Source: Actinomycetospora lemnae
GTDB lineage: Bacteria; Actinomycetota; Actinomycetes; Mycobacteriales; Pseudonocardiaceae
Reading direction: 5' to 3'
DNA length: 64,000 nucleotides
Assembly: GCF_028737315.1 (NCBI RefSeq)
Contig: NZ_JAQZAO010000001.1
Location: forward strand, 248,001-312,000
Translations under genes and position numbers: made by a program
In this document: in pieces, positions 1 through 64,000 of the stretch
Position numbering within the stretch: position 1 is the first letter of the stretch
Layout: each line of letters starts with the position of its first letter
Notes under the pieces: model-generated
The model's input: only the letters and a program-made list of their open reading frames with translations
The model's database searches: none
What the model was told of the DNA's origin: nothing

Positions 1-1450
1 CCGACTTCGGGCTCTGGAACCCGGCGAGCCGTCCGCGGGCGAAGGCGATGATCCCCGCCGTGTCGGGTGTCGACCCCGCCTGCAGGACGACGACGGCCTT
101 GACCGCCTCGCCCCACCGGTCGTCGGGCACGCCGATGACGGCGACCTCGGCGACGTCGGGGTGCTGCGCGAGCACCCGCTCGACCTCGGCGGGGTAGACG
201 TTCTCGCCACCGGTGACGATGCGGTCCTTCGCGCGGTCGACGAGGTGGATGCGCCCGGCCTCGTCGAGGCGACCGAGGTCGCCGGTGCGCAGCCAGCCCT
301 CCGGGGTCAGCGCGGCGGCCGTCTCCTCGGGGCGCTGCCAGTAGCCCACCATGTTCTGCGCCGAGCGCGTCCAGATCTCGCCGACGACACCCGGCGCCAC
401 CTCGGCGCCGCTCTCGGGATCGACGACGCGCAGCTCCGTCCACGGGTACGGACGCCCCGCCGACGTCAGCGCCGGCCCGCCCTCGCGGTGCTCCTCGGCG
501 GAGAGCTGCGCGAACGCGCCCGTCGCCTCGGTCAGCCCGTAGATCTGCACGAAGTCGCAGCGCAGGGCCACCATCGCCCGCTTGAGCGCGTCCTCGCCGA
601 TCGGCGAGCCGGAGTAGATCATCTGCCGCAGCCCGAGCGGTCGCGAGTCGATACCGGGCACCGCGCAGAGGGCGGCGAGCATCGTCGGGACGCAGAACGC
701 GGTCGTGACGCCGTGCGCCTCGATCGCGTCGAGCACGTCGGTGGGGACGATGTCGCGGACCACGACGGCACGCGCGCCGCGGGCCATCCCGGCGAGCGCC
801 CACGCCAGCCCGCCCATGTGGAACAGCGGCATGGCGACGAGGCTGACGTCGCCGTCCCGGAAGCCCCACGCCCGGGCGATGTCGTCGACGAGCACGGCCA
901 GGTTGGTGCCCGCGAACATCGCGCCCTTGGGCCGGCCGGTGGTGCCCGAGGTGTAGAGCTGGAACGCGACGTCGTCGGGGGCGACCGGGCGCTGCGGGTC
1001 CTCGGCCGGTCCGACCCAGTCGTCGAACGACCGCACGTCGCCGGACGCGGTCCCGAGGACCACCACGTGCCGCACGCCCGGCCGGTCCGCGAGCACGCCC
1101 GCGAGCGCCGCGGCGGCGGGCTCGTCGACGAGCACCATCGTCGCCCCGGAGTCGTCGATCATCGCCGCGATCTCGTCGCCGGCGAGGCGCCAGTTCAGCG
1201 GGGTCAGCACGGCCGCGGCGAGCCCGGCGCCGAAGAGGATCGGGAAGTAGCTCGTGTCGTTGCGCGCGACGAGGACCACGCGCTCGCCGGGCGCGACGCC
1301 GTCGCGGACCAGCGCGGCGGCGACGGCCCGTGCCCGCTCGCGCAGCGCGGTCCAGGTCGTCCCCTCACCGGGGCGTCCCGCGGGCTCGACGGCGACCGCG
1401 TCGGGCACGGCCGCGCACCGGGCGTCGAGCAGCCCGCGCAGGGTGGTCAT
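1..1450 (-). CDS. AMP-dependent acyl-CoA synthetase/ligase (3' end beyond window)
   Basis: ANL-superfamily acid:CoA ligase that activates a carboxylic acid with ATP and CoA; substrate unknown. The ATG at 1450 begins MTTLRGLLDARCAAVPDAV. A stretch reading WTALRERARAVAAALVRDGVAPGERV is followed by an adenylate-forming core and the hinge region KDRIVTGGENVYPAEVE, then HPDVAEVAVIGVPDDRWGE of the C-terminal lid. About 483 codons are present and the frame leaves the window at position 1, so only the last few dozen residues are missing. Its start overlaps the stop of the upstream NTF2-like gene (ATGA), so the two are co-transcribed. It probably activates the acid processed by the neighbouring beta-oxidation-type and Rieske enzymes; that link is inferred from position. 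Confidence 0.9.
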   Translation of the reverse strand, partial: MTTLRGLLDARCAAVPDAVAVEPAGRPGEGTTWTALRERARAVAAALVRDGVAPGERVVLVARNDTSYFPILFGAGLAAAVLTPLNWRLAGDEIAAMIDDSGATMVLVDEPAAAALAGVLADRPGVRHVVVLGTASGDVRSFDDWVGPAEDPQRPVAPDDVAFQLYTSGTTGRPKGAMFAGTNLAVLVDDIARAWGFRDGDVSLVAMPLFHMGGLAWALAGMARGARAVVVRDIVPTDVLDAIEAHGVTTAFCVPTMLAALCAVPGIDSRPLGLRQMIYSGSPIGEDALKRAMVALRCDFVQIYGLTEATGAFAQLSAEEHREGGPALTSAGRPYPWTELRVVDPESGAEVAPGVVGEIWTRSAQNMVGYWQRPEETAAALTPEGWLRTGDLGRLDEAGRIHLVDRAKDRIVTGGENVYPAEVERVLAQHPDVAEVAVIGVPDDRWGEAVKAVVVLQAGSTPDTAGIIAFARGRLAGFQSPKS

Positions 1451-1956
1451 CGCGACCCGCCGGTGTTCCGACGGCCGTGGACGCCGATCTGCTTCATCAG
1501 CCCGAGCAGGTCGTAGGTGGCGTTGAGGTAGCAGGCGCGCCCGCCGCGGAAGTCGAAGACCTCGAGTCCCGCGAACGCGAACGGCCGTCCGGTGCCCGCG
1601 ATGCCGGGCGGGTCGAGGCGGCCGGTGAAGTGCCCGGTGCCCCGCCAGTGGAACGCGGCGCGGGCACGGTCGTCGGCGAACAGCGGCGGCGCGGTGACCT
1701 CCCACTGCAGGTCGGGGTAGGCACCGAGGACGTAGGCGATGTAGCCCTCCGCGGCCGCGGGCCCCTGCACCTGCCAGCCCGTGTGGCGGGTGGTCGGGCT
1801 GTCGAGCACGAAGTCCTCGGTCAGCAGCTCGCGGCAGAGCTCCGGGCGGTTCTCGTTCCACGCCCGGATCCAGCCCTCGTACCAGCGCACGGCGACGGCG
1901 CGGTCGAGCACCGCGTCCGGCCCTGTGTCGCACTCCGGGACCACCACTGCCGTCAT
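1447..1956 (-). CDS. NTF2-like/SnoaL-like protein
   Basis: 169-residue single-domain protein of the NTF2-like (SnoaL) fold. It contains VRWYEGWIRAWNENRPELCRELLTEDFVLDSP near the N-terminus and repeated aromatic beta-strands (FHWRGTGHFTG, FAFAGLEVFDF), as is usual for small cyclases, isomerases or ligand-binding members of this fold. No catalytic residue can be assigned. It overlaps the downstream CoA ligase by 4 bp and lies divergent to a TetR gene, with an inverted repeat just upstream of its ATG (1970-1985). It probably belongs to the ligase operon and is controlled by that TetR. The function is open; a steroid isomerase-like or hydratase-like step is possible. Confidence 0.75.
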   Translation of the reverse strand: MTAVVVPECDTGPDAVLDRAVAVRWYEGWIRAWNENRPELCRELLTEDFVLDSPTTRHTGWQVQGPAAAEGYIAYVLGAYPDLQWEVTAPPLFADDRARAAFHWRGTGHFTGRLDPPGIAGTGRPFAFAGLEVFDFRGGRACYLNATYDLLGLMKQIGVHGRRNTGGSR

Positions 1957-1969
1957 GCCGCCTCCTCGA

Positions 1970-1993
1970 TCTAACGTAAGTTAGAATCTAACG
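1970..1993. promoter_or_regulatory. TetR operator candidate in a divergent promoter
   Basis: The sequence TCTAACGTAAGTTAGA (1970-1985) has 6-bp inverted arms TCTAAC/GTTAGA. It is followed by a second copy of the left arm, so that ATCTAACG occurs as a direct repeat at 1969-1976 and 1986-1993, one and a half helical turns apart. It sits between the starts of the NTF2-like gene (1956, minus) and the TetR gene (2022, plus) and is one of the few AT-rich stretches nearby. It probably binds the adjacent TetR protein and represses both directions. Confidence 0.6.
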
Positions 1994-2021
1994 AGCTTCC
2001 GATTATGGGACAAGAAGTACC

Positions 2022-2660
2022 TTGAGCGCCGTGGCGTCGGTGACCCGTCGAGCGCACGGCTCCCGTGCCCGGCGACGGCAGGAGAACCTCGAGAAGCTCC
2101 TGGCCGCGCTCGAGGCCCTGCTCGCCGAGGGCGAGTCGTTCACCGAGGTCAGCGTCGAGCGGCTCGCGGCCCGCGCCGGCGTCCCGCGGTCGACCTTCTA
2201 CGTGCACTTCGCGGACAAGGGCCAGCTGCTCAGCGAGCTGACCGCGGACGTCGTCGACCAGCTGCTCGCGGCCGGGCGCGGGTGGTGGGCGGGCGACCCG
2301 CCGGCCACCCGCGAGGAGATGCACGCGCGCGCCGCGACGATCGTCGCGACGTACCGGCCGCGGGCGGAGCTCATGCGCGCGGTGATCGACTCGTCGAGCC
2401 ACGACCCCGCGGTCCGTGAGGTGTTCCGCGAGCTCACGGGCCGCTACGTCGCCGAGATCGCCGCGCACATCCGCGCGGGGCAGGAGGACGGCCGCGTGCG
2501 CCGCGACCTCCCCCCGGAACCGACCGCGCAGATGCTCACGGCGATGGCCGAGCGCGGGCTCGACCGCATGCTGCGCGGGGCCGACGACGACGCCGCGCGC
2601 GACGCCGTCGAGGCGTTCACCGCGATCGTCTGGAACGCCCTCTACCGCGACGCGCCCTGA
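2022..2660 (+). CDS. TetR family transcriptional regulator
   Basis: 212-residue TetR/AcrR-type repressor. The N-terminal helix-turn-helix reads FTEVSVERLAARAGVPRSTFYVHFADKGQLLSEL (about residues 45-78); the remainder is a variable ligand-binding domain. The start is uncertain: TTG at 2022 gives the longest form, and an in-frame GTG at 2031 is equally possible; neither has a strong ribosome-binding site. It is divergent from the NTF2-like/CoA ligase operon and ends 47 bp before the Rieske alpha subunit. It could therefore control both, through the dyads at 1970-1993 and 2664-2689. The effector is probably an acyl-CoA or aromatic acid (inferred). Confidence 0.9.
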   Translation: MSAVASVTRRAHGSRARRRQENLEKLLAALEALLAEGESFTEVSVERLAARAGVPRSTFYVHFADKGQLLSELTADVVDQLLAAGRGWWAGDPPATREEMHARAATIVATYRPRAELMRAVIDSSSHDPAVREVFRELTGRYVAEIAAHIRAGQEDGRVRRDLPPEPTAQMLTAMAERGLDRMLRGADDDAARDAVEAFTAIVWNALYRDAP

Positions 2661-2663
2661 ACC

Positions 2664-2689
2664 TGGACACTGTGTCCAGACACGGTGTC
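2664..2689. promoter_or_regulatory. Tandem operator-like palindromes upstream of the Rieske operon
   Basis: Two adjoining dyads: TGGACACTGTGTCCA (2664-2678, perfect 7-bp arms around one T) and GACACGGTGTC (2679-2689, 5-bp arms around one G). They lie right after the TetR stop codon and 18 bp before the alpha-subunit ATG, where repressor binding would block transcription start or early elongation. A related half-site, GGACAC, appears in a perfect palindrome at 61155-61170. The likely ligand is a TetR-type regulator. Confidence 0.6.
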
Positions 2690-2707
2690 CCGATCCGGGG
2701 AGAGCCC

Positions 2708-4006
2708 ATGACCGCCGTCGACGTCGACCACGCCCGGACCGACCACGCCGGGACCGACGCGCTGGCCGACCGCATCCGCTCGCTGGTCCTCCCCGACCGC
2801 GTCCACGGTTCGATCTACACCGACCCGGACGTCTACGCCCGCGAGCTCGAGCGCATCTGGTACGCGACGTGGGTGTACGTCGGGCACGCGAGCGAGGTGC
2901 CCGAACCGAACGACTACGTGCGCAAGACGATCGGACCGCAGCAGGTCGTCATGACCCGCGACAAGACCGGCGCGATCCACGTCCTGCACAACCGCTGCTC
3001 GCACCGCGGCAACCTCGTCTGCGACGCCGAGCGCGGCAACGCCGGGTCGTTCCGCTGCCCGTACCACGGGTGGACGTTCGCGAACACGGGCGACCTGCTC
3101 GGCTTCCCGTTCAACCAGGGCTATGGCGGATCCCGCGCCCGCGCCGAGCTCCCGGGGCTCGGCGTCGTGCCGCGCGTCGAGGCGTACCGCGGCTTCGTGT
3201 TCGCGAGCCTGGCGCCCGACGGCCCGACGCTGCGCGAGCACCTCGGCGCGGCCGCCGAGCGTCTCGACCGCCTGTGCCGCCTCTCCCCCTCGGGCGAGGT
3301 CGAGCTGACCGCGGGCTGGGTCAAGCACGAGGTCACCGCGAACTGGAAGATGCTCGTCGAGAACGAGACCGACGGCTACCACCCTCAGTTCGTCCACTCC
3401 TCGATCTTCTCGATCTCCGGCAGCGGCATCGGCGCGCTCTACAGCGACAAGTCGACGGCCGTGACGCGCGCGCTCGGCGGCGGGCACACCGAGAACGACC
3501 TCAGCCCCGAGTTCCGGCGCCTCGGCGTCCCGATGGGCTGGGCCGGCACGCCCGAGGCGAAGATCCCGGACTACGTCGCCGCCATGCGCGCCGCGTACGG
3601 CACGGAGACGGCCGACGAGATCATGATCGACGGCTCACCCCACGTCATGATCTTCCCGAACCTGTTCGTCGCGGAGATCCAGCTCTTCCAGATCCAGCCG
3701 CTCGCCGTCGACCGCACCGTCCAGCACGTCACCGCAATCCAGTTCAAGGGCGCGCCCGACCTCAACCGCCGCCTCGTCACCCAGTGCGTCGGCTCCGTGG
3801 GGCCCGCCGGGATGCTGCTGGCCGACGACGCGGAGATGTACGAGCGCAACCAGCGCGGCGTCGCGCAGCGGCAGCCCGAGTGGCTCGACCTGACGCGCGG
3901 CGTGCACCGCGAGCGCGTCGACGACGACGGCCACACGATCGGCACCGCCACCGACGAGACGTCGATGCGGGCGATGTGGCGGCACTACCGGGAGCTGATG
4001 ACGTGA
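2708..4006 (+). CDS. Aromatic ring-hydroxylating (Rieske) dioxygenase alpha subunit
   Basis: 432-residue catalytic subunit of a Rieske non-haem iron oxygenase. The [2Fe-2S] motif is Cys97-x-His99 and Cys117-x2-His120 (RCSHRG and RCPYHGWTF). The mononuclear iron motif ETDGYHPQFVH supplies the bridging Asp and two His ligands; a later Asp in LLADDAEMYE may be the third. The ATG at 2708 is preferred because GGGGAGAG stands 3-10 bp upstream; a GTG at 2672 would lie inside the palindrome. It overlaps the beta-subunit gene by 4 bp. It would add O2 to an aromatic acid using electrons from a reductase and ferredoxin not encoded next to it. The substrate (benzoate-, biphenyl- or cumate-like) cannot be told. 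Confidence 0.95.
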   Translation: MTAVDVDHARTDHAGTDALADRIRSLVLPDRVHGSIYTDPDVYARELERIWYATWVYVGHASEVPEPNDYVRKTIGPQQVVMTRDKTGAIHVLHNRCSHRGNLVCDAERGNAGSFRCPYHGWTFANTGDLLGFPFNQGYGGSRARAELPGLGVVPRVEAYRGFVFASLAPDGPTLREHLGAAAERLDRLCRLSPSGEVELTAGWVKHEVTANWKMLVENETDGYHPQFVHSSIFSISGSGIGALYSDKSTAVTRALGGGHTENDLSPEFRRLGVPMGWAGTPEAKIPDYVAAMRAAYGTETADEIMIDGSPHVMIFPNLFVAEIQLFQIQPLAVDRTVQHVTAIQFKGAPDLNRRLVTQCVGSVGPAGMLLADDAEMYERNQRGVAQRQPEWLDLTRGVHRERVDDDGHTIGTATDETSMRAMWRHYRELMT

Positions 4007-4497
4007 CCACCGCCCTGGCGATCGGCCTCCGGGAGGCCGAGCAGTTCCTCTACCGCGAGGCGCGGCTGGCCGACGCGTTCGCGCTCGAGGAGTGGGAGGC
4101 GCTCTGGACCGACGACGCCGTCTACCACGTGCCCGTCGACCCCGACGCCGATCCGCGCACCCACATGTCGATCGTCTTCGACAACCGGGGCCGCATCGCG
4201 ACCCGAATCAAGCAGCTGCAGACCGGACGCCGGCACTCGCAGCGTCCGCCGTCGCGGCTGTGCCGGTCGGTGACGAACGTGGAGATCCTGGGCGCCGAGG
4301 GCGGCGACACCGTCGTCGGCTCCGTGGTGCAGGTGCTGGAGTCGCGTGACCGCGGCACGACGTGGTGGGTCGGGCGGGTGACGCACCGGCTGCGACGCGT
4401 CCCCGGCGGGGACGGCGGTGAGCTGCGGATGGCCGCCAAGACCGTCGTGCTCGTCGACAGCGACCGCCCGCTCCCGACGATGTCCTTCCTGCTCTGA
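4003..4497 (+). CDS. Aromatic ring-hydroxylating dioxygenase beta subunit
   Basis: 164-residue structural subunit with the NTF2-like fold typical of dioxygenase beta subunits: AEQFLYREARLADAFALEEWEALWTDDAVYHVPVD at the start, then SIVFDNRGRIATRIKQLQTG and STRLCRSVTNV-type strands. The GTG at 4003 overlaps the alpha stop (GTGA) and is the only start compatible with translational coupling. It forms the alpha3-beta3 core with the preceding product and has no metal site of its own. Confidence 0.93.
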   Translation: MTTALAIGLREAEQFLYREARLADAFALEEWEALWTDDAVYHVPVDPDADPRTHMSIVFDNRGRIATRIKQLQTGRRHSQRPPSRLCRSVTNVEILGAEGGDTVVGSVVQVLESRDRGTTWWVGRVTHRLRRVPGGDGGELRMAAKTVVLVDSDRPLPTMSFLL

Positions 4498-4736
4498 TGG
4501 AGATCGTCGCCAACGAGTTCGCCACGGTGTCGGTGTCCGTCGACGACCGCGGCAACGGCACGCGCCTGCGCCTGGAGGACCTGCGCACCGGCACCGTGCG
4601 CCACCTCGACGCGCTCGAGCTGGAGTCGATCGTGTGGGCGCCGGAGAGCTGGATGCGCGCGCTGCTCGACCCGTCACAGCACCGCTGGCGCGACGCGGAG
4701 CGCGGACCGGACCAGGAGTCGCTCGGGGAGTCCTAG
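4497..4736 (+). CDS. Small dioxygenase-associated protein
   Basis: 79 residues beginning MEIVANEFATVSVSVDDRG, with LDALELESIVWAPESWMRALL in the middle. The ATG overlaps the beta-subunit stop (TGATG), so it is translationally coupled to the dioxygenase. It has no ferredoxin cysteines and no membrane segment. From memory, small proteins with an ANEFA...LDPLELESL pattern occur next to Rieske dioxygenase genes in other actinobacteria and are often labelled dihydrodiol dehydrogenase, although they are far too short to be one. Its role (assembly, electron-transfer adaptor or regulation) is unknown. Confidence 0.7.
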   Translation: MEIVANEFATVSVSVDDRGNGTRLRLEDLRTGTVRHLDALELESIVWAPESWMRALLDPSQHRWRDAERGPDQESLGES

Positions 4737-4745
4737 GATCGCGCC

Positions 4746-5384
4746 GTGCCCCGGGAGCGGACCGCCCGGCCGTCGGCCGACGGCAGCCCGACGTCGGGGC
4801 GCAAGTCCGCCCGCACGCGCGAGCGCATCCTGGCCGCGGCGGCGCAGGTCCTCAGCCGCAAGGGCTGGGCGGGCACGCGGCTGGTCGACATCGCCGAGGT
4901 CGCCGAGGTGCAGGCGCCGGCGGTCTACTACTACTGGCCCGCGCGCGAGGACCTGCTCGCCGAGGTCGTCACGGTCGGACAGCAGGCGACGCTCGAGCAC
5001 GTCGTCGCGTCGCTCGCGGCGCTGCCCGACGACGCCTCCGCGTTCGACCGCATCGACCGCGCGATCGCCGCGCACCTCGAGGTCGTGCTGCGGCGCTCGG
5101 AGTTCTCGCTGGCCGCGATCCGCAACGCCGCGCAGCTGCCCGCCGACATCCGCGAGCGCCAGCTCGTCGGCCAGCGCGCCTACGCCGACGTGTGGCGCGG
5201 GCTCGTCGAGGACGCCGTGGCCGCGGGCGAGCTGACCGCCGACGTCGACGCGCGCGCCGCGCGCATGCTCGTGCTCGGCGCGCTGAACTGGGCGCCGGAG
5301 TGGTGGAACCCCGAGCGCGGGTCGCTCGAGGACGTCGTCGCGACGACGCAGCACGTGGTGCGGCGGGGGCTCACACGCCGGTGA
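4746..5384 (+). CDS. TetR family transcriptional regulator
   Basis: 212 residues with a TetR HTH: RILAAAAQVLSRKGWAGTRLVDIAEVAEVQAPAVYYYWPAREDLLAEVV. The C-terminal part contains LGALNWAPEWWNPERGSLEDVV. The same pattern recurs in the TetR at 8302-8922, so the two are paralogues flanking the hydratase/SDR/dehydrogenase genes. The GTG start at 4746 lies 10 bp after the small dioxygenase partner, so it may be read through from the Rieske operon. It is convergent with, and directly abuts, the enoyl-CoA hydratase (TGA followed by TCA). A fatty-acyl-CoA or aryl-CoA ligand is plausible but not shown. Confidence 0.92.
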   Translation: MPRERTARPSADGSPTSGRKSARTRERILAAAAQVLSRKGWAGTRLVDIAEVAEVQAPAVYYYWPAREDLLAEVVTVGQQATLEHVVASLAALPDDASAFDRIDRAIAAHLEVVLRRSEFSLAAIRNAAQLPADIRERQLVGQRAYADVWRGLVEDAVAAGELTADVDARAARMLVLGALNWAPEWWNPERGSLEDVVATTQHVVRRGLTRR

Positions 5385-6206
5385 TCACTGCCCGGTGAAG
5401 CGCGGCGCCCGCCGCTCGATCACCGCGTCCAGGCCCTCGCGCGCGTCGGCGGTGCCCGAGAGCTCGGAGACGGTGCGCGCCTCCTCCCCCAGCTGCGCCT
5501 CGACCCGCGCGCCGATCCCGGACCACAGCAGCCGCTTGGTCGCGGCGAGCGCCTGCGGGGCGCCGGCGGCGAGGCGGTCGACGAGCTCGTCGGTGCGCGC
5601 GGCGAGCTCGTCGTCGGCCACGACGGCGGTGAGGATGCCGGCGTCGAGGGCCTCGGCCGCGGTGAGCACGGGGTTGGTCAGCGCGATCTCCATCGCCCGG
5701 CGCAGCCCCACCAGCGCCGGGAGCGTCACCGTCGCGCCCGCGTCCGGGGCCATGCCCACGCGCGTCGCGCCACCGAGGAACCTCGCGGACTCGGCGGCGA
5801 CGACGAGATCGGCCGCGCACACGAGCCCGAACCCGCCCCCGCCCGCGGCGAACCCGTGCACCGACGCGACCACGGGTGCGGGCAGCGCGAGCAGCGCCTG
5901 CACCACCATCTGCAGCCGCGCGGTGGCCTCGCGCAGGTAGTCCGGCAGCCCGGCGCCCTTGCTCGCGAAGGTCTTCACGTCCCCGCCCGCACAGAAGTGC
6001 TTCCCCTCGCCGGAGAGCACGAGCACCCGCAGCCCCGGACGCGCGTGGCAGGCCATGACGGCGTCGTGGAACGCGCGCAGCAGGTCGACGTCGAGGCCGT
6101 TCGAGGCCTCCGGGCGGTTGAGCCGCAGCCGCGCGACGCCCCGGTCGTCGACGTCGAGCAGCACCGGTCCGGACCCCACCAGCTGCTCGCCCACCGCCTC
6201 GCCCAC
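5385..6206 (-). CDS. Enoyl-CoA hydratase/isomerase family protein
   Basis: 273-residue crotonase-fold enzyme. The CoA and oxyanion-hole segments are HFCAGGDVKTFA and HGFAAGGGFGL-like (here VHGFAAGGGGFGLVCAADLVVAAESARF), followed by GGATRVGMAPDAGAT. At the position of the second catalytic Glu of true hydratases the family here shows Asp (APDAG), as in many isomerase-like or CoA-lyase-like members. The exact reaction on an enoyl- or cyclic acyl-CoA is therefore uncertain. The start is GTG at 6206; the gene is divergent from the SDR gene, with 53 bp between them. Confidence 0.9.
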   Translation of the reverse strand: MGEAVGEQLVGSGPVLLDVDDRGVARLRLNRPEASNGLDVDLLRAFHDAVMACHARPGLRVLVLSGEGKHFCAGGDVKTFASKGAGLPDYLREATARLQMVVQALLALPAPVVASVHGFAAGGGGFGLVCAADLVVAAESARFLGGATRVGMAPDAGATVTLPALVGLRRAMEIALTNPVLTAAEALDAGILTAVVADDELAARTDELVDRLAAGAPQALAATKRLLWSGIGARVEAQLGEEARTVSELSGTADAREGLDAVIERRAPRFTGQ

Positions 6207-6228
6207 CGCTAGCCTCCTCGCTTGTTTC

Positions 6229-6240
6229 TAATGCGGATTA
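6229..6240. promoter_or_regulatory. AT-rich dyad in the hydratase/SDR divergent promoter
   Basis: TAATGCGGATTA, with 4-bp arms TAAT/ATTA, lies centrally in the 53-bp gap between the two divergent starts, in a locally AT-rich context (TTTCTAATGCGGATTAACCG). It could be a TetR operator or simply a -10 element. The short arms make this weak. Confidence 0.35.
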
Positions 6241-6259
6241 ACCGTACACGGGAGGGCCC

Positions 6260-7054
6260 ATGGATCTCGCGCTCGCCGACGCCCGCGTCGTCGTCACCGG
6301 CGGCGCGTCGAACATCGGTCGCGGCATCGTGCACGGGTTCGCCCGCGAGGGCGCGCGCATCCTGCTCGCCGACCGCGACGGCGAGCAGGCCGCCCGGGTG
6401 CGCGAGGAGGGCCTCGCGCTGGGGGCGGCGGCGCTCGAGGTGCTCGAGATCGACCTGACCACCGACGGCGCGGGCGGGCGGGTCGTCGGCGCCGCGGTGC
6501 AGCACTGGGGCGGCGTCGACGGGCTGGTGAACAACGCGGGCTGGAGCGTGCCGGGCTTCCTCACCGAGCAGACCGACCGCGCGCTGTGGCAGCGCACGAT
6601 CGAGACCAACCTCTACACGGCGATCGACTGCACGCAGGCCGCGCTGGGCCCGATGAGCGAGGCCGGCACCGGGTCGATCGTGTTCATCTCGAGCGACGCC
6701 GCGTTCGGCGCGATCCGCCAGGGCGTCTACGGCACGACGAAGGCGGGGCTCATCGCGCTGGCGCGCACCACCGCCCGTGAGCAGGGGCGTCGCGGGATCC
6801 GGTCAAACGTGGTGTGCCCCGGGCTCGTGCTGCCCACCGACGGCGGTGTCGGCGCGGCGAGCCTGTGGGCCGGCGGGCGCGACGCGGTGTTCGACGACGA
6901 CCAGGTCGCGTCCGTGCTGAAGCAGCAGCCGCTGCGGCGGCTGACCACACCCGACGACATCGCCGACGCCGTCGTCTGGCTCTCCTCGCCGCGGGCGGCG
7001 CGCCAGGTGACCGGGCAGGTGATCGCGGTCGGCGGCGGCTCGTCGATGCCGTAG
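6260..7054 (+). CDS. Short-chain dehydrogenase/reductase (SDR)
   Basis: 264-residue classical SDR, an NAD(P)-dependent oxidoreductase of hydroxyl/keto groups. The dinucleotide motif is TGGASNIGRG, the structural motif is NNAG, and the catalytic set is Ser in FISSDA with Tyr157-x3-Lys161 (VYGTTK). LADRDG after the second strand, with an acidic residue at its end, favours NAD(H). GGAGGG stands 3-8 bp before the ATG. It lies upstream of an acyl-CoA dehydrogenase in the same direction and divergent from a crotonase, so it probably acts as a 3-hydroxyacyl-CoA or dihydrodiol dehydrogenase of this pathway. Confidence 0.93.
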   Translation: MDLALADARVVVTGGASNIGRGIVHGFAREGARILLADRDGEQAARVREEGLALGAAALEVLEIDLTTDGAGGRVVGAAVQHWGGVDGLVNNAGWSVPGFLTEQTDRALWQRTIETNLYTAIDCTQAALGPMSEAGTGSIVFISSDAAFGAIRQGVYGTTKAGLIALARTTAREQGRRGIRSNVVCPGLVLPTDGGVGAASLWAGGRDAVFDDDQVASVLKQQPLRRLTTPDDIADAVVWLSSPRAARQVTGQVIAVGGGSSMP

Positions 7055-7076
7055 ACACGGGTGCGCACACTTTTTA

Positions 7077-7089
7077 TTCTTGATGAGAA
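7077..7089. promoter_or_regulatory. AT-rich dyad upstream of the acyl-CoA dehydrogenase
   Basis: TTCTTGATGAGAA (arms TTCT/AGAA, spacer TGATG) lies in the AT-rich run TTTTTATTCTTGATGAGAAA, between the SDR stop (7054) and the chosen GTG start (7109). Such AT richness is rare here and marks a promoter/operator, probably for a TetR-type regulator. It argues against the in-frame GTG start at 7061, which would place this site inside the gene. Confidence 0.45.
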
Positions 7090-7108
7090 ACCGAGCCCGG
7101 GAGCCCGC

Positions 7109-8281
7109 GTGAACACCTCCTCGATCGTCCCCGAGACCGACGAGCGCGCCGCGCTGCGCGAGGCCGTGTCCGGGCTCGTCGGCCGCTACGGTCACGACTA
7201 CTTCATCGCGCGCGCCCGCGCGCACGAGGAGCCGACCGCGCTGTGGAAGGACCTGGGGGCGAACGGCTTCCTGGGTGTGCACCTGCCCGAGCGCTACGGC
7301 GGGGGCGGCGGCGCCCTCGGCGACCTGTCGGTGGTGGTCGAGGCCGCGTCGGCCGCGGGCTGCCCGCTGCTGATGACCGTCATCTCGCCGGCCATCTGCG
7401 GCACGATCCTCGCCCGCCACGCGTCCGACGCGATGAACCGCCGCTGGCTCACCGGCATCGCCGACGGCTCGCTGAAGATGGCGTTCGCGATCACCGAGCC
7501 GGACGCCGGGTCGAACTCCCACGAGATCACGACCACCGCCCGGCGTGACGGCGGGGGATGGCGGCTGCGCGGCACCAAGTACTGGACCTCCGGGGTCGAC
7601 GAGGCCGACGCGATCCTCGTCGTCGCCCGCAGCGGCACCGCCGAGGCACGCGGGCCGCGGCGTCCGCTCTCGCTCTTCGTCGTCCCGACCGACGCCCCCG
7701 GCCTGACGTGGCAGCCGATCGAGGCGGCGCTCGTGCAGCCCGAGCACCAGTTCACGGTGTGGTTCGACGACGTGCCCGTCGGCCCCGAGGCCCTCATCGG
7801 CGACGACGGCAACGGCCTGCGCCAGGTGTTCGCCGGACTGAACCCGGAGCGGATCACCGCCGCCTCGATCAGCACCGGCATCGCGCTGTACGCGCTGGAG
7901 AAGGCCACGGCGTACGCGACGACGCGCACGGTGTGGAAGGGGGTGCCGATCGGCGCGCACCAGGGCGTCGCGCACCCGCTCGCCGAGGCCTACATCGGCG
8001 TCGCGCAGGCGCGGCTGATGGCGGCGCGCGCGGCGGAGCTGTTCGACGCGGGGCAGGACGCGGCCGAGGCGTCGAACATCGCGAAGTTCGCCGCGGCCGA
8101 CGCGTCGCTGCGCGCGCTCGACCAGGCCATGCAGACCCACGGCGGCAACGGCCTCGCGCTCGAGTACGGGCTCGCCGACCTGTGGTTCCTCGCGCGCATG
8201 CTCAAGACCGCGCCGGTGAGCCGCGAGATGGTGCTGAACTTCGTCGCGCAGCACAGCCTCGGCCTGCCGTCGTCCTACTGA
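7109..8281 (+). CDS. Acyl-CoA dehydrogenase
   Basis: 390-residue FAD-dependent acyl-CoA dehydrogenase. The N-terminal helical domain contains GANGFLGVHLPERYGGGGG. The flavin-binding stretch is MAFAITEPDAGSN, followed by LRGTKYWTSGVDEADAILVVAR. The C-terminal helical part contains THGGNGLALEYGLADLW, with a Glu at the usual base region. The chosen GTG gives the normal family length, and GGGAG stands just upstream. It should introduce a 2,3 double bond into the acyl-CoA made by the nearby ligase, feeding the hydratase and SDR. It ends 20 bp before a TetR gene in the same direction. Confidence 0.92.
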   Translation: MNTSSIVPETDERAALREAVSGLVGRYGHDYFIARARAHEEPTALWKDLGANGFLGVHLPERYGGGGGALGDLSVVVEAASAAGCPLLMTVISPAICGTILARHASDAMNRRWLTGIADGSLKMAFAITEPDAGSNSHEITTTARRDGGGWRLRGTKYWTSGVDEADAILVVARSGTAEARGPRRPLSLFVVPTDAPGLTWQPIEAALVQPEHQFTVWFDDVPVGPEALIGDDGNGLRQVFAGLNPERITAASISTGIALYALEKATAYATTRTVWKGVPIGAHQGVAHPLAEAYIGVAQARLMAARAAELFDAGQDAAEASNIAKFAAADASLRALDQAMQTHGGNGLALEYGLADLWFLARMLKTAPVSREMVLNFVAQHSLGLPSSY

Positions 8282-8301
8282 GGGCGCTCTACGCTGGCGC
8301 G

Positions 8302-8922
8302 ATGACCGAGGCGGCGCGCGACACGAAGTCCGCGCGCACCCGCCGCCGCGTCGTCGACGCGGCCGCCCACGTCCTGCTGCGCCGCGGCTACGCGGGCACG
8401 CGGCTCTCCGACGTCGCCGAGGTCGCGCAGGTGCAGGCGCCGGCGATCTACTACTACTTCTCCTCCCGCGACGAGCTCATCGACGAGGCCGTGGCCGTCG
8501 GGCTCGACCGGGCGCGGTCGCTCGTCACCGAGGCCCTCGCCGAGGCGCCTGCGGACGCCCCGGCGATCGACCGGCTCGCGATCGCGGTCGCCGCGCACCT
8601 GCGCACGCTGCTGACGCACTCCGACCACGCCGCCGCCGCGGTGCGCACCGTGCCGCAGCTGCCCGAGGCGATGCGCGAGCGCCACCGTCAGGCGCAGCGC
8701 GACTACGTCGCCGTGTGGCGCGCGCTCGTGGCGCAGGTGCGTGAGGAGGGCGACCTCGACCCGGCCCTCGACCCCGGCACCGCGCTGATGGTGGTGCTCG
8801 GCGCGCTGAACTGGACCGCCGAGTGGTGGGACCCGGCACGCGGCTCGCTCGAGGGCGTCATCGAGGCGGCACAGCGGCTGGTCCGGGACGGTCTCGCGAC
8901 ATCGCAGGCGGACGGCGCGTGA
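8302..8922 (+). CDS. TetR family transcriptional regulator (paralogue of 4746-5384)
   Basis: 206 residues. The HTH reads RVVDAAAHVLLRRGYAGTRLSDVAEVAQVQAPAIYYYFSSRDELIDEAV; the C-terminus has LGALNWTAEWWDPARGSLEGVI. These are near-identical in pattern to the TetR at 4746, so they arose by duplication and may see related ligands or sites. It lies downstream of the acyl-CoA dehydrogenase in the same direction. Its TGA overlaps the GTG of the DUF1275 gene, so it can be co-expressed on both sides. It probably represses the flanked catabolic genes. Confidence 0.93.
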   Translation: MTEAARDTKSARTRRRVVDAAAHVLLRRGYAGTRLSDVAEVAQVQAPAIYYYFSSRDELIDEAVAVGLDRARSLVTEALAEAPADAPAIDRLAIAVAAHLRTLLTHSDHAAAAVRTVPQLPEAMRERHRQAQRDYVAVWRALVAQVREEGDLDPALDPGTALMVVLGALNWTAEWWDPARGSLEGVIEAAQRLVRDGLATSQADGA

Positions 8923-9632
8923 GGTGGGCGCTGCGGCGCGCCCTCGTCGACGAGCGTGACGGGCCGCTGCCCGCGATGCTCGTGGCGCTGACGTGCCTCG
9001 CGGGCGTCGTCGACGCGACGAGCATCCTCGCGCTCGACCACGTCTTCGTCGCCGCGGTCACCGGCAACATCGTCTTCCTCGGGATCGCGCTCGCGGGCGC
9101 GGGCGGCTCGATCGTCGCGCCGGCCGTCGCCGTCGGCGGCTTCGTCGTGGGTGCGCTCGTCGGCGCGCGCGTCGTCCGCCACCCCGGCGGCCACCGCGGA
9201 CGCGCGGTCCGTGACATCGCCGCGTTCAAGCTCGTCCTCGCGGTCCCGGTGACCGTCGTCGTCGTGGTCGCCGGCGGCCAGCCCCTGCACCCCGCCGTCC
9301 GTCTGACCGTGACGGCGCTGCTCGCCGCGTCGATGGGCGGGCAGCTCGCGCTCATCCGCTACCTCAAGGTCCCGGACCTGCTCACCGCGGTGCTGACGCT
9401 GACCACGATCGGCATCCTCACCGAGCGCGGCGCCGGGCGCCGCGACCCGTTCGTGCTGCGCCGCGGTCTCGCGCTCCTGGCGTTCGTCGTCGGCGTCGTC
9501 GCGGGCGCGCTGCTCGCCCGTCTCGTCGCCCCCGGTGCCGCGCTCACCCTCGGTCTCGTGATCATCCTGGGCGTCCTCGCCGGCAGCCACGCCGTGGCAC
9601 GCGCCGAGGCGCCCTGGACGGCGCCCCGGTAG
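8919..9632 (+). CDS. DUF1275 (YoaK-type) membrane protein
   Basis: 237-residue integral membrane protein of the DUF1275/YoaK family. AMLVALTCLAGVVDATSILALDHVFVAAVTGNIVFLGIAL at the N-terminus is the hallmark (G-x-x-D-A..., then V-x-x-x-T-G-N). About six hydrophobic segments follow. Its function is unknown in general. The GTG at 8919 overlaps the TetR stop by 4 bp, so translation is coupled; a transport target for that TetR is conceivable but unproven. Confidence 0.88.
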   Translation: MRWALRRALVDERDGPLPAMLVALTCLAGVVDATSILALDHVFVAAVTGNIVFLGIALAGAGGSIVAPAVAVGGFVVGALVGARVVRHPGGHRGRAVRDIAAFKLVLAVPVTVVVVVAGGQPLHPAVRLTVTALLAASMGGQLALIRYLKVPDLLTAVLTLTTIGILTERGAGRRDPFVLRRGLALLAFVVGVVAGALLARLVAPGAALTLGLVIILGVLAGSHAVARAEAPWTAPR

Positions 9633-9686
9633 CGCTCACCCGGCCGGTCCTTGCCCCACGCCGCCGGAGCGAGGACAACTCCGGGG

Positions 9687-10490
9687 ATGGAGGGCGAGAG
9701 CGCACGCTGGGTCGGGTCGATGCCCGAGGTCTACGAGCAGTGCCTCGCCTCGCCGGTGTTCCACCCGTTCGCCCGCGAGCTCGCCCGGCGCGCGGCCCGC
9801 CGGGCCCCGCGCCGCGTGCTGGAGCTCGCGGCCGGCACCGGCGCGGTGACGCGCGAGCTCGTCGATGCCTGCCCGCACGCGGAGATCACCGCGACCGACC
9901 TGAACGCGGCGATGGTCGAGCTGGCGGCGTCGCGGGTGCCCGGACCGACGTGGCGGGTCGCCGACGCGATGCGGCTGCCGTTCCCCGACGCCGCGTTCGA
10001 CCTGGTGGCGTGCGGCTTCGGCGTCATGTTCCTGCCGGACCGGCCGGCGGCGTACGCCGAGGTCGCCCGCGTCCTCGTCCCCGGTGGCCACTTCCTCTTC
10101 ACGACGTGGGACACCCTCGCGACCCACGGCTTCGCGCACGCGCTCGCCCTCGCCCTGGGGCAGGTGTTCCCCGGCGACGTGCCCGCGTTCCTCGAGGCGG
10201 TCCCGCACGGCTACCACGACACCGCACAGGTGAGCGCCGACGTCCGCGCCGGCGGCCTCGACGTCGTCGACGTGGAGACCCTGACGCTGGAGGGCCGGGC
10301 CGACGACGCGCGGCGGATCGCCGCCGGGTTCTGCACCGGCTCGCCGCTGCGGGCCGACCTCGAACGCCGCGGGGACCTCGACGCCACGACCGCCCGCGTC
10401 GGCGCGGTGATGACCGAGCTGCTCGGTGCGGGTCCGGTCGTCTGCGCCATGTCCGCCCACCTCGTCGAGGCGGAGCGGCCGGGATCCTGA
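9687..10490 (+). CDS. Class I SAM-dependent methyltransferase (UbiE/COQ5-like)
   Basis: 267 residues. SAM-binding motif I is VLELAAGTGAVTREL, followed by the acidic loop ITATDLNAAMVELA, DAMRLPFPDAAFDLVACGFGVMFLPD, and VLVPGGHFLFTTWD. This set is typical of class I methyltransferases related to ubiquinone/menaquinone and small-molecule enzymes. The ATG at 9687 is used because it begins the conserved region and follows GGACAACTCCGGGG. The substrate is unknown. It stands alone, transcribed with the upstream genes but 54 bp away. Confidence 0.85.
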   Translation: MEGESARWVGSMPEVYEQCLASPVFHPFARELARRAARRAPRRVLELAAGTGAVTRELVDACPHAEITATDLNAAMVELAASRVPGPTWRVADAMRLPFPDAAFDLVACGFGVMFLPDRPAAYAEVARVLVPGGHFLFTTWDTLATHGFAHALALALGQVFPGDVPAFLEAVPHGYHDTAQVSADVRAGGLDVVDVETLTLEGRADDARRIAAGFCTGSPLRADLERRGDLDATTARVGAVMTELLGAGPVVCAMSAHLVEAERPGS

Positions 10491-10598
10491 CCCGGATCCC
10501 GCGCGCCCCTTCCACACCTCGCGTCACAAGTGGGGCTCGCCCTCAGCGCCGCGGCAGGGAATCATGGTGGGTCACCGGCCACGGGGAGGAGGTGGACG

Positions 10599-10997
10599 AT
10601 GCACGCGGACCTGCTGGCCCAGCGCGTCGTGGGCCTGATCGAGGGCGCGACGTTCCCGCACCTCGACGCCGCCTCGGTGGTCGGTGTGATCGCGCTGCTC
10701 CTCGCCGGGGCCGGCCTCGTCACGGTGCGGGACTACGCGCTCGGCGGCGGCGACCTCCTGCCGCTGCTCGTCGCCGAGCCGCTGCCGCGCGCCGAGGCGT
10801 CCATCGGGATCGTGCCCGCCCTCGGGGGTGTCACCGACGAGGTGCTCCGGCAGCTCTCCCGGCAGGCCCAGCACCCCGCGGTCGACGGGCTGGTCGTGGT
10901 CGGTGCCGGGGCGTTCCCGACGCCACTGCCGCGACGCGTCGGCGGGGTGCCGCTGCGGCTCGCGGTGGTCGGCGCCCGCACCAACCAGGCCACCTGA
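10599..10997 (+). CDS. Hypothetical protein with one hydrophobic segment
   Basis: 132 residues, starting MHADLLAQRVVGLIEGATFPHLDAASVVGVIALLLAGAGLVTV; the last part is hydrophobic enough for one membrane helix. The rest has alternating hydrophobic strands (ASIGIVPALGGVTDEVL, VDGLVVVGAG). I recognise no family. A strong ribosome-binding site (GGGGAGGAGG) ends 6 bp before the ATG, which supports expression. Its own transcript seems likely, with 108 bp free upstream. Confidence 0.6.
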   Translation: MHADLLAQRVVGLIEGATFPHLDAASVVGVIALLLAGAGLVTVRDYALGGGDLLPLLVAEPLPRAEASIGIVPALGGVTDEVLRQLSRQAQHPAVDGLVVVGAGAFPTPLPRRVGGVPLRLAVVGARTNQAT

Positions 10998-11129
10998 CAC
11001 TCGTCCGGAGCAGTCCTCGACGCCAGATCGTGATGGGATCTCGTGTCTCGGGCCGGACACGACCCTTGTCTCCGTCCTCGCCCGCTCTCATGCTGACGCT
11101 GCGTCATCAGCGAGCGGCAGGAGACCGTC

Positions 11130-11738
11130 GTGCAGAAACTCTCCGTCTTCCTGGGTTTCGTGCCCTGGATCGTGTTCTCGGTCGTCGCGGGCCCCAGCAG
11201 CTGGATGTGGGCGGCCCTCGCCGCGCTCGTCTGCACGCTCGTCCTCGCGGTGCCCGACTGGCGGAGGTACCGGGCGATCAGCGTCCTCGACGCCGCGGCG
11301 CTGGTGTTCTTCGCGGTGCTGGTCGTGCTCGCCCTCGTGCTCGACCGCGCGACGCTGCAGCCGATCGAGGACCGCGCCCAGCTCCTGTCGAGCGTCGTCA
11401 TCACCGTCGTCGCGTTCGGCTCGCTCGCGGTCGGTCGGCCGTTCACCGAGTTCTACGCGAAGCACGAGGTCCCGCAGGAGGTCTGGAGCACGCCGGCCTT
11501 CAAGCAGATCAACCGCGTGCTCACCGCCGTGTGGGGCGGCGTGTTCCTCCTCAACGCCGTGTGCGACCTCATCGCGGTCTCCGGCGCGAACACCGACCTG
11601 TTCAACTGGGTGATCCCCGTCGTCGCGATCGTCGTCGCCGTCAAGATCACGGCCTGGTACCCGGAGCACGTCAAGAACCGGATCGCGGAGAGCACCGGCG
11701 CCCACGAGGCGTCCCGACCCCCGGCCCAGCCGGCCTGA
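11130..11738 (+). CDS. Polytopic membrane protein of unknown function
   Basis: 202 residues with about six hydrophobic helices: VFLGFVPWIVFSVVAG, MWAALAALVCTLVLAV, LDAAALVFFAVLVVLALVL, LSSVVITVVAFGSLAV, VWGGVFLLNAVCDLI and WVIPVVAIVVAVKITAW. Between helices 4 and 5 is a conserved-looking amphipathic segment, RPFTEFYAKHEVPQEVW. The layout resembles intracellular-septation-like proteins, but I do not assign it. The GTG start has AGGAG upstream. The carotenoid oxygenase follows after 12 bp, so the two are probably one operon. Confidence 0.65.
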   Translation: MQKLSVFLGFVPWIVFSVVAGPSSWMWAALAALVCTLVLAVPDWRRYRAISVLDAAALVFFAVLVVLALVLDRATLQPIEDRAQLLSSVVITVVAFGSLAVGRPFTEFYAKHEVPQEVWSTPAFKQINRVLTAVWGGVFLLNAVCDLIAVSGANTDLFNWVIPVVAIVVAVKITAWYPEHVKNRIAESTGAHEASRPPAQPA

Positions 11739-11750
11739 CGGAGACGCACC

Positions 11751-13190
11751 GTGACGACGACCGTCCCCGGCGGCCCCCCGCCCGTCGACGCCGCGCACGA
11801 CCCGCACCTGTCGGGGTCGTTCGAGCCCGTGATCGACGAGATCGACGCCGGCGACCTCGAGGTGACCGGCGAGCTCCCGCCCGAGATGGACGGGATGTAC
11901 CTGCGCAACGGCCCCAACCCGCGCTTCACCCCGCTCGGCTCGTACGTCTACCCGCTCGAGGGCGACGGGATGGTGCACGGGCTGTGGGTGTCCGAGGGCC
12001 GCGCGCGCTACAGCAACCGCTTCGTCCACACCCCGATGCTCGACGCCGAGATCGCTGCCGGCCGCGCGCTGTGGGGCGGCCTGATGACCGGCTACACCCC
12101 CGGCGCCGACGAGGTCGGCCCCACGCTCGCCGGGACGATGAAGGACCTGCCCGACATCAACGTGGTGCGCCACGGCGGGAAGCTGCTCGCCCTCGCGGAG
12201 GCGGCCCCGCCCTACGCGCTGACCCCGGAGCTCGCGACGGTCGGCAAGGAGACCTTCGGCGGCTCGCTGCCCGCGGGCATGTGCGCCCACCCGAAGATCG
12301 ACCCGCGCACCGGCGAGATGGTGGTGTTCACCTACGGGCTCGAGGCGCCGTACCTGACGTGGTCGGTGCTCGGTCCCGACGGCGCCGCGCGGCGCCTACC
12401 GACGGCGGTGCCCGACGTCGACACCCCGGTGATGATCCACGACATGGCGATCACCGAGCGCTACGTGGTGCTCGTGCTCGGCCCGCTGTACTTCGACGTC
12501 GCGGCGGCCATGCGCGGCGGGTCGCTGCTCGCCTGGCGCCCCGACGACGGCACGCGGATCGCCCTGATCCCGCGCGACGGCGGCTCGGTGCGGTGGGCGC
12601 ACACGGACGCGTTCTGGTCCTGGCACAGCGCCAACGCGTTCGACGCCGAGGACGGCGGCGTGGTCCTGGACTACGTCGAGTGGTCCCGGCCCGGCGGCCT
12701 GTCGCCGAACACGAGCCCGGTCGTCGGCGGCATCACGCGGGCGAGGATCGACCCGGCGCGCGGCACGATCGCGCGCGACTTCCTCACCGACCCGCACGGC
12801 ATGGAGTTCCCGCGCGTCGACGACCGCCGGCTCGGCCGCCGGCACGACGTGATCGCGCTCGGCGCGAAGAGCGGGCGCGTCGAGCTCCCCAACGGCGAGT
12901 TCGACGCGGTGCTGTGGGTCGACACCGCCACGGGCCACACCGTCACCTGGGACGCCGGCGACCTGTCGGTCGGCGAGCCGTGCTTCGTGCCGCGGCCCGG
13001 CGGCAGTGCCGACGAAGGGGACGCGACCCACGGCTGGTGGGTCACGTTCGCGACCGACCGCACCGACCGGTCCAGCTGGTTCGTCGTCATCCCCGGCGCC
13101 GACCCGGGCTCGGGGCCCGTCGCGCGCGTCCGCATCCCCGTGCGCGTGCCGCTGGGTCTGCACGGCGCCTGGCTGCCGACGCAGGAGTAG
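11751..13190 (+). CDS. Carotenoid oxygenase (RPE65/CCD family)
   Basis: 479-residue seven-bladed beta-propeller dioxygenase of the carotenoid/stilbene-cleaving family. The N-terminus has the signature MYLRNGPNPRF and GDGMVHGLW. The four iron-binding histidines can be read in CAHPKIDP, MIHDMAIT, WSWHSANAF and the C-terminal LGLHGAWLP. DPHGMEFPRVD is also typical. The enzyme would cleave a conjugated double bond of a carotenoid, apocarotenoid or phenylpropanoid-like stilbene to aldehydes. No carotenoid biosynthesis gene lies nearby, so a lignin-type aromatic substrate is equally possible. The GTG start at 11751 has GGAG upstream. Confidence 0.93.
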   Translation: MTTTVPGGPPPVDAAHDPHLSGSFEPVIDEIDAGDLEVTGELPPEMDGMYLRNGPNPRFTPLGSYVYPLEGDGMVHGLWVSEGRARYSNRFVHTPMLDAEIAAGRALWGGLMTGYTPGADEVGPTLAGTMKDLPDINVVRHGGKLLALAEAAPPYALTPELATVGKETFGGSLPAGMCAHPKIDPRTGEMVVFTYGLEAPYLTWSVLGPDGAARRLPTAVPDVDTPVMIHDMAITERYVVLVLGPLYFDVAAAMRGGSLLAWRPDDGTRIALIPRDGGSVRWAHTDAFWSWHSANAFDAEDGGVVLDYVEWSRPGGLSPNTSPVVGGITRARIDPARGTIARDFLTDPHGMEFPRVDDRRLGRRHDVIALGAKSGRVELPNGEFDAVLWVDTATGHTVTWDAGDLSVGEPCFVPRPGGSADEGDATHGWWVTFATDRTDRSSWFVVIPGADPGSGPVARVRIPVRVPLGLHGAWLPTQE

Positions 13191-13222
13191 CGAGCCCTGC
13201 TGCGCTCCGCCCCGGAACGACG

Positions 13223-13256
13223 GAACGCCCCGGCCGCGACGGCGGCCGGGGCGTTC
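13223..13256. terminator. Bidirectional hairpin terminator
   Basis: Perfect 15-bp stem GAACGCCCCGGCCGC/GCGGCCGGGGCGTTC with loop GACG, placed between two converging genes (carotenoid oxygenase, plus; katG, minus). Each side is followed by a short pyrimidine/purine mix rather than a long T run, as is common in actinobacteria. Confidence 0.85.
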
Positions 13257-13268
13257 TGCGTCCGGTGA

Positions 13269-15506
<2,238 letters not shown>

Positions 15507-15655
15507 TCAGTTGTCAGGGGTGGTGGGCGGTGGAGCCGGGCGCGCGGAGCCGTCGGGCGATCCGGACCGGCGGTGACACGGCTCGCAGTGTCGCCCCTTT
15601 TCTGGAACAGATCAAGAATCGGGGTGGGTGAGCAACATCTGCGCGCGGACCTTGT

Positions 15656-15674
15656 GCGGTACCGACGGTACCGC
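15656..15674. promoter_or_regulatory. Palindrome upstream of the adenylate cyclase
   Basis: GCGGTACCGACGGTACCGC is a perfect inverted repeat with 9-bp arms around one A; each arm also contains the self-complementary CGGTACCG. It lies 19 bp before the ATG of the adenylate cyclase, in the 213-bp gap shared with katG. It may be an operator or an RNA hairpin overlapping the leader. I cannot name the regulator. Confidence 0.5.
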
Positions 15675-15692
15675 GTGGCTAGGCTCCGGATC

Positions 15693-17249
15693 ATGACGTC
15701 CATCTCGGCCGGAGGTCGCGGCACCGTGCACCGCGACTTCCGTCCGGCGACGAAGGCGCTGGTCGGGGCGCTGGTGGTGGTCTCCAACGTCGTGGGGGCG
15801 GCGATCGTGCTCGCGCTCGCGGGGTACGTCCTGCCGACCCAGTCGCTCGTCGCGGACCTCGAGGACGCCCTCGACCGCAACCTGTGGACCTTCGGCCTCT
15901 ACCTCGCCGTCGCCGTCGTGGTGGGGCTCGCGTGGGGCTACGCGTGGGTGCGCGTGCCGCGACCACCGACTGCGGGCGACGACGAGGACGCGTGGCGGCG
16001 CCACCGCCACCTCGCCCGCCGCGCGGTGCTCAACGCTCCCCTGCGCATCACCGTGGTGCAGGCGGTGCCCTGGGTCCTGGCGGTCCTGCTGTTCGTCACG
16101 ATCAACGCGGGGTTCTCCCTCACCGTCGCCCTGACCGTCGGCTGCGTCGTCGCCCTCGGCGGCATCGCCACCGTCGCCGTCGCCTACCGCCTCTCCGAGC
16201 TGACGCTGCGCGACGAGGTCGCCCGGGTGCTCGCCGAGGACCCGCCGAACCGCCTGGGCCTGCTGCCCGGGGTGGTCGCGCGCTCGCTCGGCGCCTGGGT
16301 GCTGGGCACCGGTGTGCCCCTGCTGGGCATCGCGCTCGCGGCCGCCGCCTCCCTGCTCTTCCGCGACTACTACACGGTCACCCGTCTCGGGATCGTCGTG
16401 CTCGTGCTCGCGGTGGTCGCGCTGGCCGTGGGCTTCCTGCTCACCGCGCTGACGTCGACGTCGATGTCGCGGCCCGTGATGGCGGTGCGCCGGGCGCTGC
16501 GGCGGGTGCAGGACGGCGACCTGGACGCCCGGGTGGAGGTCTCCGACCCGACCGAGCTCGGCATGCTCCAGGCCGGGTTCAACGAGATGGCCGCCGGGCT
16601 GCGCGAGCGCGACCGCGTCCGCGAGCTCTTCGGGCGCCACGTCGGGCAGGAGGTCGCCCGCGCCGCGCTCGCCGAGGAGATCGAGCTCGGCGGCGAGGTG
16701 CGCGAGGTCGCCGTGCTGTTCGTCGACATCGTCGGCTCGACCGAGATGGCGTTCGACCGCCCGCCGCAGGAGGTCGTCGCCGTGCTCAACGCGTTCTTCG
16801 CGCACGTCGTCGACGTCGTCGAGACCCACCAGGGCTGGATCAACAAGTTCGAGGGCGACGCCGCGCTCGCCGTGTTCGGGGCGCCGGACGACCAGCCGGA
16901 CCCGGCGGCCGCCGCGCTCGCCGCCGGCCGGGTGCTCGCCGAGCGGCTCGCCGCCGACGACTCCCCCGCCACCGCGGGCATCGGCGTCTCCGCCGGCCCG
17001 GCGGTCGCCGGCAACATCGGCGACGCGCGCCGCTACGAGTACACGGTGATCGGCGACCCGGTGAACGAGGCCGCGCGCCTCTGCGACCTCGCCAAGGGCC
17101 TGCCCGGGCGGGTCGCGGCGTCGGACGCGGCGACCTCGCGGGCCGGGGCCGACGAGGCGGGACGGTGGTGCGAGGTCGACGTCGTGCGCCTGCGGGGGCG
17201 CCAGCGCGTCACGCACGTCCACGCGCCGGGGCACCACACCGAGGACTGA
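15693..17249 (+). CDS. Membrane-bound class III adenylate cyclase with HAMP domain
   Basis: 518 residues: six hydrophobic helices (to about residue 255), a HAMP linker (RPVMAVRRALRRVQDGDLDARVEV...LGMLQAGFNEMA) and a C-terminal class III cyclase domain. Catalytic residues are readable: metal-binding Asp in FVDIVGST (about 344), adenine-specifying Lys in INKFEGD (about 385), second metal Asp (about 389), and YTVIGDPVNEAARL with the D-x-x-N-x-x-x-R arrangement. Lys plus Asp at the substrate positions indicates ATP rather than GTP. The architecture matches the six-TM-HAMP cyclases known from mycobacteria (Rv1318c group). It makes cAMP at the inner membrane in response to an unknown signal. Confidence 0.95.
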   Translation: MTSISAGGRGTVHRDFRPATKALVGALVVVSNVVGAAIVLALAGYVLPTQSLVADLEDALDRNLWTFGLYLAVAVVVGLAWGYAWVRVPRPPTAGDDEDAWRRHRHLARRAVLNAPLRITVVQAVPWVLAVLLFVTINAGFSLTVALTVGCVVALGGIATVAVAYRLSELTLRDEVARVLAEDPPNRLGLLPGVVARSLGAWVLGTGVPLLGIALAAAASLLFRDYYTVTRLGIVVLVLAVVALAVGFLLTALTSTSMSRPVMAVRRALRRVQDGDLDARVEVSDPTELGMLQAGFNEMAAGLRERDRVRELFGRHVGQEVARAALAEEIELGGEVREVAVLFVDIVGSTEMAFDRPPQEVVAVLNAFFAHVVDVVETHQGWINKFEGDAALAVFGAPDDQPDPAAAALAAGRVLAERLAADDSPATAGIGVSAGPAVAGNIGDARRYEYTVIGDPVNEAARLCDLAKGLPGRVAASDAATSRAGADEAGRWCEVDVVRLRGRQRVTHVHAPGHHTED

Positions 17250-17288
17250 CCCACCCCGGCGCATCGGTGCACGAGGCACGGGGTGTCT

Positions 17289-17439
17289 CAGCCTGGCGTC
17301 CATGCTGCCGTTGGACGTCAGTAACTCCCCCACGATCATGGGGAACCCGCGGCCCCCACCGGGACGTCGTCACCGGCGACCAGCCGCGGTGATCGAGGGG
17401 GATTTCCTGACGTTGGACGTCAGCGTGGACGCCAGGCTG
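17289..17439. repeat. Large imperfect inverted repeat (two 50-bp arms)
   Basis: The arms 17289-17338 and 17390-17439 are reverse complements over 50 bp, with roughly 40 identities, separated by 51 bp. Both begin, reading inwards, CAGCCTGGCGTCCA and contain ACGTCAG, a run of five C, and end CGATCA. The right arm also holds the small dyad TGACGTTGGACGTCA (17408-17422). It fills the gap between the converging cyclase and PoxB-like genes. It could act as a terminator but is far longer than needed; a REP-like or miniature mobile palindromic element is the alternative. No target-site duplication is obvious. Confidence 0.75.
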
Positions 17440-17470
17440 GAACACCCCGGACGACGCCCGCTCCTACCGA

Positions 17471-19231
17471 CTACCGCAGGGGGTGGCGGGGGATCGAGCG
17501 GAGGTTGGAGCGCGCGAGGTCGACCATCTTCCCCACCCCGCCGGCGAGCACCGTGCGCATGCCGGCGAGGGCGAAGCCGCGCACCTGCTCGGCGGTGATG
17601 TGCGGCGGGATCGACAGGGCGTCGGGGTCGGTGCGCACGTCCACGAGCGCCGGCCCGCGGTGGTCGAGCGCCCCGCGCAGCGCCGCCCGCAGCTCGCGCG
17701 GGTCCTCCACCGTCACCGCGTGCAGCCCGGCCGCGCGGGCGATCGCGCCGAGGTCGGCGGGCCCGTGGTCGGTCTGGAACGACGGGAACCCGGCGACCAT
17801 CATCTCGAGCCGGATCATGCCCAGCGAGCCGTTGTTGAACGCGACGACGGTGAGGTCGAGGTCGTGCTCCACGGCCGTGAGCAGCTCGCCCATCAGCATC
17901 GTCAGACCGCCGTCGCCCGACATCGAGACCACCTGACGCCCCGGCTGCGACACCGCCGCCCCGATCGCGTGGGGCAGCGCGTTCGCCATCGTCCCGTGCC
18001 GGAACGAACCGACGATGCGCCGGCGCCCGGTCGGGGTGATGTAGCGCGCGGCCCAGACGTTGCACATGCCCGTGTCGACGGTGACGACGGCGTCGTCGGC
18101 GAGCTCGTCGTCGAGCACCGCCGCGACGTACTCGGGGTGCACGGGGCGGTGGTCCTCGACGCGCGTCGTGTACGCGTCGACGACGTGCTCGAGCGCGTCG
18201 GCGTGGTGGCGCAGCATGCGGTCGAGGAACGTGCGGTCGGTCTTCTCGGTGACGAGCGGGAGCAGCGCGCGCAGGGTCGCGCCGACGTCGCCCTCCACCC
18301 CGAGGTCGAGCACGGAGCGCCGGCCGAGGTGCCGGGCGTCGCGGTCGACCTGCACGGTGTGCGCCTGCGGCAGGAACCCGTCGTAGGGGAAGTCGGTGCC
18401 GAGCAGCACGAGCAGGTCGGCCTCGTGGCTCGCCTCGAAGCAGGCGCCGTAGCCGAGCAGCCCGCTCATGCCGACGTCGTACGGGTTGTCGTACTGGATC
18501 CACTCCTTGCCGCCCAGCGAGTGCCCCACCGGCGCCTTCACCCGCGCGGCCAGCGCCAGCACCTCGTCGCGGGCCTCGCGCACCCCCGCGCCGACGAACA
18601 GCGTCACCGACGACGCGCGGTCGATGTGCTCCGCCAGCGCCTCGACGCGGTCGGCTGCGGGCTGCACCACCGACGACGGCGCCACCAGGTCGCCCCGTCC
18701 GGTCGCGTGCGCCGCGGGCAGGGCCGTGATGTCGCCGGGCAGCACGAGCACCGACACCCCGCGGTCCGCGAGCGCGGTCTGCATCGCGATGCGCTGCAGG
18801 CGCGGCATCTGCTCCGGCCGCGAGATGAGCTCGCACCACGACGAGCACTCGCCGAACAGCCGCTCGGGGTGCGTCTCCTGGAAGTAGGTCGTGCCGATCT
18901 GCAACGACGGGATGTGCGACGCGATCGCGAGCACCGGCGCGCCCGAGCGGTGCGCGTCGTACAGGCCCTGGACCAGGTGCGTGTTGCCGGGCCCGCAGCT
19001 GCCCGCGCACACCGCGAGCGACCCGGTGAGCTGCGCCTCGGCGGCCGCGGCGAGCGCGCCGGCCTCCTCGTTGTGCACGTGCACCCAGTCGATCCCGCCC
19101 TGCGCGGACCCGCCCGAGCGGCGCACCGCGTCGACGATCGGGTTGAGGCTGTCGCCCACCAGCCCGTAGATGCGCCGGACGCCGGCCTGGACGAGGACCT
19201 CGATGAGCTGGTCGGCGACGGTGCGGGCCAC
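17471..19231 (-). CDS. poxB: Thiamine-pyrophosphate enzyme, pyruvate oxidase/dehydrogenase (PoxB-like)
   Basis: 586-residue ThDP- and FAD-dependent enzyme with the three-domain acetolactate-synthase/pyruvate-oxidase fold. The N-terminal PYR domain begins VADQLIEVLVQAGVRRIYGLVGDSLNPIVDA and carries the catalytic Glu55 in VHNEEAGALAAAAEAQL. The ThDP motif is GDGGLTMLMGELLTAV...NN near residue 440. It resembles E. coli PoxB, which oxidises pyruvate to acetate and CO2 and passes electrons to quinones. The GTG at 19231 gives the family length; a longer form is open upstream but has no conserved sequence. Pyruvate oxidase is likelier than acetolactate synthase. Confidence 0.88.
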   Translation of the reverse strand: MARTVADQLIEVLVQAGVRRIYGLVGDSLNPIVDAVRRSGGSAQGGIDWVHVHNEEAGALAAAAEAQLTGSLAVCAGSCGPGNTHLVQGLYDAHRSGAPVLAIASHIPSLQIGTTYFQETHPERLFGECSSWCELISRPEQMPRLQRIAMQTALADRGVSVLVLPGDITALPAAHATGRGDLVAPSSVVQPAADRVEALAEHIDRASSVTLFVGAGVREARDEVLALAARVKAPVGHSLGGKEWIQYDNPYDVGMSGLLGYGACFEASHEADLLVLLGTDFPYDGFLPQAHTVQVDRDARHLGRRSVLDLGVEGDVGATLRALLPLVTEKTDRTFLDRMLRHHADALEHVVDAYTTRVEDHRPVHPEYVAAVLDDELADDAVVTVDTGMCNVWAARYITPTGRRRIVGSFRHGTMANALPHAIGAAVSQPGRQVVSMSGDGGLTMLMGELLTAVEHDLDLTVVAFNNGSLGMIRLEMMVAGFPSFQTDHGPADLGAIARAAGLHAVTVEDPRELRAALRGALDHRGPALVDVRTDPDALSIPPHITAEQVRGFALAGMRTVLAGGVGKMVDLARSNLRSIPRHPLR

Positions 19232-19385
19232 GGCGGTGATCGTCGCACCGCGATCACGAGATCCGCGATGCCTCACCGGTGGGGTCGTGCCCGGGTGCGC
19301 CGACGGCGCAGGTGAGCAGAAAGAAGTGCCAGAGCACGCGGAAGTGCACACGAGCGCGGAGCGCACCTGTGCTTGGCTCGGGGAC

Positions 19386-20618
19386 GTGGTGGAGGTGACG
19401 GGGCACGACGACCCGACGGTCGAGATCCCGCGCGTCTCCCCGGGGCGCGGCACCGCGGCGCTCGTCGCGCTCACCGTCCTCGCGCTCGCCACGGTGGTCC
19501 TGCTCGCGTCCGCCGTCACCGCGATCGTGCCGACGACCTCGCTCGCCGGGCCGACCGCCTCGCCGCTCCTCGTGGTCGTGTACGGCCCGCTCCTGCTCCT
19601 CCTCGGCGTCGCCGTCACGGTCGGGGCGTGGCTGCTGCGACGCTCCCGACGGGCGCGCCGGGCGACCACCGTCGTCGCCGTGCTCGCGACGGTGGCGACG
19701 CTCGTGCTCGCCGGCGCGGTCGGCGCGGTGGTCGTGGCGACGCTCGGCGCCGGCGGCAGCGTCGACCCGTGGCGGGCGCTCGTGCTCTCCGGGCCGCCCG
19801 CGGGCGCGGCGCCCGACGAGCGCACCGTCTACACGACGACCCCCGAGGGCCAGGACCTCCGCCTCGCCGTCACGCGCCCGCGCGGGGCGACCGGACCGGC
19901 GCCGGTGTTCGTGTGGGTGCACGGCGGCGGCTGGGCGACCGGGTCGGAGCTCGACCGCGCCGCCGACATGCGCCGGCTCGCCGACGCGGGCTGGCTCGCC
20001 GTGTCGGTCGAGTACACGCTCTCGCGCCCCGGACGCCCGACCTGGGACGTCGCCGGGCCCCAGGTGGCGTGCGCGCTCGCGCGGGTCGCGGAGCACGCCG
20101 CGGAGCGGGGCGGCGACCCGCGGCGGATCGTGCTCGGCGGCGACTCGGCGGGCGGCCAGCTCGCGGTCTCGGTCGGGTACCGCGCGGCGTCCGGCACGCA
20201 GTCCTCGGCCTGCCCTTCACCGGTCCCGGTGCCCGTGCCGCGGGCGGTCGCGACGCTCTATCCCGCGGTCGACCTCGGCGACACCCACCGCCGCGGGCAG
20301 GGCGCGCAGCAGTTCGCCGCGGCCTACACCGGCGGCACGCCCGACCAGGTGCCCGACCGCTACCGGGCGGTGACGGGCACGCACGTCATCTCCCGGCAGG
20401 CGCCGCCGACCCTCGCGATCGTGCCGGCGCGCGACCGCCTCGTCCCGCCCGAGGGCGCCACCGACTTCGTCGAGGCCGCGCGGGCCGCCGGGGTGGACGC
20501 GCAGCAGGTGGACGTGCCGTTCGCCGACCACGCCTTCGACACCGGCCCCGACGGCTCCCTGGGCCACCAGGCGGCCTTCTCCGTGCTCGCGGCGTGGGCC
20601 GCGGAACGGGTCAGGTGA
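19386..20618 (+). CDS. Membrane-anchored alpha/beta-hydrolase esterase
   Basis: 410 residues: three N-terminal hydrophobic helices ([55 protein letters not shown]), then an extracytoplasmic alpha/beta-hydrolase domain. The oxyanion motif is HGGGW, the nucleophile elbow GGDSAGG, the catalytic Asp lies in [10 protein letters not shown] and the His in FADHAFD. This is the BD-FAE/hormone-sensitive-lipase-like esterase pattern. Start candidates are consecutive GTG codons from 19386. The substrate may be an acylated cell-wall or environmental ester; this is not determinable. Confidence 0.85.
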
Positions 20619-20740
20619 GCGCCTCGCGACGACGCCGTGCGTCGCGGCCCGGATCGCCCCGTCGTCCACCCGGCCGGCCGTGCGCCGATCATCCCGCGGT
20701 CGCGTGCTGCGCCGCCGTACCGGCCGGGTAGGCCCCGGCC

Positions 20741-21373
20741 ATGGGCACCGACCGCTTCGAGGGCTGGATCGCCGGCGTGGGCACGGCCACCGGGCTGCGC
20801 GCCGTCGTCGGGCACTGGCCGCGCTCGCCGTTCGGGTCGTTCACCGACGTCATGGTCGAGCGCCCCGACGGCCGGCGGATCCTGCTCGCGCCCGACGAGC
20901 AGGTGCGCGACTTCGTGGCCGCCACGTACACGTTCGACGAGGTGCGGCTCGGGCCGGTGACGCACGCCGAGCAGGGCCCCGGGCACCGCGTCACCACCGC
21001 GGAGCTGGACCTGACCCTGCGGGTGGGCGGGCGCCCGCCGCTGGGATGGCTGCTGCGCGCGGTGCCGGGACGTCTCGCGACGGCGCCCGCCTGGATCACC
21101 GCCATCGACGTCGTGGCGCGGCGGGTGCTGCCCGGCGTGCGCACGGTGGGCAGCGCGGGCGGCGGGCGCCGCGAGTTCTACGGCGCGCGCGACCTGCACC
21201 GCGTCACCGACGCCTCGGTGCGGTGGGAGGGCGCCGACCAGGGCGCGCTCACACCGGTCTCGCCGCCGGTGCGCTTCGGCTTCGGATCCACGCCGCGCAC
21301 CCCGTCGCTGGTGCGCATCACGACGCTGATCCGGCATACCGCGGACGGTGCGCGGTTAGCCTCGGAGACATGA
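20741..21373 (+). CDS. Conserved hypothetical protein upstream of selO
   Basis: 210 residues beginning [51 protein letters not shown]. It is rich in predicted beta strands and contains one weak hydrophobic stretch, [20 protein letters not shown] recognise no domain and see no enzymatic motif. Its stop overlaps the selO ATG (ATGA), so the two are translated together, suggesting a role linked to SelO or to the same stress response. The ATG follows GGCCCCGGCC with no clear ribosome-binding site. Confidence 0.7.
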
Positions 21374-22845
21374 CCGCTGTCGACAGGGCCGCCTCGCCCG
21401 TGACGCTCGACGACTGGTTCGTCCGCGACCTCGGCGGGCTCTACCAGCCGTGGGCGGCCGCGCCCTCGCCGTCGCCTGAGCTGGTGGCCCTCAACGAGGA
21501 CCTGGCCGCCGAGCTCGGCGTCGACGCCGCCGCCCTGCGCACCCCCGAGGGCGTCGCGGTCCTCGCCGGCGCGGCCGTGCCCACCGGGGCGACGCCGGTG
21601 GCGATGGCCTACGCGGGCCACCAGTTCGGCAACTACTCGCCACGTCTCGGCGACGGCCGCGCGCTGCTGCTCGGCGAGCTGACCGACACCGCGGGCCGGC
21701 AGCGCGACCTGCACCTCAAGGGTTCGGGGCGCACGCCGTTCGCCCGCGGCGGCGACGGCCGGGCGACGCTCGGGCCGATGCTGCGCGAGTACGTCGTCGG
21801 TGAGGCCATGCACGCGCTCGGCATCCCGACGACGCGGGCGCTCGCCGTCGTCACCACCGGCGAGACGGTGATGCGCGAGACGCCGCTGCCCGGCGCCGTC
21901 CTCGCCCGCGTCGCGTCCAGCCACCTGCGCGTCGGCACCTTCCAGTACGCCGCCGCCACCCGCGACACGGACCTCCTGCGCCGCCTCACCGAGCACGCCA
22001 TCGCCCGCCACCACCCGCAGGCCGCCGAGGCGGAGCGCCCGGCGCTCGCGCTGCTGGAGGCCGTCGTGGAGGCCCAGGCGGCGCTGGTCGCGCAGTGGAT
22101 GGACGTCGGCTTCGTCCACGGCGTCATGAACACCGACAACATGACGATCTCGGGCGAGACCATCGACTACGGGCCCTGCGCGTTCCTCGACGCCTACGAC
22201 CCGGCGACCGTGTTCAGCTCGATCGACCGCGGCGGGCGCTACGCGTTCGGCAACCAGCCGCAGGCCGCGCAGTGGAACCTCGCCCGGTTCGCGGAATCGC
22301 TGCTGACGATGATCTCCGACGACGCCGAGGCCGCGATCCCGGCCGCGACGGAGGTCGTGTCGTCCTTCGGCGAGCGCTTCACCCGTCACCGGTCGGCGGG
22401 GCTGCACGCCAAGATCGGCCTGATCGGCGAGCACACCGAGCTGGTGCACGACCTCGTGGCGCTGCTGACCGAGCAGCGCCCCGACCACACCCGCTTCTTC
22501 CGCGGGCTCTCCGCCGCGGCACGCGGGGATGCCGCCCCGGTGCGCGACCTCGTCGTCGACCGTGAGGCCGTCGACGCGTGGCTCGCCCGGTGGCGCACCG
22601 CGCTGGAGGAGCAGGACCGCCCGGTGGCCGAGACCGCCGACGCGATGGACCGCGTCAACCCGGTCTACATCCCGCGCAACCACCAGGTCGAGGCGGCGCT
22701 GGACGCCGCGATCGCCGGCGACCCGGAGCCCTTCCACCGGCTCGTCGACGTCGTCTCCCACCCGTACGAGGAGCGCCCCGGCCTGGAGGAGTACGCGAAG
22801 GGCGACCCCTCCGCGACGGGCTACGTGACCTACTGCGGGACCTGA
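21370..22845 (+). CDS. selO: Protein adenylyltransferase SelO (YdiU/UPF0061 pseudokinase)
   Basis: 491 residues; full-length bacterial SelO, a pseudokinase that transfers AMP from ATP to hydroxyl side chains of target proteins and helps in oxidative stress. Family motifs are [51 protein letters not shown] and [25 protein letters not shown], with the catalytic Asp residues. The C-terminus YVTYCGT has Cys489 where animal homologues carry selenocysteine. The last 16 bp overlap the end of the opposite-strand flavin monooxygenase gene. Confidence 0.96.
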
Positions 22846-24452
22846 GCGGGCACGCCCGTGATGGCCGCGAGGTGGGCGGCGAGCGCCGGCTCCGACAGCG
22901 GGCGGGCCGTCCACCCGACATAGCCGTCGGGCCGGACGAGCACGGCGTCGCCGCCGCGCAGGCCGTAGGCGGCGGCGAGGTCGCCCGCGCCGTCGACGAG
23001 GCACGGCTCGCCGGCCTCGGCGAACGCCGCGGCGAGCGCCGGCGCCACCACGGTGTGCACGCGCACCGGCAGCCCGCACGACGCCGCCGGCGTGCACACG
23101 GCGGCGATCTCGGTCAGCTGGGCCGCGTCGTCGACGTAGGCGAGCAGGGCGAACTCGGTGGCGGCGAGCACCGCGTGCAGCCGCAGCGGGTCGGTGGCGG
23201 CGTCGCGGCGCAGGCCGCGGGCGTCGGGCGCGCGATCGCCGGGCCGCACCCCGAGCGCCTCGCCGGCCCTGCCGACGATCGGGCTGTCCGGGTACGCGAC
23301 CAGCAGTTGCGCCTCGCGCCGCAGCATCGTCGCGGGGTCGCCGGTGTCGAACCCCTCGCGGGCGTGGCGCACGGTCCGCCCGACGACCTCCTCGCCGACC
23401 GGGTGGCGCTCGGCGTGGTAGCTCTCGAGCAGCGCGGGCGCGGCGCGGCCGTCGACGACCAGCGCGAGCTTCCACCCGAGGTTCAGCGCGTCCTGGATGC
23501 CGGTGTTCATGCCCTGGCCGCCGGTGGGCGGGTGGATGTGGGCCGCGTCGCCGGCGATGAAGACCCGCCCCTCGCCGTAGCGGGCCGCGAGACGGTGGCT
23601 GATGCGGAACACCGACGACCACCGCAGGTCGGACACCGTCGTCGGTTCGGGGGCCAGGCGGTCGACGACGGCCTGCAGGTCGGCCAGGTCGGGGGTGCGG
23701 CCGGACTCGAGCCCGTGGGCGATCCCGTCGGTCCCGTCGGCGGGCCGGGTGCGCAGCTCCGGCGGGGCCAGCATCGAGATGCGGTAGCGGCCGTGCTCCG
23801 GCAGGGGGACGGCGACGAGGACGTCGTCGGGTGCGCCGGGCACGGCGCGGGTGATGCGGACGCCGTACCCGGCGGGCAGGGACCAGTCGAGGACGACGTC
23901 GCCGAGCATGTACTCCTCGGGGAAGGCGTCGCCCTCGAACGCGGTCCCCAGGCCCTTGCGCACGACGCTGTGGGCCCCGTCGGCCCCGACGAGGTACGCG
24001 GTGCGCACGGTCCGCTCGCCGGTGGCCGAGCGCAGCTGCAGGGTCACCCCGTCCGCGTCCTGGGTGAAGCCGACCAGCGCGGTCCCGCGCTCCACCGTGC
24101 CGCCGTGGCGGTGCAGCTCCTCGGCGAGCAGGCGTTCGGTCGTGTACTGCGGCAGCGTGGTGAAGCCGTAGGGCACGTCCGGCGGCAGGGCGAGCTCCAG
24201 GCGCGCCACCGGTGCGCCGTCCCGGTACACGATCTGACCGCGCATCGTGCGCACCTCGTCGAGGGCCGCGGTGAGCATGCCGGTGCGCTCCCAGTGCTCG
24301 AGCGTGCGGGGCTGGAGCCCGACCGCCTTGGCGTAGTGCCGTGGCTCGTCGAGCTGGTCGATCACCAGGGGGCGGATCCCCCGGCGGGCGAGCTCGGTGG
24401 CGGCGGTGAGCCCGACCGGGCCGGCCCCCACGACGACGACGTCCAGGTCCAT
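22830..24452 (-). CDS. Class A FAD-dependent aromatic monooxygenase (PheA/TfdB-like)
   Basis: 540-residue flavoprotein hydroxylase. The N-terminal FAD motif is [21 protein letters not shown]; the second flavin contact is [33 protein letters not shown]; and [14 protein letters not shown] is the DG fingerprint for NAD(P)H. After about residue 390 a thioredoxin-like C-terminal domain follows ([14 protein letters not shown]), as in phenol- and polyketide-hydroxylases. Substrates are phenolic aromatics or polyketide quinones. It is divergent from the luciferase-like gene across 211 bp that hold two GTTGA...TCAAC dyads. Confidence 0.92.
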
Positions 24453-24597
24453 GACCGGCTCCTCTCCGTCACCATCGGGAGCGATTCGACGGCGGCGGTC
24501 ACCTGTTCAGCGCAGCTACAAGCGCCATTCGGCCACGTCGAGTAGAGCGCACTGGCCTCCGAGTCGTCAACGATCCACCGCGGCCGCGCCCGGAATA

Positions 24598-24646
24598 GTT
24601 GACGAGTCAACCAGCGTTCGGCACGATGTACGGTTGAATCGTCAAC
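24598..24646. promoter_or_regulatory. Paired GTTGA-N4-TCAAC operator dyads
   Basis: Two 14-bp dyads, GTTGACGAGTCAAC (24598-24611, 6-bp arms) and GTTGAATCGTCAAC (24633-24646, 5-bp arms), lie 35 bp apart centre to centre, just before the luciferase-like ATG at 24664. A lone half-site TCGTCAAC is at 24564-24571, nearer the monooxygenase. The second dyad ends 17 bp from the ATG and overlaps the leader. The pattern fits a dimeric MarR/HxlR/TetR repressor acting on both divergent genes, but no regulator gene adjoins. Confidence 0.65.
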
Positions 24647-24663
24647 GAAGGAGCGCAGGGCCC

Positions 24664-25785
24664 ATGCAGTTCGGTGTCTTCTCGGTCAGTGACATCACCC
24701 CGGACCCGACCACCGGCCGCACGCCGACCGAGGCGGAGCGCCTCCAGGCCGTCCTGCGGATCGCGGAGAAGACCGAGGAGGTCGGTCTCGACGTGTTCGC
24801 CCTCGGCGAGCACCACAACCCGCCGTTCTTCTCGTCCTCGCCGACCACGACGCTCGCCTGGATCGCCGCCCGCACCCAGCGTCTGCAGCTCTCCACCGCG
24901 ACCACGCTGATCACCACCAACGACCCGGTGAAGATCGCCGAGGACTACGCGATGCTGCAGCACCTCGCGGGCGGTCGCGTCGACCTCACCCTCGGCCGCG
25001 GCAACACCGGGCCGGTCTACCCCTGGTTCGGCCAGGACATCCGCCAGGGCATCCCGCTGGCGATCGAGAACTACGCGCTGCTGCGGCGGCTGTGGGACTC
25101 CGACGTCGTGGACTGGGAGGGGCGCTTCCGCACCCCGCTGCAGGGCTTCACGTCCACGCCGCGCCCGCTCGACGGCGTCCCGCCGTTCGTGTGGCACGGC
25201 TCGATCCGCAGCCCGGAGATCGCCGAGCAGGCCGCGTACTACGGCGACGGCTTCTTCCACAACCACATCTTCTGGCCCGCCGACCACACCCGGCGCATGG
25301 TCGACTTCTACCGCCGCCGCTTCGAGCACTACGGGCACGGCGACGCCGACCGGGCGATCGTCGGCCTCGGCGGCCAGGTGTTCATGCGCAAGAACTCGCA
25401 GGACGCGATCCGCGAGTTCCGGCCGTACTTCGACGAGGCGCCGGTCTACGGCCACGGCCCGTCGCTGGAGGACTTCGCCCGCGAGACGCCGCTGACGGTG
25501 GGCAGCCCGCAGCAGGTCATCGACCGCACGCTGGGATTCCGCGAGTACGTCGGCGACTACCAGCGCCAGCTGTTCCTCGTCGACCACGCGGGCCTGCCGC
25601 TCAAGACCGTCCTCGAGCAGCTGGACATCCTCGGCGAGGACGTCGTGCCGGTGCTGCGCAGGGAGTTCGCGGCGCGGAAGCCGGCTCACGTGCCGGACGC
25701 CCCGACCCACGCGTCGCTCGTCGCCGCCCGCGACGAGGCGCTGTCCCAGCAGACCCAGCAGACCCAGCAGGAGGTGACCGTCTGA
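24664..25785 (+). CDS. Luciferase-like FMN-dependent monooxygenase, CE1758 type
   Basis: 373 residues of the bacterial-luciferase TIM-barrel fold. Recognisable segments are MQFGVFSVSDI, GLDVFALGEHHNPPFFSSSP, LSTATTLITTNDPVKIAEDYAMLQHLAGGRVDLTLGRGN and the C-terminal GSPQQVIDRTLGF. It matches the CE1758-like group, which is coded next to its own FMN reductase, as is the case here. It oxygenates an unknown substrate using FMNH2 from the partner. GGAG stands 9 bp upstream of the ATG. The C-terminus ends in a Gln/Thr repeat (QQTQQTQQE) encoded by a CAGACCCAG repeat. Confidence 0.9.
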   Translation: MQFGVFSVSDITPDPTTGRTPTEAERLQAVLRIAEKTEEVGLDVFALGEHHNPPFFSSSPTTTLAWIAARTQRLQLSTATTLITTNDPVKIAEDYAMLQHLAGGRVDLTLGRGNTGPVYPWFGQDIRQGIPLAIENYALLRRLWDSDVVDWEGRFRTPLQGFTSTPRPLDGVPPFVWHGSIRSPEIAEQAAYYGDGFFHNHIFWPADHTRRMVDFYRRRFEHYGHGDADRAIVGLGGQVFMRKNSQDAIREFRPYFDEAPVYGHGPSLEDFARETPLTVGSPQQVIDRTLGFREYVGDYQRQLFLVDHAGLPLKTVLEQLDILGEDVVPVLRREFAARKPAHVPDAPTHASLVAARDEALSQQTQQTQQEVTV

Positions 25786-26402
25786 TGACCCGCACCCTCG
25801 CGGTCGTCAGCGCGGGGCTGTCCGTCCCGTCCTCGACGCGCCTGCTCGCCGACCGGCTCACCGACGCGACGGTGACCGCGCTGGCCGAGCGGGGCGTCGA
25901 GGTCCGCCCCGAGGTGGTCGAGCTGCGCGAGCACGCCCGCGACCTCGCCGACCACCTCGTCACCGGCTTCCCGAACGCCGCGCTGCGCCCGGTGCTCGAC
26001 ACCGTCGCCGGCGCCGACGCGCTGATCGCCGTGACGCCGATCTTCTCGGCGTCCTACAGCGGCCTGTTCAAGACGTTCGTCGACGTCCTCGACCGCGAGG
26101 CGCTCACCGGCACCCCGGTGCTGCTGGGCGCGACGGCCGGCTCGGCGCGCCACCAGCTCGCGCTGGACCACGCGCTGCGCCCGCTGTTCGCCTACCTGCA
26201 CGCGACGGTGGTGCCGACGGGCGTGTTCGCGGCGGCGGAGGACTGGGGCGCGTCGGGGGCGAGCCGCGAGCTCGGCGACCGCATCACCCGGGCCGCCGGT
26301 GAGCTCGCCGACCTGGTGGCGGGACGGTCGCCGACGGGCCGGGCCACCGACCCGTTCGCCGACCCGACACCGTTCGAGGCCCTGCTGCGCGGCGAGGCCT
26401 GA
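25785..26402 (+). CDS. NAD(P)H:FMN reductase partner (CE1759 type)
   Basis: 205-residue flavodoxin-like reductase. The phosphate-binding N-terminus is LAVVSAGLSVPSSTRLLADRL, and the isoalloxazine loop is VTPIFSASYSGLFKTFVDVLD. LLGATAGSARHQLALDHALRPLFAYLHATVVPTGVFA is typical of the CE1759 partner family. It supplies reduced FMN to the preceding monooxygenase. The ATG overlaps the monooxygenase stop (TGATG), so synthesis is coupled. Confidence 0.92.
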   Translation: MTRTLAVVSAGLSVPSSTRLLADRLTDATVTALAERGVEVRPEVVELREHARDLADHLVTGFPNAALRPVLDTVAGADALIAVTPIFSASYSGLFKTFVDVLDREALTGTPVLLGATAGSARHQLALDHALRPLFAYLHATVVPTGVFAAAEDWGASGASRELGDRITRAAGELADLVAGRSPTGRATDPFADPTPFEALLRGEA

Positions 26403-26409
26403 CGCGCCG

Positions 26410-26434
26410 GTTTCCTCGACCACCCGCCGGGAAC
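26410..26434 (+). promoter_or_regulatory. Possible SigB/SigF-type promoter of the GAF-ANTAR gene
   Basis: GTTT (26410-26413), 15 bp, then GGGAAC (26429-26434). This resembles the general-stress sigma-factor consensus of actinobacteria (GTTT-N14-16-GGGTAT/C), with one mismatch in the -10. It is 84 bp upstream of the ATG at 26518 and just after the FMN reductase stop. No sigma factor lies nearby. Confidence 0.4.
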
Positions 26435-26517
26435 AGTCGTCGAGCGAACGCTTTGTGTTCACCGACGAGCACGCGACGGTCGCCGATCCGGGCCGTGGAG
26501 CCCGAGGGAGGCCACCC

Positions 26518-27252
26518 ATGCGCACCAACGAGTCGCTCGTCTCGGCACTGCGTCAGGCGGCGCGTGACCTCACGGCCACGCGATCGATCCGGGACGTCGA
26601 CCAGACCCTCAGCGAGATCGTCCACTTCGCCGTGGAGACGGTGCCGGGTGTGGAGGCGGGTGGCATCACGGTGATCCGCGACGGGGTGATCGAGTCCCGC
26701 GACCCGACGCACCCGGCGGTCACCGAGCTCGACCAGCTGCAGAGCGAGCTCGAGGAGGGTCCCTGCATCACGGCGGTCGAGGACCCGCCCGAGGACGGGA
26801 TCGTCGTCGCCCAGGACCTCGAGGGCCCCGATGCCGAGCGGTGGCCGCAGTTCGCGCCGCGGGCGGTCAAGGCCGGCTACCGGGCGATGATGTCGAGCCA
26901 GCTCAGCCACGAGCCCGGGCCCCTGCGCGCGGCCCTGAACCTGTACGCGGGCGGGCCGGACGCGTTCGACGCGGACTCCCGGCTCACCGCGGGCCTGTTC
27001 GGCGTGCAGGCCGCGATGCTGCTCCACGGCAGCGAGCAGGCCGCGGACCTGCAGCGTGCCGTGGCCAGCCGCGACGTCATCGGGCAGGCCAAGGGCATCC
27101 TCATGGAGCGCTTCACCGTCGACGACGACGCGGCGTTCCGGATGCTCGTGCGCTCGTCGCAGGACACCAACCTCAAGCTCGTCGAGGTCGCCCGCTGGCT
27201 GCACGACGAGGCGAACCGGCGCAGCACCGACCGCGGGGCCGCGCACGCCTGA
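26518..27252 (+). CDS. GAF-ANTAR transcription antitermination regulator
   Basis: 244 residues. A GAF sensor domain (about 30-165: ETVPGVEAGGITVIRDGVIESRDPTHP...EGPCITAVEDPP) is followed by a C-terminal ANTAR RNA-binding domain (about 180-235: ASRDVIGQAKGILMERFTVDDDAAFRMLVRSSQDTNLKLVEVARWL). ANTAR proteins bind dual stem-loops in leader RNA and let polymerase read through terminators. The GAF ligand is unknown. The ATG at 26518 has GAGGGAGG upstream. The two ANTAR proteins of this window (see 39235) share the layout but not the details. Confidence 0.93.
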   Translation: MRTNESLVSALRQAARDLTATRSIRDVDQTLSEIVHFAVETVPGVEAGGITVIRDGVIESRDPTHPAVTELDQLQSELEEGPCITAVEDPPEDGIVVAQDLEGPDAERWPQFAPRAVKAGYRAMMSSQLSHEPGPLRAALNLYAGGPDAFDADSRLTAGLFGVQAAMLLHGSEQAADLQRAVASRDVIGQAKGILMERFTVDDDAAFRMLVRSSQDTNLKLVEVARWLHDEANRRSTDRGAAHA

Positions 27253-27258
27253 CCGGGC

Positions 27259-28986
27259 TCAGGCCCGGGCCCCCGCCGGCGCGGTCCGGGCGGCCCGCAC
27301 GGGATCCGCGAGGTCGACGTCGCGCACGAGCCCGTCCGTGCCCGACATCGGCTCCGCCTGCGCGATGCCCGACCACTGCACGACGAGCAGGTGGGCGCGG
27401 CCGGTCCCGGTGCGCCCCACCGCGAACGCGCCGTCCTCCCCGGCGCGCACCCGGCCGAGCTGGTGGCCGTCGGTGCTGACCACCGTCAGCACCGCGCCAC
27501 CGGCCGGGGCGCCGCGGTGGCGCACGGTGCCGCTGACCAGGGGCAGCGAGGCCGGTCCGACCTCCGGCGCCGGCGCCGCGACCGGCTCCGTCACCGCCCG
27601 CGGCACCGGACGCTGCCGCGGGACGAAGGCGACGATGACCAGCGCGACCACCGCCGCCCCCGACCCGAGCAGCATGACGAGGACGAACGCGCCCTCGGTC
27701 GGCACGCCCCCGCTGGTGACGAGCGAGGCGAGCAGCACGCCCGCGACCGCGCTCGCGAACGACGTGCCGAGCGCGCGCATGAGGTTGTTGAGGCTGTTCG
27801 CGGCCGCGGTCTGCGCCACCGGCACCGCCGCCATGATCAGTGAGGGCATCGCGCCGTAGCCGAGGCCGATGCCGCAGGCGATGACGATCGAGCTGACCAC
27901 CAGCTCCCACACCGAGCCGTGGAACGCCGCCCCGACGCCGTAGCCGACTGCCACGACGAGCGCGCCGAGCATCAGCGTCGTGCGCGGGCCGGAGGCGGCG
28001 CTGAGGCGGGCCGACAGCGGCGACATCGCCATCATGCACAGCCCGCCGGGCGCGAGGACGAGGCCCGCGACGAGGATCGACTGCCCGAGCCCGTAGCCGG
28101 TGGCCGTCGGCAGCTGCAGGAGCTGCGGGTAGACCAGCGACATCGCGAACATCGAGAAGCCCATGACGACCGAGGCGGTGTTCGTCAGCAGCACCTGACG
28201 GCGCCGGCTGACCCGCAGGTCGACCAGGGGCTGGCGCGCGCGCAGCTCCCACCACGCCCACGCGAGCAGGACGACGCCCGCGACGACGACGAGCGTCACC
28301 GTCGTCGCGCTCCCCCAGCCCCACGTGCCGCCCTTCGACACCGCGAGCAGCAGGCAGACGAGCGCGACCGCGAGGCCGATCGCGCCGACGAGGTCGAACC
28401 GGCCGCCCGCCCGCTGCGCCGACTCCGGCACGAGCGCGACCACCCCGACGAGCACGACCACCCCGAGGCCACCGGCGGCCCAGAACAGGACGTGCCAGTC
28501 GGCGGTCTGCGCGATGAAGGCCGCGAGCGGGAGGCCCAGCGCGCCGCCGACGCCGAGCGAGGCGCTCATCAGCGCGGTCGCCGAGCCCAGGCGTTCGGGC
28601 GGCAGCTCGTCACGCATGAGGCTGATGCCGAGCGGGATGACGCCGGTCGCGAGGCCCTGCAGGGCGCGTCCGACGACCAGCGGGACCAGTGACGTCGACA
28701 GGGCCGCCACCACGGAACCCGCGACGAGCACCGCGAGGCAGACGAGCAGCATGCGCCGCTTGCCCACCATGTCGGCGAGGCGCCCGACGATCGGCACCGC
28801 GACCGCCGCGGTCAGCAGCGTCGCGGTGACGATCCACGCCGTGTCGGCCGCGGGCGCGTCCAGCAGCCGGGGGAACTGCGGCACCAGCGGCACCACGAGC
28901 GTCTGCTGCAGGGAGACCGTGATGCCCGCGAGCGCGAGCACCGGGACGAACGCGGGGGCGCGGCGGGGCGGCGCATCCGGGGTCAC
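27259..28986 (-). CDS. MFS drug/solute exporter (DHA2-type, 14 TM) with C-terminal carboxypeptidase-regulatory-like domain
   Basis: 575 residues. About 14 hydrophobic helices span residues 10-470, beginning FVPVLALAGITVSLQQTLVVPLVPQF, with GRLADMVGKRRMLL as motif A of the major facilitator superfamily and GRALQGLATGVIPLGISLMRDELPPERLG after it. This is the EmrB/QacA layout of proton-driven efflux. The last ~90 residues (SLPLVSGTVRHRGAPAGGAVLTVVSTDGHQLGRVRAGEDGAFAVGRTGTG...) form a soluble beta-sandwich of the carboxypeptidase regulatory-like type, unusual on an MFS pump. The GTG at 28986 lies 6 bp from a dyad; a TTG at 28995 would overlap it. The TetR at 29046 is its likely repressor. Confidence 0.92.
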   Translation of the reverse strand: MTPDAPPRRAPAFVPVLALAGITVSLQQTLVVPLVPQFPRLLDAPAADTAWIVTATLLTAAVAVPIVGRLADMVGKRRMLLVCLAVLVAGSVVAALSTSLVPLVVGRALQGLATGVIPLGISLMRDELPPERLGSATALMSASLGVGGALGLPLAAFIAQTADWHVLFWAAGGLGVVVLVGVVALVPESAQRAGGRFDLVGAIGLAVALVCLLLAVSKGGTWGWGSATTVTLVVVAGVVLLAWAWWELRARQPLVDLRVSRRRQVLLTNTASVVMGFSMFAMSLVYPQLLQLPTATGYGLGQSILVAGLVLAPGGLCMMAMSPLSARLSAASGPRTTLMLGALVVAVGYGVGAAFHGSVWELVVSSIVIACGIGLGYGAMPSLIMAAVPVAQTAAANSLNNLMRALGTSFASAVAGVLLASLVTSGGVPTEGAFVLVMLLGSGAAVVALVIVAFVPRQRPVPRAVTEPVAAPAPEVGPASLPLVSGTVRHRGAPAGGAVLTVVSTDGHQLGRVRAGEDGAFAVGRTGTGRAHLLVVQWSGIAQAEPMSGTDGLVRDVDLADPVRAARTAPAGARA

Positions 28987-28991
28987 GCAGC

Positions 28992-29013
28992 TCAATCTAA
29001 ATCAGGCGATTGA
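28992..29013. promoter_or_regulatory. Operator dyad between the MFS pump and TetR
   Basis: TCAATC (28992-28997) and GATTGA (29008-29013) are perfect 6-bp inverted arms spaced by TAAATCAGGC. They lie in the 59-bp gap between the divergent starts (28986 minus, 29046 plus). An arm spacing of this size is usual for TetR operators. It probably mediates auto- and pump repression. Confidence 0.65.
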
Positions 29014-29045
29014 CAAGGGCGAGGCGGGCCCGTTCACTCGGCGCC

Positions 29046-29699
29046 GTGCCCGCCAAGGCCCGGACCGACCGCAACGCCGCCACCCGCACGAGCATCCTCG
29101 ACGCCGCCGAGCGCCTCTTCGCCGAGCACGGCGTCCACGAGGTGTCCAACCGCCAGGTCGCCGACGCCGCCGGGCAGGGCAACACCGCGGTCGTCGGGTA
29201 CCACTTCGGCACGAAGACCGACCTCGTGCGCGCCCTCGTGCGCCGGCACAGCGAGGCGATCGAGCGCACGCGCGAGGAGATGCTCGCGCGCGTCGCCGGC
29301 AGCGACGACTTGCGCGACTGGCTCGACTGCCTCGTCCGCCCGACCTTCGACCACCTCGCGTCGCTGGGCAGCCCGACCTGGTACGCCCGCTTCGGCGCGC
29401 AGGTGATGACCGACCCGGCGCTGCGCGAGATCCTCGTCGACGAGTCGCTGGGCTCGCCGGTGCTGCTGCGCATCCTCGACGGGCTGCACGCCTGCCTGCC
29501 CGAGCTGCCCGCCGCCGTGCGCCGCGAGCGCGGCGACGTCGGGCGTCACCTGCTCGTCCACGTGCCCGCCGAGCGGGAGCGGGCCCTCGCCGAGGGCGCG
29601 CCGACCACGCGCGCCACCTGGGCCGCCGCCGCCTCGGGCCTCGTCGACGTGCTCGTCGGGGTGTGGCTCGCGCCCGTCACGCCGGCGCCCGACCACTGA
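29046..29699 (+). CDS. TetR family regulator of the MFS pump
   Basis: 217 residues. The HTH is TSILDAAERLFAEHGVHEVSNRQVADAAGQGNTAVVGYHFGTKTDLVRALV; the extended TAVVGYHFGTK recognition region is typical of TetR proteins with the C-terminal pfam-type DUF. The rest is helical, including RFGAQVMTDPALREILVDESLGSP. The GTG at 29046 is preferred over the TTG at 29010, which lies inside the operator dyad. By position it represses the divergent exporter gene and is released by an exported compound. Confidence 0.9.
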   Translation: MPAKARTDRNAATRTSILDAAERLFAEHGVHEVSNRQVADAAGQGNTAVVGYHFGTKTDLVRALVRRHSEAIERTREEMLARVAGSDDLRDWLDCLVRPTFDHLASLGSPTWYARFGAQVMTDPALREILVDESLGSPVLLRILDGLHACLPELPAAVRRERGDVGRHLLVHVPAERERALAEGAPTTRATWAAAASGLVDVLVGVWLAPVTPAPDH

Positions 29700-29790
29700 C
29701 CTCGTCCCAGAACCCGACGAGCACCCGGGCGGCCTGTTCGGGTCCTGGGCCATCCATCGGTGGCCGAGGCCTCTCACACACTTGTCGGTC

Positions 29791-29806
29791 GACACGCAAG
29801 CGTGTC
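29791..29806. promoter_or_regulatory. Operator palindrome before the 29823 TetR
   Basis: GACACGCAAGCGTGTC has perfect 7-bp arms around AA. It ends 17 bp before the GTG start at 29823, and TACGGT (29811-29816), a good -10 element, lies between them. Transcription would begin at or very near the start codon (leaderless). Autorepression is the simplest reading. Confidence 0.7.
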
Positions 29807-29822
29807 TTGCTACGGTCTCCCC

Positions 29823-30431
29823 GTGACCGTCGAGCCCCGCCGCCGCACGCAGGCCGAGCGCCGCGAGCACACCGAGACCGCGCTGATCGCCGCGGCGGCC
29901 GAGGTCGTCGTCGAGTCCGGGGTGCGCGCGCTGACGCTCGCGCGCGTCGGGGAGCGCGCCGGGTACAGCCGCGGGATCGTCACCCACCAGTTCGGGTCGA
30001 AGCAGGGGCTCGTCGACGCCCTCGCCCGCGCGATCCAGGGCGGATTCGTGCCGGGCCTGACCGAGATGGCGCCCGGGCTCGACCGGCTCCTCGCGCTGGT
30101 CGACGGCTACGTGCACGGGCTCACCGCGCTCACCACGGCCAACCGCGCGTTCCTGCTGCTCTGGGCAGAGGCCGCGACCGCGTCCGAGCTCGCGCCGACC
30201 TTCCGGGAGCGCGACCGCGCGTTCCGCGCCGACCTGCGCGAGGACGTCGAGGCCGGCATCGCGGCCGGCACGATCCGTGACGACGTGGATCCGGCCGCCG
30301 TCGCCACCGCTGTCGTCGGGCAGCTGCGCGGCATCGGACTGCAGCGCATGCTCGACACCGAGGACGTCGACACCGAACGCCTGCGCGCGGACGTCGTCGC
30401 GCAGTGGCGGCGGGCGCTCAGCGCGGGCTGA
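29823..30431 (+). CDS. TetR family transcriptional regulator
   Basis: 202 residues. The HTH reads TETALIAAAAEVVVESGVRALTLARVGERAGYSRGIVTHQFGSKQGLVDALA; the C-terminal TetR domain has NRAFLLLWAEAATASELAPTFRERDRAFRADLREDVEAGIAAGTIRDDVDP. A GTG start at 29823 fits a leaderless transcript (see the palindrome at 29791). No catabolic or transport gene adjoins on either side in the right orientation, so its target, apart from itself, is not apparent. Confidence 0.9.
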   Translation: MTVEPRRRTQAERREHTETALIAAAAEVVVESGVRALTLARVGERAGYSRGIVTHQFGSKQGLVDALARAIQGGFVPGLTEMAPGLDRLLALVDGYVHGLTALTTANRAFLLLWAEAATASELAPTFRERDRAFRADLREDVEAGIAAGTIRDDVDPAAVATAVVGQLRGIGLQRMLDTEDVDTERLRADVVAQWRRALSAG

Positions 30432-30562
30432 GGCGACGGCCGCACGATTCCCTTGCGCGCAATTGATTCTGTGACACTCTGTAGAGAGCACTCGGTGCAC
30501 ACCGCGCGCTGAGTTGCTCCGAACGAGTTTCCCCGGTCCTCCGGCCGGCAGAATGGACACGG

Positions 30563-31048
30563 ATGGCAACACTGTCCGCCACCATGGATCTCCCCGTCAC
30601 GTCCTTCACGGTGCGCGACGCCCGCACCCTGACGCTCGCCCTGGTCGCCGCGTGGGAGAGCGGCGTCTCGCGGGAGGACCTGTCGCTGCTGATCGACGAC
30701 CTGACCAGCGACGTCGTCGACCACGCGACGGCGGAGGCGAGCCTGGTGCTCGAGCTGACGCTCGCCGACGAGCTGCTGCGCGTCGGGCTCGCCGACGGCA
30801 GCGCGGTGCGACCCGTCGCCGAGGACGTCACCCACGTCGACAGCTGGGCGCTCGCCCACCGGTGGGGGGAGGAGCCCTACCGCGGCGGCCACCGCATCTG
30901 GTTCGAGCTGCGCCCGCCCGTCCCCGAGACCGGGGACGACCTCGCCGTCACCGCCGAGGACGTCGCCGCCGTCGCTGCGGCGCTCGCCGCCGCCGAGACC
31001 GAGATCCGCCCCCGGGCCGACAGCCGCGCCGAGACCGACACGGACTGA
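30563..31048 (+). CDS. GHKL (RsbW-like) ATPase-domain protein with altered N-box
   Basis: 161 residues resembling the single-domain anti-sigma-factor-type kinases of actinobacteria. The order of elements is kept: the N-box region reads LLIDDLTSDVVDHA (usual form E-L-V-T-N-A-x-x-H-A), then LRVGLADGSAVRPV, WALAHRWGEEPYRGGHRIWFELR at the end. The Mg-binding Asn of the N-box is Asp here and the glycine-rich lid is poor, so ATP binding is doubtful. It may be a binding-only antagonist of a sigma or anti-sigma-antagonist protein. The ATG at 30563 lacks a strong ribosome-binding site. Confidence 0.65.
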   Translation: MATLSATMDLPVTSFTVRDARTLTLALVAAWESGVSREDLSLLIDDLTSDVVDHATAEASLVLELTLADELLRVGLADGSAVRPVAEDVTHVDSWALAHRWGEEPYRGGHRIWFELRPPVPETGDDLAVTAEDVAAVAAALAAAETEIRPRADSRAETDTD

Positions 31049-31125
31049 CCGGCCCCCTTCAGCTCCGCGTCAGGGACGCCGGGGACGATCGGCGCGGTGC
31101 GACGCAGCGAGCCGGGGGACGCGGG

Positions 31126-33660
31126 ATGACGACGGCGACCGTCGAGGGACTCAGCGAGACCCGCGCCCGCGAGCTCGCGCGGGAGGGCCGGGCCAACACG
31201 CCCGTCTCGGGGTCGGGCCGGACCACCGGGCGCATCCTGCGCACCACGGTCTTCTCGTTCTACAACAACACGCTGTTCGTGATCGGGTTCGCGCTGCTCG
31301 CGCTCGGCCGCTACAGCGACGCGCTGGTCAGCGTGGGTCTCGGCATCATCAACGCGGCGCTGGCGGCGGTGCAGGAGCTGCGCGCCAAGCGCCAGCTCGA
31401 CCGGCTCCAGCTGCTCGCCCGCGAGCCGGTGACGGTGGTGCGCGACGGCGAGGACCGGACGGTGGCGCCCGCCGAGGTGGTCGTCGGGGACCTGCTGCGG
31501 CTGCGCGGGGGCGAGCAGATCGTGGTCGACGGGCCGCTGGTGTCCGGCCACGTCGAGGCCGACGAGTCCCTGCTGACCGGGGAGTCGGACCCGATCGCCA
31601 AGGCGCTCGGCGACCCGCTGCTCTCGGGCAGCTCCGTCGTCGGCGGCGAAGGACTGCAGCGTGCCGAGGCGGTGGGGGCCGACAGCCACGCGGGCCGGCT
31701 GACACTCGCCGCCCGCGCCGACACCACGGTGCTCACGCCGCTGCAGTGGCGCATCGAGCTCGTCGTGCGCCTGCTCATCCTGCTCGTGGTGCTGATGAGC
31801 GGCGCGATCCTCGCCCAGGCGGCGCTCGAGGGGTCGACGGTGCTGCGCTTCGTGCAGACCTCGGCCGTGCTCTCGGGCCTCGTGCCCTACGGCCTGTTCT
31901 TCCTCATCGCCGTCGCGTACACCGTCGGCGCCGCGCGGATCGCCGGCCGCGGTGCCCTCGTGCAGCGGACCAACGCCGTCGAGGCGGTCAGCCGCGTCGA
32001 CGTCGTCTGCACCGACAAGACCGGGACGCTGACGAGCGGGCGGCTGGCGCTGGTGGAGGTGGTGCCCGACGGCCGGGAGACGGAGCTCGACGGAGCTCGA
32101 CCCGTGGAGGAGCGCGAGGCGGGCGCGCGGGCCCTGCTCGGCACGTTCGCCCGCTCGGTGGCGAACACCAACGCCACGACGGCGGCGCTGGCGGGCGACG
32201 CCACGCTGCCCGGGGAGGCGGTCGACGTCGTCGACGAGGTCGAGTTCCGGTCGTCGCTGCGCTGGAGCGGGATCACCCTGGCCGACGGCACCTCGCTCGT
32301 CCTCGGCGCGCCCTCCACGCTGCGTGCCGCGCTCGCCGACCCCGCCCTGGCCGCGCCGGACGCGGTGCGCCGCCGGACCGACGAGGGCCTGCGCGTGCTC
32401 GTCCTCGCCCGCGCCGAGGGCCCGCTGCGCGACGCCGACGACCAGCCCCGCCTGCCCCGGCTCCACGGCGTCGCACGGGTCGCGCTGGCCGATGAGCTGC
32501 GCGACGGGGTCACCGACGTCCTCGCCCACCTCGACGAGGAGGGCGTGGCGGTGAAGGTGATCTCCGGCGACGACCCGGACACCGTCGCCGCCCTGGCCCG
32601 CCGGGCCGGGCTGGCGGGCCCGGCGATCGCGGGGCCGCAGCTCGCGGCGCTCCCGGGGGACGCGTTCGACGAGGCCGTCGACACCCACAGCGTGTTCGGC
32701 CGGATCGCCCCGGAGCAGAAGGAGCAGATCGTCACCTCGCTGAGCCGGCGCGGGCACCAGGTGGCGATGGTCGGCGACGGCGTCAACGACGCCCGCGCGC
32801 TGAAGTCCGCGCAGGTCGGCGTGGCCATGCGCTCGGGGAGCTCGGTGACCCGCGACGTCGCCGACATCGTGCTGCTCGACGACTCGTTCACCACGCTGCC
32901 GCCCGCGCGCACCGAGGGCCGGCGGATCATCGCCGGGGTCGGCATCTCGATGTACCTGTTCCTCGCGCGGGTGGCCACGCAGATGCTCGTCATCCTCACC
33001 GTCACCCTGCTCGGGCTCGGCTTCCCCTACACGCCGACGCAGGTCGGGCTGACGCTGTTCACCGTCGGGCTCCCGACGTTCTTCCTGACGATGTGGGCGC
33101 GCCCGGCGCCGCCGGCCGAGGACCTGCTGGTCTCGCTCGCGCGGTTCGTCATCCCCGTCGGGGTGCTCACCGCGGGCTTCGGCACCGCCGTCTACGCCTA
33201 CCTCTACCAGCTCGTCACGACCGGGCTCACGACCTACCGCGACACCCTGGGCACGGAGCTCTGGGAGCAGTACACGGGCCTCCCGGCCACCGACCCGGAC
33301 TTCGTCACCGCGGCGGCCACCCTCGGCGCGCAGTCCGGGCTGTCGGTCTTCGTCTCGACGAGCGCGCTCGTGCTCATCCTCCTGCTCGCGCCGCCGCACC
33401 GGATCTTCGCGGCCTGGGCGCCGGTGACCGACGACCGGCGCCCGACGTGGCTCGCGCTGGCCCTGTTCGCGGCCTTCGCGGTGGTGCTGCTGATCCCCGC
33501 CACGCAGGAGTACTTCGGCCTCACCGCGCCCGACCCGCCCGTCGTCGAGGCCGCGGGCGTCGCGATCGTGGCGTGGTTCGCGGTCCTGAGCCTCGTCCTG
33601 CGCCACCGGGTCCTCGAGCGTGTCCTCGGGCTCCACCCGCGGCCTACGGTCGCGGCATGA
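31126..33660 (+). CDS. P-type cation-transporting ATPase (CtpE-like)
   Basis: 844 residues with ten hydrophobic segments. The actuator motif is LTGES (T151-S154), the phosphorylation motif DKTGTLT with Asp297, and the hinge MVGDGVNDARALK (550-555). The arrangement resembles mycobacterial CtpE, a Ca2+ transporter. At the TM4 cation site the usual PEGL reads PYGL, with Tyr255 replacing Glu, so ion specificity is open. GGGGGACGCGGG precedes the ATG. The stop overlaps the O-methyltransferase start. A perfect 10-bp tandem duplication, CGGAGCTCGA, sits at 32081-32100 inside the nucleotide-binding domain. Confidence 0.92.
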   Translation: MTTATVEGLSETRARELAREGRANTPVSGSGRTTGRILRTTVFSFYNNTLFVIGFALLALGRYSDALVSVGLGIINAALAAVQELRAKRQLDRLQLLAREPVTVVRDGEDRTVAPAEVVVGDLLRLRGGEQIVVDGPLVSGHVEADESLLTGESDPIAKALGDPLLSGSSVVGGEGLQRAEAVGADSHAGRLTLAARADTTVLTPLQWRIELVVRLLILLVVLMSGAILAQAALEGSTVLRFVQTSAVLSGLVPYGLFFLIAVAYTVGAARIAGRGALVQRTNAVEAVSRVDVVCTDKTGTLTSGRLALVEVVPDGRETELDGARPVEEREAGARALLGTFARSVANTNATTAALAGDATLPGEAVDVVDEVEFRSSLRWSGITLADGTSLVLGAPSTLRAALADPALAAPDAVRRRTDEGLRVLVLARAEGPLRDADDQPRLPRLHGVARVALADELRDGVTDVLAHLDEEGVAVKVISGDDPDTVAALARRAGLAGPAIAGPQLAALPGDAFDEAVDTHSVFGRIAPEQKEQIVTSLSRRGHQVAMVGDGVNDARALKSAQVGVAMRSGSSVTRDVADIVLLDDSFTTLPPARTEGRRIIAGVGISMYLFLARVATQMLVILTVTLLGLGFPYTPTQVGLTLFTVGLPTFFLTMWARPAPPAEDLLVSLARFVIPVGVLTAGFGTAVYAYLYQLVTTGLTTYRDTLGTELWEQYTGLPATDPDFVTAAATLGAQSGLSVFVSTSALVLILLLAPPHRIFAAWAPVTDDRRPTWLALALFAAFAVVLLIPATQEYFGLTAPDPPVVEAAGVAIVAWFAVLSLVLRHRVLERVLGLHPRPTVAA

Positions 33661-34322
33661 CCACCGCCGGCCCGACCGCCGAGGACGTCGACCACTGGTT
33701 CACCGAGCGCCTGCACCTCGAGGACGACGCGCTGCGCGCCGCCCGGGAGCGCGCGCAGGCCGCCGGGCTGCCCGACATCGCCGTGGCGCCCGCTCACGGC
33801 GCGCTGCTGGCGACCCTCGCCCGCGTCGCCGGGGCCCGCCGGGTGCTGGAGGTCGGCACGCTCGGCGGCTACTCGACGATCTGGCTCGCCCGCGCCGTCG
33901 GCCCGTCGGGGCACGTCACGAGCCTCGAGATCGACCCGCACCATGCCGAGGTCGCGCGCGCGTGCGTCGACGCGGCCGGCGTCGGGGACCGCGTCACGAT
34001 CCTCCTGGGCCCGGCGCGGGAGACGCTGCCGACCGTCGAGGGCCCGCTCGACCTCGTGTTCGTCGACGCCGACAAGGAGAACAACGCGGCCTACGTCCGC
34101 GCCGCGCTGCCGGCGTGCCGGCCCGGAGCGCTCGTCGTCGTCGACAACGTCGTGCGTGGCGGGCGGGTCGCCGACCCCGCCGACGACTCGGCGACGGTGC
34201 GCGGGGTCCGCGCGGCCGTCGACCTCGTCGCCGACGACCCCCGCCTCGCGAGCGCGACCGCGCTGCAGACCGTGGACCGCAAGGGGTGGGACGGCCTGCT
34301 CCTCGCGGTCGTCACGGACTGA
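33657..34322 (+). CDS. Class I SAM-dependent O-methyltransferase (catechol-type)
   Basis: 221 residues of the methyltransf_3 family. The SAM motifs are RRVLEVGTLGGYSTIWLARAVGPSGHVTSLEIDPHHAEVARA, LDLVFVDADKENNAAYVRAAL (the metal-binding DADK) and GALVVVDNVVRGGRVAD (D-N). Such enzymes methylate catechol-like hydroxyls with Mg2+. The ATG overlaps the ATPase stop (ATGA), so it is cotranslated with the P-type ATPase; a functional link is not obvious. Confidence 0.93.
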   Translation: MTTAGPTAEDVDHWFTERLHLEDDALRAARERAQAAGLPDIAVAPAHGALLATLARVAGARRVLEVGTLGGYSTIWLARAVGPSGHVTSLEIDPHHAEVARACVDAAGVGDRVTILLGPARETLPTVEGPLDLVFVDADKENNAAYVRAALPACRPGALVVVDNVVRGGRVADPADDSATVRGVRAAVDLVADDPRLASATALQTVDRKGWDGLLLAVVTD

Positions 34323-34551
34323 GTCACCCGCTGCGCACCCGCGCTCGGCCACCCGGTGGCCCGCCACGTCCTCCGATGCGGTGCTGTTTCGGTCCAGATG
34401 GCCTCCACGTGGCGGGCGGTGCGTGACCTGGACCACCATCGCGGGTGCCGTGTTCAGTCCGCGAGCCACGGTCGACCCTCCGTGATCGCCGGCGCCCCTC
34501 CGACGGGCGAGCGAGCACGGGTCCCGGTGGCGGACGAGGAGGTCCCCGCCC

Positions 34552-34770
34552 ATGTGGCACCTGCACTGGCGTGCTCCGAACAGCACCGCCGACACGTCGC
34601 TCGACGGCCGGCGTCGCGCGCGTGTCGTCGAGCCGACGCGCACGACCGAGGCCGGCACCGACACCTGGTCCGGCCGCACCCGCGGGTCGTTCCAGCACGT
34701 CTGGCACGACACCCCGGCCGCGATGCTCGCCGGAGCCGTCCCGGAGTCGGTCCGTGTCCGCGGCCGCTGA
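34552..34770 (+). CDS. Small orphan protein (72 aa)
   Basis: MWHLHWRAPNSTADTSLDGRRRARVVEPTRTTEAGTDTWSGRTRGSFQHVWHDTPAAMLAGAVPESVRVRGR. I find no known domain. A strong GGACGAGGAGGT ribosome-binding site ends 9 bp before the ATG, which is the main reason to believe it. It is Trp/His-containing at both ends and otherwise polar. The last 17 bp overlap the next gene. About 230 bp upstream hold no other gene. Expression is probable; the function is unknown. Confidence 0.5.
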   Translation: MWHLHWRAPNSTADTSLDGRRRARVVEPTRTTEAGTDTWSGRTRGSFQHVWHDTPAAMLAGAVPESVRVRGR

Positions 34771-35074
34771 CCCGACGGGCTCCGGGGACGCCTGCACCCG
34801 CGCCGCGGCCGCCCTCGCCCCGCGCGCCTGCCCGGGCGGGGGCCTGACGCTGTCCCCGTCCGGCGTCGCCGCGCTCGCCGACCTGTTCCGCGCGCTCGGG
34901 CGGGGCCGCGACGCCGGTGACGTCGCCGACCGCGCGGCCCGCCGCGTCCTCGCCGCGCTCGAGCGGGAGGCGACCACCGCGACCACGGCGACCACCGCGA
35001 CCACCGCCCCCACCGCCCCCGCGCCCCGCAGGCCGGGGGACCAGGCCACGGGCGGGCTGCTCGCCGCCCGCTGA
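34754..35074 (+). CDS. Hypothetical protein with Thr/Ala/Pro repeat tail (106 aa)
   Basis: VSAAADPTGSGDACTRAAAALAPRACPGGGLTLSPSGVAALADLFRALGRGRDAGDVADRAARRVLAALEREATTATT, then a low-complexity (TAT)n/(APT)n linker and PRRPGDQATGGLLAAR. The middle is an amphipathic helical segment (VAALADLFRALGRGRDAGDVADRAARRVLAALE). The GTG overlaps the end of the 72-aa gene, so the two look coupled. The tail is encoded by an imperfect GACCACCGC repeat (34970-35020). I assign no family. It could be a small DNA- or protein-binding factor. Confidence 0.45.
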   Translation: MSAAADPTGSGDACTRAAAALAPRACPGGGLTLSPSGVAALADLFRALGRGRDAGDVADRAARRVLAALEREATTATTATTATTAPTAPAPRRPGDQATGGLLAAR

Positions 35075-35082
35075 CGGTGGTG

Positions 35083-35123
35083 CCCGGCCGGTGCCGCCCG
35101 AGGGGCGAACGGCACCGGCCGGG
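35083..35123. terminator. Bidirectional hairpin terminator
   Basis: Perfect 14-bp arms CCCGGCCGGTGCCG (35083-35096) and CGGCACCGGCCGGG (35110-35123) with a 13-nt loop, lying between converging genes (106-aa protein, plus; molybdopterin oxidoreductase, minus). Confidence 0.85.
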
Positions 35124-35131
35124 GTCTCGGC

Positions 35132-37267
35132 TCAGACCGGCGCGATCTCCACGCGCGTGTCCGAGAACGTCGGCGCGTTGCCGAGGTCGGCGAAGACGAA
35201 GGGGTTCACGGCGTTGACCGTGCTCTGGTCCTTCGCGTTCTTCGGCCACGCGCCCATCGGCGCCACGGCCACGCCGGGCGCCACCTCGTCGCTGACGCGC
35301 GCCAGCGCGACGAAGCGACCGCGGTCGTTGTAGACCGACACGTACTGCCCGTCGGTGATGTCGCGGGCCGCGGCGTCGGCAGGGTGCAGGGTCACCATCT
35401 GCTCGCCCTGCACGCGCTTCTGCATCGCCTGGTCGCCCGCGCTCGAGTTGAGGAACGCGTGCGACTTCGGCGACAGGAGGTTCAGCGGGTGGCTGTCCGA
35501 CGTCTCGCGCGGCGGGACGTAGTGCGGCAGCGGGTCGACGACCCCGCCCGGCTGGTACTCCTCGGAGAGCTGGCGGAAGAGCGGGACGACGAAGTTGCCC
35601 GCCGCCTCCAGCGCCGAGGAGCGGAACTCCGTCCTGCCCGACGGCGTCGGGAACCCGCCGTCGGCGTGCGGGCGGTACTCGTCGGGCGAGGGCAGGTTCA
35701 GCCGCGCCCAGCCCGTCTCGCGCAGCGACTCGAGCGTGATCCCCTCCATCACGGGCGAGGACCAGTCGTAGGACTGCTCGAGCAGCTGCTCGTCGGTGAG
35801 CCGGAAGTAGGGGTCGTCGAAGCCCATCCGCGCCGCGAGCCGGCGGAACAGCTCGGTGTTGGGGACGGCCTCGCCCTCCGGCGCGATCGCCGGGGTGTTC
35901 AGCGTGACGTAGAAGTGGCCCCAGCTGAACATGATGTCGTGCTGCTCGAGCTGCGTCGTCGCGGGCAGCACGATGTCGGCGTGGCGCGCCGTGTCGGTGA
36001 GCACGTGGTCGCTGACGACGGTGAACAGGTCCTCGCGGGACAGCCCGCGCGCGAGCTTGTCCTGCTCGGGGCAGACCACCATCGGGTTCGAGTTGTAGAC
36101 GACGAGCGCCGTGATCGGCGGGTCGAGCTCCATCTCGCCGGTCAGCGCCCGGCCCAGCAGGTACTGGTTGACGACGCGCGTGCCCGGCGTCGCCATCTCG
36201 GGGTGGATGAACGCCGGCCAGTTCACCGGGTGCGCCCACAGCGGCAGCTGCAGCAGCCCGCCGCCGACGTGCCGCCACGCGCCGGTCAGGGCCGGCAGGC
36301 AGGCGATCGAGCGGACGGTCTGCCCGCCGCCGGCGTGCCGCTCGATGGCGACGCCGATGCGGATCATCGACGGGTCGGTCGTGGCGTACTCGCGGGCCAG
36401 CGTGCGGATGTCCTCGGCGGGGATGCCGGTCTCCTCCGACGCCCACTCCGGGGTGTACTGCTGGACGCGCTCGGCGAGCTCGTCGAACCCGAGGGTGTGG
36501 TCGCGGACGTAGTCCTCGTCGGCGAGCCCCTCGCCGATGATCACGTTCATCATCGCCAGCGCGAGGGCGCCGTCGGTGCCGGGCCTGATCGGGATGTACC
36601 AGTCGGCGCGCTTGGCGGTCTTGTGGCGCACGGGGTCGATGACGACGACCTTCGCGCCGCGCTTCTGGGCCTCGGCGACCACCGGCCAGAGGTGCAGGTT
36701 GGTCGAGACCATGTTGCAGGCCCAGATGATGATGTAGCGCGAGTGCACGATGCTCTCGGGGTCGACGCCCGCGGTCGCGCCGACGGTGGCGGCGTAGGCG
36801 GTGCACGACCCCGAGTCGCAGTAGGTGCGCTCGGTGATGGTGGCGCCCAGGCGGTGGAAGAAGGCGTCGCCGACCGACAGGCCGTTGAGGATGCCCTGGG
36901 TGCCGAGGTAGCTGACCGGCATGACGGTCTCGGCGCCGTGCTCGGCGATCCGGGCCTTGAACTCCGACGCGATCGTGTCGAGCGCGGTGTCCCAGCTGAT
37001 CTGCTCGAACCGTCCGCTGCCCTTGGGCCCGACGCGGCGCATCGGGTGCAGCACGCGGTCGGGGTTGTAGACCTTGTCCTGGTAGTTGTTGACCTTGACG
37101 CAGAGGCCGCCGCGGGTGATCGGGTGCTCGGGGTCGCCGCGGACGCCGGTCGCGACCCCGTTCTCGACGGTCACGACCATGGCGCAGGTGTCGGGACAGT
37201 CGTGCGGGCACGCCGCGCGCACGGTGGTGGTCGTGGGCGTCAGCGGCAGGTCGTCGAGGGCGGTCAC
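35132..37267 (-). CDS. Molybdopterin-dependent oxidoreductase (formate dehydrogenase/BisC family)
   Basis: 711 residues. An N-terminal [4Fe-4S] site is formed by CPHDCPDTC (C-x3-C-x3-C) and the later Cys of GGLCVKVNNY. The molybdopterin domains contain VMPVSYLGTQGILNG, ERTYCDSGSCTA (possible Mo-ligand region), IIWACNMVSTNLHLWPVV and DHVLTDTARHADIVLPATTQLEQHD; a C-terminal molybdopterin dinucleotide-binding domain follows (LLSPKSHAFLNSS). The substrate is unknown; it groups with soluble formate-dehydrogenase-like or assimilatory enzymes. The GTG at 37267 has GGGAG upstream. It is divergent from an AraC gene. No electron-transfer subunit lies next to it. Confidence 0.88.
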   Translation of the reverse strand: MTALDDLPLTPTTTTVRAACPHDCPDTCAMVVTVENGVATGVRGDPEHPITRGGLCVKVNNYQDKVYNPDRVLHPMRRVGPKGSGRFEQISWDTALDTIASEFKARIAEHGAETVMPVSYLGTQGILNGLSVGDAFFHRLGATITERTYCDSGSCTAYAATVGATAGVDPESIVHSRYIIIWACNMVSTNLHLWPVVAEAQKRGAKVVVIDPVRHKTAKRADWYIPIRPGTDGALALAMMNVIIGEGLADEDYVRDHTLGFDELAERVQQYTPEWASEETGIPAEDIRTLAREYATTDPSMIRIGVAIERHAGGGQTVRSIACLPALTGAWRHVGGGLLQLPLWAHPVNWPAFIHPEMATPGTRVVNQYLLGRALTGEMELDPPITALVVYNSNPMVVCPEQDKLARGLSREDLFTVVSDHVLTDTARHADIVLPATTQLEQHDIMFSWGHFYVTLNTPAIAPEGEAVPNTELFRRLAARMGFDDPYFRLTDEQLLEQSYDWSSPVMEGITLESLRETGWARLNLPSPDEYRPHADGGFPTPSGRTEFRSSALEAAGNFVVPLFRQLSEEYQPGGVVDPLPHYVPPRETSDSHPLNLLSPKSHAFLNSSAGDQAMQKRVQGEQMVTLHPADAAARDITDGQYVSVYNDRGRFVALARVSDEVAPGVAVAPMGAWPKNAKDQSTVNAVNPFVFADLGNAPTFSDTRVEIAPV

Positions 37268-37560
37268 GGGTACTCCCGGGCGGCTCGGGCGGCAGGGGTG
37301 TCCGCCGCGTGGTGGTGGGCGCCGAGCGCTCGGGTCCGTCGGCTCCTGCGCCGGCTCCCGACCGCCGGTGACAGCGTGACCACCCGGCGCGGCCCGCGCT
37401 TGTCGCTCCGCGACGGATCCGGGGAGGGCTCGGGGTCGGCGCGCGGACGGGTCGGGCACCGTTGACCGGCGGGGCGGGGGTTCCCTAGCGTCGAGCGACC
37501 GCCCCTGCTCGCCGTCACCCGCCGTCGACCCGCTGCCCTCCTCCCCTCCGGGAGCCGCCC

Positions 37561-38559
37561 GTGGCGACCACCGCCCGCCCCGTGGGTCCGTTCCTCCGGC
37601 CCCGCACGGTGACGCGCGCGCCCGCACCCGGCGAGGTCCGCGGGCAGGCCGACCGCATCGACGGCTGGCGCGACCTCCTGCGCGAGCACTTCGTGGCCCT
37701 CGACGTGCACACCCGCCGCGACGCGCGCTTCGACGGCGCGGTGCGCAGCAGCCTGCTCGGGCACCTCGCGGTGGCGACCGTCGACTCGACCGCGCAGGAG
37801 TGCGTGCGCACGCCGGGCCTCGCGCGCGACGACGACGACTACCTGCAGGTCGGCCTCATCGCCCGCGGCGAGGCCGTGGTGCGCCAGGACGGGCGCGAGG
37901 CCCTGCTCGGCCCCGGCGCCTACACGATCTACGAGACGGCGCGGCCGTTCGCCTGGCGCTTCACGGGCGACTGGCGGCTGTTGGTGTTCACCTGGCCCCG
38001 CGACCTCGTGGGCATCGACCCGGGCACCTCCCGGGCCGCCACGGCGCGCGCGCTGGGCGGCGACCGCCTCGGCGGCATCGTCGGGCGCACGCTCGCCGAC
38101 GTCGTCACCGCGCCGCCCGAGCTCTCCCCCGCCGCCGGCGGGCGCCTCGCGACCGAGCTCGCCGACCTCGTCGGCACCGTCGCCGGCGAGGTCCTGCACC
38201 GCGACGAGCTCCCGGGCTCGCGCGCGGCCGCGGCCCTGCGCGCCCGTGTGGAGGCCTATGTCGCCGAGCACCTCGAGGACCCCGACCTGGGCCCCGAGAC
38301 CATCGCCCGCGCGCACTTCGTCTCGACCCGCCAGCTGCACCGCGCCTTCGCCGAGGCGTCGACGACGGTGGGCAGGCTGGTGCGCCGGCGGCGCCTCGAG
38401 CACGGGCAGCGCGCGCTCGCCGACCCGCGGCTCGCCGACCTCTCGGTCACCGACGTGGCGCTGCGCTGCGGGTTCGCCGACCTCGCCGCGTTCAGCCGCG
38501 CGTTCAAGGACACCTTCCACGAGCCCCCGAGCACCTTCCGCCGCCGTCACTCCGGGTGA
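37561..38559 (+). CDS. AraC family transcriptional regulator (AraC_binding_2 type)
   Basis: 332 residues. The N-terminal cupin-like sensor domain resembles the XylS/AlkR type (FVALDVHTRRDARFDGAVRSSLLGHLAVATVDSTAQECVRTPGL...YLQVGLIARGEAVVRQDGREALLGPGAYTIYET). The C-terminal double HTH covers about residues 225-330 (DLGPETIARAHFVSTRQLHRAF...VALRCGFADLAAFSRAFKDTFHEPPSTFRRRH). Its 294-bp divergent spacing from the Mo-oxidoreductase suggests it activates that gene, or the small gene downstream. Confidence 0.92.
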   Translation: MATTARPVGPFLRPRTVTRAPAPGEVRGQADRIDGWRDLLREHFVALDVHTRRDARFDGAVRSSLLGHLAVATVDSTAQECVRTPGLARDDDDYLQVGLIARGEAVVRQDGREALLGPGAYTIYETARPFAWRFTGDWRLLVFTWPRDLVGIDPGTSRAATARALGGDRLGGIVGRTLADVVTAPPELSPAAGGRLATELADLVGTVAGEVLHRDELPGSRAAAALRARVEAYVAEHLEDPDLGPETIARAHFVSTRQLHRAFAEASTTVGRLVRRRRLEHGQRALADPRLADLSVTDVALRCGFADLAAFSRAFKDTFHEPPSTFRRRHSG

Positions 38560-38688
38560 CCACGGGCGCGCGGAGAGAATTCCCTGCTCGACGCGGAACA
38601 TCCGGCCCCGCCCGCACCGTCACAGGACCGAACGCCCACCGGAGAGCCACCGGGCCGGGCACCGATCCGCACCGAGAGCGAGCACGCC

Positions 38689-39030
38689 ATGAGCACCGAC
38701 ACCAGCGCCTCCGACCGCCACTTCGCCGCCGACGGCAACATCTACGAGGCCGACGGCACCGTGGTCGGCACCTACCAGCTCGACGAGCACGGGCACCTCG
38801 CCTCCACCTCCACCGACGAGGACGGCGACGGTCGCGTCGACACGGTCGTCGCCGACACCGACCACGACGGCACCTTCGAGACCGGCGTCGTGGACACGAA
38901 CGCCGACGGCTACGGCGAGACGGTCATGATGGACACGGACAACGACGGCGACTTCGACACCGCGGCGATCGACACCGACGCCGACGGCACCTTCGAGACC
39001 GTCCGCACCGACCCCGACGGCTTCGCCTGA
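38689..39030 (+). CDS. Asp-rich DxDxDG repeat protein (putative Ca2+-binding, no signal peptide)
   Basis: 113 residues. From about residue 42 there are five 13-residue repeats of the form D-T-D-x-D-G-x-F-E-T-x-x-x, for example DTDHDGTFETGVV, DTNADGYGETVMM, DTDNDGDFDTAAI and DTDADGTFETVRT, after a short N-terminal segment (SDRHFAADGNIYEADGTVVGTYQLDEHGH). DxDxDG loops bind Ca2+ in EF-hand, dockerin and thrombospondin-type repeats, but there is no signal peptide or membrane segment, so it is cytoplasmic. It is 128 bp after the AraC gene. Function unknown. Confidence 0.75.
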   Translation: MSTDTSASDRHFAADGNIYEADGTVVGTYQLDEHGHLASTSTDEDGDGRVDTVVADTDHDGTFETGVVDTNADGYGETVMMDTDNDGDFDTAAIDTDADGTFETVRTDPDGFA

Positions 39031-39041
39031 TCCCCCGCCCC

Positions 39042-39087
39042 CTCGTGAGCACTTTCCACGGCTATAGCCGTGGAAAGTGCTCACGAG
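39042..39087. repeat. Perfect 46-bp palindrome
   Basis: Two 23-bp arms meet without any spacer at the centre GCTATAGC (39061-39068). The arms run outward from the centre through TTTCCAC and GAGCAC to CTCGTG. Base composition differs from the surroundings (richer in A and T). It lies 12 bp after the Asp-repeat gene and can form a very stable hairpin in RNA, so it may terminate that gene. Its perfect symmetry to the very centre is unusual for a simple terminator and suggests a repeated intergenic element. No second copy was seen in this window. Confidence 0.85.
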
Positions 39088-39234
39088 CGTTCCGGGACCC
39101 CTCCGGACGGTGCCGGGTGACCTGTGGGTAGGTTCTCCCGGCCAAGCAACGGTGGTTGAGACGCTCACGCCACCGGAGGAGCTGCCCCGGCCGGCGCGCG
39201 CCCGCGCCCGGGGTCGTCCCCCTGGAGTGAGCGC

Positions 39235-39987
39235 ATGACCGTCGGCGACCCCGCCCGCACCCCGCGTCCGTCGGCCCACGCCGACCCCGTCCTGGGCGCC
39301 GTCGCGGGCGTGCTGCACCGGTTCGCCGAGGAGCCCGCCGCGGCCGCCGCCGACCTGGACGACGCCGTCTGGACCGCCGCCGAGCAGGCCCTGACCGCGA
39401 TGCCGGGCGTCGCCGGCCACGGGGTGACGCTCGTGCGCGCCGGCACGCTCGTCTCGCTGCGGCGCGACGTCGCCCGCTTCACCCCGCTCGAGGACGTCCA
39501 GTCCTCCTCCGGGCTCGGCCCCGTGCCGCTGGCGCTGCGGGAGCGCCGGGTCGTCCTGGTCAGGACCGAGGACGAGGCGGCCGGCCGCACCTGGCCGCCC
39601 TACGCCGCGTGCGCCGACGAGCTCGGCGTCCACTCCTGCCTGGTCGTCCCGCTCACCGCGGGCGACGACGTGCTGGGCAGCCTCAACCTCTACGCGACCG
39701 ACCCGGCCGCCGACCTGCGGGCCGCCCGCCCCGTCGCGACCCTCGCCGCCGACCTCGCCTCGACCGCGCTCACGGCCCTCGCCCGCCAGACCGCGATGGC
39801 GAAGCTGACCGACGAGCTGCGCACCGCGCTGGAGTCCCGCGCGGTCATCGAGCAGGCGAAGGGCCTGCTCATGGCGCGCGGCAACTCGGACGGCGAGGCG
39901 TTCGCGCTGCTGCGGCGCCTCTCGCAGAACCACAACATCAAGCTGCGCGAGGTCGCCGCGCTCGTCGTCGACCTCGGCCGCGCCTGA
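39235..39987 (+). CDS. GAF-ANTAR transcription antitermination regulator
   Basis: 250 residues. The GAF domain (about 40-180) contains GHGVTLVRAGTLVSLRRDVARFTPLEDVQSSSGLGPVPLALRERR and HSCLVVPLTAGDDVLGSLNLYAT. The ANTAR domain (about 195-248: SRAVIEQAKGLLMARGNSDGEAFALLRRLSQNHNIKLREVAALVV) binds stem-loops of target leader RNAs. The Cys of HSCLVV could be a redox-sensing residue. The upstream region (39088-39234) contains GTGGGTAGGTT. It stands alone, and its RNA targets cannot be located here. Confidence 0.92.
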   Translation: MTVGDPARTPRPSAHADPVLGAVAGVLHRFAEEPAAAAADLDDAVWTAAEQALTAMPGVAGHGVTLVRAGTLVSLRRDVARFTPLEDVQSSSGLGPVPLALRERRVVLVRTEDEAAGRTWPPYAACADELGVHSCLVVPLTAGDDVLGSLNLYATDPAADLRAARPVATLAADLASTALTALARQTAMAKLTDELRTALESRAVIEQAKGLLMARGNSDGEAFALLRRLSQNHNIKLREVAALVVDLGRA

Positions 39988-40106
39988 CCCGGATCACACC
40001 GACGGTCGGGACACGCCCGCGGCGTCGGGCGTGACGCCGGACGACGTGCTCGCCGGCCGTGTCGTGTCCACCGCCGACGAGCGCGCCGTCCTGCGCGAGG
40101 GGTGAC

Positions 40107-40304
40107 CTACTCCCAGGTCTGGTGCCGCTTGTACTGCGCCACGATCTCGTGGGGCAGCGGGCCGTTCGCCGGCACCGCCAGACCCTTCTGCCGGGCCCAC
40201 ATGCGGGCCGCCTCCACGAACCCGTGGACGTTGCCCTGCCGCACGGGCTCGTCGGCGTCGTGCCGCTCCCGCGGGGCGGTCGGTTCGCGCTTCTCGTCGG
40301 ACAT
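40107..40304 (-). CDS. Small protein with Lsr2-type DNA-binding motif
   Basis: 65 residues (MSDEKREPTAPRERH...). The region FVEAARMWARQKGLAVPANGPLPHEIVAQYKRH matches the C-terminal DNA-binding half of Lsr2, in which a WARxxGxxVxxxGxxPxxVVxxY pattern with an AT-hook-like RGR loop inserts into AT-rich DNA. The RGR loop is replaced by PANGP, so binding may be altered. The N-terminal Lsr2 oligomerisation domain is absent. The ATG at 40304 has GGAGGT 7-12 bp upstream; a GTG at 40310 is too close to it. It may be a truncated xenogeneic silencer or a small accessory factor. Confidence 0.6.
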   Translation of the reverse strand: MSDEKREPTAPRERHDADEPVRQGNVHGFVEAARMWARQKGLAVPANGPLPHEIVAQYKRHQTWE

Positions 40305-40310
40305 CCGCAC

Positions 40311-40655
40311 ACCTCCGATGACTCGTCGTCACCGTCGCTGCGACCCGGCGGTCGCCGGACCGCTGTGACCCAGGTTACCCGCGTGCGGCGGCGCGCAGCC
40401 CCGCCCACCGGCTTCGGTCGCCGCGGTCCCGGTGCGTGCTCGACCGGGCACCCCGCGAGTTCTCCCTGGTCGACGCGGACGCGGCCTCGGCGTCGCGCTG
40501 CTGCGCCACGAGGTGCTGGGCGATCCCGCCCCGTCCCCGCCGGCGACGGCACCCGCGCCGAGATCGAGGCCGCCCTCACGGTCTGAGGGTGGCCTGGACG
40601 CCCTGACCCGGGCCACCCGACGAGTCCGATACCTCCGGACTGTCAGGATCGCGGG
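40311..40655. other. 345-bp gap with only fragmentary coding
   Basis: Between the Lsr2-like gene and the CNNM gene no intact gene is visible. Fragments in the plus frames read like a decayed gene (for example REFSLVDADAAS, then VALLRHEVLGDP, then AGDGTRAEIEAALTV ending at a TGA about 40584), in different frames and too short to identify. The promoter of the GTG at 40656 must lie in the last 60 bp. No repeat or hairpin was found. Confidence 0.4.
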
Positions 40656-41969
40656 GTGGACGTCGCGCTCGAGATCGGGCTGGTACTGCTGTTCGTCCTG
40701 ATCGGGGGCTTCTTCGCCGCCGCCGAGATCGCGCTGGTGTCGCTGCGCTCCGGGCAGGTGTCGGCGCTGGCCGAGAGGGGGGCCCGCGGCCGGGCGGTCG
40801 CGCGGCTGCGCGGCGACTCCAACCGCTTCCTGTCCGCGGTGCAGATCGGCGTGACGTTCACCGGGTTCTTCGCCTCGTCCTACGGCGGCGCCACGCTCGC
40901 CGGGCGTCTCGAGCCGGGCCTGGAGGGGATCGGGCTGCCCGTCGCGCTCGCGGCGACGCTCGCGCTGGTCCTCGTCACCGCGTTCGTCTCGTACCTGTCG
41001 CTGGTCGCGGGCGAGCTCGTGCCCAAGCGGCTCGCGCTGCAGAAGCCGGAGGCCGTGGCGCTGACGACGGCCCCGGTGCTCGACCGCCTCGCGTCGCTCA
41101 CCCGCCCGCTGATCTGGCTGCTCTCGGTGTCGACGAACGCCGTCGTGCGCGTGCTGGGCGTCGACCCCAAGCAGACCGAGGACGAGGTCAGCGAGGACGA
41201 GCTGCGCGACATGGTCCGCACCACGAGCACGCTCACCGACGACGAGCGCCGCCTGCTCACCGACGCCTTCCAGGCCACCGACCGCGTCATCAGCGAGGTC
41301 ATGGTGCCGCGCACCGAGGTCGACTTCCTCGACGCCGAGCTGACCGCCGCGGAGGCCGTCGTGCAGGTCTCCGACCGGCCGCACTCGCGCTACCCGGTGA
41401 TCGGCGAGTCGGTCGACGACGTCCTGGGCTTCGTCCACGTCCGCGACCTGCTCACCGCGCACGTCACCGCCGCGGGCACCTCGCCGCGCCTGCGCGACAT
41501 CGTCCGCACCGTGACGGTGCTGCCGGGCAGCAAACCCGTGCTCGACACGCTGTCGCTGATGCGGCGCGGCGGCGGGCACCTCGCGGTCGTCATCGACGAG
41601 TACGGCGGCACCGACGGGATCGTCACCGTCGAGGACCTCGTCGAGGAGATCGTCGGCGAGATCCGCGACGAGTACGACCCCAAGGCCGTGCCCGCGCGCC
41701 CCCTCGACGACGGCACCTACGAGGCCGACGGCCTGCTCCACCGCACCGACGTCGAGGAGCAGACCGGCATCGAGCTGCCCGACGGCTCCTTCGACACCCT
41801 CGGCGGCTTCGTCCTGCAGGAGCTGGGGCGGACGCCCCAGGTCGGCGACGTCGTCGAGGATCTCGACCACCGCTTCGCCGTCACCGCCGTCGACGGCCTG
41901 CGGGTCGCACGGGTCCGGATCACGCCGCTGGTGCGCGAGGACGCCCGCGAGGAGTCCGCGGACCAGTGA
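40656..41969 (+). CDS. CNNM/CorC-type transporter with CBS pair (hemolysin C family)
   Basis: 437 residues. An N-terminal DUF21 membrane domain has four hydrophobic helices (VALEIGLVLLFVLIGGFFAAAEIALVSL; VQIGVTFTGFFASSYGGATLAG). Two CBS modules follow (about 200-330: MVPRTEVDFLDAELTAAEAVVQVSDRPHSRYPVIGESVDDVLGFVHVRDLL and HLAVVIDEYGGTDGIVTVEDLVEEIVGEIRDEYD), and a C-terminal CorC_HlyC domain from about residue 345 (YEADGLLHRTDVEEQTGIELPD). The EYGGTDGIVTVEDLVEEIVGEI signature is diagnostic. It probably exports or balances Mg2+/Co2+. Start GTG 40656. Confidence 0.94.
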   Translation: MDVALEIGLVLLFVLIGGFFAAAEIALVSLRSGQVSALAERGARGRAVARLRGDSNRFLSAVQIGVTFTGFFASSYGGATLAGRLEPGLEGIGLPVALAATLALVLVTAFVSYLSLVAGELVPKRLALQKPEAVALTTAPVLDRLASLTRPLIWLLSVSTNAVVRVLGVDPKQTEDEVSEDELRDMVRTTSTLTDDERRLLTDAFQATDRVISEVMVPRTEVDFLDAELTAAEAVVQVSDRPHSRYPVIGESVDDVLGFVHVRDLLTAHVTAAGTSPRLRDIVRTVTVLPGSKPVLDTLSLMRRGGGHLAVVIDEYGGTDGIVTVEDLVEEIVGEIRDEYDPKAVPARPLDDGTYEADGLLHRTDVEEQTGIELPDGSFDTLGGFVLQELGRTPQVGDVVEDLDHRFAVTAVDGLRVARVRITPLVREDAREESADQ

Positions 41970-41981
41970 TCGCCGGGCCCT

Positions 41982-42020
41982 GACCCCGGACCGTGACCCC
42001 GGACCGTGACCCCGGACCGT
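41982..42020. repeat. Three tandem copies of a 13-bp unit
   Basis: GACCCCGGACCGT repeated exactly three times (41982-41994, 41995-42007, 42008-42020), followed by GATCCCG. It lies 13 bp after the CNNM stop, upstream of the GNAT gene. Each unit carries GGTCC-like half-sites. It could be a simple slipped-strand repeat or binding sites for a regulator. Confidence 0.9.
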
Positions 42021-42110
42021 GATCCCGCGGTGCCGCAGCTCACCGACGCCTGTTGCGCCCGAGGAGCAGGATGGGCGGTGGTCGGGGAACGGGCGCGCAC
42101 GAGGAGAGCG

Positions 42111-42470
42111 ATGGACGACACGGGAGACGTCGGCGCTGACACCACCGTCCAGGAGGACCAGGGGCGCGGGGCGTTCGTGCTGCACGTGGACAGCGCCGAG
42201 GCCGGGCACGTCGACGTCCGGCGGCGGAAGGACCGGATCGTCCTCGTCCACACGGAGGTCGACGAGGCGTACGGCGGCCGGGGGCTCGCCGGGCGGCTCG
42301 TGCGGGCGGTGTTCGAGGCCGCGCGGTCCGAGGGGGTCGCCCTCGTCCCGCTGTGCCCCTACGCGCAGCGGTGGCTGGGGTCCCACCCCGAGTACCTCGC
42401 CGACGTCCCGCTGCAGACGCGGCAGGAGCTCGGCCTTCCGGAGCCGGAGATGGCGGGAGAGGAACAGTGA
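42111..42470 (+). CDS. YjdJ-type GCN5-related N-acetyltransferase
   Basis: 119 residues: the short GNAT form (YjdJ/pfam14542 type). VLVHTEVDEAYGGRGLAGRLVRAVFEAARSEGVALVPLCPYAQRWLGSHPEYLADV contains the acetyl-CoA pyrophosphate loop (R/Q-x-x-G-x-G/A: YGGRGLAG) and the terminal CPY region seen in this subfamily. The acceptor is unknown. The ATG is preceded by GAGGAGAG, and the stop overlaps the UBP-finger gene (GTGA). Confidence 0.92.
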   Translation: MDDTGDVGADTTVQEDQGRGAFVLHVDSAEAGHVDVRRRKDRIVLVHTEVDEAYGGRGLAGRLVRAVFEAARSEGVALVPLCPYAQRWLGSHPEYLADVPLQTRQELGLPEPEMAGEEQ

Positions 42471-42814
42471 CGACCCAGCAGGAGATCGACCCGCACGCCG
42501 AGCCCTCGGGGACGGGGTGCCTGGAGTGCGAGCAGAACGGCGGGTGGTGGTTCCACCTGCGCCGCTGCGCGGCCTGCGGCCACATCGGGTGCTGCGACTC
42601 GTCGCCGATGCAGCACGCGACGCGGCACGCCCGCGAGCAGGGCCACCCGATCCTCACGAGCTTCGAGCCCGGCGAGGACTGGTTCTTCGACGACCGCGAC
42701 GGCTCCGTCGGCCACGGCCCGGTGCTCGCCGGCGCCCAGAACCACCCCGAGGACCAGGGCGTCCCCGGGCCCGCGGGGCGCGTGCCGGAGGACTGGCAGC
42801 GCAGGCTGCACTAG
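42467..42814 (+). CDS. UBP-type zinc-finger protein
   Basis: 115 residues. The Zn-binding UBP (ZnF-UBP) pattern is visible: GCLECEQNGGWWFHLRRCAACGHIGCCDSSPMQHATRHAREQGHPILTSFEPGEDWFF, with Cys and His ligands of the C-x2-C...C-x2-C...C...H...H type. In eukaryotes this domain recognises free ubiquitin C-termini. In actinobacteria the domain stands alone and its partner is unknown. The GTG start overlaps the GNAT stop by 4 bp. Confidence 0.9.
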   Translation: MTTQQEIDPHAEPSGTGCLECEQNGGWWFHLRRCAACGHIGCCDSSPMQHATRHAREQGHPILTSFEPGEDWFFDDRDGSVGHGPVLAGAQNHPEDQGVPGPAGRVPEDWQRRLH

Positions 42815-42821
42815 CGGGGGC

Positions 42822-43589
42822 TCAGCCCGTCGGGCCGAACCGCTCCACGCGGATCGTCCCGGCGGGCTGGCCGGCGTCGACGAGCAGCGTCTCCATCGCG
42901 CCGGTGAAGCGCGCCGAGCCGCAGAGGTACACCGTGGCCTCCGGGTCGACGAGCGCGGCGACCGCGGACATGTCCAGGCGCCCGGCGTGCGGCTCGCCCG
43001 GCGACCGGGTCAGCGCGATGTGGGCGCCGGCGGCCTCGAGCTCGTCGGCGTAGGGCAGGCGGTCGCGGGTCGTCGCGCTGACGGCCAGGCGCAGCCGCTC
43101 CGTGCGGCCGACGTCGTGCGCGTGCCGCAGCATCCCGACCAGCGGGGCGACGCCGCTGCCGCCGCCGATCCCGATCGCCCGCGTGTACCCGCTCCAGACG
43201 AACCAGCGCCCGATGGGCCCGCGGACCTCGAGGTCGTCGCCGGGCTCGACGACGTCGGCGAGGTAGGTCGACACCTCGCCGTCGTCGATGCGCTCGACGA
43301 AGAGCTCCACGAGGTCGTCGGCGGGCGCGGAGGCCACCGAGTAGGAGCGCTGCGCGGTGTACCCGTCGGGCGCGCGCAGGCGCACGACGTAGTGCTGACC
43401 GGGGTGGTGCTGGACGCGCTCGGGCACCGCGAGGCGCAGCACGACCGCGTCGACCGCCGGGTGCGCGACCTCGACGACCCGCGCGTCGCGCCACTTCGCC
43501 GCGGCCCGCCGGTCGTTCGGGCCGCCGGGGCGGTCGTCGGGGACCCCGATGTCGTCCGGCTCGTCAGTCCCCGTCGAAGCGCTGCTCAC
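42822..43589 (-). CDS. FAD/NAD(P)-binding oxidoreductase (ferredoxin-reductase fold)
   Basis: 255 residues of the ferredoxin-NADP reductase family. The FAD motif is RSYSVASAPADDLVELFVERIDDGEVSTYL, with the NAD(P) motif GIGGGSGVAPLVGMLRHAHD. The C-terminal VYLCGSARFTGAMETLLVDAGQPAGTIRVERFG is typical. It carries no own [2Fe-2S] cluster. It overlaps the sulfite-oxidase-like gene by 26 bp and surely forms an operon with it, so it is likely the electron partner of that Mo enzyme. Start GTG/ATG alternatives exist near 43589. Confidence 0.92.
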   Translation of the reverse strand: MSSASTGTDEPDDIGVPDDRPGGPNDRRAAAKWRDARVVEVAHPAVDAVVLRLAVPERVQHHPGQHYVVRLRAPDGYTAQRSYSVASAPADDLVELFVERIDDGEVSTYLADVVEPGDDLEVRGPIGRWFVWSGYTRAIGIGGGSGVAPLVGMLRHAHDVGRTERLRLAVSATTRDRLPYADELEAAGAHIALTRSPGEPHAGRLDMSAVAALVDPEATVYLCGSARFTGAMETLLVDAGQPAGTIRVERFGPTG

Positions 43590-44175
43590 GCCAGGGGTCG
43601 CCTCGCTCGTGATAGCCGTTCACCTCCCAGAAGCCGGGCTCGTCGTGGTCGAGCAGGGTGATCCTCTCGATCCACTTCGCGGACTTCCAGAAGTAGAGGT
43701 GCGGCACGAGCATCCGCACCGGCCCGCCGTGCTCGCGGGTCAGCGGCTTGCCCTCGTGCTCCCACACCAGCCACGCCTTGCCGCCGCGCACGTCGTCGAG
43801 GGGCAGGTTGGTGGTGTAGCCCGTGGTCGAGCGCTCCACGATGTACTTCGCCTCGTCCTGGACGCCCACCGCGTCGAGCAGGGTGTCCAACGAGATGCCG
43901 GTGAAGTTCGTGTCGAGCTTCGACCACGTGGTGACGCAGTGGATGTCGCCGGCGTAGACCGACGGCGGCAGCAGCCGCAGCTCGCGCAGCGTCCAGGTGG
44001 TCGGGGTGTCGACGAGCCCGTCGACGGTGACGGTCCACGTGTCGGCGTCCACCCGCGGCGTCGCCTCGGCCGTCAGCACCGGCCACCCGGCCCCGACGTC
44101 GTACTGCCCGGGCGGCAGCCGCGGGTCGCGCTCCCGCCGGCGTCCGAGGAACCCGCGCGTGGTCGCCACGATCAT
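43564..44175 (-). CDS. Sulfite-oxidase-like molybdopterin protein (MsrP/YedY-like, no Tat signal)
   Basis: 203 residues: a single molybdopterin domain of the sulfite oxidase fold. The Mo-ligating Cys80 lies in AGDIHCVTTWSKLDTNFTG, and HGGPVRMLVPHLYFWKSAKWI is the C-terminal signature. No Tat leader is seen, unlike the periplasmic MsrP of proteobacteria, so it is cytoplasmic. It shares an operon with an FNR-type reductase (26-bp overlap), which suggests a reductase role, for example on S- or N-oxides. Confidence 0.9.
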   Translation of the reverse strand: MIVATTRGFLGRRRERDPRLPPGQYDVGAGWPVLTAEATPRVDADTWTVTVDGLVDTPTTWTLRELRLLPPSVYAGDIHCVTTWSKLDTNFTGISLDTLLDAVGVQDEAKYIVERSTTGYTTNLPLDDVRGGKAWLVWEHEGKPLTREHGGPVRMLVPHLYFWKSAKWIERITLLDHDEPGFWEVNGYHERGDPWREQRFDGD

Positions 44176-44373
44176 CACTCCGTCTCGGCCGCGTCCGTGT
44201 GACTCACCGTCGACAGTAGTGAACGACCGGTCCTCCTGGCGTCCCCCGGACGACGCGGTCCTGGAGGACCCCGGTGACGCTGCGGGGATCGACGGCCGCC
44301 CGAGGTCGCGCGACGATGGACGGTGGCGTCGACCCCACGGCGTGGCCCGGCCGCCGTGCGGAGAGGACCCACC

Positions 44374-44784
44374 ATGCGCTCCATCGAGACCGTGACCCTG
44401 GACGACGCCCGCCGCGTCATCGCCGCCGGCGAGGAGGAAGCGGCGCGGCAGGGCCAGCCGATGAACATCGCCGTCGTCGACGCGGGCGGCGTCCTCGTCG
44501 CGCACATCCGTCAGGACGGGGCGTGGATCGGCAGCGTGGACGTGGCCATCAACAAGGCGTTCAGCGCGCGGGCGTTCGACGTCTCCACCCAGGGCCTCGC
44601 CGACAACGCCCAGCCCGGCGGACAGTTCTACGGCATCCAGGACTCGAACCACGGCCGCATCATGATCTTCGCGGGCGGCGTGCCGCTGATGTCCGGGGAG
44701 GCCGTGGTGGGCGCCGTCGGTGTCAGCGGCGGGACCGGCGAGCAGGACCAGGCCGTCGCCACCGCGGCGGCCGCCGCCCTCTGA
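44374..44784 (+). CDS. GlcG/HbpS-like protein
   Basis: 136 residues of the GlcG/HbpS fold: LDDARRVIAAGEEEAARQGQPMNIAVVDAGGVLVAHIRQDGAWIGSVDVAINKAFSARAFDVSTQGL..., with QFYGIQDSNHGRIMIFAGGVPLM and GAVGVSGGTGEQDQAVA. Members bind haem or small molecules; the group also sits in glycolate and diol catabolism. GAGAGGAC precedes the ATG. It is divergent from the Mo-protein operon and precedes a luciferase-like monooxygenase. Confidence 0.9.
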   Translation: MRSIETVTLDDARRVIAAGEEEAARQGQPMNIAVVDAGGVLVAHIRQDGAWIGSVDVAINKAFSARAFDVSTQGLADNAQPGGQFYGIQDSNHGRIMIFAGGVPLMSGEAVVGAVGVSGGTGEQDQAVATAAAAAL

Positions 44785-44856
44785 GCCGTCGGGGGAACAC
44801 CCCCGGGCCGAGGGTCGTTGCCCCGATCACCGGACCCCGCCGGAGGGAGAGCTGCC

Positions 44857-45903
44857 GTGCCCACGCCCGACGTCCCGCTCGAGAAGCTGGGCTTCCTCAC
44901 CCTCGGACTCTTCGACGGCGACGACCCCGGTCCCGGCATGGAGTCCACGCTGGCGGTCATCGAGCTGGGCGAGCAGCTCGGCTTCGACAGCGCCTACCTG
45001 CGCCACCGCCACTTCCAGACCGGCATCTCCTCCCCGATCGCGATCATGGCGGCCGCGTCGCAGCGCACCTCGCGCATCGCGATGGGCACCGCGGTCACGC
45101 CGCTGGGCTGGGAGAACCCGCTGCGCATGGCCGAGGACCTCGCCACCGTCGACATCCTGTCGGGCGGGCGCCTCGAGCCCGGCTTCTCCGTGGGCCCGCC
45201 GATCCACTGGGAGGACGTCAAGGACGCCCTCTACCCCGACACCGCTGACCGCGAGGACCTCACCTACGAGCGCGTCGCCCGCCTGCTGCGGATGGTGCGC
45301 GGCGAGCCGGTGAGCACGTTCTCCGGCACCGCGGGGTTCGAGGAGTTCTCCGCGCGGGTCGAGCCGCACTCCCCCGGGCTCGCCGACCGCATCTGGTACG
45401 GCGCGGGCAGCAAGCGCTCGACGCAGTGGGCCGCCGAGCAGGGCCTCAACCTGCTGACCAGCAACATCATCAAGCCCGAGCAGAGCGACCTCGAGACCGA
45501 CGGCAGGTGGGACTTCGCCGCGATCCAGCAGCGCCAGATCGCCCTGTTCAAGGCGCACCACCCCGACGGCGAGGCGGCGCGCGTGTCGCAGGGGCTCGTC
45601 GTCATCCCCACCGACTCGGCGACGCCCGAGCAGCGCGCGAAGTACGAGGCGTACGTCGAGAAGCGCACGCCGCGCACCGCCGCGCCGATGGGCCCGCCCG
45701 GGCCGGGGCTGCTCGCCGCACCCGACGTGCTGGGCACCTCGGACGAGGTCGCCGAGAAGCTCTACGCCGACGCCGCGTTCCGGGAGGTCCGCGAGGTCGT
45801 GTTCGCGCTGCCGTTCACGTTCGAGCACGAGGACTACGTCCAGATCCTCACCGACATGGCGACGAAGCTGGGGCCGGCGCTGGGCTGGAAGGCCGCGGCC
45901 TAG
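44857..45903 (+). CDS. Luciferase-like flavin-dependent monooxygenase (limonene monooxygenase-like)
   Basis: 348-residue TIM-barrel FMN/F420-type oxidoreductase of the luciferase-like superfamily. Recognisable segments are LEKLGFLTLGLFDGDDPG, GFDSAYLRHRHFQTGISSPIAIMAAASQRTSRIAMGTAVTPLGWENPLRMAEDLATVDILSGGRLEPGFSVG and, towards the end, LGTSDEVAEKLYAD. The HRHFQ region distinguishes it from the CE1758 group. It likely oxygenates a terpenoid-type or other aliphatic ring. A GGAGGGAG ribosome-binding site stands before the GTG. Its stop (TAG) overlaps the start of the CoA ligase. Confidence 0.9.
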   Translation: MPTPDVPLEKLGFLTLGLFDGDDPGPGMESTLAVIELGEQLGFDSAYLRHRHFQTGISSPIAIMAAASQRTSRIAMGTAVTPLGWENPLRMAEDLATVDILSGGRLEPGFSVGPPIHWEDVKDALYPDTADREDLTYERVARLLRMVRGEPVSTFSGTAGFEEFSARVEPHSPGLADRIWYGAGSKRSTQWAAEQGLNLLTSNIIKPEQSDLETDGRWDFAAIQQRQIALFKAHHPDGEAARVSQGLVVIPTDSATPEQRAKYEAYVEKRTPRTAAPMGPPGPGLLAAPDVLGTSDEVAEKLYADAAFREVREVVFALPFTFEHEDYVQILTDMATKLGPALGWKAAA

Positions 45904-47591
45904 TGGCCGACCACGCCGACGAGGTCGGGCTCGGCCCGGTCCTCGCGGAGCTCACCGCGCCCGGCGGGGAGTTCGCGATGGTGTCGACGACCGTCGACGG
46001 CGTCGCGATGCGGGTCCACGAGCGCGGTCCCCACACGCTGCGCGAGCTGTACCTGTCCTCGCCCGCGCCGGACGACCGCGTCGCGACGGTCTACGGCCAC
46101 GAGCGCACGAGCTACGCCGAGCACCGCCGCCTCGTCGCCGGGCTCGCGACGTGGCTGGTCGACGGGCAGGGACTGGCGCCCGGCGACCGGGTCGCCGTCG
46201 CGATGCGCAACGTACCCGAGTGGCCCGTGGCGTTCTGGGCGGCGATGGTCGCGGGCCTGGTGGTCGTGCCGCTCAACGCCTGGTGGACCGGCGACCAGCT
46301 CGCCGGCGCGATCTCGCACGCGCAGGCCCGGGTGGTGATCGCGGACCCCGAGCGCGTCGGGGCACTGCGCGATCACCACGACCTGCCGCCGGTCGTGCGG
46401 GTGCGGGGCGAGGGCCCGACGCCACCCGGGGTGCGGTCGTGGGACGACGTCCTGCGCCCGTCCGACGGCCCGCTGCCCGCCGTCGACGTGACCCCGGACG
46501 ACCCGGCCACGATCATCTACACCTCCGGCACCACGGGCGCGCCGAAAGGCGTCGTCGCCACCCACCGCAACCACGTCACCAACGCGCTCAACGTCGCGTG
46601 CCTGGGCCGTGCGAACCACCTGGCCGCGGCGCGGCGCGGCGAGCCGGTCCCCGCGCCCGCCCGGCCCGGGACGCTGCTGGCCTACCCGATGTTCCACATC
46701 GCCGGGCTCAACGGGCTCTACGGCGCCGTGCTCTCGGGCGCCACGCTCGCGCTGCTGCACCACTGGGACCCCGACGAGGCCCTGCGCCTCATCGCGACCG
46801 AGCAGCTCACCAACGCCTCGGGCGTCCCGTCGGTCCTGCGCGACGTCGTCGAGCTCGCCGTCGAGCACCCGCAGGAGACAGCGTCCCTCACCCGCATCGC
46901 GATGGGTGGCGCGCCCATCCCGCCCTCGCTCGTGCGGCGCGTGGCCACCGAGCTCGCCGGACGCGCCTCGGCGGCCAACGGGTACGGCGCGACGGAGACG
47001 ACGTCGGCGGTGTGCGCCAACACCGGCGCCGACTACGCCGCGCACCCCGACAGCGTCGGACGTCCGGTGCCCGGCACCGAGCTGCGGGTCGTCGACCCGG
47101 CGACCGGCGACGAGGTGGGCGAGGGCACCGTCGGCGAGCTGTGCTTCCGCGGCCCACAGATCATGCGCGGCTACTGGCGCAACCCCGAGGCCACCGCCGC
47201 GGTGCTGCGCGACGGGTGGCTGCACAGCGGCGACCTCGGCCTGGTCCGCGACGGGTGGGTGTACGTCGTCGACCGCGCCAAGGACGTCGTCGTGCGCGGC
47301 GGGGAGAACGTGTTCTGCGGGGAGGTCGAGGCCGCACTGCTCGCGCAGCCGGGCGTCCTCGAGGCCGCGGTGGTCGGCGTCCCGCACCCGCGTCTCGGCG
47401 AGGACGTGGCCGCCGTGCTCGTCGCCGAACCGGGCGCCGCGCCCGACACGCCGGCGCTGCAGGACGCGCTGGCCGCGGTGCTGCCCGGGTTCGCCGTGCC
47501 GGGCACGGTGATCTGGCGCGGCGAGCCGCTGCCCCGCACCGCGACCGGGAAGATCCTCAAGGACACGCTGCGCCGCGAGCTGGCCGGCTGA
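45903..47591 (+). CDS. AMP-dependent acyl-CoA synthetase
   Basis: 562 residues. The ATP-binding motif is IIYTSGTTGAPKGVVATHRN, the substrate-binding segment YPMFHIAGLNGLYGAVLSGATL, then NGYGATETTSAVC, and the hinge with DRAKDVVVRGGENVFCGEVEAALL. The lysine near the C-terminus (RTATGKILKDTL) is the catalytic residue. The start is coupled to the upstream flavin monooxygenase, so it probably activates the acid product of that enzyme for beta-oxidation. Confidence 0.94.
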   Translation: MADHADEVGLGPVLAELTAPGGEFAMVSTTVDGVAMRVHERGPHTLRELYLSSPAPDDRVATVYGHERTSYAEHRRLVAGLATWLVDGQGLAPGDRVAVAMRNVPEWPVAFWAAMVAGLVVVPLNAWWTGDQLAGAISHAQARVVIADPERVGALRDHHDLPPVVRVRGEGPTPPGVRSWDDVLRPSDGPLPAVDVTPDDPATIIYTSGTTGAPKGVVATHRNHVTNALNVACLGRANHLAAARRGEPVPAPARPGTLLAYPMFHIAGLNGLYGAVLSGATLALLHHWDPDEALRLIATEQLTNASGVPSVLRDVVELAVEHPQETASLTRIAMGGAPIPPSLVRRVATELAGRASAANGYGATETTSAVCANTGADYAAHPDSVGRPVPGTELRVVDPATGDEVGEGTVGELCFRGPQIMRGYWRNPEATAAVLRDGWLHSGDLGLVRDGWVYVVDRAKDVVVRGGENVFCGEVEAALLAQPGVLEAAVVGVPHPRLGEDVAAVLVAEPGAAPDTPALQDALAAVLPGFAVPGTVIWRGEPLPRTATGKILKDTLRRELAG

Positions 47592-48407
47592 TCACACGAG
47601 CGGCCGTCCGAGCGCGCGGCGCACGCGCAGGTCGGTGAGCGCCGTCGAGTACGGCGCCCGGCGCAGCGGCGCCGGGAGCCGGTGCACCACCGCGCCGAGC
47701 CGGCGCATCCGGGCCTCGAACCGCGCCTGGTCCGCGTCCGACCACGCGAGACCCAGCAGCGAGCGGAACGGCTCGTGCAGGAAGCCGGTGGTGAGGAACG
47801 TCCGCGACGGCTCGGTCGCCCGGCGCACCGGTGCGGGCAGGAAGTCGCCCCGCAGCAGCCGGTGGAGGTGCGCCCGCACCGCGTCGTCGATGCGGACGTG
47901 GCGCAGGCCGTCGTCCCACGCACCGTCGAACGCGTCCCGGTCGGCCGGCCACTGCTCGGGCCGCATCTGCAGCGTCGTCCCGAGCGTCGCGCACTGCCGG
48001 TACACCGGGTCCGGCAGCCGCATCCCGGGGGCGCCGGCGAGCAGGCCCCAGGTGTCCTCGAACGCCCGGTAGAGGCAGAGCGCCACCCAGCGCTGCAGGT
48101 CCGGGTCGAACGCGTCGTAGTCGACGGGGCTCTGCGCCGTCGCGTGCACGTGCGCGTGCGACCGGCCGACCGCCCGCCGGTAGTCCGCGCGCTCCTCGTC
48201 GGTGCCGAGCAGGGCGACGGCGAGGTAGGCGGTGGTCGTCCGGAAGCGGTGCAGGGGGTGGAGCAGGACGTTGCCGGAGTCGACCCGGCTCTCGGCGACC
48301 CCGTGACCGACCCCCGGCCACGAGAGCTCCATGACCACGTTGGCGGTCGCCGAGAGCACGACGGGCCCGAGCACGAGGTCCGCCGCGCCGCGCGGCGGCG
48401 GGATCAC
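47592..48407 (-). CDS. MpaB/DUF2236 family protein (latex-clearing-like haem oxygenase)
   Basis: 271 residues of the DUF2236 family (oxygenase MpaB, latex-clearing protein relatives). Features are ANVVMELSWPGVGHGVAESRVDSGNVLLHPLHRFRTTTAYL and ADYRRAVGRSHAHVHATAQSPVDYDAFDP, with the His residues that ligate haem in relatives. The start GTG overlaps the stop of the acyl-CoA dehydrogenase by 4 bp, so it is co-expressed with it. It converges directly on the CoA ligase (TGA next to TCA). Its substrate is unknown. Confidence 0.85.
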   Translation of the reverse strand: MIPPPRGAADLVLGPVVLSATANVVMELSWPGVGHGVAESRVDSGNVLLHPLHRFRTTTAYLAVALLGTDEERADYRRAVGRSHAHVHATAQSPVDYDAFDPDLQRWVALCLYRAFEDTWGLLAGAPGMRLPDPVYRQCATLGTTLQMRPEQWPADRDAFDGAWDDGLRHVRIDDAVRAHLHRLLRGDFLPAPVRRATEPSRTFLTTGFLHEPFRSLLGLAWSDADQARFEARMRRLGAVVHRLPAPLRRAPYSTALTDLRVRRALGRPLV

Positions 48408-49540
48408 AGCCCGAGCGTCTTGCCGATGATGTCGCGCTGGATCTCGCTCGTGCCGCCGTAGACCGTCGAGACCACGCTCTGGCGCAGCAGGCGCTCCATG
48501 CCGTACTCGGTGGCGTAGCCGTAGCCGCCCAGCATCTGCATGCCCTCGAGCGAGAGGTGCTTGGCGAGCTCGGTGGCCTTGAGCTTGGCCATCGACGCCT
48601 CGCGCGGGAACAGCGCGCCCGGGTTCTCGTCGATGGTGCGCGCGGTGTCGTGCACGAGCAGCTTGAGGGCCGCGAGCTCGGTGGCGTTGTCGGCGATGCG
48701 GTGGCGCAGCGCCTGGAAGGTGCCGATCGGCCGGCCGAACTGCTGGCGCTCCTTGACGTAGGCCAGCGTGTCGTCGAACGCGCGGCGCGCGAGGCCGAGC
48801 ATGAGCCCGGCGAGGATCATGCGCTCGAGGTTGAGCCCGGCCATGAGCTGGCGCCAGCCCTGCCCCTCGGTGCCGACGACGGCGTCGGCGGGCAGGTGGC
48901 AGTCGGTGAAGTAGAGGTCGTTCACCTCCTTGCCGCCCATCGTCTCGATGCCGTGGATCTCGAGGCCGTCCGCGTCGGTGGGGACCATGAACATCGTCAG
49001 GCCCTCGTGCTTGCCGCCCTCGGTGGAGGTGCGCGCGACGAGCAGGATGTGCTTCGAGATGTGGGCGTTCGAGCACCACGTCTTCTGGCCGTTGACCACC
49101 CAGCCGTTCTCGGACTTCTCGGCCTTGCAGGTCAGTCCACCGACGTCGGAGCCGGCGCCGGGCTCGGACATCGAGATGGCGAGCAGCTCGCCGTTGATCA
49201 CGTCGCCCAGCAGCTGCCGCTTCTGCTCCTCGGAGCCGCTGCGCTCGAGGGCGGCCGCGGTGATGATCGTCGTGCCGAAGCCGCCGATGGGGATCTGGTG
49301 GTACGAGGTCTCCTCGAGGAAGACGAGCAGGTCCGTCATCGACCCGCCGGAGCCGCCGTACTCCTCGGGCAGGGCGATGCCGAGCCAGCCCTGGTCGGCC
49401 ATCTTGCGGTAGATCGCCATCGAGTGCGGGCCCTCGGCGGTCAGCTCGTCGCGGCGCGCCTTGTCGGGCACCTCGCGACGGGCGAACTCGCCGATGGCGT
49501 TCGCGAGGTCCTGCTGCTCCTCGGTCAGGGTGACGGGCAT
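48404..49540 (-). CDS. Acyl-CoA dehydrogenase
   Basis: 378 residues; full-length flavoprotein. The N-terminal segment is GWLGIALPEEYGGSGGSMTDLLVFLEE; the FAD-binding segment is AISMSEPGAGSDVGGLTCKAEKSENGWVVNGQKTWCSNA; the C-terminal domain has RRAFDDTLAYVKERQQFGRPIG, GGYGYATEYGMERLLRQS and VYGGTSEIQRDIIGKTLGL, with the usual catalytic Glu region. GGAGG stands just upstream of the ATG at 49540. The GntR gene ends 17 bp upstream in the same direction, so they are one operon and GntR probably represses it. Confidence 0.94.
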   Translation of the reverse strand: MPVTLTEEQQDLANAIGEFARREVPDKARRDELTAEGPHSMAIYRKMADQGWLGIALPEEYGGSGGSMTDLLVFLEETSYHQIPIGGFGTTIITAAALERSGSEEQKRQLLGDVINGELLAISMSEPGAGSDVGGLTCKAEKSENGWVVNGQKTWCSNAHISKHILLVARTSTEGGKHEGLTMFMVPTDADGLEIHGIETMGGKEVNDLYFTDCHLPADAVVGTEGQGWRQLMAGLNLERMILAGLMLGLARRAFDDTLAYVKERQQFGRPIGTFQALRHRIADNATELAALKLLVHDTARTIDENPGALFPREASMAKLKATELAKHLSLEGMQMLGGYGYATEYGMERLLRQSVVSTVYGGTSEIQRDIIGKTLGL

Positions 49541-49556
49541 CGTCGGCCTCCTGTGG

Positions 49557-50297
49557 CTAGCTCTCGTCCCAGAGGCCGACGGCCTCGAGGTGGGCGAGGA
49601 GGAGGTCGCGCCCGTCGAGGACGTGGCCCTCCATCGCCGCCCGTGCGGTCTCGGCGTCGCCCGACGCGAGGGCGTCGAGCAGCGTGCGGTGCGCGGCGAC
49701 GGTGGCGGTGCGCCAGGCCGCGCGGCCGGTGTAGAAGCGGGGCGGCAGGTAGTGCGCGGCGCGCCCGACGAGCCACGCGAGCTTGCGCGCCCCGCCGGCG
49801 CGGTTGAGCGCGGCGTGGAAGCGGCCCTCGGCGAGGGCGAGGTCTTCCGGCAGACGGAGCGGAGCGGAGCTCGACCCGTCGACGCCGTCGACGCCGGGGT
49901 CGCCGGGGTCGCCGGTCTCGATGAGCGCGTCCACCTCGGCGGCCCGCGCTCGCAGCGTCGCCAGCCCCTCGGCGTCCAGCGACCCGGCAGCGCGGGCCGC
50001 GAGCTCGCCGGTGAGCTGGGCCTGGACCGCGAACAGGTCGACGACGTCGGCGCGGTCCAGCGGCGCCACGACGAACCCGCGGCGCGGCAGCGCCCGCACC
50101 ATGTCGTCGGCGCGCAGCGCCTGCAGCGCCTCACGCACGGGCGTCGGGCTGACGCCGAGCTCGACGGCGAGGCGGTCGGGCCGCAGGAACGTGCCCGGTC
50201 GCAGGACCCCCGAGAGGATCCGCTCGCGCAGCTGCAGCGCCACCTGCTCGGGCAGCGCGGGGGCGTCACCGAGCAGCGCCGCCCCGGTCCCGGTCAC
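49557..50297 (-). CDS. GntR family transcriptional regulator (FadR/FCD type)
   Basis: 246 residues. The winged-helix HTH is LPEQVALQLRERILSGVLRPGTFLRPDRLAVELGVSPTPVREALQALRADDMVRALPRRGFVVAPLD (about 15-85), followed by an FCD ligand-binding domain with conserved acidic/His residues (RFHAALNRAGG, HRTLLDALASGDAETARAAMEGHV). A linker IETGDPGDPGVDGVDGSSSA is encoded by short tandem repeats (49862-49920) and is absent from normal family members. It heads the GntR/dehydrogenase/MpaB operon. The ATCCTATGGGAT dyad 14-25 bp upstream of the start is its probable operator. Confidence 0.92.
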   Translation of the reverse strand: MTGTGAALLGDAPALPEQVALQLRERILSGVLRPGTFLRPDRLAVELGVSPTPVREALQALRADDMVRALPRRGFVVAPLDRADVVDLFAVQAQLTGELAARAAGSLDAEGLATLRARAAEVDALIETGDPGDPGVDGVDGSSSAPLRLPEDLALAEGRFHAALNRAGGARKLAWLVGRAAHYLPPRFYTGRAAWRTATVAAHRTLLDALASGDAETARAAMEGHVLDGRDLLLAHLEAVGLWDES

Positions 50298-50310
50298 GAT
50301 GCTGGACCAT

Positions 50311-50322
50311 ATCCTATGGGAT
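50311..50322. promoter_or_regulatory. Likely GntR operator
   Basis: ATCCTATGGGAT is a one-mismatch version of the palindrome ATCCTATAGGAT. It lies 14 bp upstream of the GTG start of the FCD-type GntR (50297) in a short AT-rich stretch, 71 bp from the MHS permease stop. From memory, sites of this form are common for FadR-family GntR proteins. It probably controls the GntR operon. Confidence 0.55.
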
Positions 50323-50392
50323 TTGGCGTGGACAGGGTCGGCGAGCGGGCAGGGGCCGAGACCGCCTCACCCGCGGGAGATCGCCGAGGGGG

Positions 50393-51733
50393 TCAGGCGG
50401 GTGTCCGCACCGGCGTGCGCGTGCCCGCGCGCCGCACGAGCCGGTCGGCGGCGACGGCGCCGAGGCCGGAGACCAGGGTGATGAGGACGAGGTAGCCCGC
50501 TGCCCCGGCCATGCCCAGCGGCGAGGCGAGCAGCAGCGTCGTGAAGATCGGGGCGAGGGCGCCGCCGACGATCGAGCCGAGCTGGTAGCCGACCGACGCG
50601 CCGCTGTAGCGCACCTCGGTGGGGTAGCACTCCGCAGCGAGCGCGGCCGACGGCCCCCACATCGGTGCCGACGCCCACCGGGCCGCGGCCACGGCGACCG
50701 CGATGAGCAGCAGCGACCCGCTCGCGAGCAACGGCAGGAACAGCGCGGCGACGACGGCCGTGGCGAGGCTGCCGATGACGATCGTGCGCGACAGGCCCCA
50801 GCGGTCGGCGCCCGCCGACACCCACAGGATCAGCGGCACCTCGAGCACCGCGACGACGAGCACGATCGCGATCAGCGGCGCCCGGGGCAGGCCGAGGCTG
50901 CTGGTGCCGTACTGGATGGTGTACGTCGCGGCCATGTAGCCGATGCCCGTGATGCCGGTGAACATCGCGATCCCGCACAGGACCTGCGGGAAGTGGTGGC
51001 GCAGCACCGACGCCAGCGGCAGCGCCATCGACCCGGTGCGCTTCACGGCGACGAACTCCGAGCTCTCCTCGATCCGCAGCCGCACCCACAGCCCGACCAG
51101 CACGAGGACCGCGCTGAGCAGGAACGGGACGCGCCAGCCCCACGACGAGAACGCCTCGGCGGGCATCGACGCCGCGAGCACGAGGAAGATCGCGTTCGAG
51201 GCGATGAGCCCGATCGGCACCCCGAGCTGCGGGAAGCTGCCGTAGAACGCCCGCTTCGACTCCGGCGCGTGCTCCACCGAGATCAGCACCGCGCCGCCCC
51301 ACTCGCCGCCGACCGCGAAACCCTGCACGAGGCGCAGCACGACGAGCAGGACCGGGGCGAGCGCGCCGACCGCGGCGTACGTCGGGAGCAGGCCGATGAG
51401 GGTCGTCGCGACACCCATCGTCACCAGGGTCGTGACGAGGGTGGCCTTGCGCCCGATGCGGTCGCCGAGGTGCCCGAAGACGATGCCGCCGATGGGCCGC
51501 GCGATGAACCCGACCGCGAACGTCGCGAACGCGGCGAGCGTGCCGGTCAGCGAGGAGACCTGCGGGAAGAACTGCGGCGCGAACACCGTCACGGCCGCGA
51601 GGCCGTAGATGTAGAAGTCGTACCACTCGATCGACGTGCCGACGAGGCTCGCGAGCGCGACCTTGCGGACCTCGCGTCCGGAGCGGGCGGTGGGGGCGGG
51701 ATCGGACGGAGTGGCGGTCGGGTCCTCGGCCAT
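50393..51733 (-). CDS. MFS metabolite:H+ symporter (MHS family)
   Basis: 446 residues with 12 hydrophobic segments. The N-terminus GTSIEWYDFYIYGLAAVTVFAPQFFP and the loop GRPIGGIVFGHLGDRIGRKATL-like (here IARPIGGIVFGHLGDRIGRKATL) are hallmarks of the metabolite:H+ symporter family (shikimate/citrate/proline-betaine transporters). RLVQGFAVGGEWGGAVLISVEHAPESKRAFYGSFPQLGVPIG is also typical. It imports a carboxylate. Its neighbours (GntR, IclR, P450) suggest an aromatic or aliphatic acid substrate. The IclR gene lies upstream in the same direction, with 39 bp between them. Confidence 0.93.
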   Translation of the reverse strand: MAEDPTATPSDPAPTARSGREVRKVALASLVGTSIEWYDFYIYGLAAVTVFAPQFFPQVSSLTGTLAAFATFAVGFIARPIGGIVFGHLGDRIGRKATLVTTLVTMGVATTLIGLLPTYAAVGALAPVLLVVLRLVQGFAVGGEWGGAVLISVEHAPESKRAFYGSFPQLGVPIGLIASNAIFLVLAASMPAEAFSSWGWRVPFLLSAVLVLVGLWVRLRIEESSEFVAVKRTGSMALPLASVLRHHFPQVLCGIAMFTGITGIGYMAATYTIQYGTSSLGLPRAPLIAIVLVVAVLEVPLILWVSAGADRWGLSRTIVIGSLATAVVAALFLPLLASGSLLLIAVAVAAARWASAPMWGPSAALAAECYPTEVRYSGASVGYQLGSIVGGALAPIFTTLLLASPLGMAGAAGYLVLITLVSGLGAVAADRLVRRAGTRTPVRTPA

Positions 51734-51772
51734 GGGCGGTCGGTCCTCCGGGAGGCTCGGTGGCGGGGATCG

Positions 51773-52603
51773 TCAGGGCGCCGGCGGCGCGGCCCGGCGG
51801 GGGCGGCGGCCGGCGGCCAGGGCGTGCGAGACGCCGGCGGCGCTGGTGCGCACGAGCGGAGCGAGCACGGAGACCGGCGGGTTGTCGTGGTGCGCGACCA
51901 CCGACAGCGCGGCCACGACCTCGCCCCCGGCGTCGCGGATCGGGGCGGCGACCGAGGTGGCGTCGTCGGTGATCTGGCGCTCGCTGACCGCGTAGCCGCA
52001 GGTCCGGATGGCCGCGAGCATCTCCCGGATCCGCACGGGGTCGGCGAGCGTGTAGGGGGTGTGGCGGGTGAACGGCCCCTCGAGGACGCGCTCGACGACG
52101 TCGGCCGGCGCGTGCGCGAGGAGCACCAGCCCCACGCCCGTCGCCGTCATCGCCCAGCGGCCGCCGACGCGGGTGAGCACGCCGACCGCCCGGGAGCCGG
52201 CGAGGCGCTCGACGAAGACGATCTCGTCGTCCTCGCGCACCGCGAGCTGGACGTTCTCGCGGGTGACCGCGCACAGGTCCTCGAGGTAGGGCAGCGCCCG
52301 CTCGCGCAGCCCCGGGCCGCGCGGCGCCAGCGCGCCGACCTCCCAGAGCCGCAGGCCGATCTGGTAGCGCCCGCCCGCGTCGCGCTCGACCGCGCCCCAG
52401 ACCTCGAGCTCGGTGACGAGCCGGTGCGCGGTGGACAGCGGCACCCCGGAGCGGCGGGAGATCTCGCTGAGGGTCAGCGTCGGGCGGTCGTCCGAGAAGG
52501 CCTCGAGCAGGCGCAGCGCCCGGGCCACGACCGGCCCCGTCGACACTCGTTCCGGGTCCCGCACGGGTCGGGTGGACCGGCCGCGGTCATGGGTGACCGT
52601 CAT
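51773..52603 (-). CDS. IclR family transcriptional regulator
   Basis: 276 residues. The N-terminal HTH (VVARALRLLEAFSDDRPTLTLSEISRRSGVPLSTAHRLVTELEVWGAVER, about 25-75) is followed by an IclR ligand-binding domain (GRYQIGLRLWEVGALA, NVQLAVREDDEIVFVERLAGSRAVGVLTRVGGRWAMTATGVGLVLLAH, TSVAAPIRDAGGEVVAALSVVAHH). The last ~25 residues are a Pro/Arg/Ala tail (RRPRRAAPPAP). It lies between the MHS permease and a P450 gene, so it probably controls one or both with an aromatic acid ligand. Confidence 0.94.
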   Translation of the reverse strand: MTVTHDRGRSTRPVRDPERVSTGPVVARALRLLEAFSDDRPTLTLSEISRRSGVPLSTAHRLVTELEVWGAVERDAGGRYQIGLRLWEVGALAPRGPGLRERALPYLEDLCAVTRENVQLAVREDDEIVFVERLAGSRAVGVLTRVGGRWAMTATGVGLVLLAHAPADVVERVLEGPFTRHTPYTLADPVRIREMLAAIRTCGYAVSERQITDDATSVAAPIRDAGGEVVAALSVVAHHDNPPVSVLAPLVRTSAAGVSHALAAGRRPRRAAPPAP

Positions 52604-52675
52604 GGCTCTCCGTCGGCGTCGGCGACACGGATCGCAGGAGTGTGCGGCGGGTCACGCGCTGTGCCCAACAGAGGT

Positions 52676-52690
52676 TTCCGGATGCCGGAA
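52676..52690. promoter_or_regulatory. IclR-type operator candidate
   Basis: TTCCGGATGCCGGAA: 6-bp arms TTCCGG/CCGGAA around ATG. It lies 73 bp upstream of the IclR start and 20 bp beyond the P450 stop. A related dyad, CTCCCGGATGCCGGGAG, stands at 53942-53958. TTCCG-N5-CGGAA dyads are common for IclR regulators (family knowledge). Confidence 0.6.
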
Positions 52691-52709
52691 GACGAGTGTG
52701 AGGAGGGTG

Positions 52710-53900
52710 TCAGGCCGGGACGAGGCGGACCGGCACGCTCGCGAACCCCCGCAGCCAGTTCGAGAGCCGGGGACGCGACTCCCCCGCGGGCTCGATGCGC
52801 GCGACGCGACGGGCCAGCGCGCCCAGGAGCGCCTCGGCCTCCATGCGGGCGATCACCTGGCCGACGCAGTTGTGCACGCCGGCGCCGAAAGCGGTGTGCC
52901 CTGCGGTGCGCCGGTGCAGGTCGTAGACGTCGGGGGCGTCCCAGCGGCGGGGGTCGCGGTTGGCGGCGCCGAGCATCATGAGCAGCTTCTCGTCGGGGCG
53001 GACCAGGGTCTCGCCGACGACGACCTCGCGCGTCGCCGTCCGCCCGATCACCGGGCTCGGGGTGTGGAAGCGCAGGCCCTCCTCGAACGCCGCCCGCGCG
53101 AGGGTCGGGTCGGCGTGCAGCGCCGCCCACTGCTCGGGGCGGCGGGCGAGCTCGTGCACCACCGCGCCGAGCGCGAGGATCGTCGTGTCGATCCCGGCCG
53201 AGAGGAACGACCGTACGAGCAGCGCGGCGTCGTCGACGGTGATGTCGCCCGTGTCGGCGAAGGCGTAGATGGCCGCGCCGATGCCGTCGTCGGCGAGCGC
53301 CTCGCGGCGGACCTGCCAGGCGACGTACTCGCGCGCCCCGCCCGCCCGGCGCTCCGCCTCGGCGCGCAGGGAGTTGTGCGGCCCCATCGACTCGAAGTTC
53401 AGCGCCGCGTAGGGCAGGAGGTGCTCGCGGCCCTCGGGGGCCATGCCGACCGCGTCGGGCAGCACCGTCATCGGGAAGCGCTCGGCCAGCGCGGCCGCGG
53501 CGTCGACCTCGCCGGCCGCCACCGCGTCGTCGACCACCTCGGCCGCCACCACCGCGAACCGGTCGGCCAGGTCCGCGAGCGCCCGCGGCGCGAGCACCCG
53601 GTTCATCACCCGGCGCGCGGCGGTGTGCGCGGGCGGGTCGGCGTCGAGCAGCACGCTCGGCGGGCGCCAGCCCTCGCCGCGGCGGATGTCGGCCAGCCCG
53701 GTGCCGGCGGTCGAGGTCCAGGTCTCCCAGTCGCGGAAGACCGCCGCCACCTCGGCGTGCCGGCCCGTCGCCCACACCCCGTGCGCGGCCAGGCGCACCA
53801 CCGGCGCGGCCTCACGGACGGCGGTGTCGGCGGGGACCGGGTCGGCGAGGACGTCGAGGGCGAACGGGTCGACGTCGAGCTCCACCACCGTGTCGGTCAC
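52710..53900 (-). CDS. Cytochrome P450 (CYP199-like)
   Basis: 396 residues. The haem ligand Cys345 lies in FGAGVHNCVGQVIARMEAEALLGAL; the I-helix motif is FLSAGIDTT, and the ExxR motif is EEGLRF. The N-terminus (DPFALDVLADPVPADTAVREAAPVVRLAAHGVWATGRHAEVAAVFRDWETW) and GLADIRRGEGWRPPSVLL strongly recall CYP199A enzymes, which O-demethylate or hydroxylate para-substituted benzoates. No ferredoxin or reductase gene adjoins, so redox partners are elsewhere. The GTG start is at 53900. Confidence 0.93.
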   Translation of the reverse strand: MTDTVVELDVDPFALDVLADPVPADTAVREAAPVVRLAAHGVWATGRHAEVAAVFRDWETWTSTAGTGLADIRRGEGWRPPSVLLDADPPAHTAARRVMNRVLAPRALADLADRFAVVAAEVVDDAVAAGEVDAAAALAERFPMTVLPDAVGMAPEGREHLLPYAALNFESMGPHNSLRAEAERRAGGAREYVAWQVRREALADDGIGAAIYAFADTGDITVDDAALLVRSFLSAGIDTTILALGAVVHELARRPEQWAALHADPTLARAAFEEGLRFHTPSPVIGRTATREVVVGETLVRPDEKLLMMLGAANRDPRRWDAPDVYDLHRRTAGHTAFGAGVHNCVGQVIARMEAEALLGALARRVARIEPAGESRPRLSNWLRGFASVPVRLVPA

Positions 53901-53941
53901 GGGCCCATCGGAGCACCGCGTCGCGGGTCGTGGGCACCCCG

Positions 53942-53958
53942 CTCCCGGATGCCGGGAG
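53942..53958. promoter_or_regulatory. Dyad between the P450 start and the PucR gene
   Basis: CTCCCGGATGCCGGGAG, 7-bp arms around ATG, directly upstream of the P450 start (53900) and 3 bp before the PucR gene end (53961). It shares CCGGATGCCGG with the IclR-proximal site at 52676-52690. It may be an operator of the IclR protein for the P450, or a terminator hairpin of the PucR gene. Confidence 0.5.
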
Positions 53959-53960
53959 GG

Positions 53961-55190
53961 CTACCCGTCGTCGTCCGGGGCGGCCAGCGCGAGGCCCAGG
54001 AGCAGGCGGTCGCGGGCGTCGGCGAGGCGGCGGCCCGTGAGCGCCTCGAGGCGCGCGAGCCGGTACATGACGGTGTTGCGGTGGCAGTAGAGCGCGCCCG
54101 CGGCGTGGGACGGCGAGCCGTCGGCGTCGAGCACCGCGCGCAGGGTCGCGAGCAGCACGGCGCGCTCGGCCGGGGGCACGTCGAGCAGGTCGCCGAGCGC
54201 GGCGCGGCGCAGGCGCGGCACGAGGTCGGGCGCCTCGGCGAGCAGCGCCTCGGGCAGCCGGTCGTCGAGGTCCGCGACGGCCCCGGCGCCCGCCGGCAGC
54301 GTCCGCGCGGCCAGGCGCGCCCAGCGGTGCGCGACGTCGAGCCGCCCGAGGCCCGCCACCGGCGGCGACACCCCCACCGGCCCCAGCGCGCGGGGCCGCA
54401 GGGCGTCGGCGACGGTGGTGGTGGTGGCGGCGGCGGCGGTGGTGGTCCCGGCGTCGTCGTCCTGCGGGATCACGACGCCCACGACCTCCGCCGAGCGCAC
54501 GTGCCACACCGACGTCGCGCACCCGGCGAGCGCCTCCGCCGCCCCGGGCAGCGGGTCGCCCTCGGCGTCGCCGACCGGGGCGACCACGCACAGCACCGCG
54601 GCGTCCTCGTCGACGCCGAACAGGCGCGCGGCGTCCCGGGCCCACGCGGGCTCGTGGCCGCGCCCGGCGAGCAGGCCCTCGATCACCGCCCAGCGCCGGC
54701 CCAGCTCCAGGCCGCGCAGCCGCGTCTCCTCGCGCCGGTAGGCGTCGACGAGCCGGTCGGAGCTCGCGTCGAGTATGCGCCACACGTCGTCGGCGACGAC
54801 GAGCAGCGCGGCGTCGTGCTCGCCGCCGAAACGTTCGCGGGACACGGCGCGCATCCGCTCCCACACCAGCCGCCCGCACTGGCGGTAGGCGCGCAGCACG
54901 ACCTCGAGCGGCACCCCCTGACGCGCGCGTCGCCGGCCGGTGTCGACGGTCAGCGCGGCGGCGTCGACGTCGGGCGGCAGGTCACCGGCGAGCTGGGTGA
55001 GCAGGCGCTCCAGGCTCGCCCGGCAGGTGGCGCGCAGGTCGTCGCGCACCGGCACCCCGAGCGCGCCGTAGACGTCCTCGCGCTCGAGGATGCGCGCGGT
55101 GAGGCAGTCGGCGATCTCGTCGACCTCCTCGCGCAGGGCGCGGCACAGCACCGTCAGCGAGTCCCGGGCCGTCCCGGCGCGCGCCACCAT
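53961..55190 (-). CDS. PucR/CdaR-type transcriptional regulator
   Basis: 409 residues (ATG 55190) or 435 with GTG 55268. The shorter start is preferred because the longer would overlap the upstream gene by 40 bp. The N-terminal part is an all-helical sensor region (RVRDDLRATCRASLERLLTQLAGDLPPDVD). The C-terminal PucR HTH domain (about residues 340-400) contains LLATLRAVLDADGSPSHAAGALYCHRNTVMYRLARLEALTGRRLADARDRLLLGLAL, the diagnostic pattern with CHRNTVxYRL. A Thr/Ala homopolymer tract (GTTTAAAATTTT-like) is encoded by GGT/GGC repeats (54415-54440). It may control the nearby P450 or the small gene upstream. Confidence 0.9.
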   Translation of the reverse strand: MVARAGTARDSLTVLCRALREEVDEIADCLTARILEREDVYGALGVPVRDDLRATCRASLERLLTQLAGDLPPDVDAAALTVDTGRRRARQGVPLEVVLRAYRQCGRLVWERMRAVSRERFGGEHDAALLVVADDVWRILDASSDRLVDAYRREETRLRGLELGRRWAVIEGLLAGRGHEPAWARDAARLFGVDEDAAVLCVVAPVGDAEGDPLPGAAEALAGCATSVWHVRSAEVVGVVIPQDDDAGTTTAAAATTTTVADALRPRALGPVGVSPPVAGLGRLDVAHRWARLAARTLPAGAGAVADLDDRLPEALLAEAPDLVPRLRRAALGDLLDVPPAERAVLLATLRAVLDADGSPSHAAGALYCHRNTVMYRLARLEALTGRRLADARDRLLLGLALAAPDDDG

Positions 55191-55228
55191 CGGGGAAGCA
55201 TCCCCCGCGGCGGCCCGTGCGGTCCACG

Positions 55229-55555
55229 TCACACGGTCGTCGGCGCCTCGGGTGCCTTCCCCCGCCACACCAGCGACCGGGCGTCGAGGTCGCGGACCAG
55301 CGCGGCGCCCTCGGCGAGCATCCGCTCCCCCTGCGCCACGGCGTGGGCGAGTCGGTCGTCGTCGAGCTGCCGGTACGCGGCGCCGCGGCGGCGGTCGAGG
55401 GCGTCGTACCAGCGCCCACCGACCGCGTCGTCGAGCAGCACGCGGCCGAAGCAGTGGCCGTGGCGGATCACCCAGTGCTCGCGCGCGGCCGCGGCGGGGA
55501 GCTCCCGGTCGACGAGCTCGCGGTAGCGGGCCAGGAGGGCATCACGGTCGGCCAT
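55229..55555 (-). CDS. Conserved hypothetical protein (108 aa)
   Basis: MADRDALLARYRELVDRELPAAAAREHWVIRHGHCFGRVLLDDAVGGRWYDALDRRRGAAYRQLDDDRLAHAVAQGERMLAEGAALVRDLDARSLVWRGKAP. It has a conserved-looking His/Cys/Phe stretch (RHGHCFGRVLLDDAVGGRWYD), but I know no function. The ATG at 55555 starts the conserved part; an upstream continuation of the frame has no conserved sequence. It lies 38 bp upstream of the PucR gene in the same direction. Confidence 0.65.
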   Translation of the reverse strand: MADRDALLARYRELVDRELPAAAAREHWVIRHGHCFGRVLLDDAVGGRWYDALDRRRGAAYRQLDDDRLAHAVAQGERMLAEGAALVRDLDARSLVWRGKAPEAPTTV

Positions 55556-55625
55556 GCCCGCGGCTACCCACGCACGCATCCCCAGCGACCGGCGTACGCC
55601 GCGCACCGTTCGGGCACGCTCCCGG

Positions 55626-55880
55626 ATGACCGCCACGAACGTCGCGACGCCCACGACATCGCCCGCCCCGCCGCGACCGGCGCTGTCGGTCCCCCTGCCG
55701 TGGTTGGGCACCATCGAGCTCTCGCGGGCCCAGCTCGTCTACGTCGGCGGGATCGCCGGGCTCACCGTGGCCGGCCTGCTCGAGTGGCCGATCGCCCTGG
55801 TCATCGCCGGCGGCAGCGTGCTGACCTCGGACCCCGGCAGCCGGACCGGGCGCGACGTCGGCGGCGCGATGGCCGTCTGA
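55626..55880 (+). CDS. Small membrane protein (84 aa)
   Basis: MTATNVATPTTSPAPPRPALSVPLPWLGTIELSRAQLVYVGGIAGLTVAGLLEWPIALVIAGGSVLTSDPGSRTGRDVGGAMAV. There are one or two hydrophobic segments (LVYVGGIAGLTVAGLLEWPIALVIAGGSVL). The N-terminal ~20 residues are Thr/Pro-rich. No family is recognised. The start ATG at 55626 has a weak ribosome-binding site. It is convergent with the coiled-coil operon (54 bp apart). Confidence 0.5.
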   Translation: MTATNVATPTTSPAPPRPALSVPLPWLGTIELSRAQLVYVGGIAGLTVAGLLEWPIALVIAGGSVLTSDPGSRTGRDVGGAMAV

Positions 55881-55933
55881 CGCGACCGGGAGGGGCCCCG
55901 TGCGGGCACCCCTCCCGGCCTCCGTCAGCGCGC

Positions 55934-56548
55934 TCAGCGCCGGCGGCGTGCCTCGTCGGCGGCCTCGGCGAGCTCGAGGGCCTCGGCCTTCTTCTCGGCC
56001 GCCTCGCGCTCGGCGGCCACGGCCTCGGACTCCTCCTGGACCCGGGTCCGCCGGGCCTCGTGAGCGTGGTCGTCGATCTGCTCGTGCGCCTTCGCGCGGT
56101 CGCGCTCGGCCTGCTCCTTGCGCTGCTGCTCGCGCTGCTCGGCCTTCTCGGCCCGCTGGCGGCGCTCCTCCTCGAGGCGCTGCTTCTGCTCCTCGGCCTG
56201 CTGCCGCGTCCGCTCGCGCTGCTGCTGGTCCTGCTCGCGGCGCTGCGCCAGCCGGTCGTCGGCGACCTCGCGGCGGGCGTCGGCGGCCTCCTCGCGCTCC
56301 GCGGCCTCGCCGCGCTGCCGGACGCGCGCCTCCTTCACCCGGCCCTGCGCGCTCATCTCGGGGTCGCCGAGCACCGTGCCCAGGATCCCGCGCACGGTGG
56401 CCTCGACGCTGTCGAACGCCAGGGACGGACCCCACTCCTTGTTGCCGCCGTTGCCGGTGACCTGGGCCAGCAGGTCGACGGGCACGCGGGCCACGCCGAA
56501 CCCGACCGACACGAGGGTGCGCGGCACCGCGGCCACGGGGTTGCTCAT
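55934..56548 (-). CDS. Coiled-coil protein 2 of the charged-repeat pair
   Basis: 204 residues. The first ~60 (MSNPVAAVPRTLVSVGFGVARVPVDLLAQVTGNGGNKEWGPSLAFDSVEATVRGILGTVLGD) resemble a short membrane-associated or CsbD-like head; the remaining ~140 are an uninterrupted Glu/Arg/Gln/Ala coiled coil (REEAADARREVADDRLAQRREQDQQQRERTRQQ...). The ATG follows GGAGGAGAACCG and overlaps the upstream gene stop (ATGA). No catalytic motif is present. It may form filament-like rods with its partner; the function is unknown. Confidence 0.8.
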   Translation of the reverse strand: MSNPVAAVPRTLVSVGFGVARVPVDLLAQVTGNGGNKEWGPSLAFDSVEATVRGILGTVLGDPEMSAQGRVKEARVRQRGEAAEREEAADARREVADDRLAQRREQDQQQRERTRQQAEEQKQRLEEERRQRAEKAEQREQQRKEQAERDRAKAHEQIDDHAHEARRTRVQEESEAVAAEREAAEKKAEALELAEAADEARRRR

Positions 56549-57054
56549 CGGTTCTCCTCCACGCTCTCGATCACCTCGGCGTCGCGGCGCGCCTGCTCCG
56601 CGCGGACCTCCTCGTCCTGCGCGCGCTCCTCGGCGGCGGCGCGCTCGCGCACCGCGTCCACCTCGTCGCGGCGCAGCTCCTGCTCGCGGGACTGCGCGAC
56701 CTGCTCGGTGGCCTGCCGGCGGGTCGCGGTCTCCTGCGCGGCCCGCTGCTGCTCGGCGGAGCGGTCCTGCTCGGCGCGCTCCTCGCGGGCCGCCGCGGCG
56801 TCCTCGGTCGCGAGGCGCTCGCGCTCGACCCGCAGCTCCTCCTCCTTGGCGCGGGCCTCGGCCTCCTCGCGCTTCTGCTCGGCGAACTCGTCGGCCCGCT
56901 TGGCCTCCTTCGCGGCGTCCGCCTTCTCCTGCTGCAGCTCGCCCTCGGCGCGCAGGTCCTGGTTGTCGGTGACCGCGCCGGCAGCCTGCTTGACGGCGCC
57001 GGCGATCCGCTGACCCGCGCGGGTGGCCTTGCTGGACTCACCGGGGTCGGCCAT
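56545..57054 (-). CDS. Coiled-coil protein 1 of the charged-repeat pair
   Basis: 169 residues. The N-terminal 45 (ATRAGQRIAGAVKQAAGAVTDNQDLRAEGELQQEKADAAKEAKRA) resemble a CsbD-type stress-protein head; the rest is a charged coiled coil (EFAEQKREEAEARAKEEELRVERERLATEDAAAAREERAEQDRSAEQQ...). A strong ribosome-binding site (GAGGAGGAG) precedes the ATG. The 3' end overlaps coiled-coil protein 2, so expression is stoichiometric. It is a possible stress-related or surface/cytoskeletal pair. Confidence 0.8.
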   Translation of the reverse strand: MADPGESSKATRAGQRIAGAVKQAAGAVTDNQDLRAEGELQQEKADAAKEAKRADEFAEQKREEAEARAKEEELRVERERLATEDAAAAREERAEQDRSAEQQRAAQETATRRQATEQVAQSREQELRRDEVDAVRERAAAEERAQDEEVRAEQARRDAEVIESVEENR

Positions 57055-57146
57055 GGGCTCCTCCTCGTACGGCGTCTGTCCGCCTGGAGCCCCCTGGTAC
57101 CCGCTGGGCCGACCGTTCGATCACCGACGACCGGGCGGACGGCCCG

Positions 57147-58184
57147 CTACCCGCCCAGCTCTGCCCGCAGCCGCCCGGCCCCCGCCGCCAGGGCGCGCAT
57201 CTTGCCCTCGGCCACGTCGCGCGGCAGGTACTTCAGCCCGCAGTCGGGCGCGAGCACGAGCTGCTCGGGTGGGAGCAGGTCGAACGCCCGGCGCGCCCGA
57301 TCGGCGACGACGTCCGGGCTCTCCACCGTCTCGTCGGACAGGTCGAGGACGCCGAGGATGATCGTCTTGTCGGTGAGGTCGGTGAGCACGCCCAGGTCGA
57401 GGCCGGACTGCGCGGTCTCGATGGAGATCTGGTCGACGGGGCTGCCCGCCAGCTCGGGCAGGAACGAGTAGCCCTCGGGGCGCTCGTGGATGATCGCCGC
57501 GTAGCCGAAGCAGATGTGCACCGCCGTGGTCCCCGTGACGCCGTCGAGGGCGGCGTTCAGGGCCTCGAGCCCGTACGCGCGGGCGGCGTCGGGCCGGGCC
57601 TGCATGTAGGGCTCGTCGATCTGCACGACGTCGGCGCCCGCCGCGAACAGGTCCCGCACCTCGGCGTTCACCACCGCCGCGTACGCCATCGCCGCCGCCT
57701 CCGGGTCGCCGTAGTGGTCGTCCTGGGCCTGCTGCGACATCGTGAACGGCCCCGGCACGGTCATCTTGATCGTGCGGTCGGTGGCCGCGCGCAGGAAGCG
57801 CAGGTCGTCGACCTCCACCGGCGCCGGCCGCGCGATCGGCCCGGTGATGCGCGGGACCGGGTTCGGGTGCCCGCTGCGGTCGAGCGCGCTGCCCGGGTTG
57901 TCGACGTCGACGCCGTCGAGCGCGGTCGCGAAGTGGTTCGAGTAGCTCTCCCGCCGGATCTCGCCGTCGGTGACGATGTCGAGCCCGGCGTCCTCCTGCG
58001 CCTTGATCGCCAGCAGCGTGGCGTCGTCCTGCGCCTGCGCGAGGAACTCGGGCGCCACGCGCCAGAGCTCCTTCGCGCGCACCCGCGGCGGGAACCGGCC
58101 GGCGAGCTTGCCGCGGTCGATGAGCCAGTCGGGCTGGGCGTAGCTGCCGACCAGTGACGTGGGCAGCAGGGGCAGGGACGGCAC
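57147..58184 (-). CDS. Cobalamin-independent methionine-synthase-like protein (MetE C-terminal/core type)
   Basis: 345 residues, only the catalytic half of MetE. Zn ligands are readable: His223 and Cys225 (VHICFGY), Cys315 (APDCGLKY), and Glu in ISIETAQSG. Other features are LPTSLVGSYAQPDWLIDRGKLAGRFPPRV at the start, VPGPFTMSQQAQ, DVVQIDEPYMQARPDAA and TDKTIILGVLDLSDETVESPDVVADR. Short MetE-like proteins include methylcobalamin-free methionine synthases, epoxyalkane:CoM transferases and other methyl/alkyl transferases. Its position at the head of an aromatic-cleavage cluster suggests an alkyl/methyl transfer role, such as O-demethylation. GAGGAG stands 7-12 bp upstream of the GTG at 58184. 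Confidence 0.88.
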   Translation of the reverse strand: MPSLPLLPTSLVGSYAQPDWLIDRGKLAGRFPPRVRAKELWRVAPEFLAQAQDDATLLAIKAQEDAGLDIVTDGEIRRESYSNHFATALDGVDVDNPGSALDRSGHPNPVPRITGPIARPAPVEVDDLRFLRAATDRTIKMTVPGPFTMSQQAQDDHYGDPEAAAMAYAAVVNAEVRDLFAAGADVVQIDEPYMQARPDAARAYGLEALNAALDGVTGTTAVHICFGYAAIIHERPEGYSFLPELAGSPVDQISIETAQSGLDLGVLTDLTDKTIILGVLDLSDETVESPDVVADRARRAFDLLPPEQLVLAPDCGLKYLPRDVAEGKMRALAAGAGRLRAELGG

Positions 58185-58207
58185 GGCGGCTCCTCGGGTC
58201 GGGACGG

Positions 58208-59092
58208 TCAGGAGGGCTGGAGCACGAAGTCGTAGGCGGCCTCGCACCACGGGACGTCGCTGTGGCCGCCGTCGGGCGTCGGGCCCGGCTCCCGGTCGGT
58301 GAACGTGACGACCAGCTCGCGCTTGACGCCGAAGACGACGTCGCTGTCGAGGTACGGCGCGCCCTCCTGGAACAGGTGCGTGATCAGCGGCTCGTGGCCC
58401 GGGGCGTTGAGCAGGAAGTGCACGTGCGCGGGGCGGAAGTGGCTGATGTCGGTCTGCGCGATGAGGTGCCCGACCGGGCCGTCCATCGGGATCGCGTAGC
58501 CGAGCGGGGCGATGGTCCGCACGCAGTACGTGCCGTCCTCGCGGGCGGTGTACTTCGCGCGCAGGCGCGCCTCGTCGACCTCGAGCTGGCTCTCGTAGGC
58601 GCCCTCGGCGTCGGCCTGCCAGACGTCGAGCACCGCGCCGGGCACGGGCGTGCCGTCGAGCGAGCGCACCGTTCCGTGCACGAAGAGCGGCGTGCCCGAC
58701 ACCCCGTCGGACATGTCGCCGCCGTAGCCGAGCTCGGGCGAGCCCTCGATGAAGAACGGGCCCAGCACGGTGGCGGGCGTCGCGCCCTCGCGGAAACGGT
58801 GGTTCTGCTGCACCACGAGCATCGACAGGCCCAGCACGTCCGACGCGAGGATGAACTCCTCGCGCTTCTCGTCGCTGATCTGCCCGACCTCGGTGAGCCA
58901 GCGCATCGCCGCCATCCACTCGCCCTCGGACAGCTGCGTCTCGCGGGCGAACGCGTGGAGGTGGCGGACGAGCGCGCTCATGAGCTCCGCCGTGCGCGGA
59001 TCGTGCGCCGTCGACCACCGGGCGGCCGCGAGGTCGGTGATCGTGTCCTCGGTGACGGTCATCGGCGTGGTGGGGGTTGCCGGGTGCGCCAT
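58208..59092 (-). CDS. Intradiol ring-cleaving dioxygenase (catechol/hydroxyquinol type)
   Basis: 294 residues. An N-terminal helical linker domain (EWMAAMRWLTEVGQISDEKREEFILASDVLGLSMLVVQQN) precedes the catalytic beta-sandwich. The Fe(III) ligands are two Tyr (GAYESQLEVDE and APLGYAIP) and two His (RPAHVHFLLNAPG). The domain layout fits catechol or hydroxyquinol 1,2-dioxygenases rather than protocatechuate 3,4-dioxygenase. It cleaves a vicinal diol ring between the hydroxyls to a muconate-type acid. The ATG follows a ribosome-binding site, and it sits in the same operon as the downstream MetE-like gene (23 bp apart). Confidence 0.95.
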   Translation of the reverse strand: MAHPATPTTPMTVTEDTITDLAAARWSTAHDPRTAELMSALVRHLHAFARETQLSEGEWMAAMRWLTEVGQISDEKREEFILASDVLGLSMLVVQQNHRFREGATPATVLGPFFIEGSPELGYGGDMSDGVSGTPLFVHGTVRSLDGTPVPGAVLDVWQADAEGAYESQLEVDEARLRAKYTAREDGTYCVRTIAPLGYAIPMDGPVGHLIAQTDISHFRPAHVHFLLNAPGHEPLITHLFQEGAPYLDSDVVFGVKRELVVTFTDREPGPTPDGGHSDVPWCEAAYDFVLQPS

Positions 59093-59112
59093 GTCGACCC
59101 TCCTGTGGTGGT

Positions 59113-59922
59113 TCAGAGGCTGGGCGGGACGTACGGGTCGGGGTCGACGGGCCGGTTGTGCAGGTCCACCGACAGGAAGATGTCGTTGCCGACGGGGTGG
59201 CGCAGCTCCTCGGCGAGCTGGCCGATGAGCCCCGCCGTCCGGGCGAGCAGGGCGAAGGCGCGCAGCAGCTCGAGGGGCAGGCCGAGGTCCGCGAGCGCCG
59301 CGCCGCAGACGCCGGCGCCGTTGAGGGGCAGCGTCTTCCCGAGGATCTCCGGGTGCACCCGCCCGATCGCGGCGAAGAGCGCGAGGTGCGGACCGGTGAG
59401 CCCCTCCTCGGCCGCGATCGCCATGAGCCGCGGTGTGCGGGGGTCGCCGTCCTTGTGGACGTGGTGACCCAGGCCCGGGACGAACCTCCCGGCCTCGCGC
59501 TGCGCGCGGACCGTCTCCAGTGCCAGCGCGTCCCACCCATCGTCGTCGGTCGGCAGCTGCTCCTGCGCGACCAGGACGCCGTGCAGGAACCGCCCGCAGT
59601 CCTCGGTGACGCCGAGGAAGCGCGAGCCGCCGGCGAGCAGGCCCGCCGCGAGCGCGCCCTGCACCGAGTCGGGCGCGGAGAGGTGGGTCAGCCGCGTGAT
59701 GATCGCGGTCGGTGTGTAGCCGTGGTCGGCCAGCGCGGCGAGGACGGCCTCGAACACTCGGGTCTCGCCGGGCGTGGGCCGGCGCTGCGTCGCGAGCCAG
59801 AACGCGAGCTCGCCGAAGCCGACCTCGCCCATGACGTCGTTCGCCAGGTCGTGGCCGAGCAGGGTGATGGCGTCCTTCGACGAGGCGCCCAGGGCGGTGG
59901 GGTACTCGCGGGGCTCACTCAT
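59113..59922 (-). CDS. Citryl-CoA lyase/citrate-synthase-like protein
   Basis: 269 residues of the citrate-synthase fold. Segments are TALGASSKDAITLLGHDLANDVMGEVGFGELAFWL, LTHLSAPDSVQGALAAGLLAGGSRFLGV and the C-terminal RFVPGLGHHVHKDGDPRTPRLMAIA, with the conserved His/Asp active-site region (GHHVHKDGDPR). Length and sequence fit the citryl-CoA lyase subfamily (used in reductive and degradative pathways) rather than true citrate synthase. It likely cleaves a beta-hydroxyacyl-CoA made from the ring-fission product. It overlaps the CoA-transferase gene by 8 bp. Confidence 0.88.
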   Translation of the reverse strand: MSEPREYPTALGASSKDAITLLGHDLANDVMGEVGFGELAFWLATQRRPTPGETRVFEAVLAALADHGYTPTAIITRLTHLSAPDSVQGALAAGLLAGGSRFLGVTEDCGRFLHGVLVAQEQLPTDDDGWDALALETVRAQREAGRFVPGLGHHVHKDGDPRTPRLMAIAAEEGLTGPHLALFAAIGRVHPEILGKTLPLNGAGVCGAALADLGLPLELLRAFALLARTAGLIGQLAEELRHPVGNDIFLSVDLHNRPVDPDPYVPPSL

Positions 59923-61129
59923 CGGCGCTCCTCGATGGTCCGGCTCCGCTGCGCTCCGTGTCCTGCGCCAACCACTTCCGCAGCTCCGCACCGTGCTCGT
60001 CGAGCTCGGGCGGCGGCAGCTCGTAGGTCGCCGGGGTCTCGGAGAAGCGGATCGGGTTGCGGGTGGTCGGTACCGCCCGCTCCCCTGTGCCGACCTCGAC
60101 GACGGGGTCGAGCCCGAAGCGCTCGGCGATCGCGAAGCCGCCGGCGACGCTGTTGATCGGGCCGGCCGGGACGCCCGCGGCCACGAGGAGGTCGAACCAC
60201 TCGTCGGCGCCCTTGCCCGCCAGCGCCTCGACGAGGATCGGGCGCAGCTCGTCGCGGTGCTCGGTGCGGTCGGCGTTGCGCGCGAACCGGGGGTCGTCGG
60301 CCAGCTCGGGCATCCCGAGGACGCCGCAGAGCTTGCGGAACTGGCCGTCGTTCGCCGCGGCGACGATGAGGTCGTTGTCGGCGGTGGGCAGCGGCTCGTA
60401 GGGCACGACGCTGGGGTGGGCGTTGCCCATCCGCGTCGGGACGACGCCGCCCGCGGCGTAGGCCGAGCTCTGGTTGACCATCCCCGACATCGCCGACGCG
60501 AGCAGCGACAGCTCGACGTGCTGGCCGCGGCCCGTGGCGTCACGGTGGCGCAGGGCGGCCAGGATGCCGATGAGCGCGTCCTTGCCCGCCATGACGTCGA
60601 AGATCGAGATGCCGGCGCGGAACGGCGGGCCGTCGGGCGCGCCGGTGAGGCTCATCAGGCCCGAGACCGCCTGCACCATGAGGTCGTAGCCCGGGACGTG
60701 GGCGCCCCCGGTGGACCCGAAGCCGGAGATCGAGGCGTAGACGAGCGCCGGGTTGTCGGCCGACACCGAGGCGTAGTCCAGCCCGTACTTGGCCATGCCG
60801 CCGGGGCGCAGGTTCTCGATGAGGACGTCGGCGCGGCGGGCGAGCTCCTTGGCGATCGCGACGTCCTCGTCCTGGCGCAGGTCGAGCGCGATGGAGCGCT
60901 TGCCGCGGTTGATGCCCAGGTAGTAGGTCGACGTCTCGCCGCGGGTCGGCGGCATCCAGGTGCGGGTCTCGTCGCCCTGCGGCGACTCGACCTTGACCAC
61001 CGTCGCGCCCAGGTCGGCCAGCAGCATCGTGGCGTAGGGCCCGGCGAGCACGCGCGAGAAGTCGGCCACGAGGAGCCCGGCGAGCGGGCCCCCGCCCGTC
61101 GCCGCGCCGGGGTCGTCCTCCTGCGCCAT
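59915..61129 (-). CDS. CaiB/BaiF family CoA-transferase (class III)
   Basis: 404 residues. The class III CoA-transferase signature runs through PLAGLLVADFSRVLAGPYATMLLADLGATVVKVESPQGDETR, NRGKRSIALDL and GYDLMVQAVSGLMSLTGAPDGPPFRAGISIFDVMAGKDALIGILAAL, with the catalytic Asp in SIFDVMAG. It transfers CoA between carboxylic acids, probably onto the ring-cleavage acid. The ATG lies 26 bp downstream of the palindrome 61155-61170. The lyase gene follows by overlap. Confidence 0.94.
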   Translation of the reverse strand: MAQEDDPGAATGGGPLAGLLVADFSRVLAGPYATMLLADLGATVVKVESPQGDETRTWMPPTRGETSTYYLGINRGKRSIALDLRQDEDVAIAKELARRADVLIENLRPGGMAKYGLDYASVSADNPALVYASISGFGSTGGAHVPGYDLMVQAVSGLMSLTGAPDGPPFRAGISIFDVMAGKDALIGILAALRHRDATGRGQHVELSLLASAMSGMVNQSSAYAAGGVVPTRMGNAHPSVVPYEPLPTADNDLIVAAANDGQFRKLCGVLGMPELADDPRFARNADRTEHRDELRPILVEALAGKGADEWFDLLVAAGVPAGPINSVAGGFAIAERFGLDPVVEVGTGERAVPTTRNPIRFSETPATYELPPPELDEHGAELRKWLAQDTERSGAGPSRSADE

Positions 61130-61154
61130 GCGCCCTGCCCCCTCCGTCCGCTGT

Positions 61155-61170
61155 ACGGACACGTGTCCGT
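61155..61170. promoter_or_regulatory. Perfect 16-bp palindrome, CaiB operon operator candidate
   Basis: ACGGACACGTGTCCGT is self-complementary over 16 bp (8-bp arms, no spacer), lying 26 bp upstream of the CaiB ATG (61129), in the 115-bp gap to the hydrolase gene. Its core GGACAC/GTGTCC is shared with the dyad before the Rieske genes (2664-2678). A TetR or MarR dimer could bind it; the nearby AraC is less likely to. Confidence 0.6.
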
Positions 61171-61244
61171 GTTCGTCCTCGCGAGCCTGCTCGCGGTGGC
61201 CGAGATCGTCAAGCCCGGGGGCGGTCGCGCCGCCGCCGGGTCGA

Positions 61245-61931
61245 TCACCCGACCCGTCGCCCGTCCCCGGGCGCGAGCCGCCGCAGCAGTGCCGCCGCGG
61301 CGTCCACCTCGTCGTCGGCGACCTCGTGGGCGCGGCCGGGCTGCACGCGCAGCTCGACGTCGGCGTCGCGGTCGCGCAGCAGCGTGGCGAGCTCCTCGGT
61401 GGCCGCGAGCGGGATCCACGCGTCGTCGTCGCCGTTGCCGAGCAGCACCGGCAGGCCGGCGAGGGAGGCACCGGCCGCCCCGCGGTCGGAGCCGAGCGGG
61501 CCGAACGCGGCGCCCGTCCACACCACCGCGCCGGCCCACCGGCGCGGCCGGCGCAGGAGGTGGTCGGCGACCAGGCAGGCGCCCTGGGAGAACCCCGCGA
61601 GCACCGTCGACCGGGCGTCGTGGCCGTGCGCGGCGAGGGCGTCGGCGAGCCCGTCGACCACCGCCGCGGCACGGTCGCGCTCGGCGCGGGTCTCGGCGAG
61701 CGGGTCGTGGACGCGACCGGCGTACCAGGAACGTCCGGGCGCGGCCGGGAGCACCCACGTGACGGCCACGTCGGGCAGGCGCGCCACGAGGCGGGTGAGC
61801 ACGTGGTCGTGCATCCACGCGGGGTCCTGGTCGCGGCCGTGCAGCAGCACCACGGCGAGCGTCCCGGAGCCCGGCGGCGCGCCGTGGAGAGCCACCCCGG
61901 GCGCCCGCAGGGCCTCGGCCCGAGCCGTCAC
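61245..61931 (-). CDS. Alpha/beta-hydrolase, phospholipase/carboxylesterase type
   Basis: 228 residues. The oxyanion region LLHGRDQDPAWMHDHVL and the nucleophile elbow AGFSQGACLVADHL (Ser in GFSQG) are clear; Asp lies in LLGNGDDDAWIPL and His in QPGRAHEV. This is the carboxylesterase/YpfH/LYPLA-like family. It might hydrolyse a lactone or ester in the pathway (for example an enol-lactone after intradiol cleavage). The GTG start overlaps the AraC gene (4 bp), so they are co-expressed. Confidence 0.9.
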   Translation of the reverse strand: MTARAEALRAPGVALHGAPPGSGTLAVVLLHGRDQDPAWMHDHVLTRLVARLPDVAVTWVLPAAPGRSWYAGRVHDPLAETRAERDRAAAVVDGLADALAAHGHDARSTVLAGFSQGACLVADHLLRRPRRWAGAVVWTGAAFGPLGSDRGAAGASLAGLPVLLGNGDDDAWIPLAATEELATLLRDRDADVELRVQPGRAHEVADDEVDAAAALLRRLAPGDGRRVG

Positions 61932-62887
61932 GCGGTCCCGTCCAGCATGGTCCGACGGTAGGCCACCGGGGTGCGGCCGGTCGCGGCCTTGACCAGCTGC
62001 CCGAACCGCGTCGCGTTGGTGAACCCCCAGCGCAGCGCGATCGCCGACACCGGGGTGCGGACCTCGGCCGGGTCGGCGAGGTCGGCCAGGCAGCGGCCCA
62101 GCCTCCGCTCGCGGATGGTGCCCGCCACGGTCCGGCCGTCCTCTGCGAGCAGCGCGTGCAGGTGGCGGGGCGAGATGAACATCGCGGCGGCGACGGCGCG
62201 CGGCGACAGGCCCGGGTCGGCGAGGTGCTCGTCGATGTGCCGGTCGATGCGTCCGCGCAGCTCCTCGTGCGGGTCCGGGGCGGCCAGCAGCCCCCGGCGG
62301 GCGAGCTCGTCGTCGAACAGGGTGCGCGCGAGCTCGGTGGCGTGCCGCGCGGCGGCGAGCGCGGCGTCGGGGCGGGCCCCGGGACGCTCCAGGCTCTGGT
62401 GCAGGCCGGTGAGCAGGCCCGCGACGGCCGGGGCGATCCCGTGGGCGGCGCCGAGCGTCGTCGCGGTCAGCGCCTCGGCCTGCCGGTGGGCGCCGAGACC
62501 GTCGGCGGGGAAGCGGAAGCAGAGGCTGCGGTAGCCCTCGCCGCTGACGATCTCGACGGGGCGGGCGGAGTCGTAGAAGACCATGTCCCCGGGGCCCACG
62601 CGGGCCAGCCGGCCGTCCTGCCGGAACTGCGCGGTGCCCGCGAGCTGCAGCGAGAGCAGGTAGTCCGCGGGGGCGTCGTCGATGTGCTCGGCCGCGCGCT
62701 CCGCGCGGTGGGGCCGCGACGACATGGCGATCATCGACGCGGCACCCAGACGTCGGCGGCCGATGCTGCCGCGGAAGCGCTCGGGTGCCGAGTACTCGAC
62801 GTGGAAGGGCAGCAGCGCCCCCGTGACGGCCCCCCGCCAGGCCTCGACGCTCCCGACGTCCTGGACCTCACCGACCACGTCGTCCAT
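61928..62887 (-). CDS. AraC family transcriptional regulator
   Basis: 319 residues. An N-terminal cupin-type effector domain (VTGALLPFHVEYSAPERFRGSIGRRRLGAASMIAMSSRPHRAERAAEHIDDAPADYLLSLQLAGTAQFRQDGRLARVGPGDMVFYDSARPVEIV) precedes an AraC HTH pair (RGRIDRHIDEHLADPGLSPRAVAAAMFISPRHLHALLAEDGRTVAGTIRERRLGRC...VSAIALRWGFTNATRFGQLVKAATGRTPVAYRR). A GGAGGTGCTCGGAG ribosome-binding region precedes the ATG. It is divergent from the VOC dioxygenase and heads the minus-strand operon, so it probably activates one or both. Confidence 0.94.
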   Translation of the reverse strand: MDDVVGEVQDVGSVEAWRGAVTGALLPFHVEYSAPERFRGSIGRRRLGAASMIAMSSRPHRAERAAEHIDDAPADYLLSLQLAGTAQFRQDGRLARVGPGDMVFYDSARPVEIVSGEGYRSLCFRFPADGLGAHRQAEALTATTLGAAHGIAPAVAGLLTGLHQSLERPGARPDAALAAARHATELARTLFDDELARRGLLAAPDPHEELRGRIDRHIDEHLADPGLSPRAVAAAMFISPRHLHALLAEDGRTVAGTIRERRLGRCLADLADPAEVRTPVSAIALRWGFTNATRFGQLVKAATGRTPVAYRRTMLDGTA

Positions 62888-63046
62888 CTCCGAGCACCTC
62901 CGGCGCGCCGGACGACCGGTCGTCGGCCGCCGACCCCCGCACCGTGCCGCGGGCGGAGATGTCCGTGCACTGTAGTGAGAGGCACGAGACGCAGACCACA
63001 CCTAGCGTCGCCGGTCGAGCTCCGGCCCCGCCCTCCAGGAGGTCCC

Positions 63047-64000
63047 GTGTCCCACATCCGCGGTTCCCACCACACGACGCTGTCCGTGGCCGGCGCCCAG
63101 GAGGACGTCGACTTCCACGTCGACACGCTGGGCATGCGCTTCATCAAGCGCACGGTGCTCTTCGACGGCTCGCTGCCGATCTACCACCTGTACTACTCGA
63201 ACGCGGCCGGCGACCCGTCCGCGGTGCTCACGACCTTCCCGTGGCGCCAGGCCGGGCTCGTCGGGCGGCGGGGCACCAACCAGGCCCGCGAGGTGCTGCT
63301 CGCCGCACCGGCCGACTCGCTGGACTTCTGGGAGCGGCGGCTCACGGAGCACGGGGTCGAGGTGACGAGCACCGAGGTGTTCGACCGGCGCCGCCTGGAG
63401 TTCCGCCACCCCTGCGGCATCGAGTACGCCCTCGTGCCCGCCGACGACGACCCGCGCGTCGGCCACCCCGGGCAGGGCGTGCCCCCGGAGTACGCGATCC
63501 ACGGCATCCACGGCACCGGCATCCACGTCGCCACCCCGGAGCGCATGGTCGAGTTCTCCGAGGAGGTCTTCCACTCCCAGGGCAAGCTCGTCGAGGACGG
63601 CGACCGCGCCGCGTACCAGGTCGGGCAGGACAGCCACGGCAACCACGTGGAGCTGATCGCCGACAACGCCGACGACCAGGGCACCTGGCGCTACGGCGCC
63701 GGCACCTTCCACCACGTCGCGTGGAACCTCGAGACCCTCGAGAACCAGGACGACCTCAAGTTCGAGATCGAGGGCAACGGCTACACCGACATCTCCGAGC
63801 TCAAGGACCGCAAGTACTTCAAGTCGGTCTACGTGCGCACCCCGGGCGGGGCGCTGTTCGAGCTGGCCGTGACCCACGCCGAGGGCGGCTGGACCTGCGA
63901 CGAGTCGCCCCACGAGCTCGGGCAGCGCTTCCAGCTGCCCGAGCAGTTCGAGCACCGCCGCGAGGAGATCTTCTCGAAGCTCGAGCCGATCGAGACCCCG
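63047..64000 (+). CDS. VOC (glyoxalase-fold) ring-cleaving dioxygenase, hydroquinone-type (3' end beyond window)
   Basis: At least 318 residues, open to the window end. It opens SHIRGSHHTTLSVAGAQEDVDFHVDTLGMRFIKRTVLFDGSLPIYHLYYSNAAGDPS, the start typical of LinE/MhqO/PcpA-like extradiol dioxygenases of hydroquinones. The expected metal ligands are visible: His in SHHTTLSV, His in FHHVAWN and Glu in GALFELAVTH. GTG 63047 is preceded by AGGAGGT. It has two VOC modules, as in hydroquinone 1,2-dioxygenases. Divergent from the AraC gene, it is probably under AraC control. Confidence 0.9.
   Translation, partial: MSHIRGSHHTTLSVAGAQEDVDFHVDTLGMRFIKRTVLFDGSLPIYHLYYSNAAGDPSAVLTTFPWRQAGLVGRRGTNQAREVLLAAPADSLDFWERRLTEHGVEVTSTEVFDRRRLEFRHPCGIEYALVPADDDPRVGHPGQGVPPEYAIHGIHGTGIHVATPERMVEFSEEVFHSQGKLVEDGDRAAYQVGQDSHGNHVELIADNADDQGTWRYGAGTFHHVAWNLETLENQDDLKFEIEGNGYTDISELKDRKYFKSVYVRTPGGALFELAVTHAEGGWTCDESPHELGQRFQLPEQFEHRREEIFSKLEPIETP

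Follow-up and report, generated by a model that had tools for sequence, protein, structure and literature searches.

An aromatic-cleavage locus of Actinomycetospora lemnae: a conserved operon with exchanged ring-cleaving dioxygenases and a putative inserted hydroquinone-type module

The aromatic-cleavage locus lying at one end of the window (the whole 64,000-nucleotide stretch of Actinomycetospora lemnae DNA analysed here) appears to consist of two modules and not of one: a set encoding a CaiB-family CoA-transferase, a lyase, an intradiol dioxygenase and a MetE-like protein (module 1) and a set encoding a VOC dioxygenase, an AraC regulator and an esterase (module 2). Module 1 is one end of a common soil-bacterial operon, probably for the breakdown of a phenolic ring, which is apparently undescribed, no description of it having been found among the papers listed in searches of the open-licence PMC literature. 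In this operon, the intradiol dioxygenase and unrelated extradiol enzymes of the LigAB type replace each other repeatedly. The choice between intradiol and extradiol cleavage is generally regarded as fixing which products a pathway will form; the exchange of two unrelated cleavers in a constant operon thus points to a substrate that gives one shared product with both, which is directly testable.

Gene content of the locus

The genes listed in the earlier note (both dioxygenases, CaiB, the lyase-like enzyme, the MetE-like protein, the esterase and the AraC regulator) are all present, the seven being confirmed in the sequence by profile or structure matches, with folds placed by sequence matches to solved structures; all lie on the minus strand except the VOC gene. 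In module 1 (57147-61129), the gene for the class III CoA-transferase (59915..61129, minus strand; CoA_transf_3, 3.1e-120) overlaps by 8 bases that of a citrate-synthase-fold lyase annotated as citryl-CoA lyase (59113..59922, minus strand), followed after 20 bases by the gene for a hydroxyquinol-type intradiol dioxygenase (58208..59092, minus strand; Dioxygenase_C/N; nearest solved structure 1tmx, a hydroxyquinol 1,2-dioxygenase, 7.5e-79) and after another 23 bases by that for a MetE-like single-domain protein corresponding to the C-terminal half, an accessory of the module (57147..58184, minus strand; Meth_synt_2, 1.1e-32). The gene set is as it had been read, except that it does not stop at the window: module 1 continues beyond it with genes for an IclR regulator and an amidohydrolase.

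The CoA-transferase fell below the cut-off of all named NCBIfam models (best, 370 of 750), as did the MetE-like protein with the NCBIfam methionine synthase models. The nearest solved structure of the latter is 3rpd (8.7e-55) and its zinc motif H-x-C .. E .. C occurs in all 19 aligned homologues, so that it reads as a probable zinc thiol-alkyltransferase. The amidohydrolase, whose nearest profile is PRK08204, keeps an HxH/H/H/D metal site with no HxxE after the third His, and its role in the pathway is a guess. That it is itself the ring-opening dioxygenase, as proposed for KpiC, with an N-heterocycle or a two-ringed compound as substrate, is very improbable: KpiC, a PF01979 protein, has been reported to open 3,4-dihydroxypyridine during 4-hydroxypyridine breakdown (PMC7356986, in the text available) and the metal site without HxxE would suit this type, but the same text places an enamidase and two uncharacterised proteins nearest to KpiC, whereas our protein, compared by description, is nearest to PRK08204. 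Neither 4-hydroxypyridine catabolism (PMC7356986) nor riboflavin catabolism (PMC12746152) was retained as the parent system, since, in the portions of these papers available, gene types are shared with the operon and the set is not. The fde/ifc flavonoid clusters were likewise set aside: the main text of PMC11069340 mentions no CoA or lyase, that of PMC4440368 no citryl, CoA transferase or fde, and that of PMC11303751 no citryl.

Conservation of the operon and exchange of its ring cleaver

Relatives of the lyase are common among genomes, with at least 581 homologues confirmed among the 597 pattern matches listed, in named and other genomes that may overlap in the counts. Operon content was checked in the best 80 named loci of these, which were fetched by their lyase and are biased to close relatives, a gene being counted as near when tblastn matched it at 45% identity or more, starting within 9.5 kb of the lyase. 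On this basis, 79 of these 80 loci have CaiB near the lyase, 78 the amidohydrolase and at least 71 IclR, the count being an underestimate for IclR and AraC (nine loci were scored as lacking IclR, which was found on recheck in three, L062, L073 and L090). Twenty of the same 80 have the MetE-like gene near the operon and nine have FMO genes like the two of Actinomycetospora, other kinds of FMO falling outside this count. The possibility, raised in the earlier note, that lyase and CaiB homologues always occur away from dioxygenases does not hold, a ring cleaver being near them in 75 of the 80 named loci: LigAB only in 47, the intradiol enzyme only in 27 and both in one (L125), with neither in the remaining five. 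These data support the lyase, CaiB and the intradiol dioxygenase as one conserved unit.

The 88 loci of the tree set, labelled with cut-offs of more than 60% identity for LigB and more than 33% for the intradiol enzyme, comprised 55 with LigAB only, 31 with the intradiol enzyme only, one with both and one with neither; from this set L098, having no CaiB match, was excluded, and five short loci were left out before the count (L045, L068, L095, L129 and L132; in L129, neither ring cleaver occurs in about 3 kb beyond the lyase). The best lyase and CaiB tree, the product of a quick search with SH-aLRT support only, with long-branch warnings and with 34 of its 90 inner branches open, carries 14 ring-cleaver changes. 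Among nine independent, well-supported pairs a mean of 8.7 were in opposite directions (sign test, median p 0.004), and sister pairs with different ring cleavers include L064/L066 (SH-aLRT 98) and L139/L144 (SH-aLRT 100). The same exchange is seen between two Rhodococcus plasmid operons, which share IclR, FMO, alpha/beta hydrolase, amidohydrolase (34% identical to that of the window locus), CaiB and lyase and which carry LigB plus LigA in one case and an intradiol enzyme in the other. On L140, a third Rhodococcus plasmid, CaiB and the lyase occur at 65-66%, and the 16.8 kb searched gave no match to the amidohydrolase, LigAB or the intradiol enzyme.

Both kinds of ring cleaver were compared with characterised enzymes. 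The intradiol enzyme matches PF00775 and PF04444, and its iron ligands (Y,Y,H,H) align with those of 1tmx; across 32 aligned homologues they are conserved at 95% or more (the threshold used for residue conservation counts). The enzyme also retains an Asp and an Arg aligned with 1tmx. A single clade contains 31 of the operon copies, those of L043 and L046 branching apart. The LigB of relatives (PF02900, 3.6e-25) resembles protocatechuate 4,5-dioxygenase and gallate dioxygenase, except that GTGGxSH is replaced by GTGHLSL, with a Leu at the position of LigAB His195 and DesB His192 and a His three residues earlier. The small ORF beside it matched no Pfam model and was aligned to LigA by hhalign (94.5%, E 8e-8) from shallow alignments, only 4 and 3 rows deep. 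The exchange of ring cleavers need not, in itself, imply identical products.

A palindrome, TGTCCG-N5-CGGACG, is located at 61145..61161 (minus strand) upstream of CaiB, inside the 115 bases that separate this gene from the esterase gene. The pattern GTCCG-N5-CGGAC was matched 93 times in 91 loci, where simple base shuffles predict 9 occurrences, and 79 of the 93 are upstream of CaiB, amidohydrolase or IclR, a distribution suggesting that it is a probable IclR site. In the window it is the sole match at up to one mismatch, which by count alone is no enrichment, and a scan of the whole genome of A. lemnae, with 9 matches against 5 in the reversed control, was not informative.

Active site of the lyase and proposed pathway

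The description of the lyase as citryl-CoA-lyase-like in the earlier note is upheld by the family profile (NF004868, 262 bits against a cut-off of 193; PF00285, 1.2e-16) and not by the active site. In the alignment with the solved citryl-CoA lyase 6hxp, the NVDG motif, whose Asp we take to be catalytic, is replaced by NGAG with Ala203 at the Asp position, in all 95 loci having a lyase homologue of at least 58% identity; the Asp is also missing from all ten more distant relatives. The catalytic His positions (H67 and H153) are kept in 95 of 95. The enzyme thus resembles citryl-CoA lyase and the C-terminal module of ATP-citrate lyase in its fold family and in both His, and differs from them in this Asp to Ala change and in having a CoA-transferase as partner in place of a citryl-CoA synthetase. 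As judged from these residues, the name citryl-CoA lyase is not supported, and without the catalytic Asp retro-aldol chemistry is not assured. Lyases of 41-42% identity on Cupriavidus and Sulfitobacter plasmids were rejected as members of the same system, their neighbours being LeuCD with CaiB or an HMG-CoA-lyase gene, with no dioxygenase annotated in the plasmid stretches around them.

Gene content, conservation, exchange, operator and insertion having been computed, we infer every chemical step of the pathway that follows. Our preferred reading, held tentatively and at a little short of an even chance, is that of an IclR-controlled catabolic operon that would open the ring of a pyrogallol-type triol, attach CoA to the product and split the thioester into acetyl-CoA and a 2-oxo acid. 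The substrate would be a phenol with three adjacent hydroxyls, opened by the intradiol dioxygenase or, in relatives, by the LigAB-type extradiol dioxygenase; on a vicinal triol both enzymes would break a bond joining two carbons that bear hydroxyls, with the same diacid as product. The amidohydrolase would probably open or hydrate a pyrone or enol form of this diacid, CaiB would transfer CoA to the terminal carboxylate and the lyase would convert the thioester to acetyl-CoA and the 2-oxo acid. FAD monooxygenases near some operons would form the triol, a PIG3-like reductase of relatives would hold it reduced and the MetE-like protein may act on a methoxy group. Pyrogallol is reported, in the available part of PMC6628648, as a poor substrate of the intradiol enzyme PcaHG, giving 2-pyrone-6-carboxylate. 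If correct, this pathway would be a further lower route for plant phenols, one that depends on CoA. The sequence of steps put forward in the earlier note, in which CoA loading precedes a split by the lyase to acetyl-CoA and an acid, fits module 1; a part for the VOC enzyme in it is not supported.

The substrate that we would prefer is 1,2,3,5-tetrahydroxybenzene, which is both of the pyrogallol type and of the hydroxyquinol type and whose cleavage would give 2,4-dioxoadipate; the CoA ester of the latter and water would yield acetyl-CoA and oxaloacetate, the products of citryl-CoA lyase. This more specific proposal of a bacterial central pathway, with the exchanged dioxygenases leading to 2,4-dioxoadipate and the Asp-less lyase hydrolysing 2,4-dioxoadipyl-CoA, is possible but doubtful. 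Since FMO genes like the two of Actinomycetospora are near just nine of the 80 loci, most loci would have to make tetrahydroxybenzene elsewhere or use another triol, for example gallate. In Aspergillus, gallate is converted to tetrahydroxybenzene, and the fungal route shares with ours the proposed central intermediate and differs in its proposed DUF3500 dioxygenase (PMC12388069, in the portion available).

That the triol handled by this same operon is gallate itself is rather unlikely. It would be cleaved to 4-oxalomesaconate and hydrated by the amidohydrolase, and CaiB would make the CoA ester of 4-carboxy-4-hydroxy-2-oxoadipate, which the lyase would split to acetyl-CoA and 2,4-dioxoglutarate. 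Gallate is a common soil triol for which no FMO is needed, the LigB of relatives resembles the enzymes named above, LigJ is an amidohydrolase-superfamily member that hydrates 4-oxalomesaconate, and the hydrated product comes structurally closest to citrate, as would suit a citryl-CoA-lyase homologue. However, the intradiol enzyme is of the hydroxyquinol type, the other product would be an awkward C5 diketo acid for which no enzyme was noticed in the loci, and a CoA-free aldolase route to pyruvate and oxaloacetate is already known. The operon is similar to gallate and protocatechuate 4,5-cleavage systems (LigAB, DesB/GalA) in the LigB with a small LigA-like protein of relatives and in the amidohydrolase-superfamily partner, and unlike them in having CaiB and a citrate-synthase-fold lyase in place of an aldolase and in the residue at the catalytic His position of LigB.

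It is decidedly unlikely that the intradiol enzyme belongs to an ordinary hydroxyquinol pathway and that its neighbours serve another purpose. Its best structure match is indeed a hydroxyquinol 1,2-dioxygenase, with which it shares family, iron ligands and aligned residues. Against this, the operon has a CoA-transferase and a lyase instead of a maleylacetate reductase, which was not found at the locus (none of the six Fe-ADH matches of the genome is on C11), and a separate module composed of another intradiol gene beside an Fe-ADH that reads as maleylacetate reductase is present on C27. Moreover, the operon copies of the intradiol enzyme form their own clade and LigAB substitutes for them while CaiB and the lyase remain.

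The VOC, AraC and esterase genes

Module 2 is composed of the genes for an esterase of the alpha/beta hydrolase type (61245..61931, minus strand; Abhydrolase_2), an AraC-type regulator likely cognate to the VOC enzyme (61928..62887, minus strand; AraC_binding_2/HTH_18) and a VOC ring-cleaving dioxygenase of the PcpA/MhqO-like hydroquinone type (63047..64027, plus strand), whose 3' end is 27 bases beyond the window, which stops at 64000. The nearest solved structures of the latter are a 2,6-dichlorohydroquinone dioxygenase (4huz, 1.2e-64) and MhqO (3oaj, 2.1e-44). The module resembles the PcpA and MhqO plus MhqD systems in that its VOC enzyme matches both PcpA and MhqO and has an esterase nearby, and differs from them in its AraC control, Mhq systems being under MarR-type control, and in its esterase, which scores 26.9 bits with the MhqD equivalog NF047577 against a cut-off of 325.

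The distribution of these genes indicates that they form a module of their own, of the hydroquinone type, which was inserted between IclR and CaiB. It occupies this position in five of seven same-genus carriers and is elsewhere in the other two; A. succinea (L060) and strain NBRC 106375 (L061) lack it at this position, and in L065 there is an esterase remnant of 97 residues, VOC and AraC giving no match. The esterase occurs with both AraC and VOC in six of the seven carriers, L059 having VOC and no AraC match. In all 20 genomes of other genera examined, VOC occurs without the lyase set, adjoined in 18 of them by an AraC homologue (37-42% identity), and six of the 20 have a different intradiol enzyme (43-46%) in its vicinity, together with an FMO and an esterase. 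The operator scan found no site marking module 2.

These observations count against both ring-cleaving types acting together at this locus, as had been suggested. A single pathway, in which one (methoxylated) hydroquinone-like compound is processed jointly by the VOC enzyme, the esterase and the products of the minus-strand genes, is improbable: the absence of module 2 from this position in L060 and L061, its location elsewhere in two carriers, the lone esterase remnant of L065, the AraC neighbour that VOC has of its own in other genera and the lack of an operator on module 2 speak against it, while the location between IclR and CaiB in five of seven carriers and the six genomes with VOC near another intradiol enzyme, FMO and esterase would favour it. 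Also in its favour are three distant genomes (L051-L053), in which the genes for a VOC relative (31-34%), an AMP-binding CoA ligase and a lyase of 50-53% identity stand in a row, with a MetE-like gene (73%) also nearby in L053.

The arrangement in L051-L053 counts against a clean split into two modules, and it again associates a ring cleaver, CoA loading and a lyase.

Gene order and conservation of the lyase operon

All seven genes listed in the earlier note were found in place. In the minus direction they run AraC regulator (61928-62887), esterase (61245-61931), CaiB-type CoA-transferase, lyase (a citrate-synthase-fold protein annotated as citryl-CoA lyase), intradiol dioxygenase and MetE-like protein, the last four spanning 57147-61129. 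AraC and esterase overlap by 4 bases and CaiB and lyase by 8, with gaps of 115 bases between esterase and CaiB, 20 between lyase and intradiol gene and 23 between the latter and the MetE-like gene. The VOC gene (63047-64027, plus strand), divergent from AraC, ends 27 bases beyond the window. Further along the 6.06 Mb genome lie an IclR regulator, a TRZ/ATZ-kind amidohydrolase (nearest profile PRK08204, score below its cut-off) and, 0.9 kb beyond it, a 4-hydroxybenzoate-hydroxylase-like FAD monooxygenase (FMO).

The lyase occurs in 26 of 396 genomes of the phylum (E <= 1e-15) and, in the 20 neighbourhoods fetched, close homologues mostly lie with CaiB and with IclR and amidohydrolase homologues. 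With 12 aligned lyases as query, a scan of 84,980 species genomes yielded at least 581 confirmed relatives, the top named matches, among those listed, being Actinomycetospora species. Of the best 80 of these at least 581, 79 loci have CaiB near the lyase and 78 the amidohydrolase; at least 71 have IclR, 53 a PIG3-like reductase, 20 the MetE-like gene and 9 an FMO resembling those of Actinomycetospora. The earlier note had tentatively placed both ring-cleaving types in a single pathway, which is half right: lyase, CaiB, intradiol and MetE-like genes do share a conserved operon, some of whose members lie beyond the window, but the second type, the VOC enzyme, looks inserted. Among the matches listed from an open-licence library, no paper described this operon's gene set; subscription papers lie outside that scope.

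Across 91 loci, the palindrome GTCCG-N5-CGGAC has 93 copies, vs 9 in base-shuffled sequence. Most copies (79 of 93) closely precede CaiB (40, present in 40 of the 91 loci), the amidohydrolase (31) or IclR (8); the other 14 lie elsewhere. The window copy (61145-61161) directly precedes CaiB, although the number of matches by itself shows no enrichment in the window, and none was found near VOC, AraC or esterase in the window. A weak copy between IclR and amidohydrolase (L006:3887-3903) has two mismatches and is not above chance by itself. We infer a putative IclR site and a probable regulon of CaiB, amidohydrolase and IclR.

Two highly charged Ala/Glu/Arg-rich ORFs (55934-57054, minus strand), whose only match is a sub-threshold one to CsbD, adjoin the operon end. 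Close by is a group formed by a P450 (52710-53900, minus strand), its IclR neighbour (51773-52603) and an MFS transporter (50393-51733); the P450, which we take to resemble CYP199A aryl O-demethylases, and the MFS also lie close to the operon (88-95% and 91-96%, respectively) in A. straminea, A. succinea, A. lutea and strain NBRC 106375.

The VOC-AraC-esterase module

Of 249 genomes of the family, 33 have VOC homologues (E <= 1e-80). Twenty from other genera were read up to ca. 8-9 kb on each side (short contigs: L176, 4.4 kb; L185, 12.6 kb): an AraC neighbour (37-42% identity) was present in 18, and the lyase/amidohydrolase set in none, a distant CaiB match (34%) lying ca. 7 kb from VOC in L191. 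Six of the 20, all of one genus (L186-L188, L191-L193), carry the VOC-AraC-esterase module close to an FMO and a distinct intradiol enzyme (43-46%).

VOC is present in 7 of the 16 listed Actinomycetospora genomes, five with the module between IclR and CaiB and two (L215, L216) elsewhere, with no operon in the 18.5 kb read. In A. succinea and strain NBRC 106375, IclR is followed by CaiB, lyase, intradiol and MetE-like genes, and nothing was detected in the IclR-CaiB interval. In L065 the module is reduced to a 97-residue esterase match, and A. straminea (L059:7813-8031) keeps VOC and esterase with no AraC match between them. This distribution argues against joint working at this locus and suggests that VOC, AraC and esterase make up a second module, separate from the lyase operon.

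That VOC, esterase and the minus-strand genes act jointly on one compound is thus improbable, yet less so than it would be without three distant actinobacterial genomes in which an AMP-binding CoA ligase (PF00501) and a VOC enzyme precede a lyase of 50-53% identity (L051:9442-13092, L052:877-4322, L053:4181-9857). These VOC enzymes share 31-34% identity with that of the window, and a 73% MetE-like gene is also near in L053. The logic of ring cleavage, CoA loading and lyase is retained, the VOC enzyme being a third ring cleaver and the ligase taking the place of CaiB. A VOC enzyme can therefore belong with this lyase family, though the evidence at the window locus speaks against it there.

Exchange of intradiol and extradiol ring cleavers

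The surprising part of the finding is the recurrent exchange of ring cleavers. Among the same best 80 of at least 581 relatives, the sole ring cleaver is the intradiol enzyme in 27 loci and an extradiol LigB with a small LigA-like partner (LigAB) in 47; L125 alone has both, and five loci, four of them short, have neither. LigB matches PF02900 and protocatechuate 4,5-dioxygenase. The small protein matched no Pfam model, but profile comparison relates it to LigA (94.5%, E 8e-8, from thin alignments).

On a lyase plus CaiB tree (93 rows, quick search) the ring-cleaver label changes at least 12 times. Adding unnamed relatives and two Rhodococcus plasmids and leaving out five short loci gave a set of 88 (55 LigAB only, 31 intradiol only, one both, one neither), on which each trait changes 14 times, against a mean of 26 and a minimum of 20 for shuffled labels. 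Of nine independent pairs across well-supported branches, 8.7 on average changed in opposite ways and none in parallel (sign test, median p 0.004). A. soli (intradiol) is sister to A. chiangmaiensis (LigAB) with an SH-aLRT of 98. Two Rhodococcus plasmid operons (L139, L144) match in IclR, FMO, alpha/beta hydrolase, amidohydrolase (34% identity to that of A. lemnae), CaiB and lyase and differ in ring cleaver, LigB plus LigA in L139 and an intradiol enzyme in L144; a third (L140) has CaiB and lyase, with no LigAB, intradiol or amidohydrolase match in 16.8 kb.

The operon's intradiol enzymes group in a single clade of 31, apart from L043 and L046, which branch elsewhere and look like a separate recruitment, in a placement where the tree program warns of long branches. 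The position of the intradiol gene is not rigid: a PIG3-like reductase separates it from the lyase in 10 named loci, and in L092 it lies between IclR and amidohydrolase. The 56 LigB homologues (including L086:10812-11675) read GTGHLSL vs GTGGxSH (catalytic His) in LigAB and the gallate dioxygenase DesB, and NATHGFMDF, by eye, at the expected Glu iron-ligand stretch; their iron site may differ.

Candidate substrate and lyase active site

On a vicinal triol, intradiol and LigAB-type cleavage would each split the ring at a bond joining two hydroxylated carbons, so either enzyme would give a diacid, which could explain why the two are interchangeable while CaiB and lyase stay. Gallate dioxygenase likewise yields an acid by cleavage between hydroxylated carbons. 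PMC3962378 describes substrate binding in DesB, and PMC6628648 reports that the intradiol PcaHG converts pyrogallol, a poor substrate, to 2-pyrone-6-carboxylate. One operon acting on a vicinal triol, with CoA loading, acetyl-CoA release and the VOC module separate, is the reading we tentatively favour, at slightly less than an even chance.

A more specific candidate, 1,2,3,5-tetrahydroxybenzene, is possible but rather unlikely to be the actual substrate. This vicinal triol also bears the hydroxyquinol pattern and would therefore fit a hydroxyquinol-type intradiol enzyme; its cleavage would give 2,4-dioxoadipate, whose CoA ester plus water would yield acetyl-CoA and oxaloacetate with no further enzyme needed. 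A review (PMC12388069) reports that tetrahydroxybenzene arises from gallate as an intermediate in Aspergillus and that deletion of 17 putative A. niger dioxygenase genes, including hqdA, left growth on gallate unimpaired, which argues against a hydroxyquinol-type cutter in Aspergillus. Gallate itself is the main rival; pyrogallol is less likely, as its cleavage product would be of no use to the lyase. That the amidohydrolase is itself the ring-opening dioxygenase, as proposed for the PF01979 protein KpiC on 3,4-dihydroxypyridine, is very improbable.

The lack of a maleylacetate reductase argues against an ordinary hydroxyquinol pathway. Elsewhere in the genome (C27:48604-52035), an Amidohydro_2 protein, which we read as a resorcylate-type decarboxylase, precedes another intradiol gene, with an Fe-ADH match, read as maleylacetate reductase, immediately after it, in a probable resorcylate/hydroxyquinol module, whereas the window operon has no such reductase.

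Aligned with the solved citryl-CoA lyase 6hxp, which has an Asp in its NVDG motif, the A. lemnae lyase has Ala203 and reads NGAG. From citrate synthase and ATP-citrate lyase work, this Asp is catalytic. NGAG and both His positions are kept in each of the 95 loci whose homologue is 58% identical or more, and the Asp is also missing in all 10 more distant homologues pulled. Judged by this alignment, the protein departs from a canonical citryl-CoA lyase. The Asp is absent (NATG, NVTG, NVSM, NVAM) from all six 'citryl-CoA lyases' pulled with less than 45% identity (L055-L058, L141, L142), so much of PRK06224 may be misnamed. On a Cupriavidus plasmid (L141:7998-12040), an operon comprising lyase, CaiB and a LeuCD-type dehydratase lies near part of a tricarboxylate transporter, perhaps a citramalate-type route.
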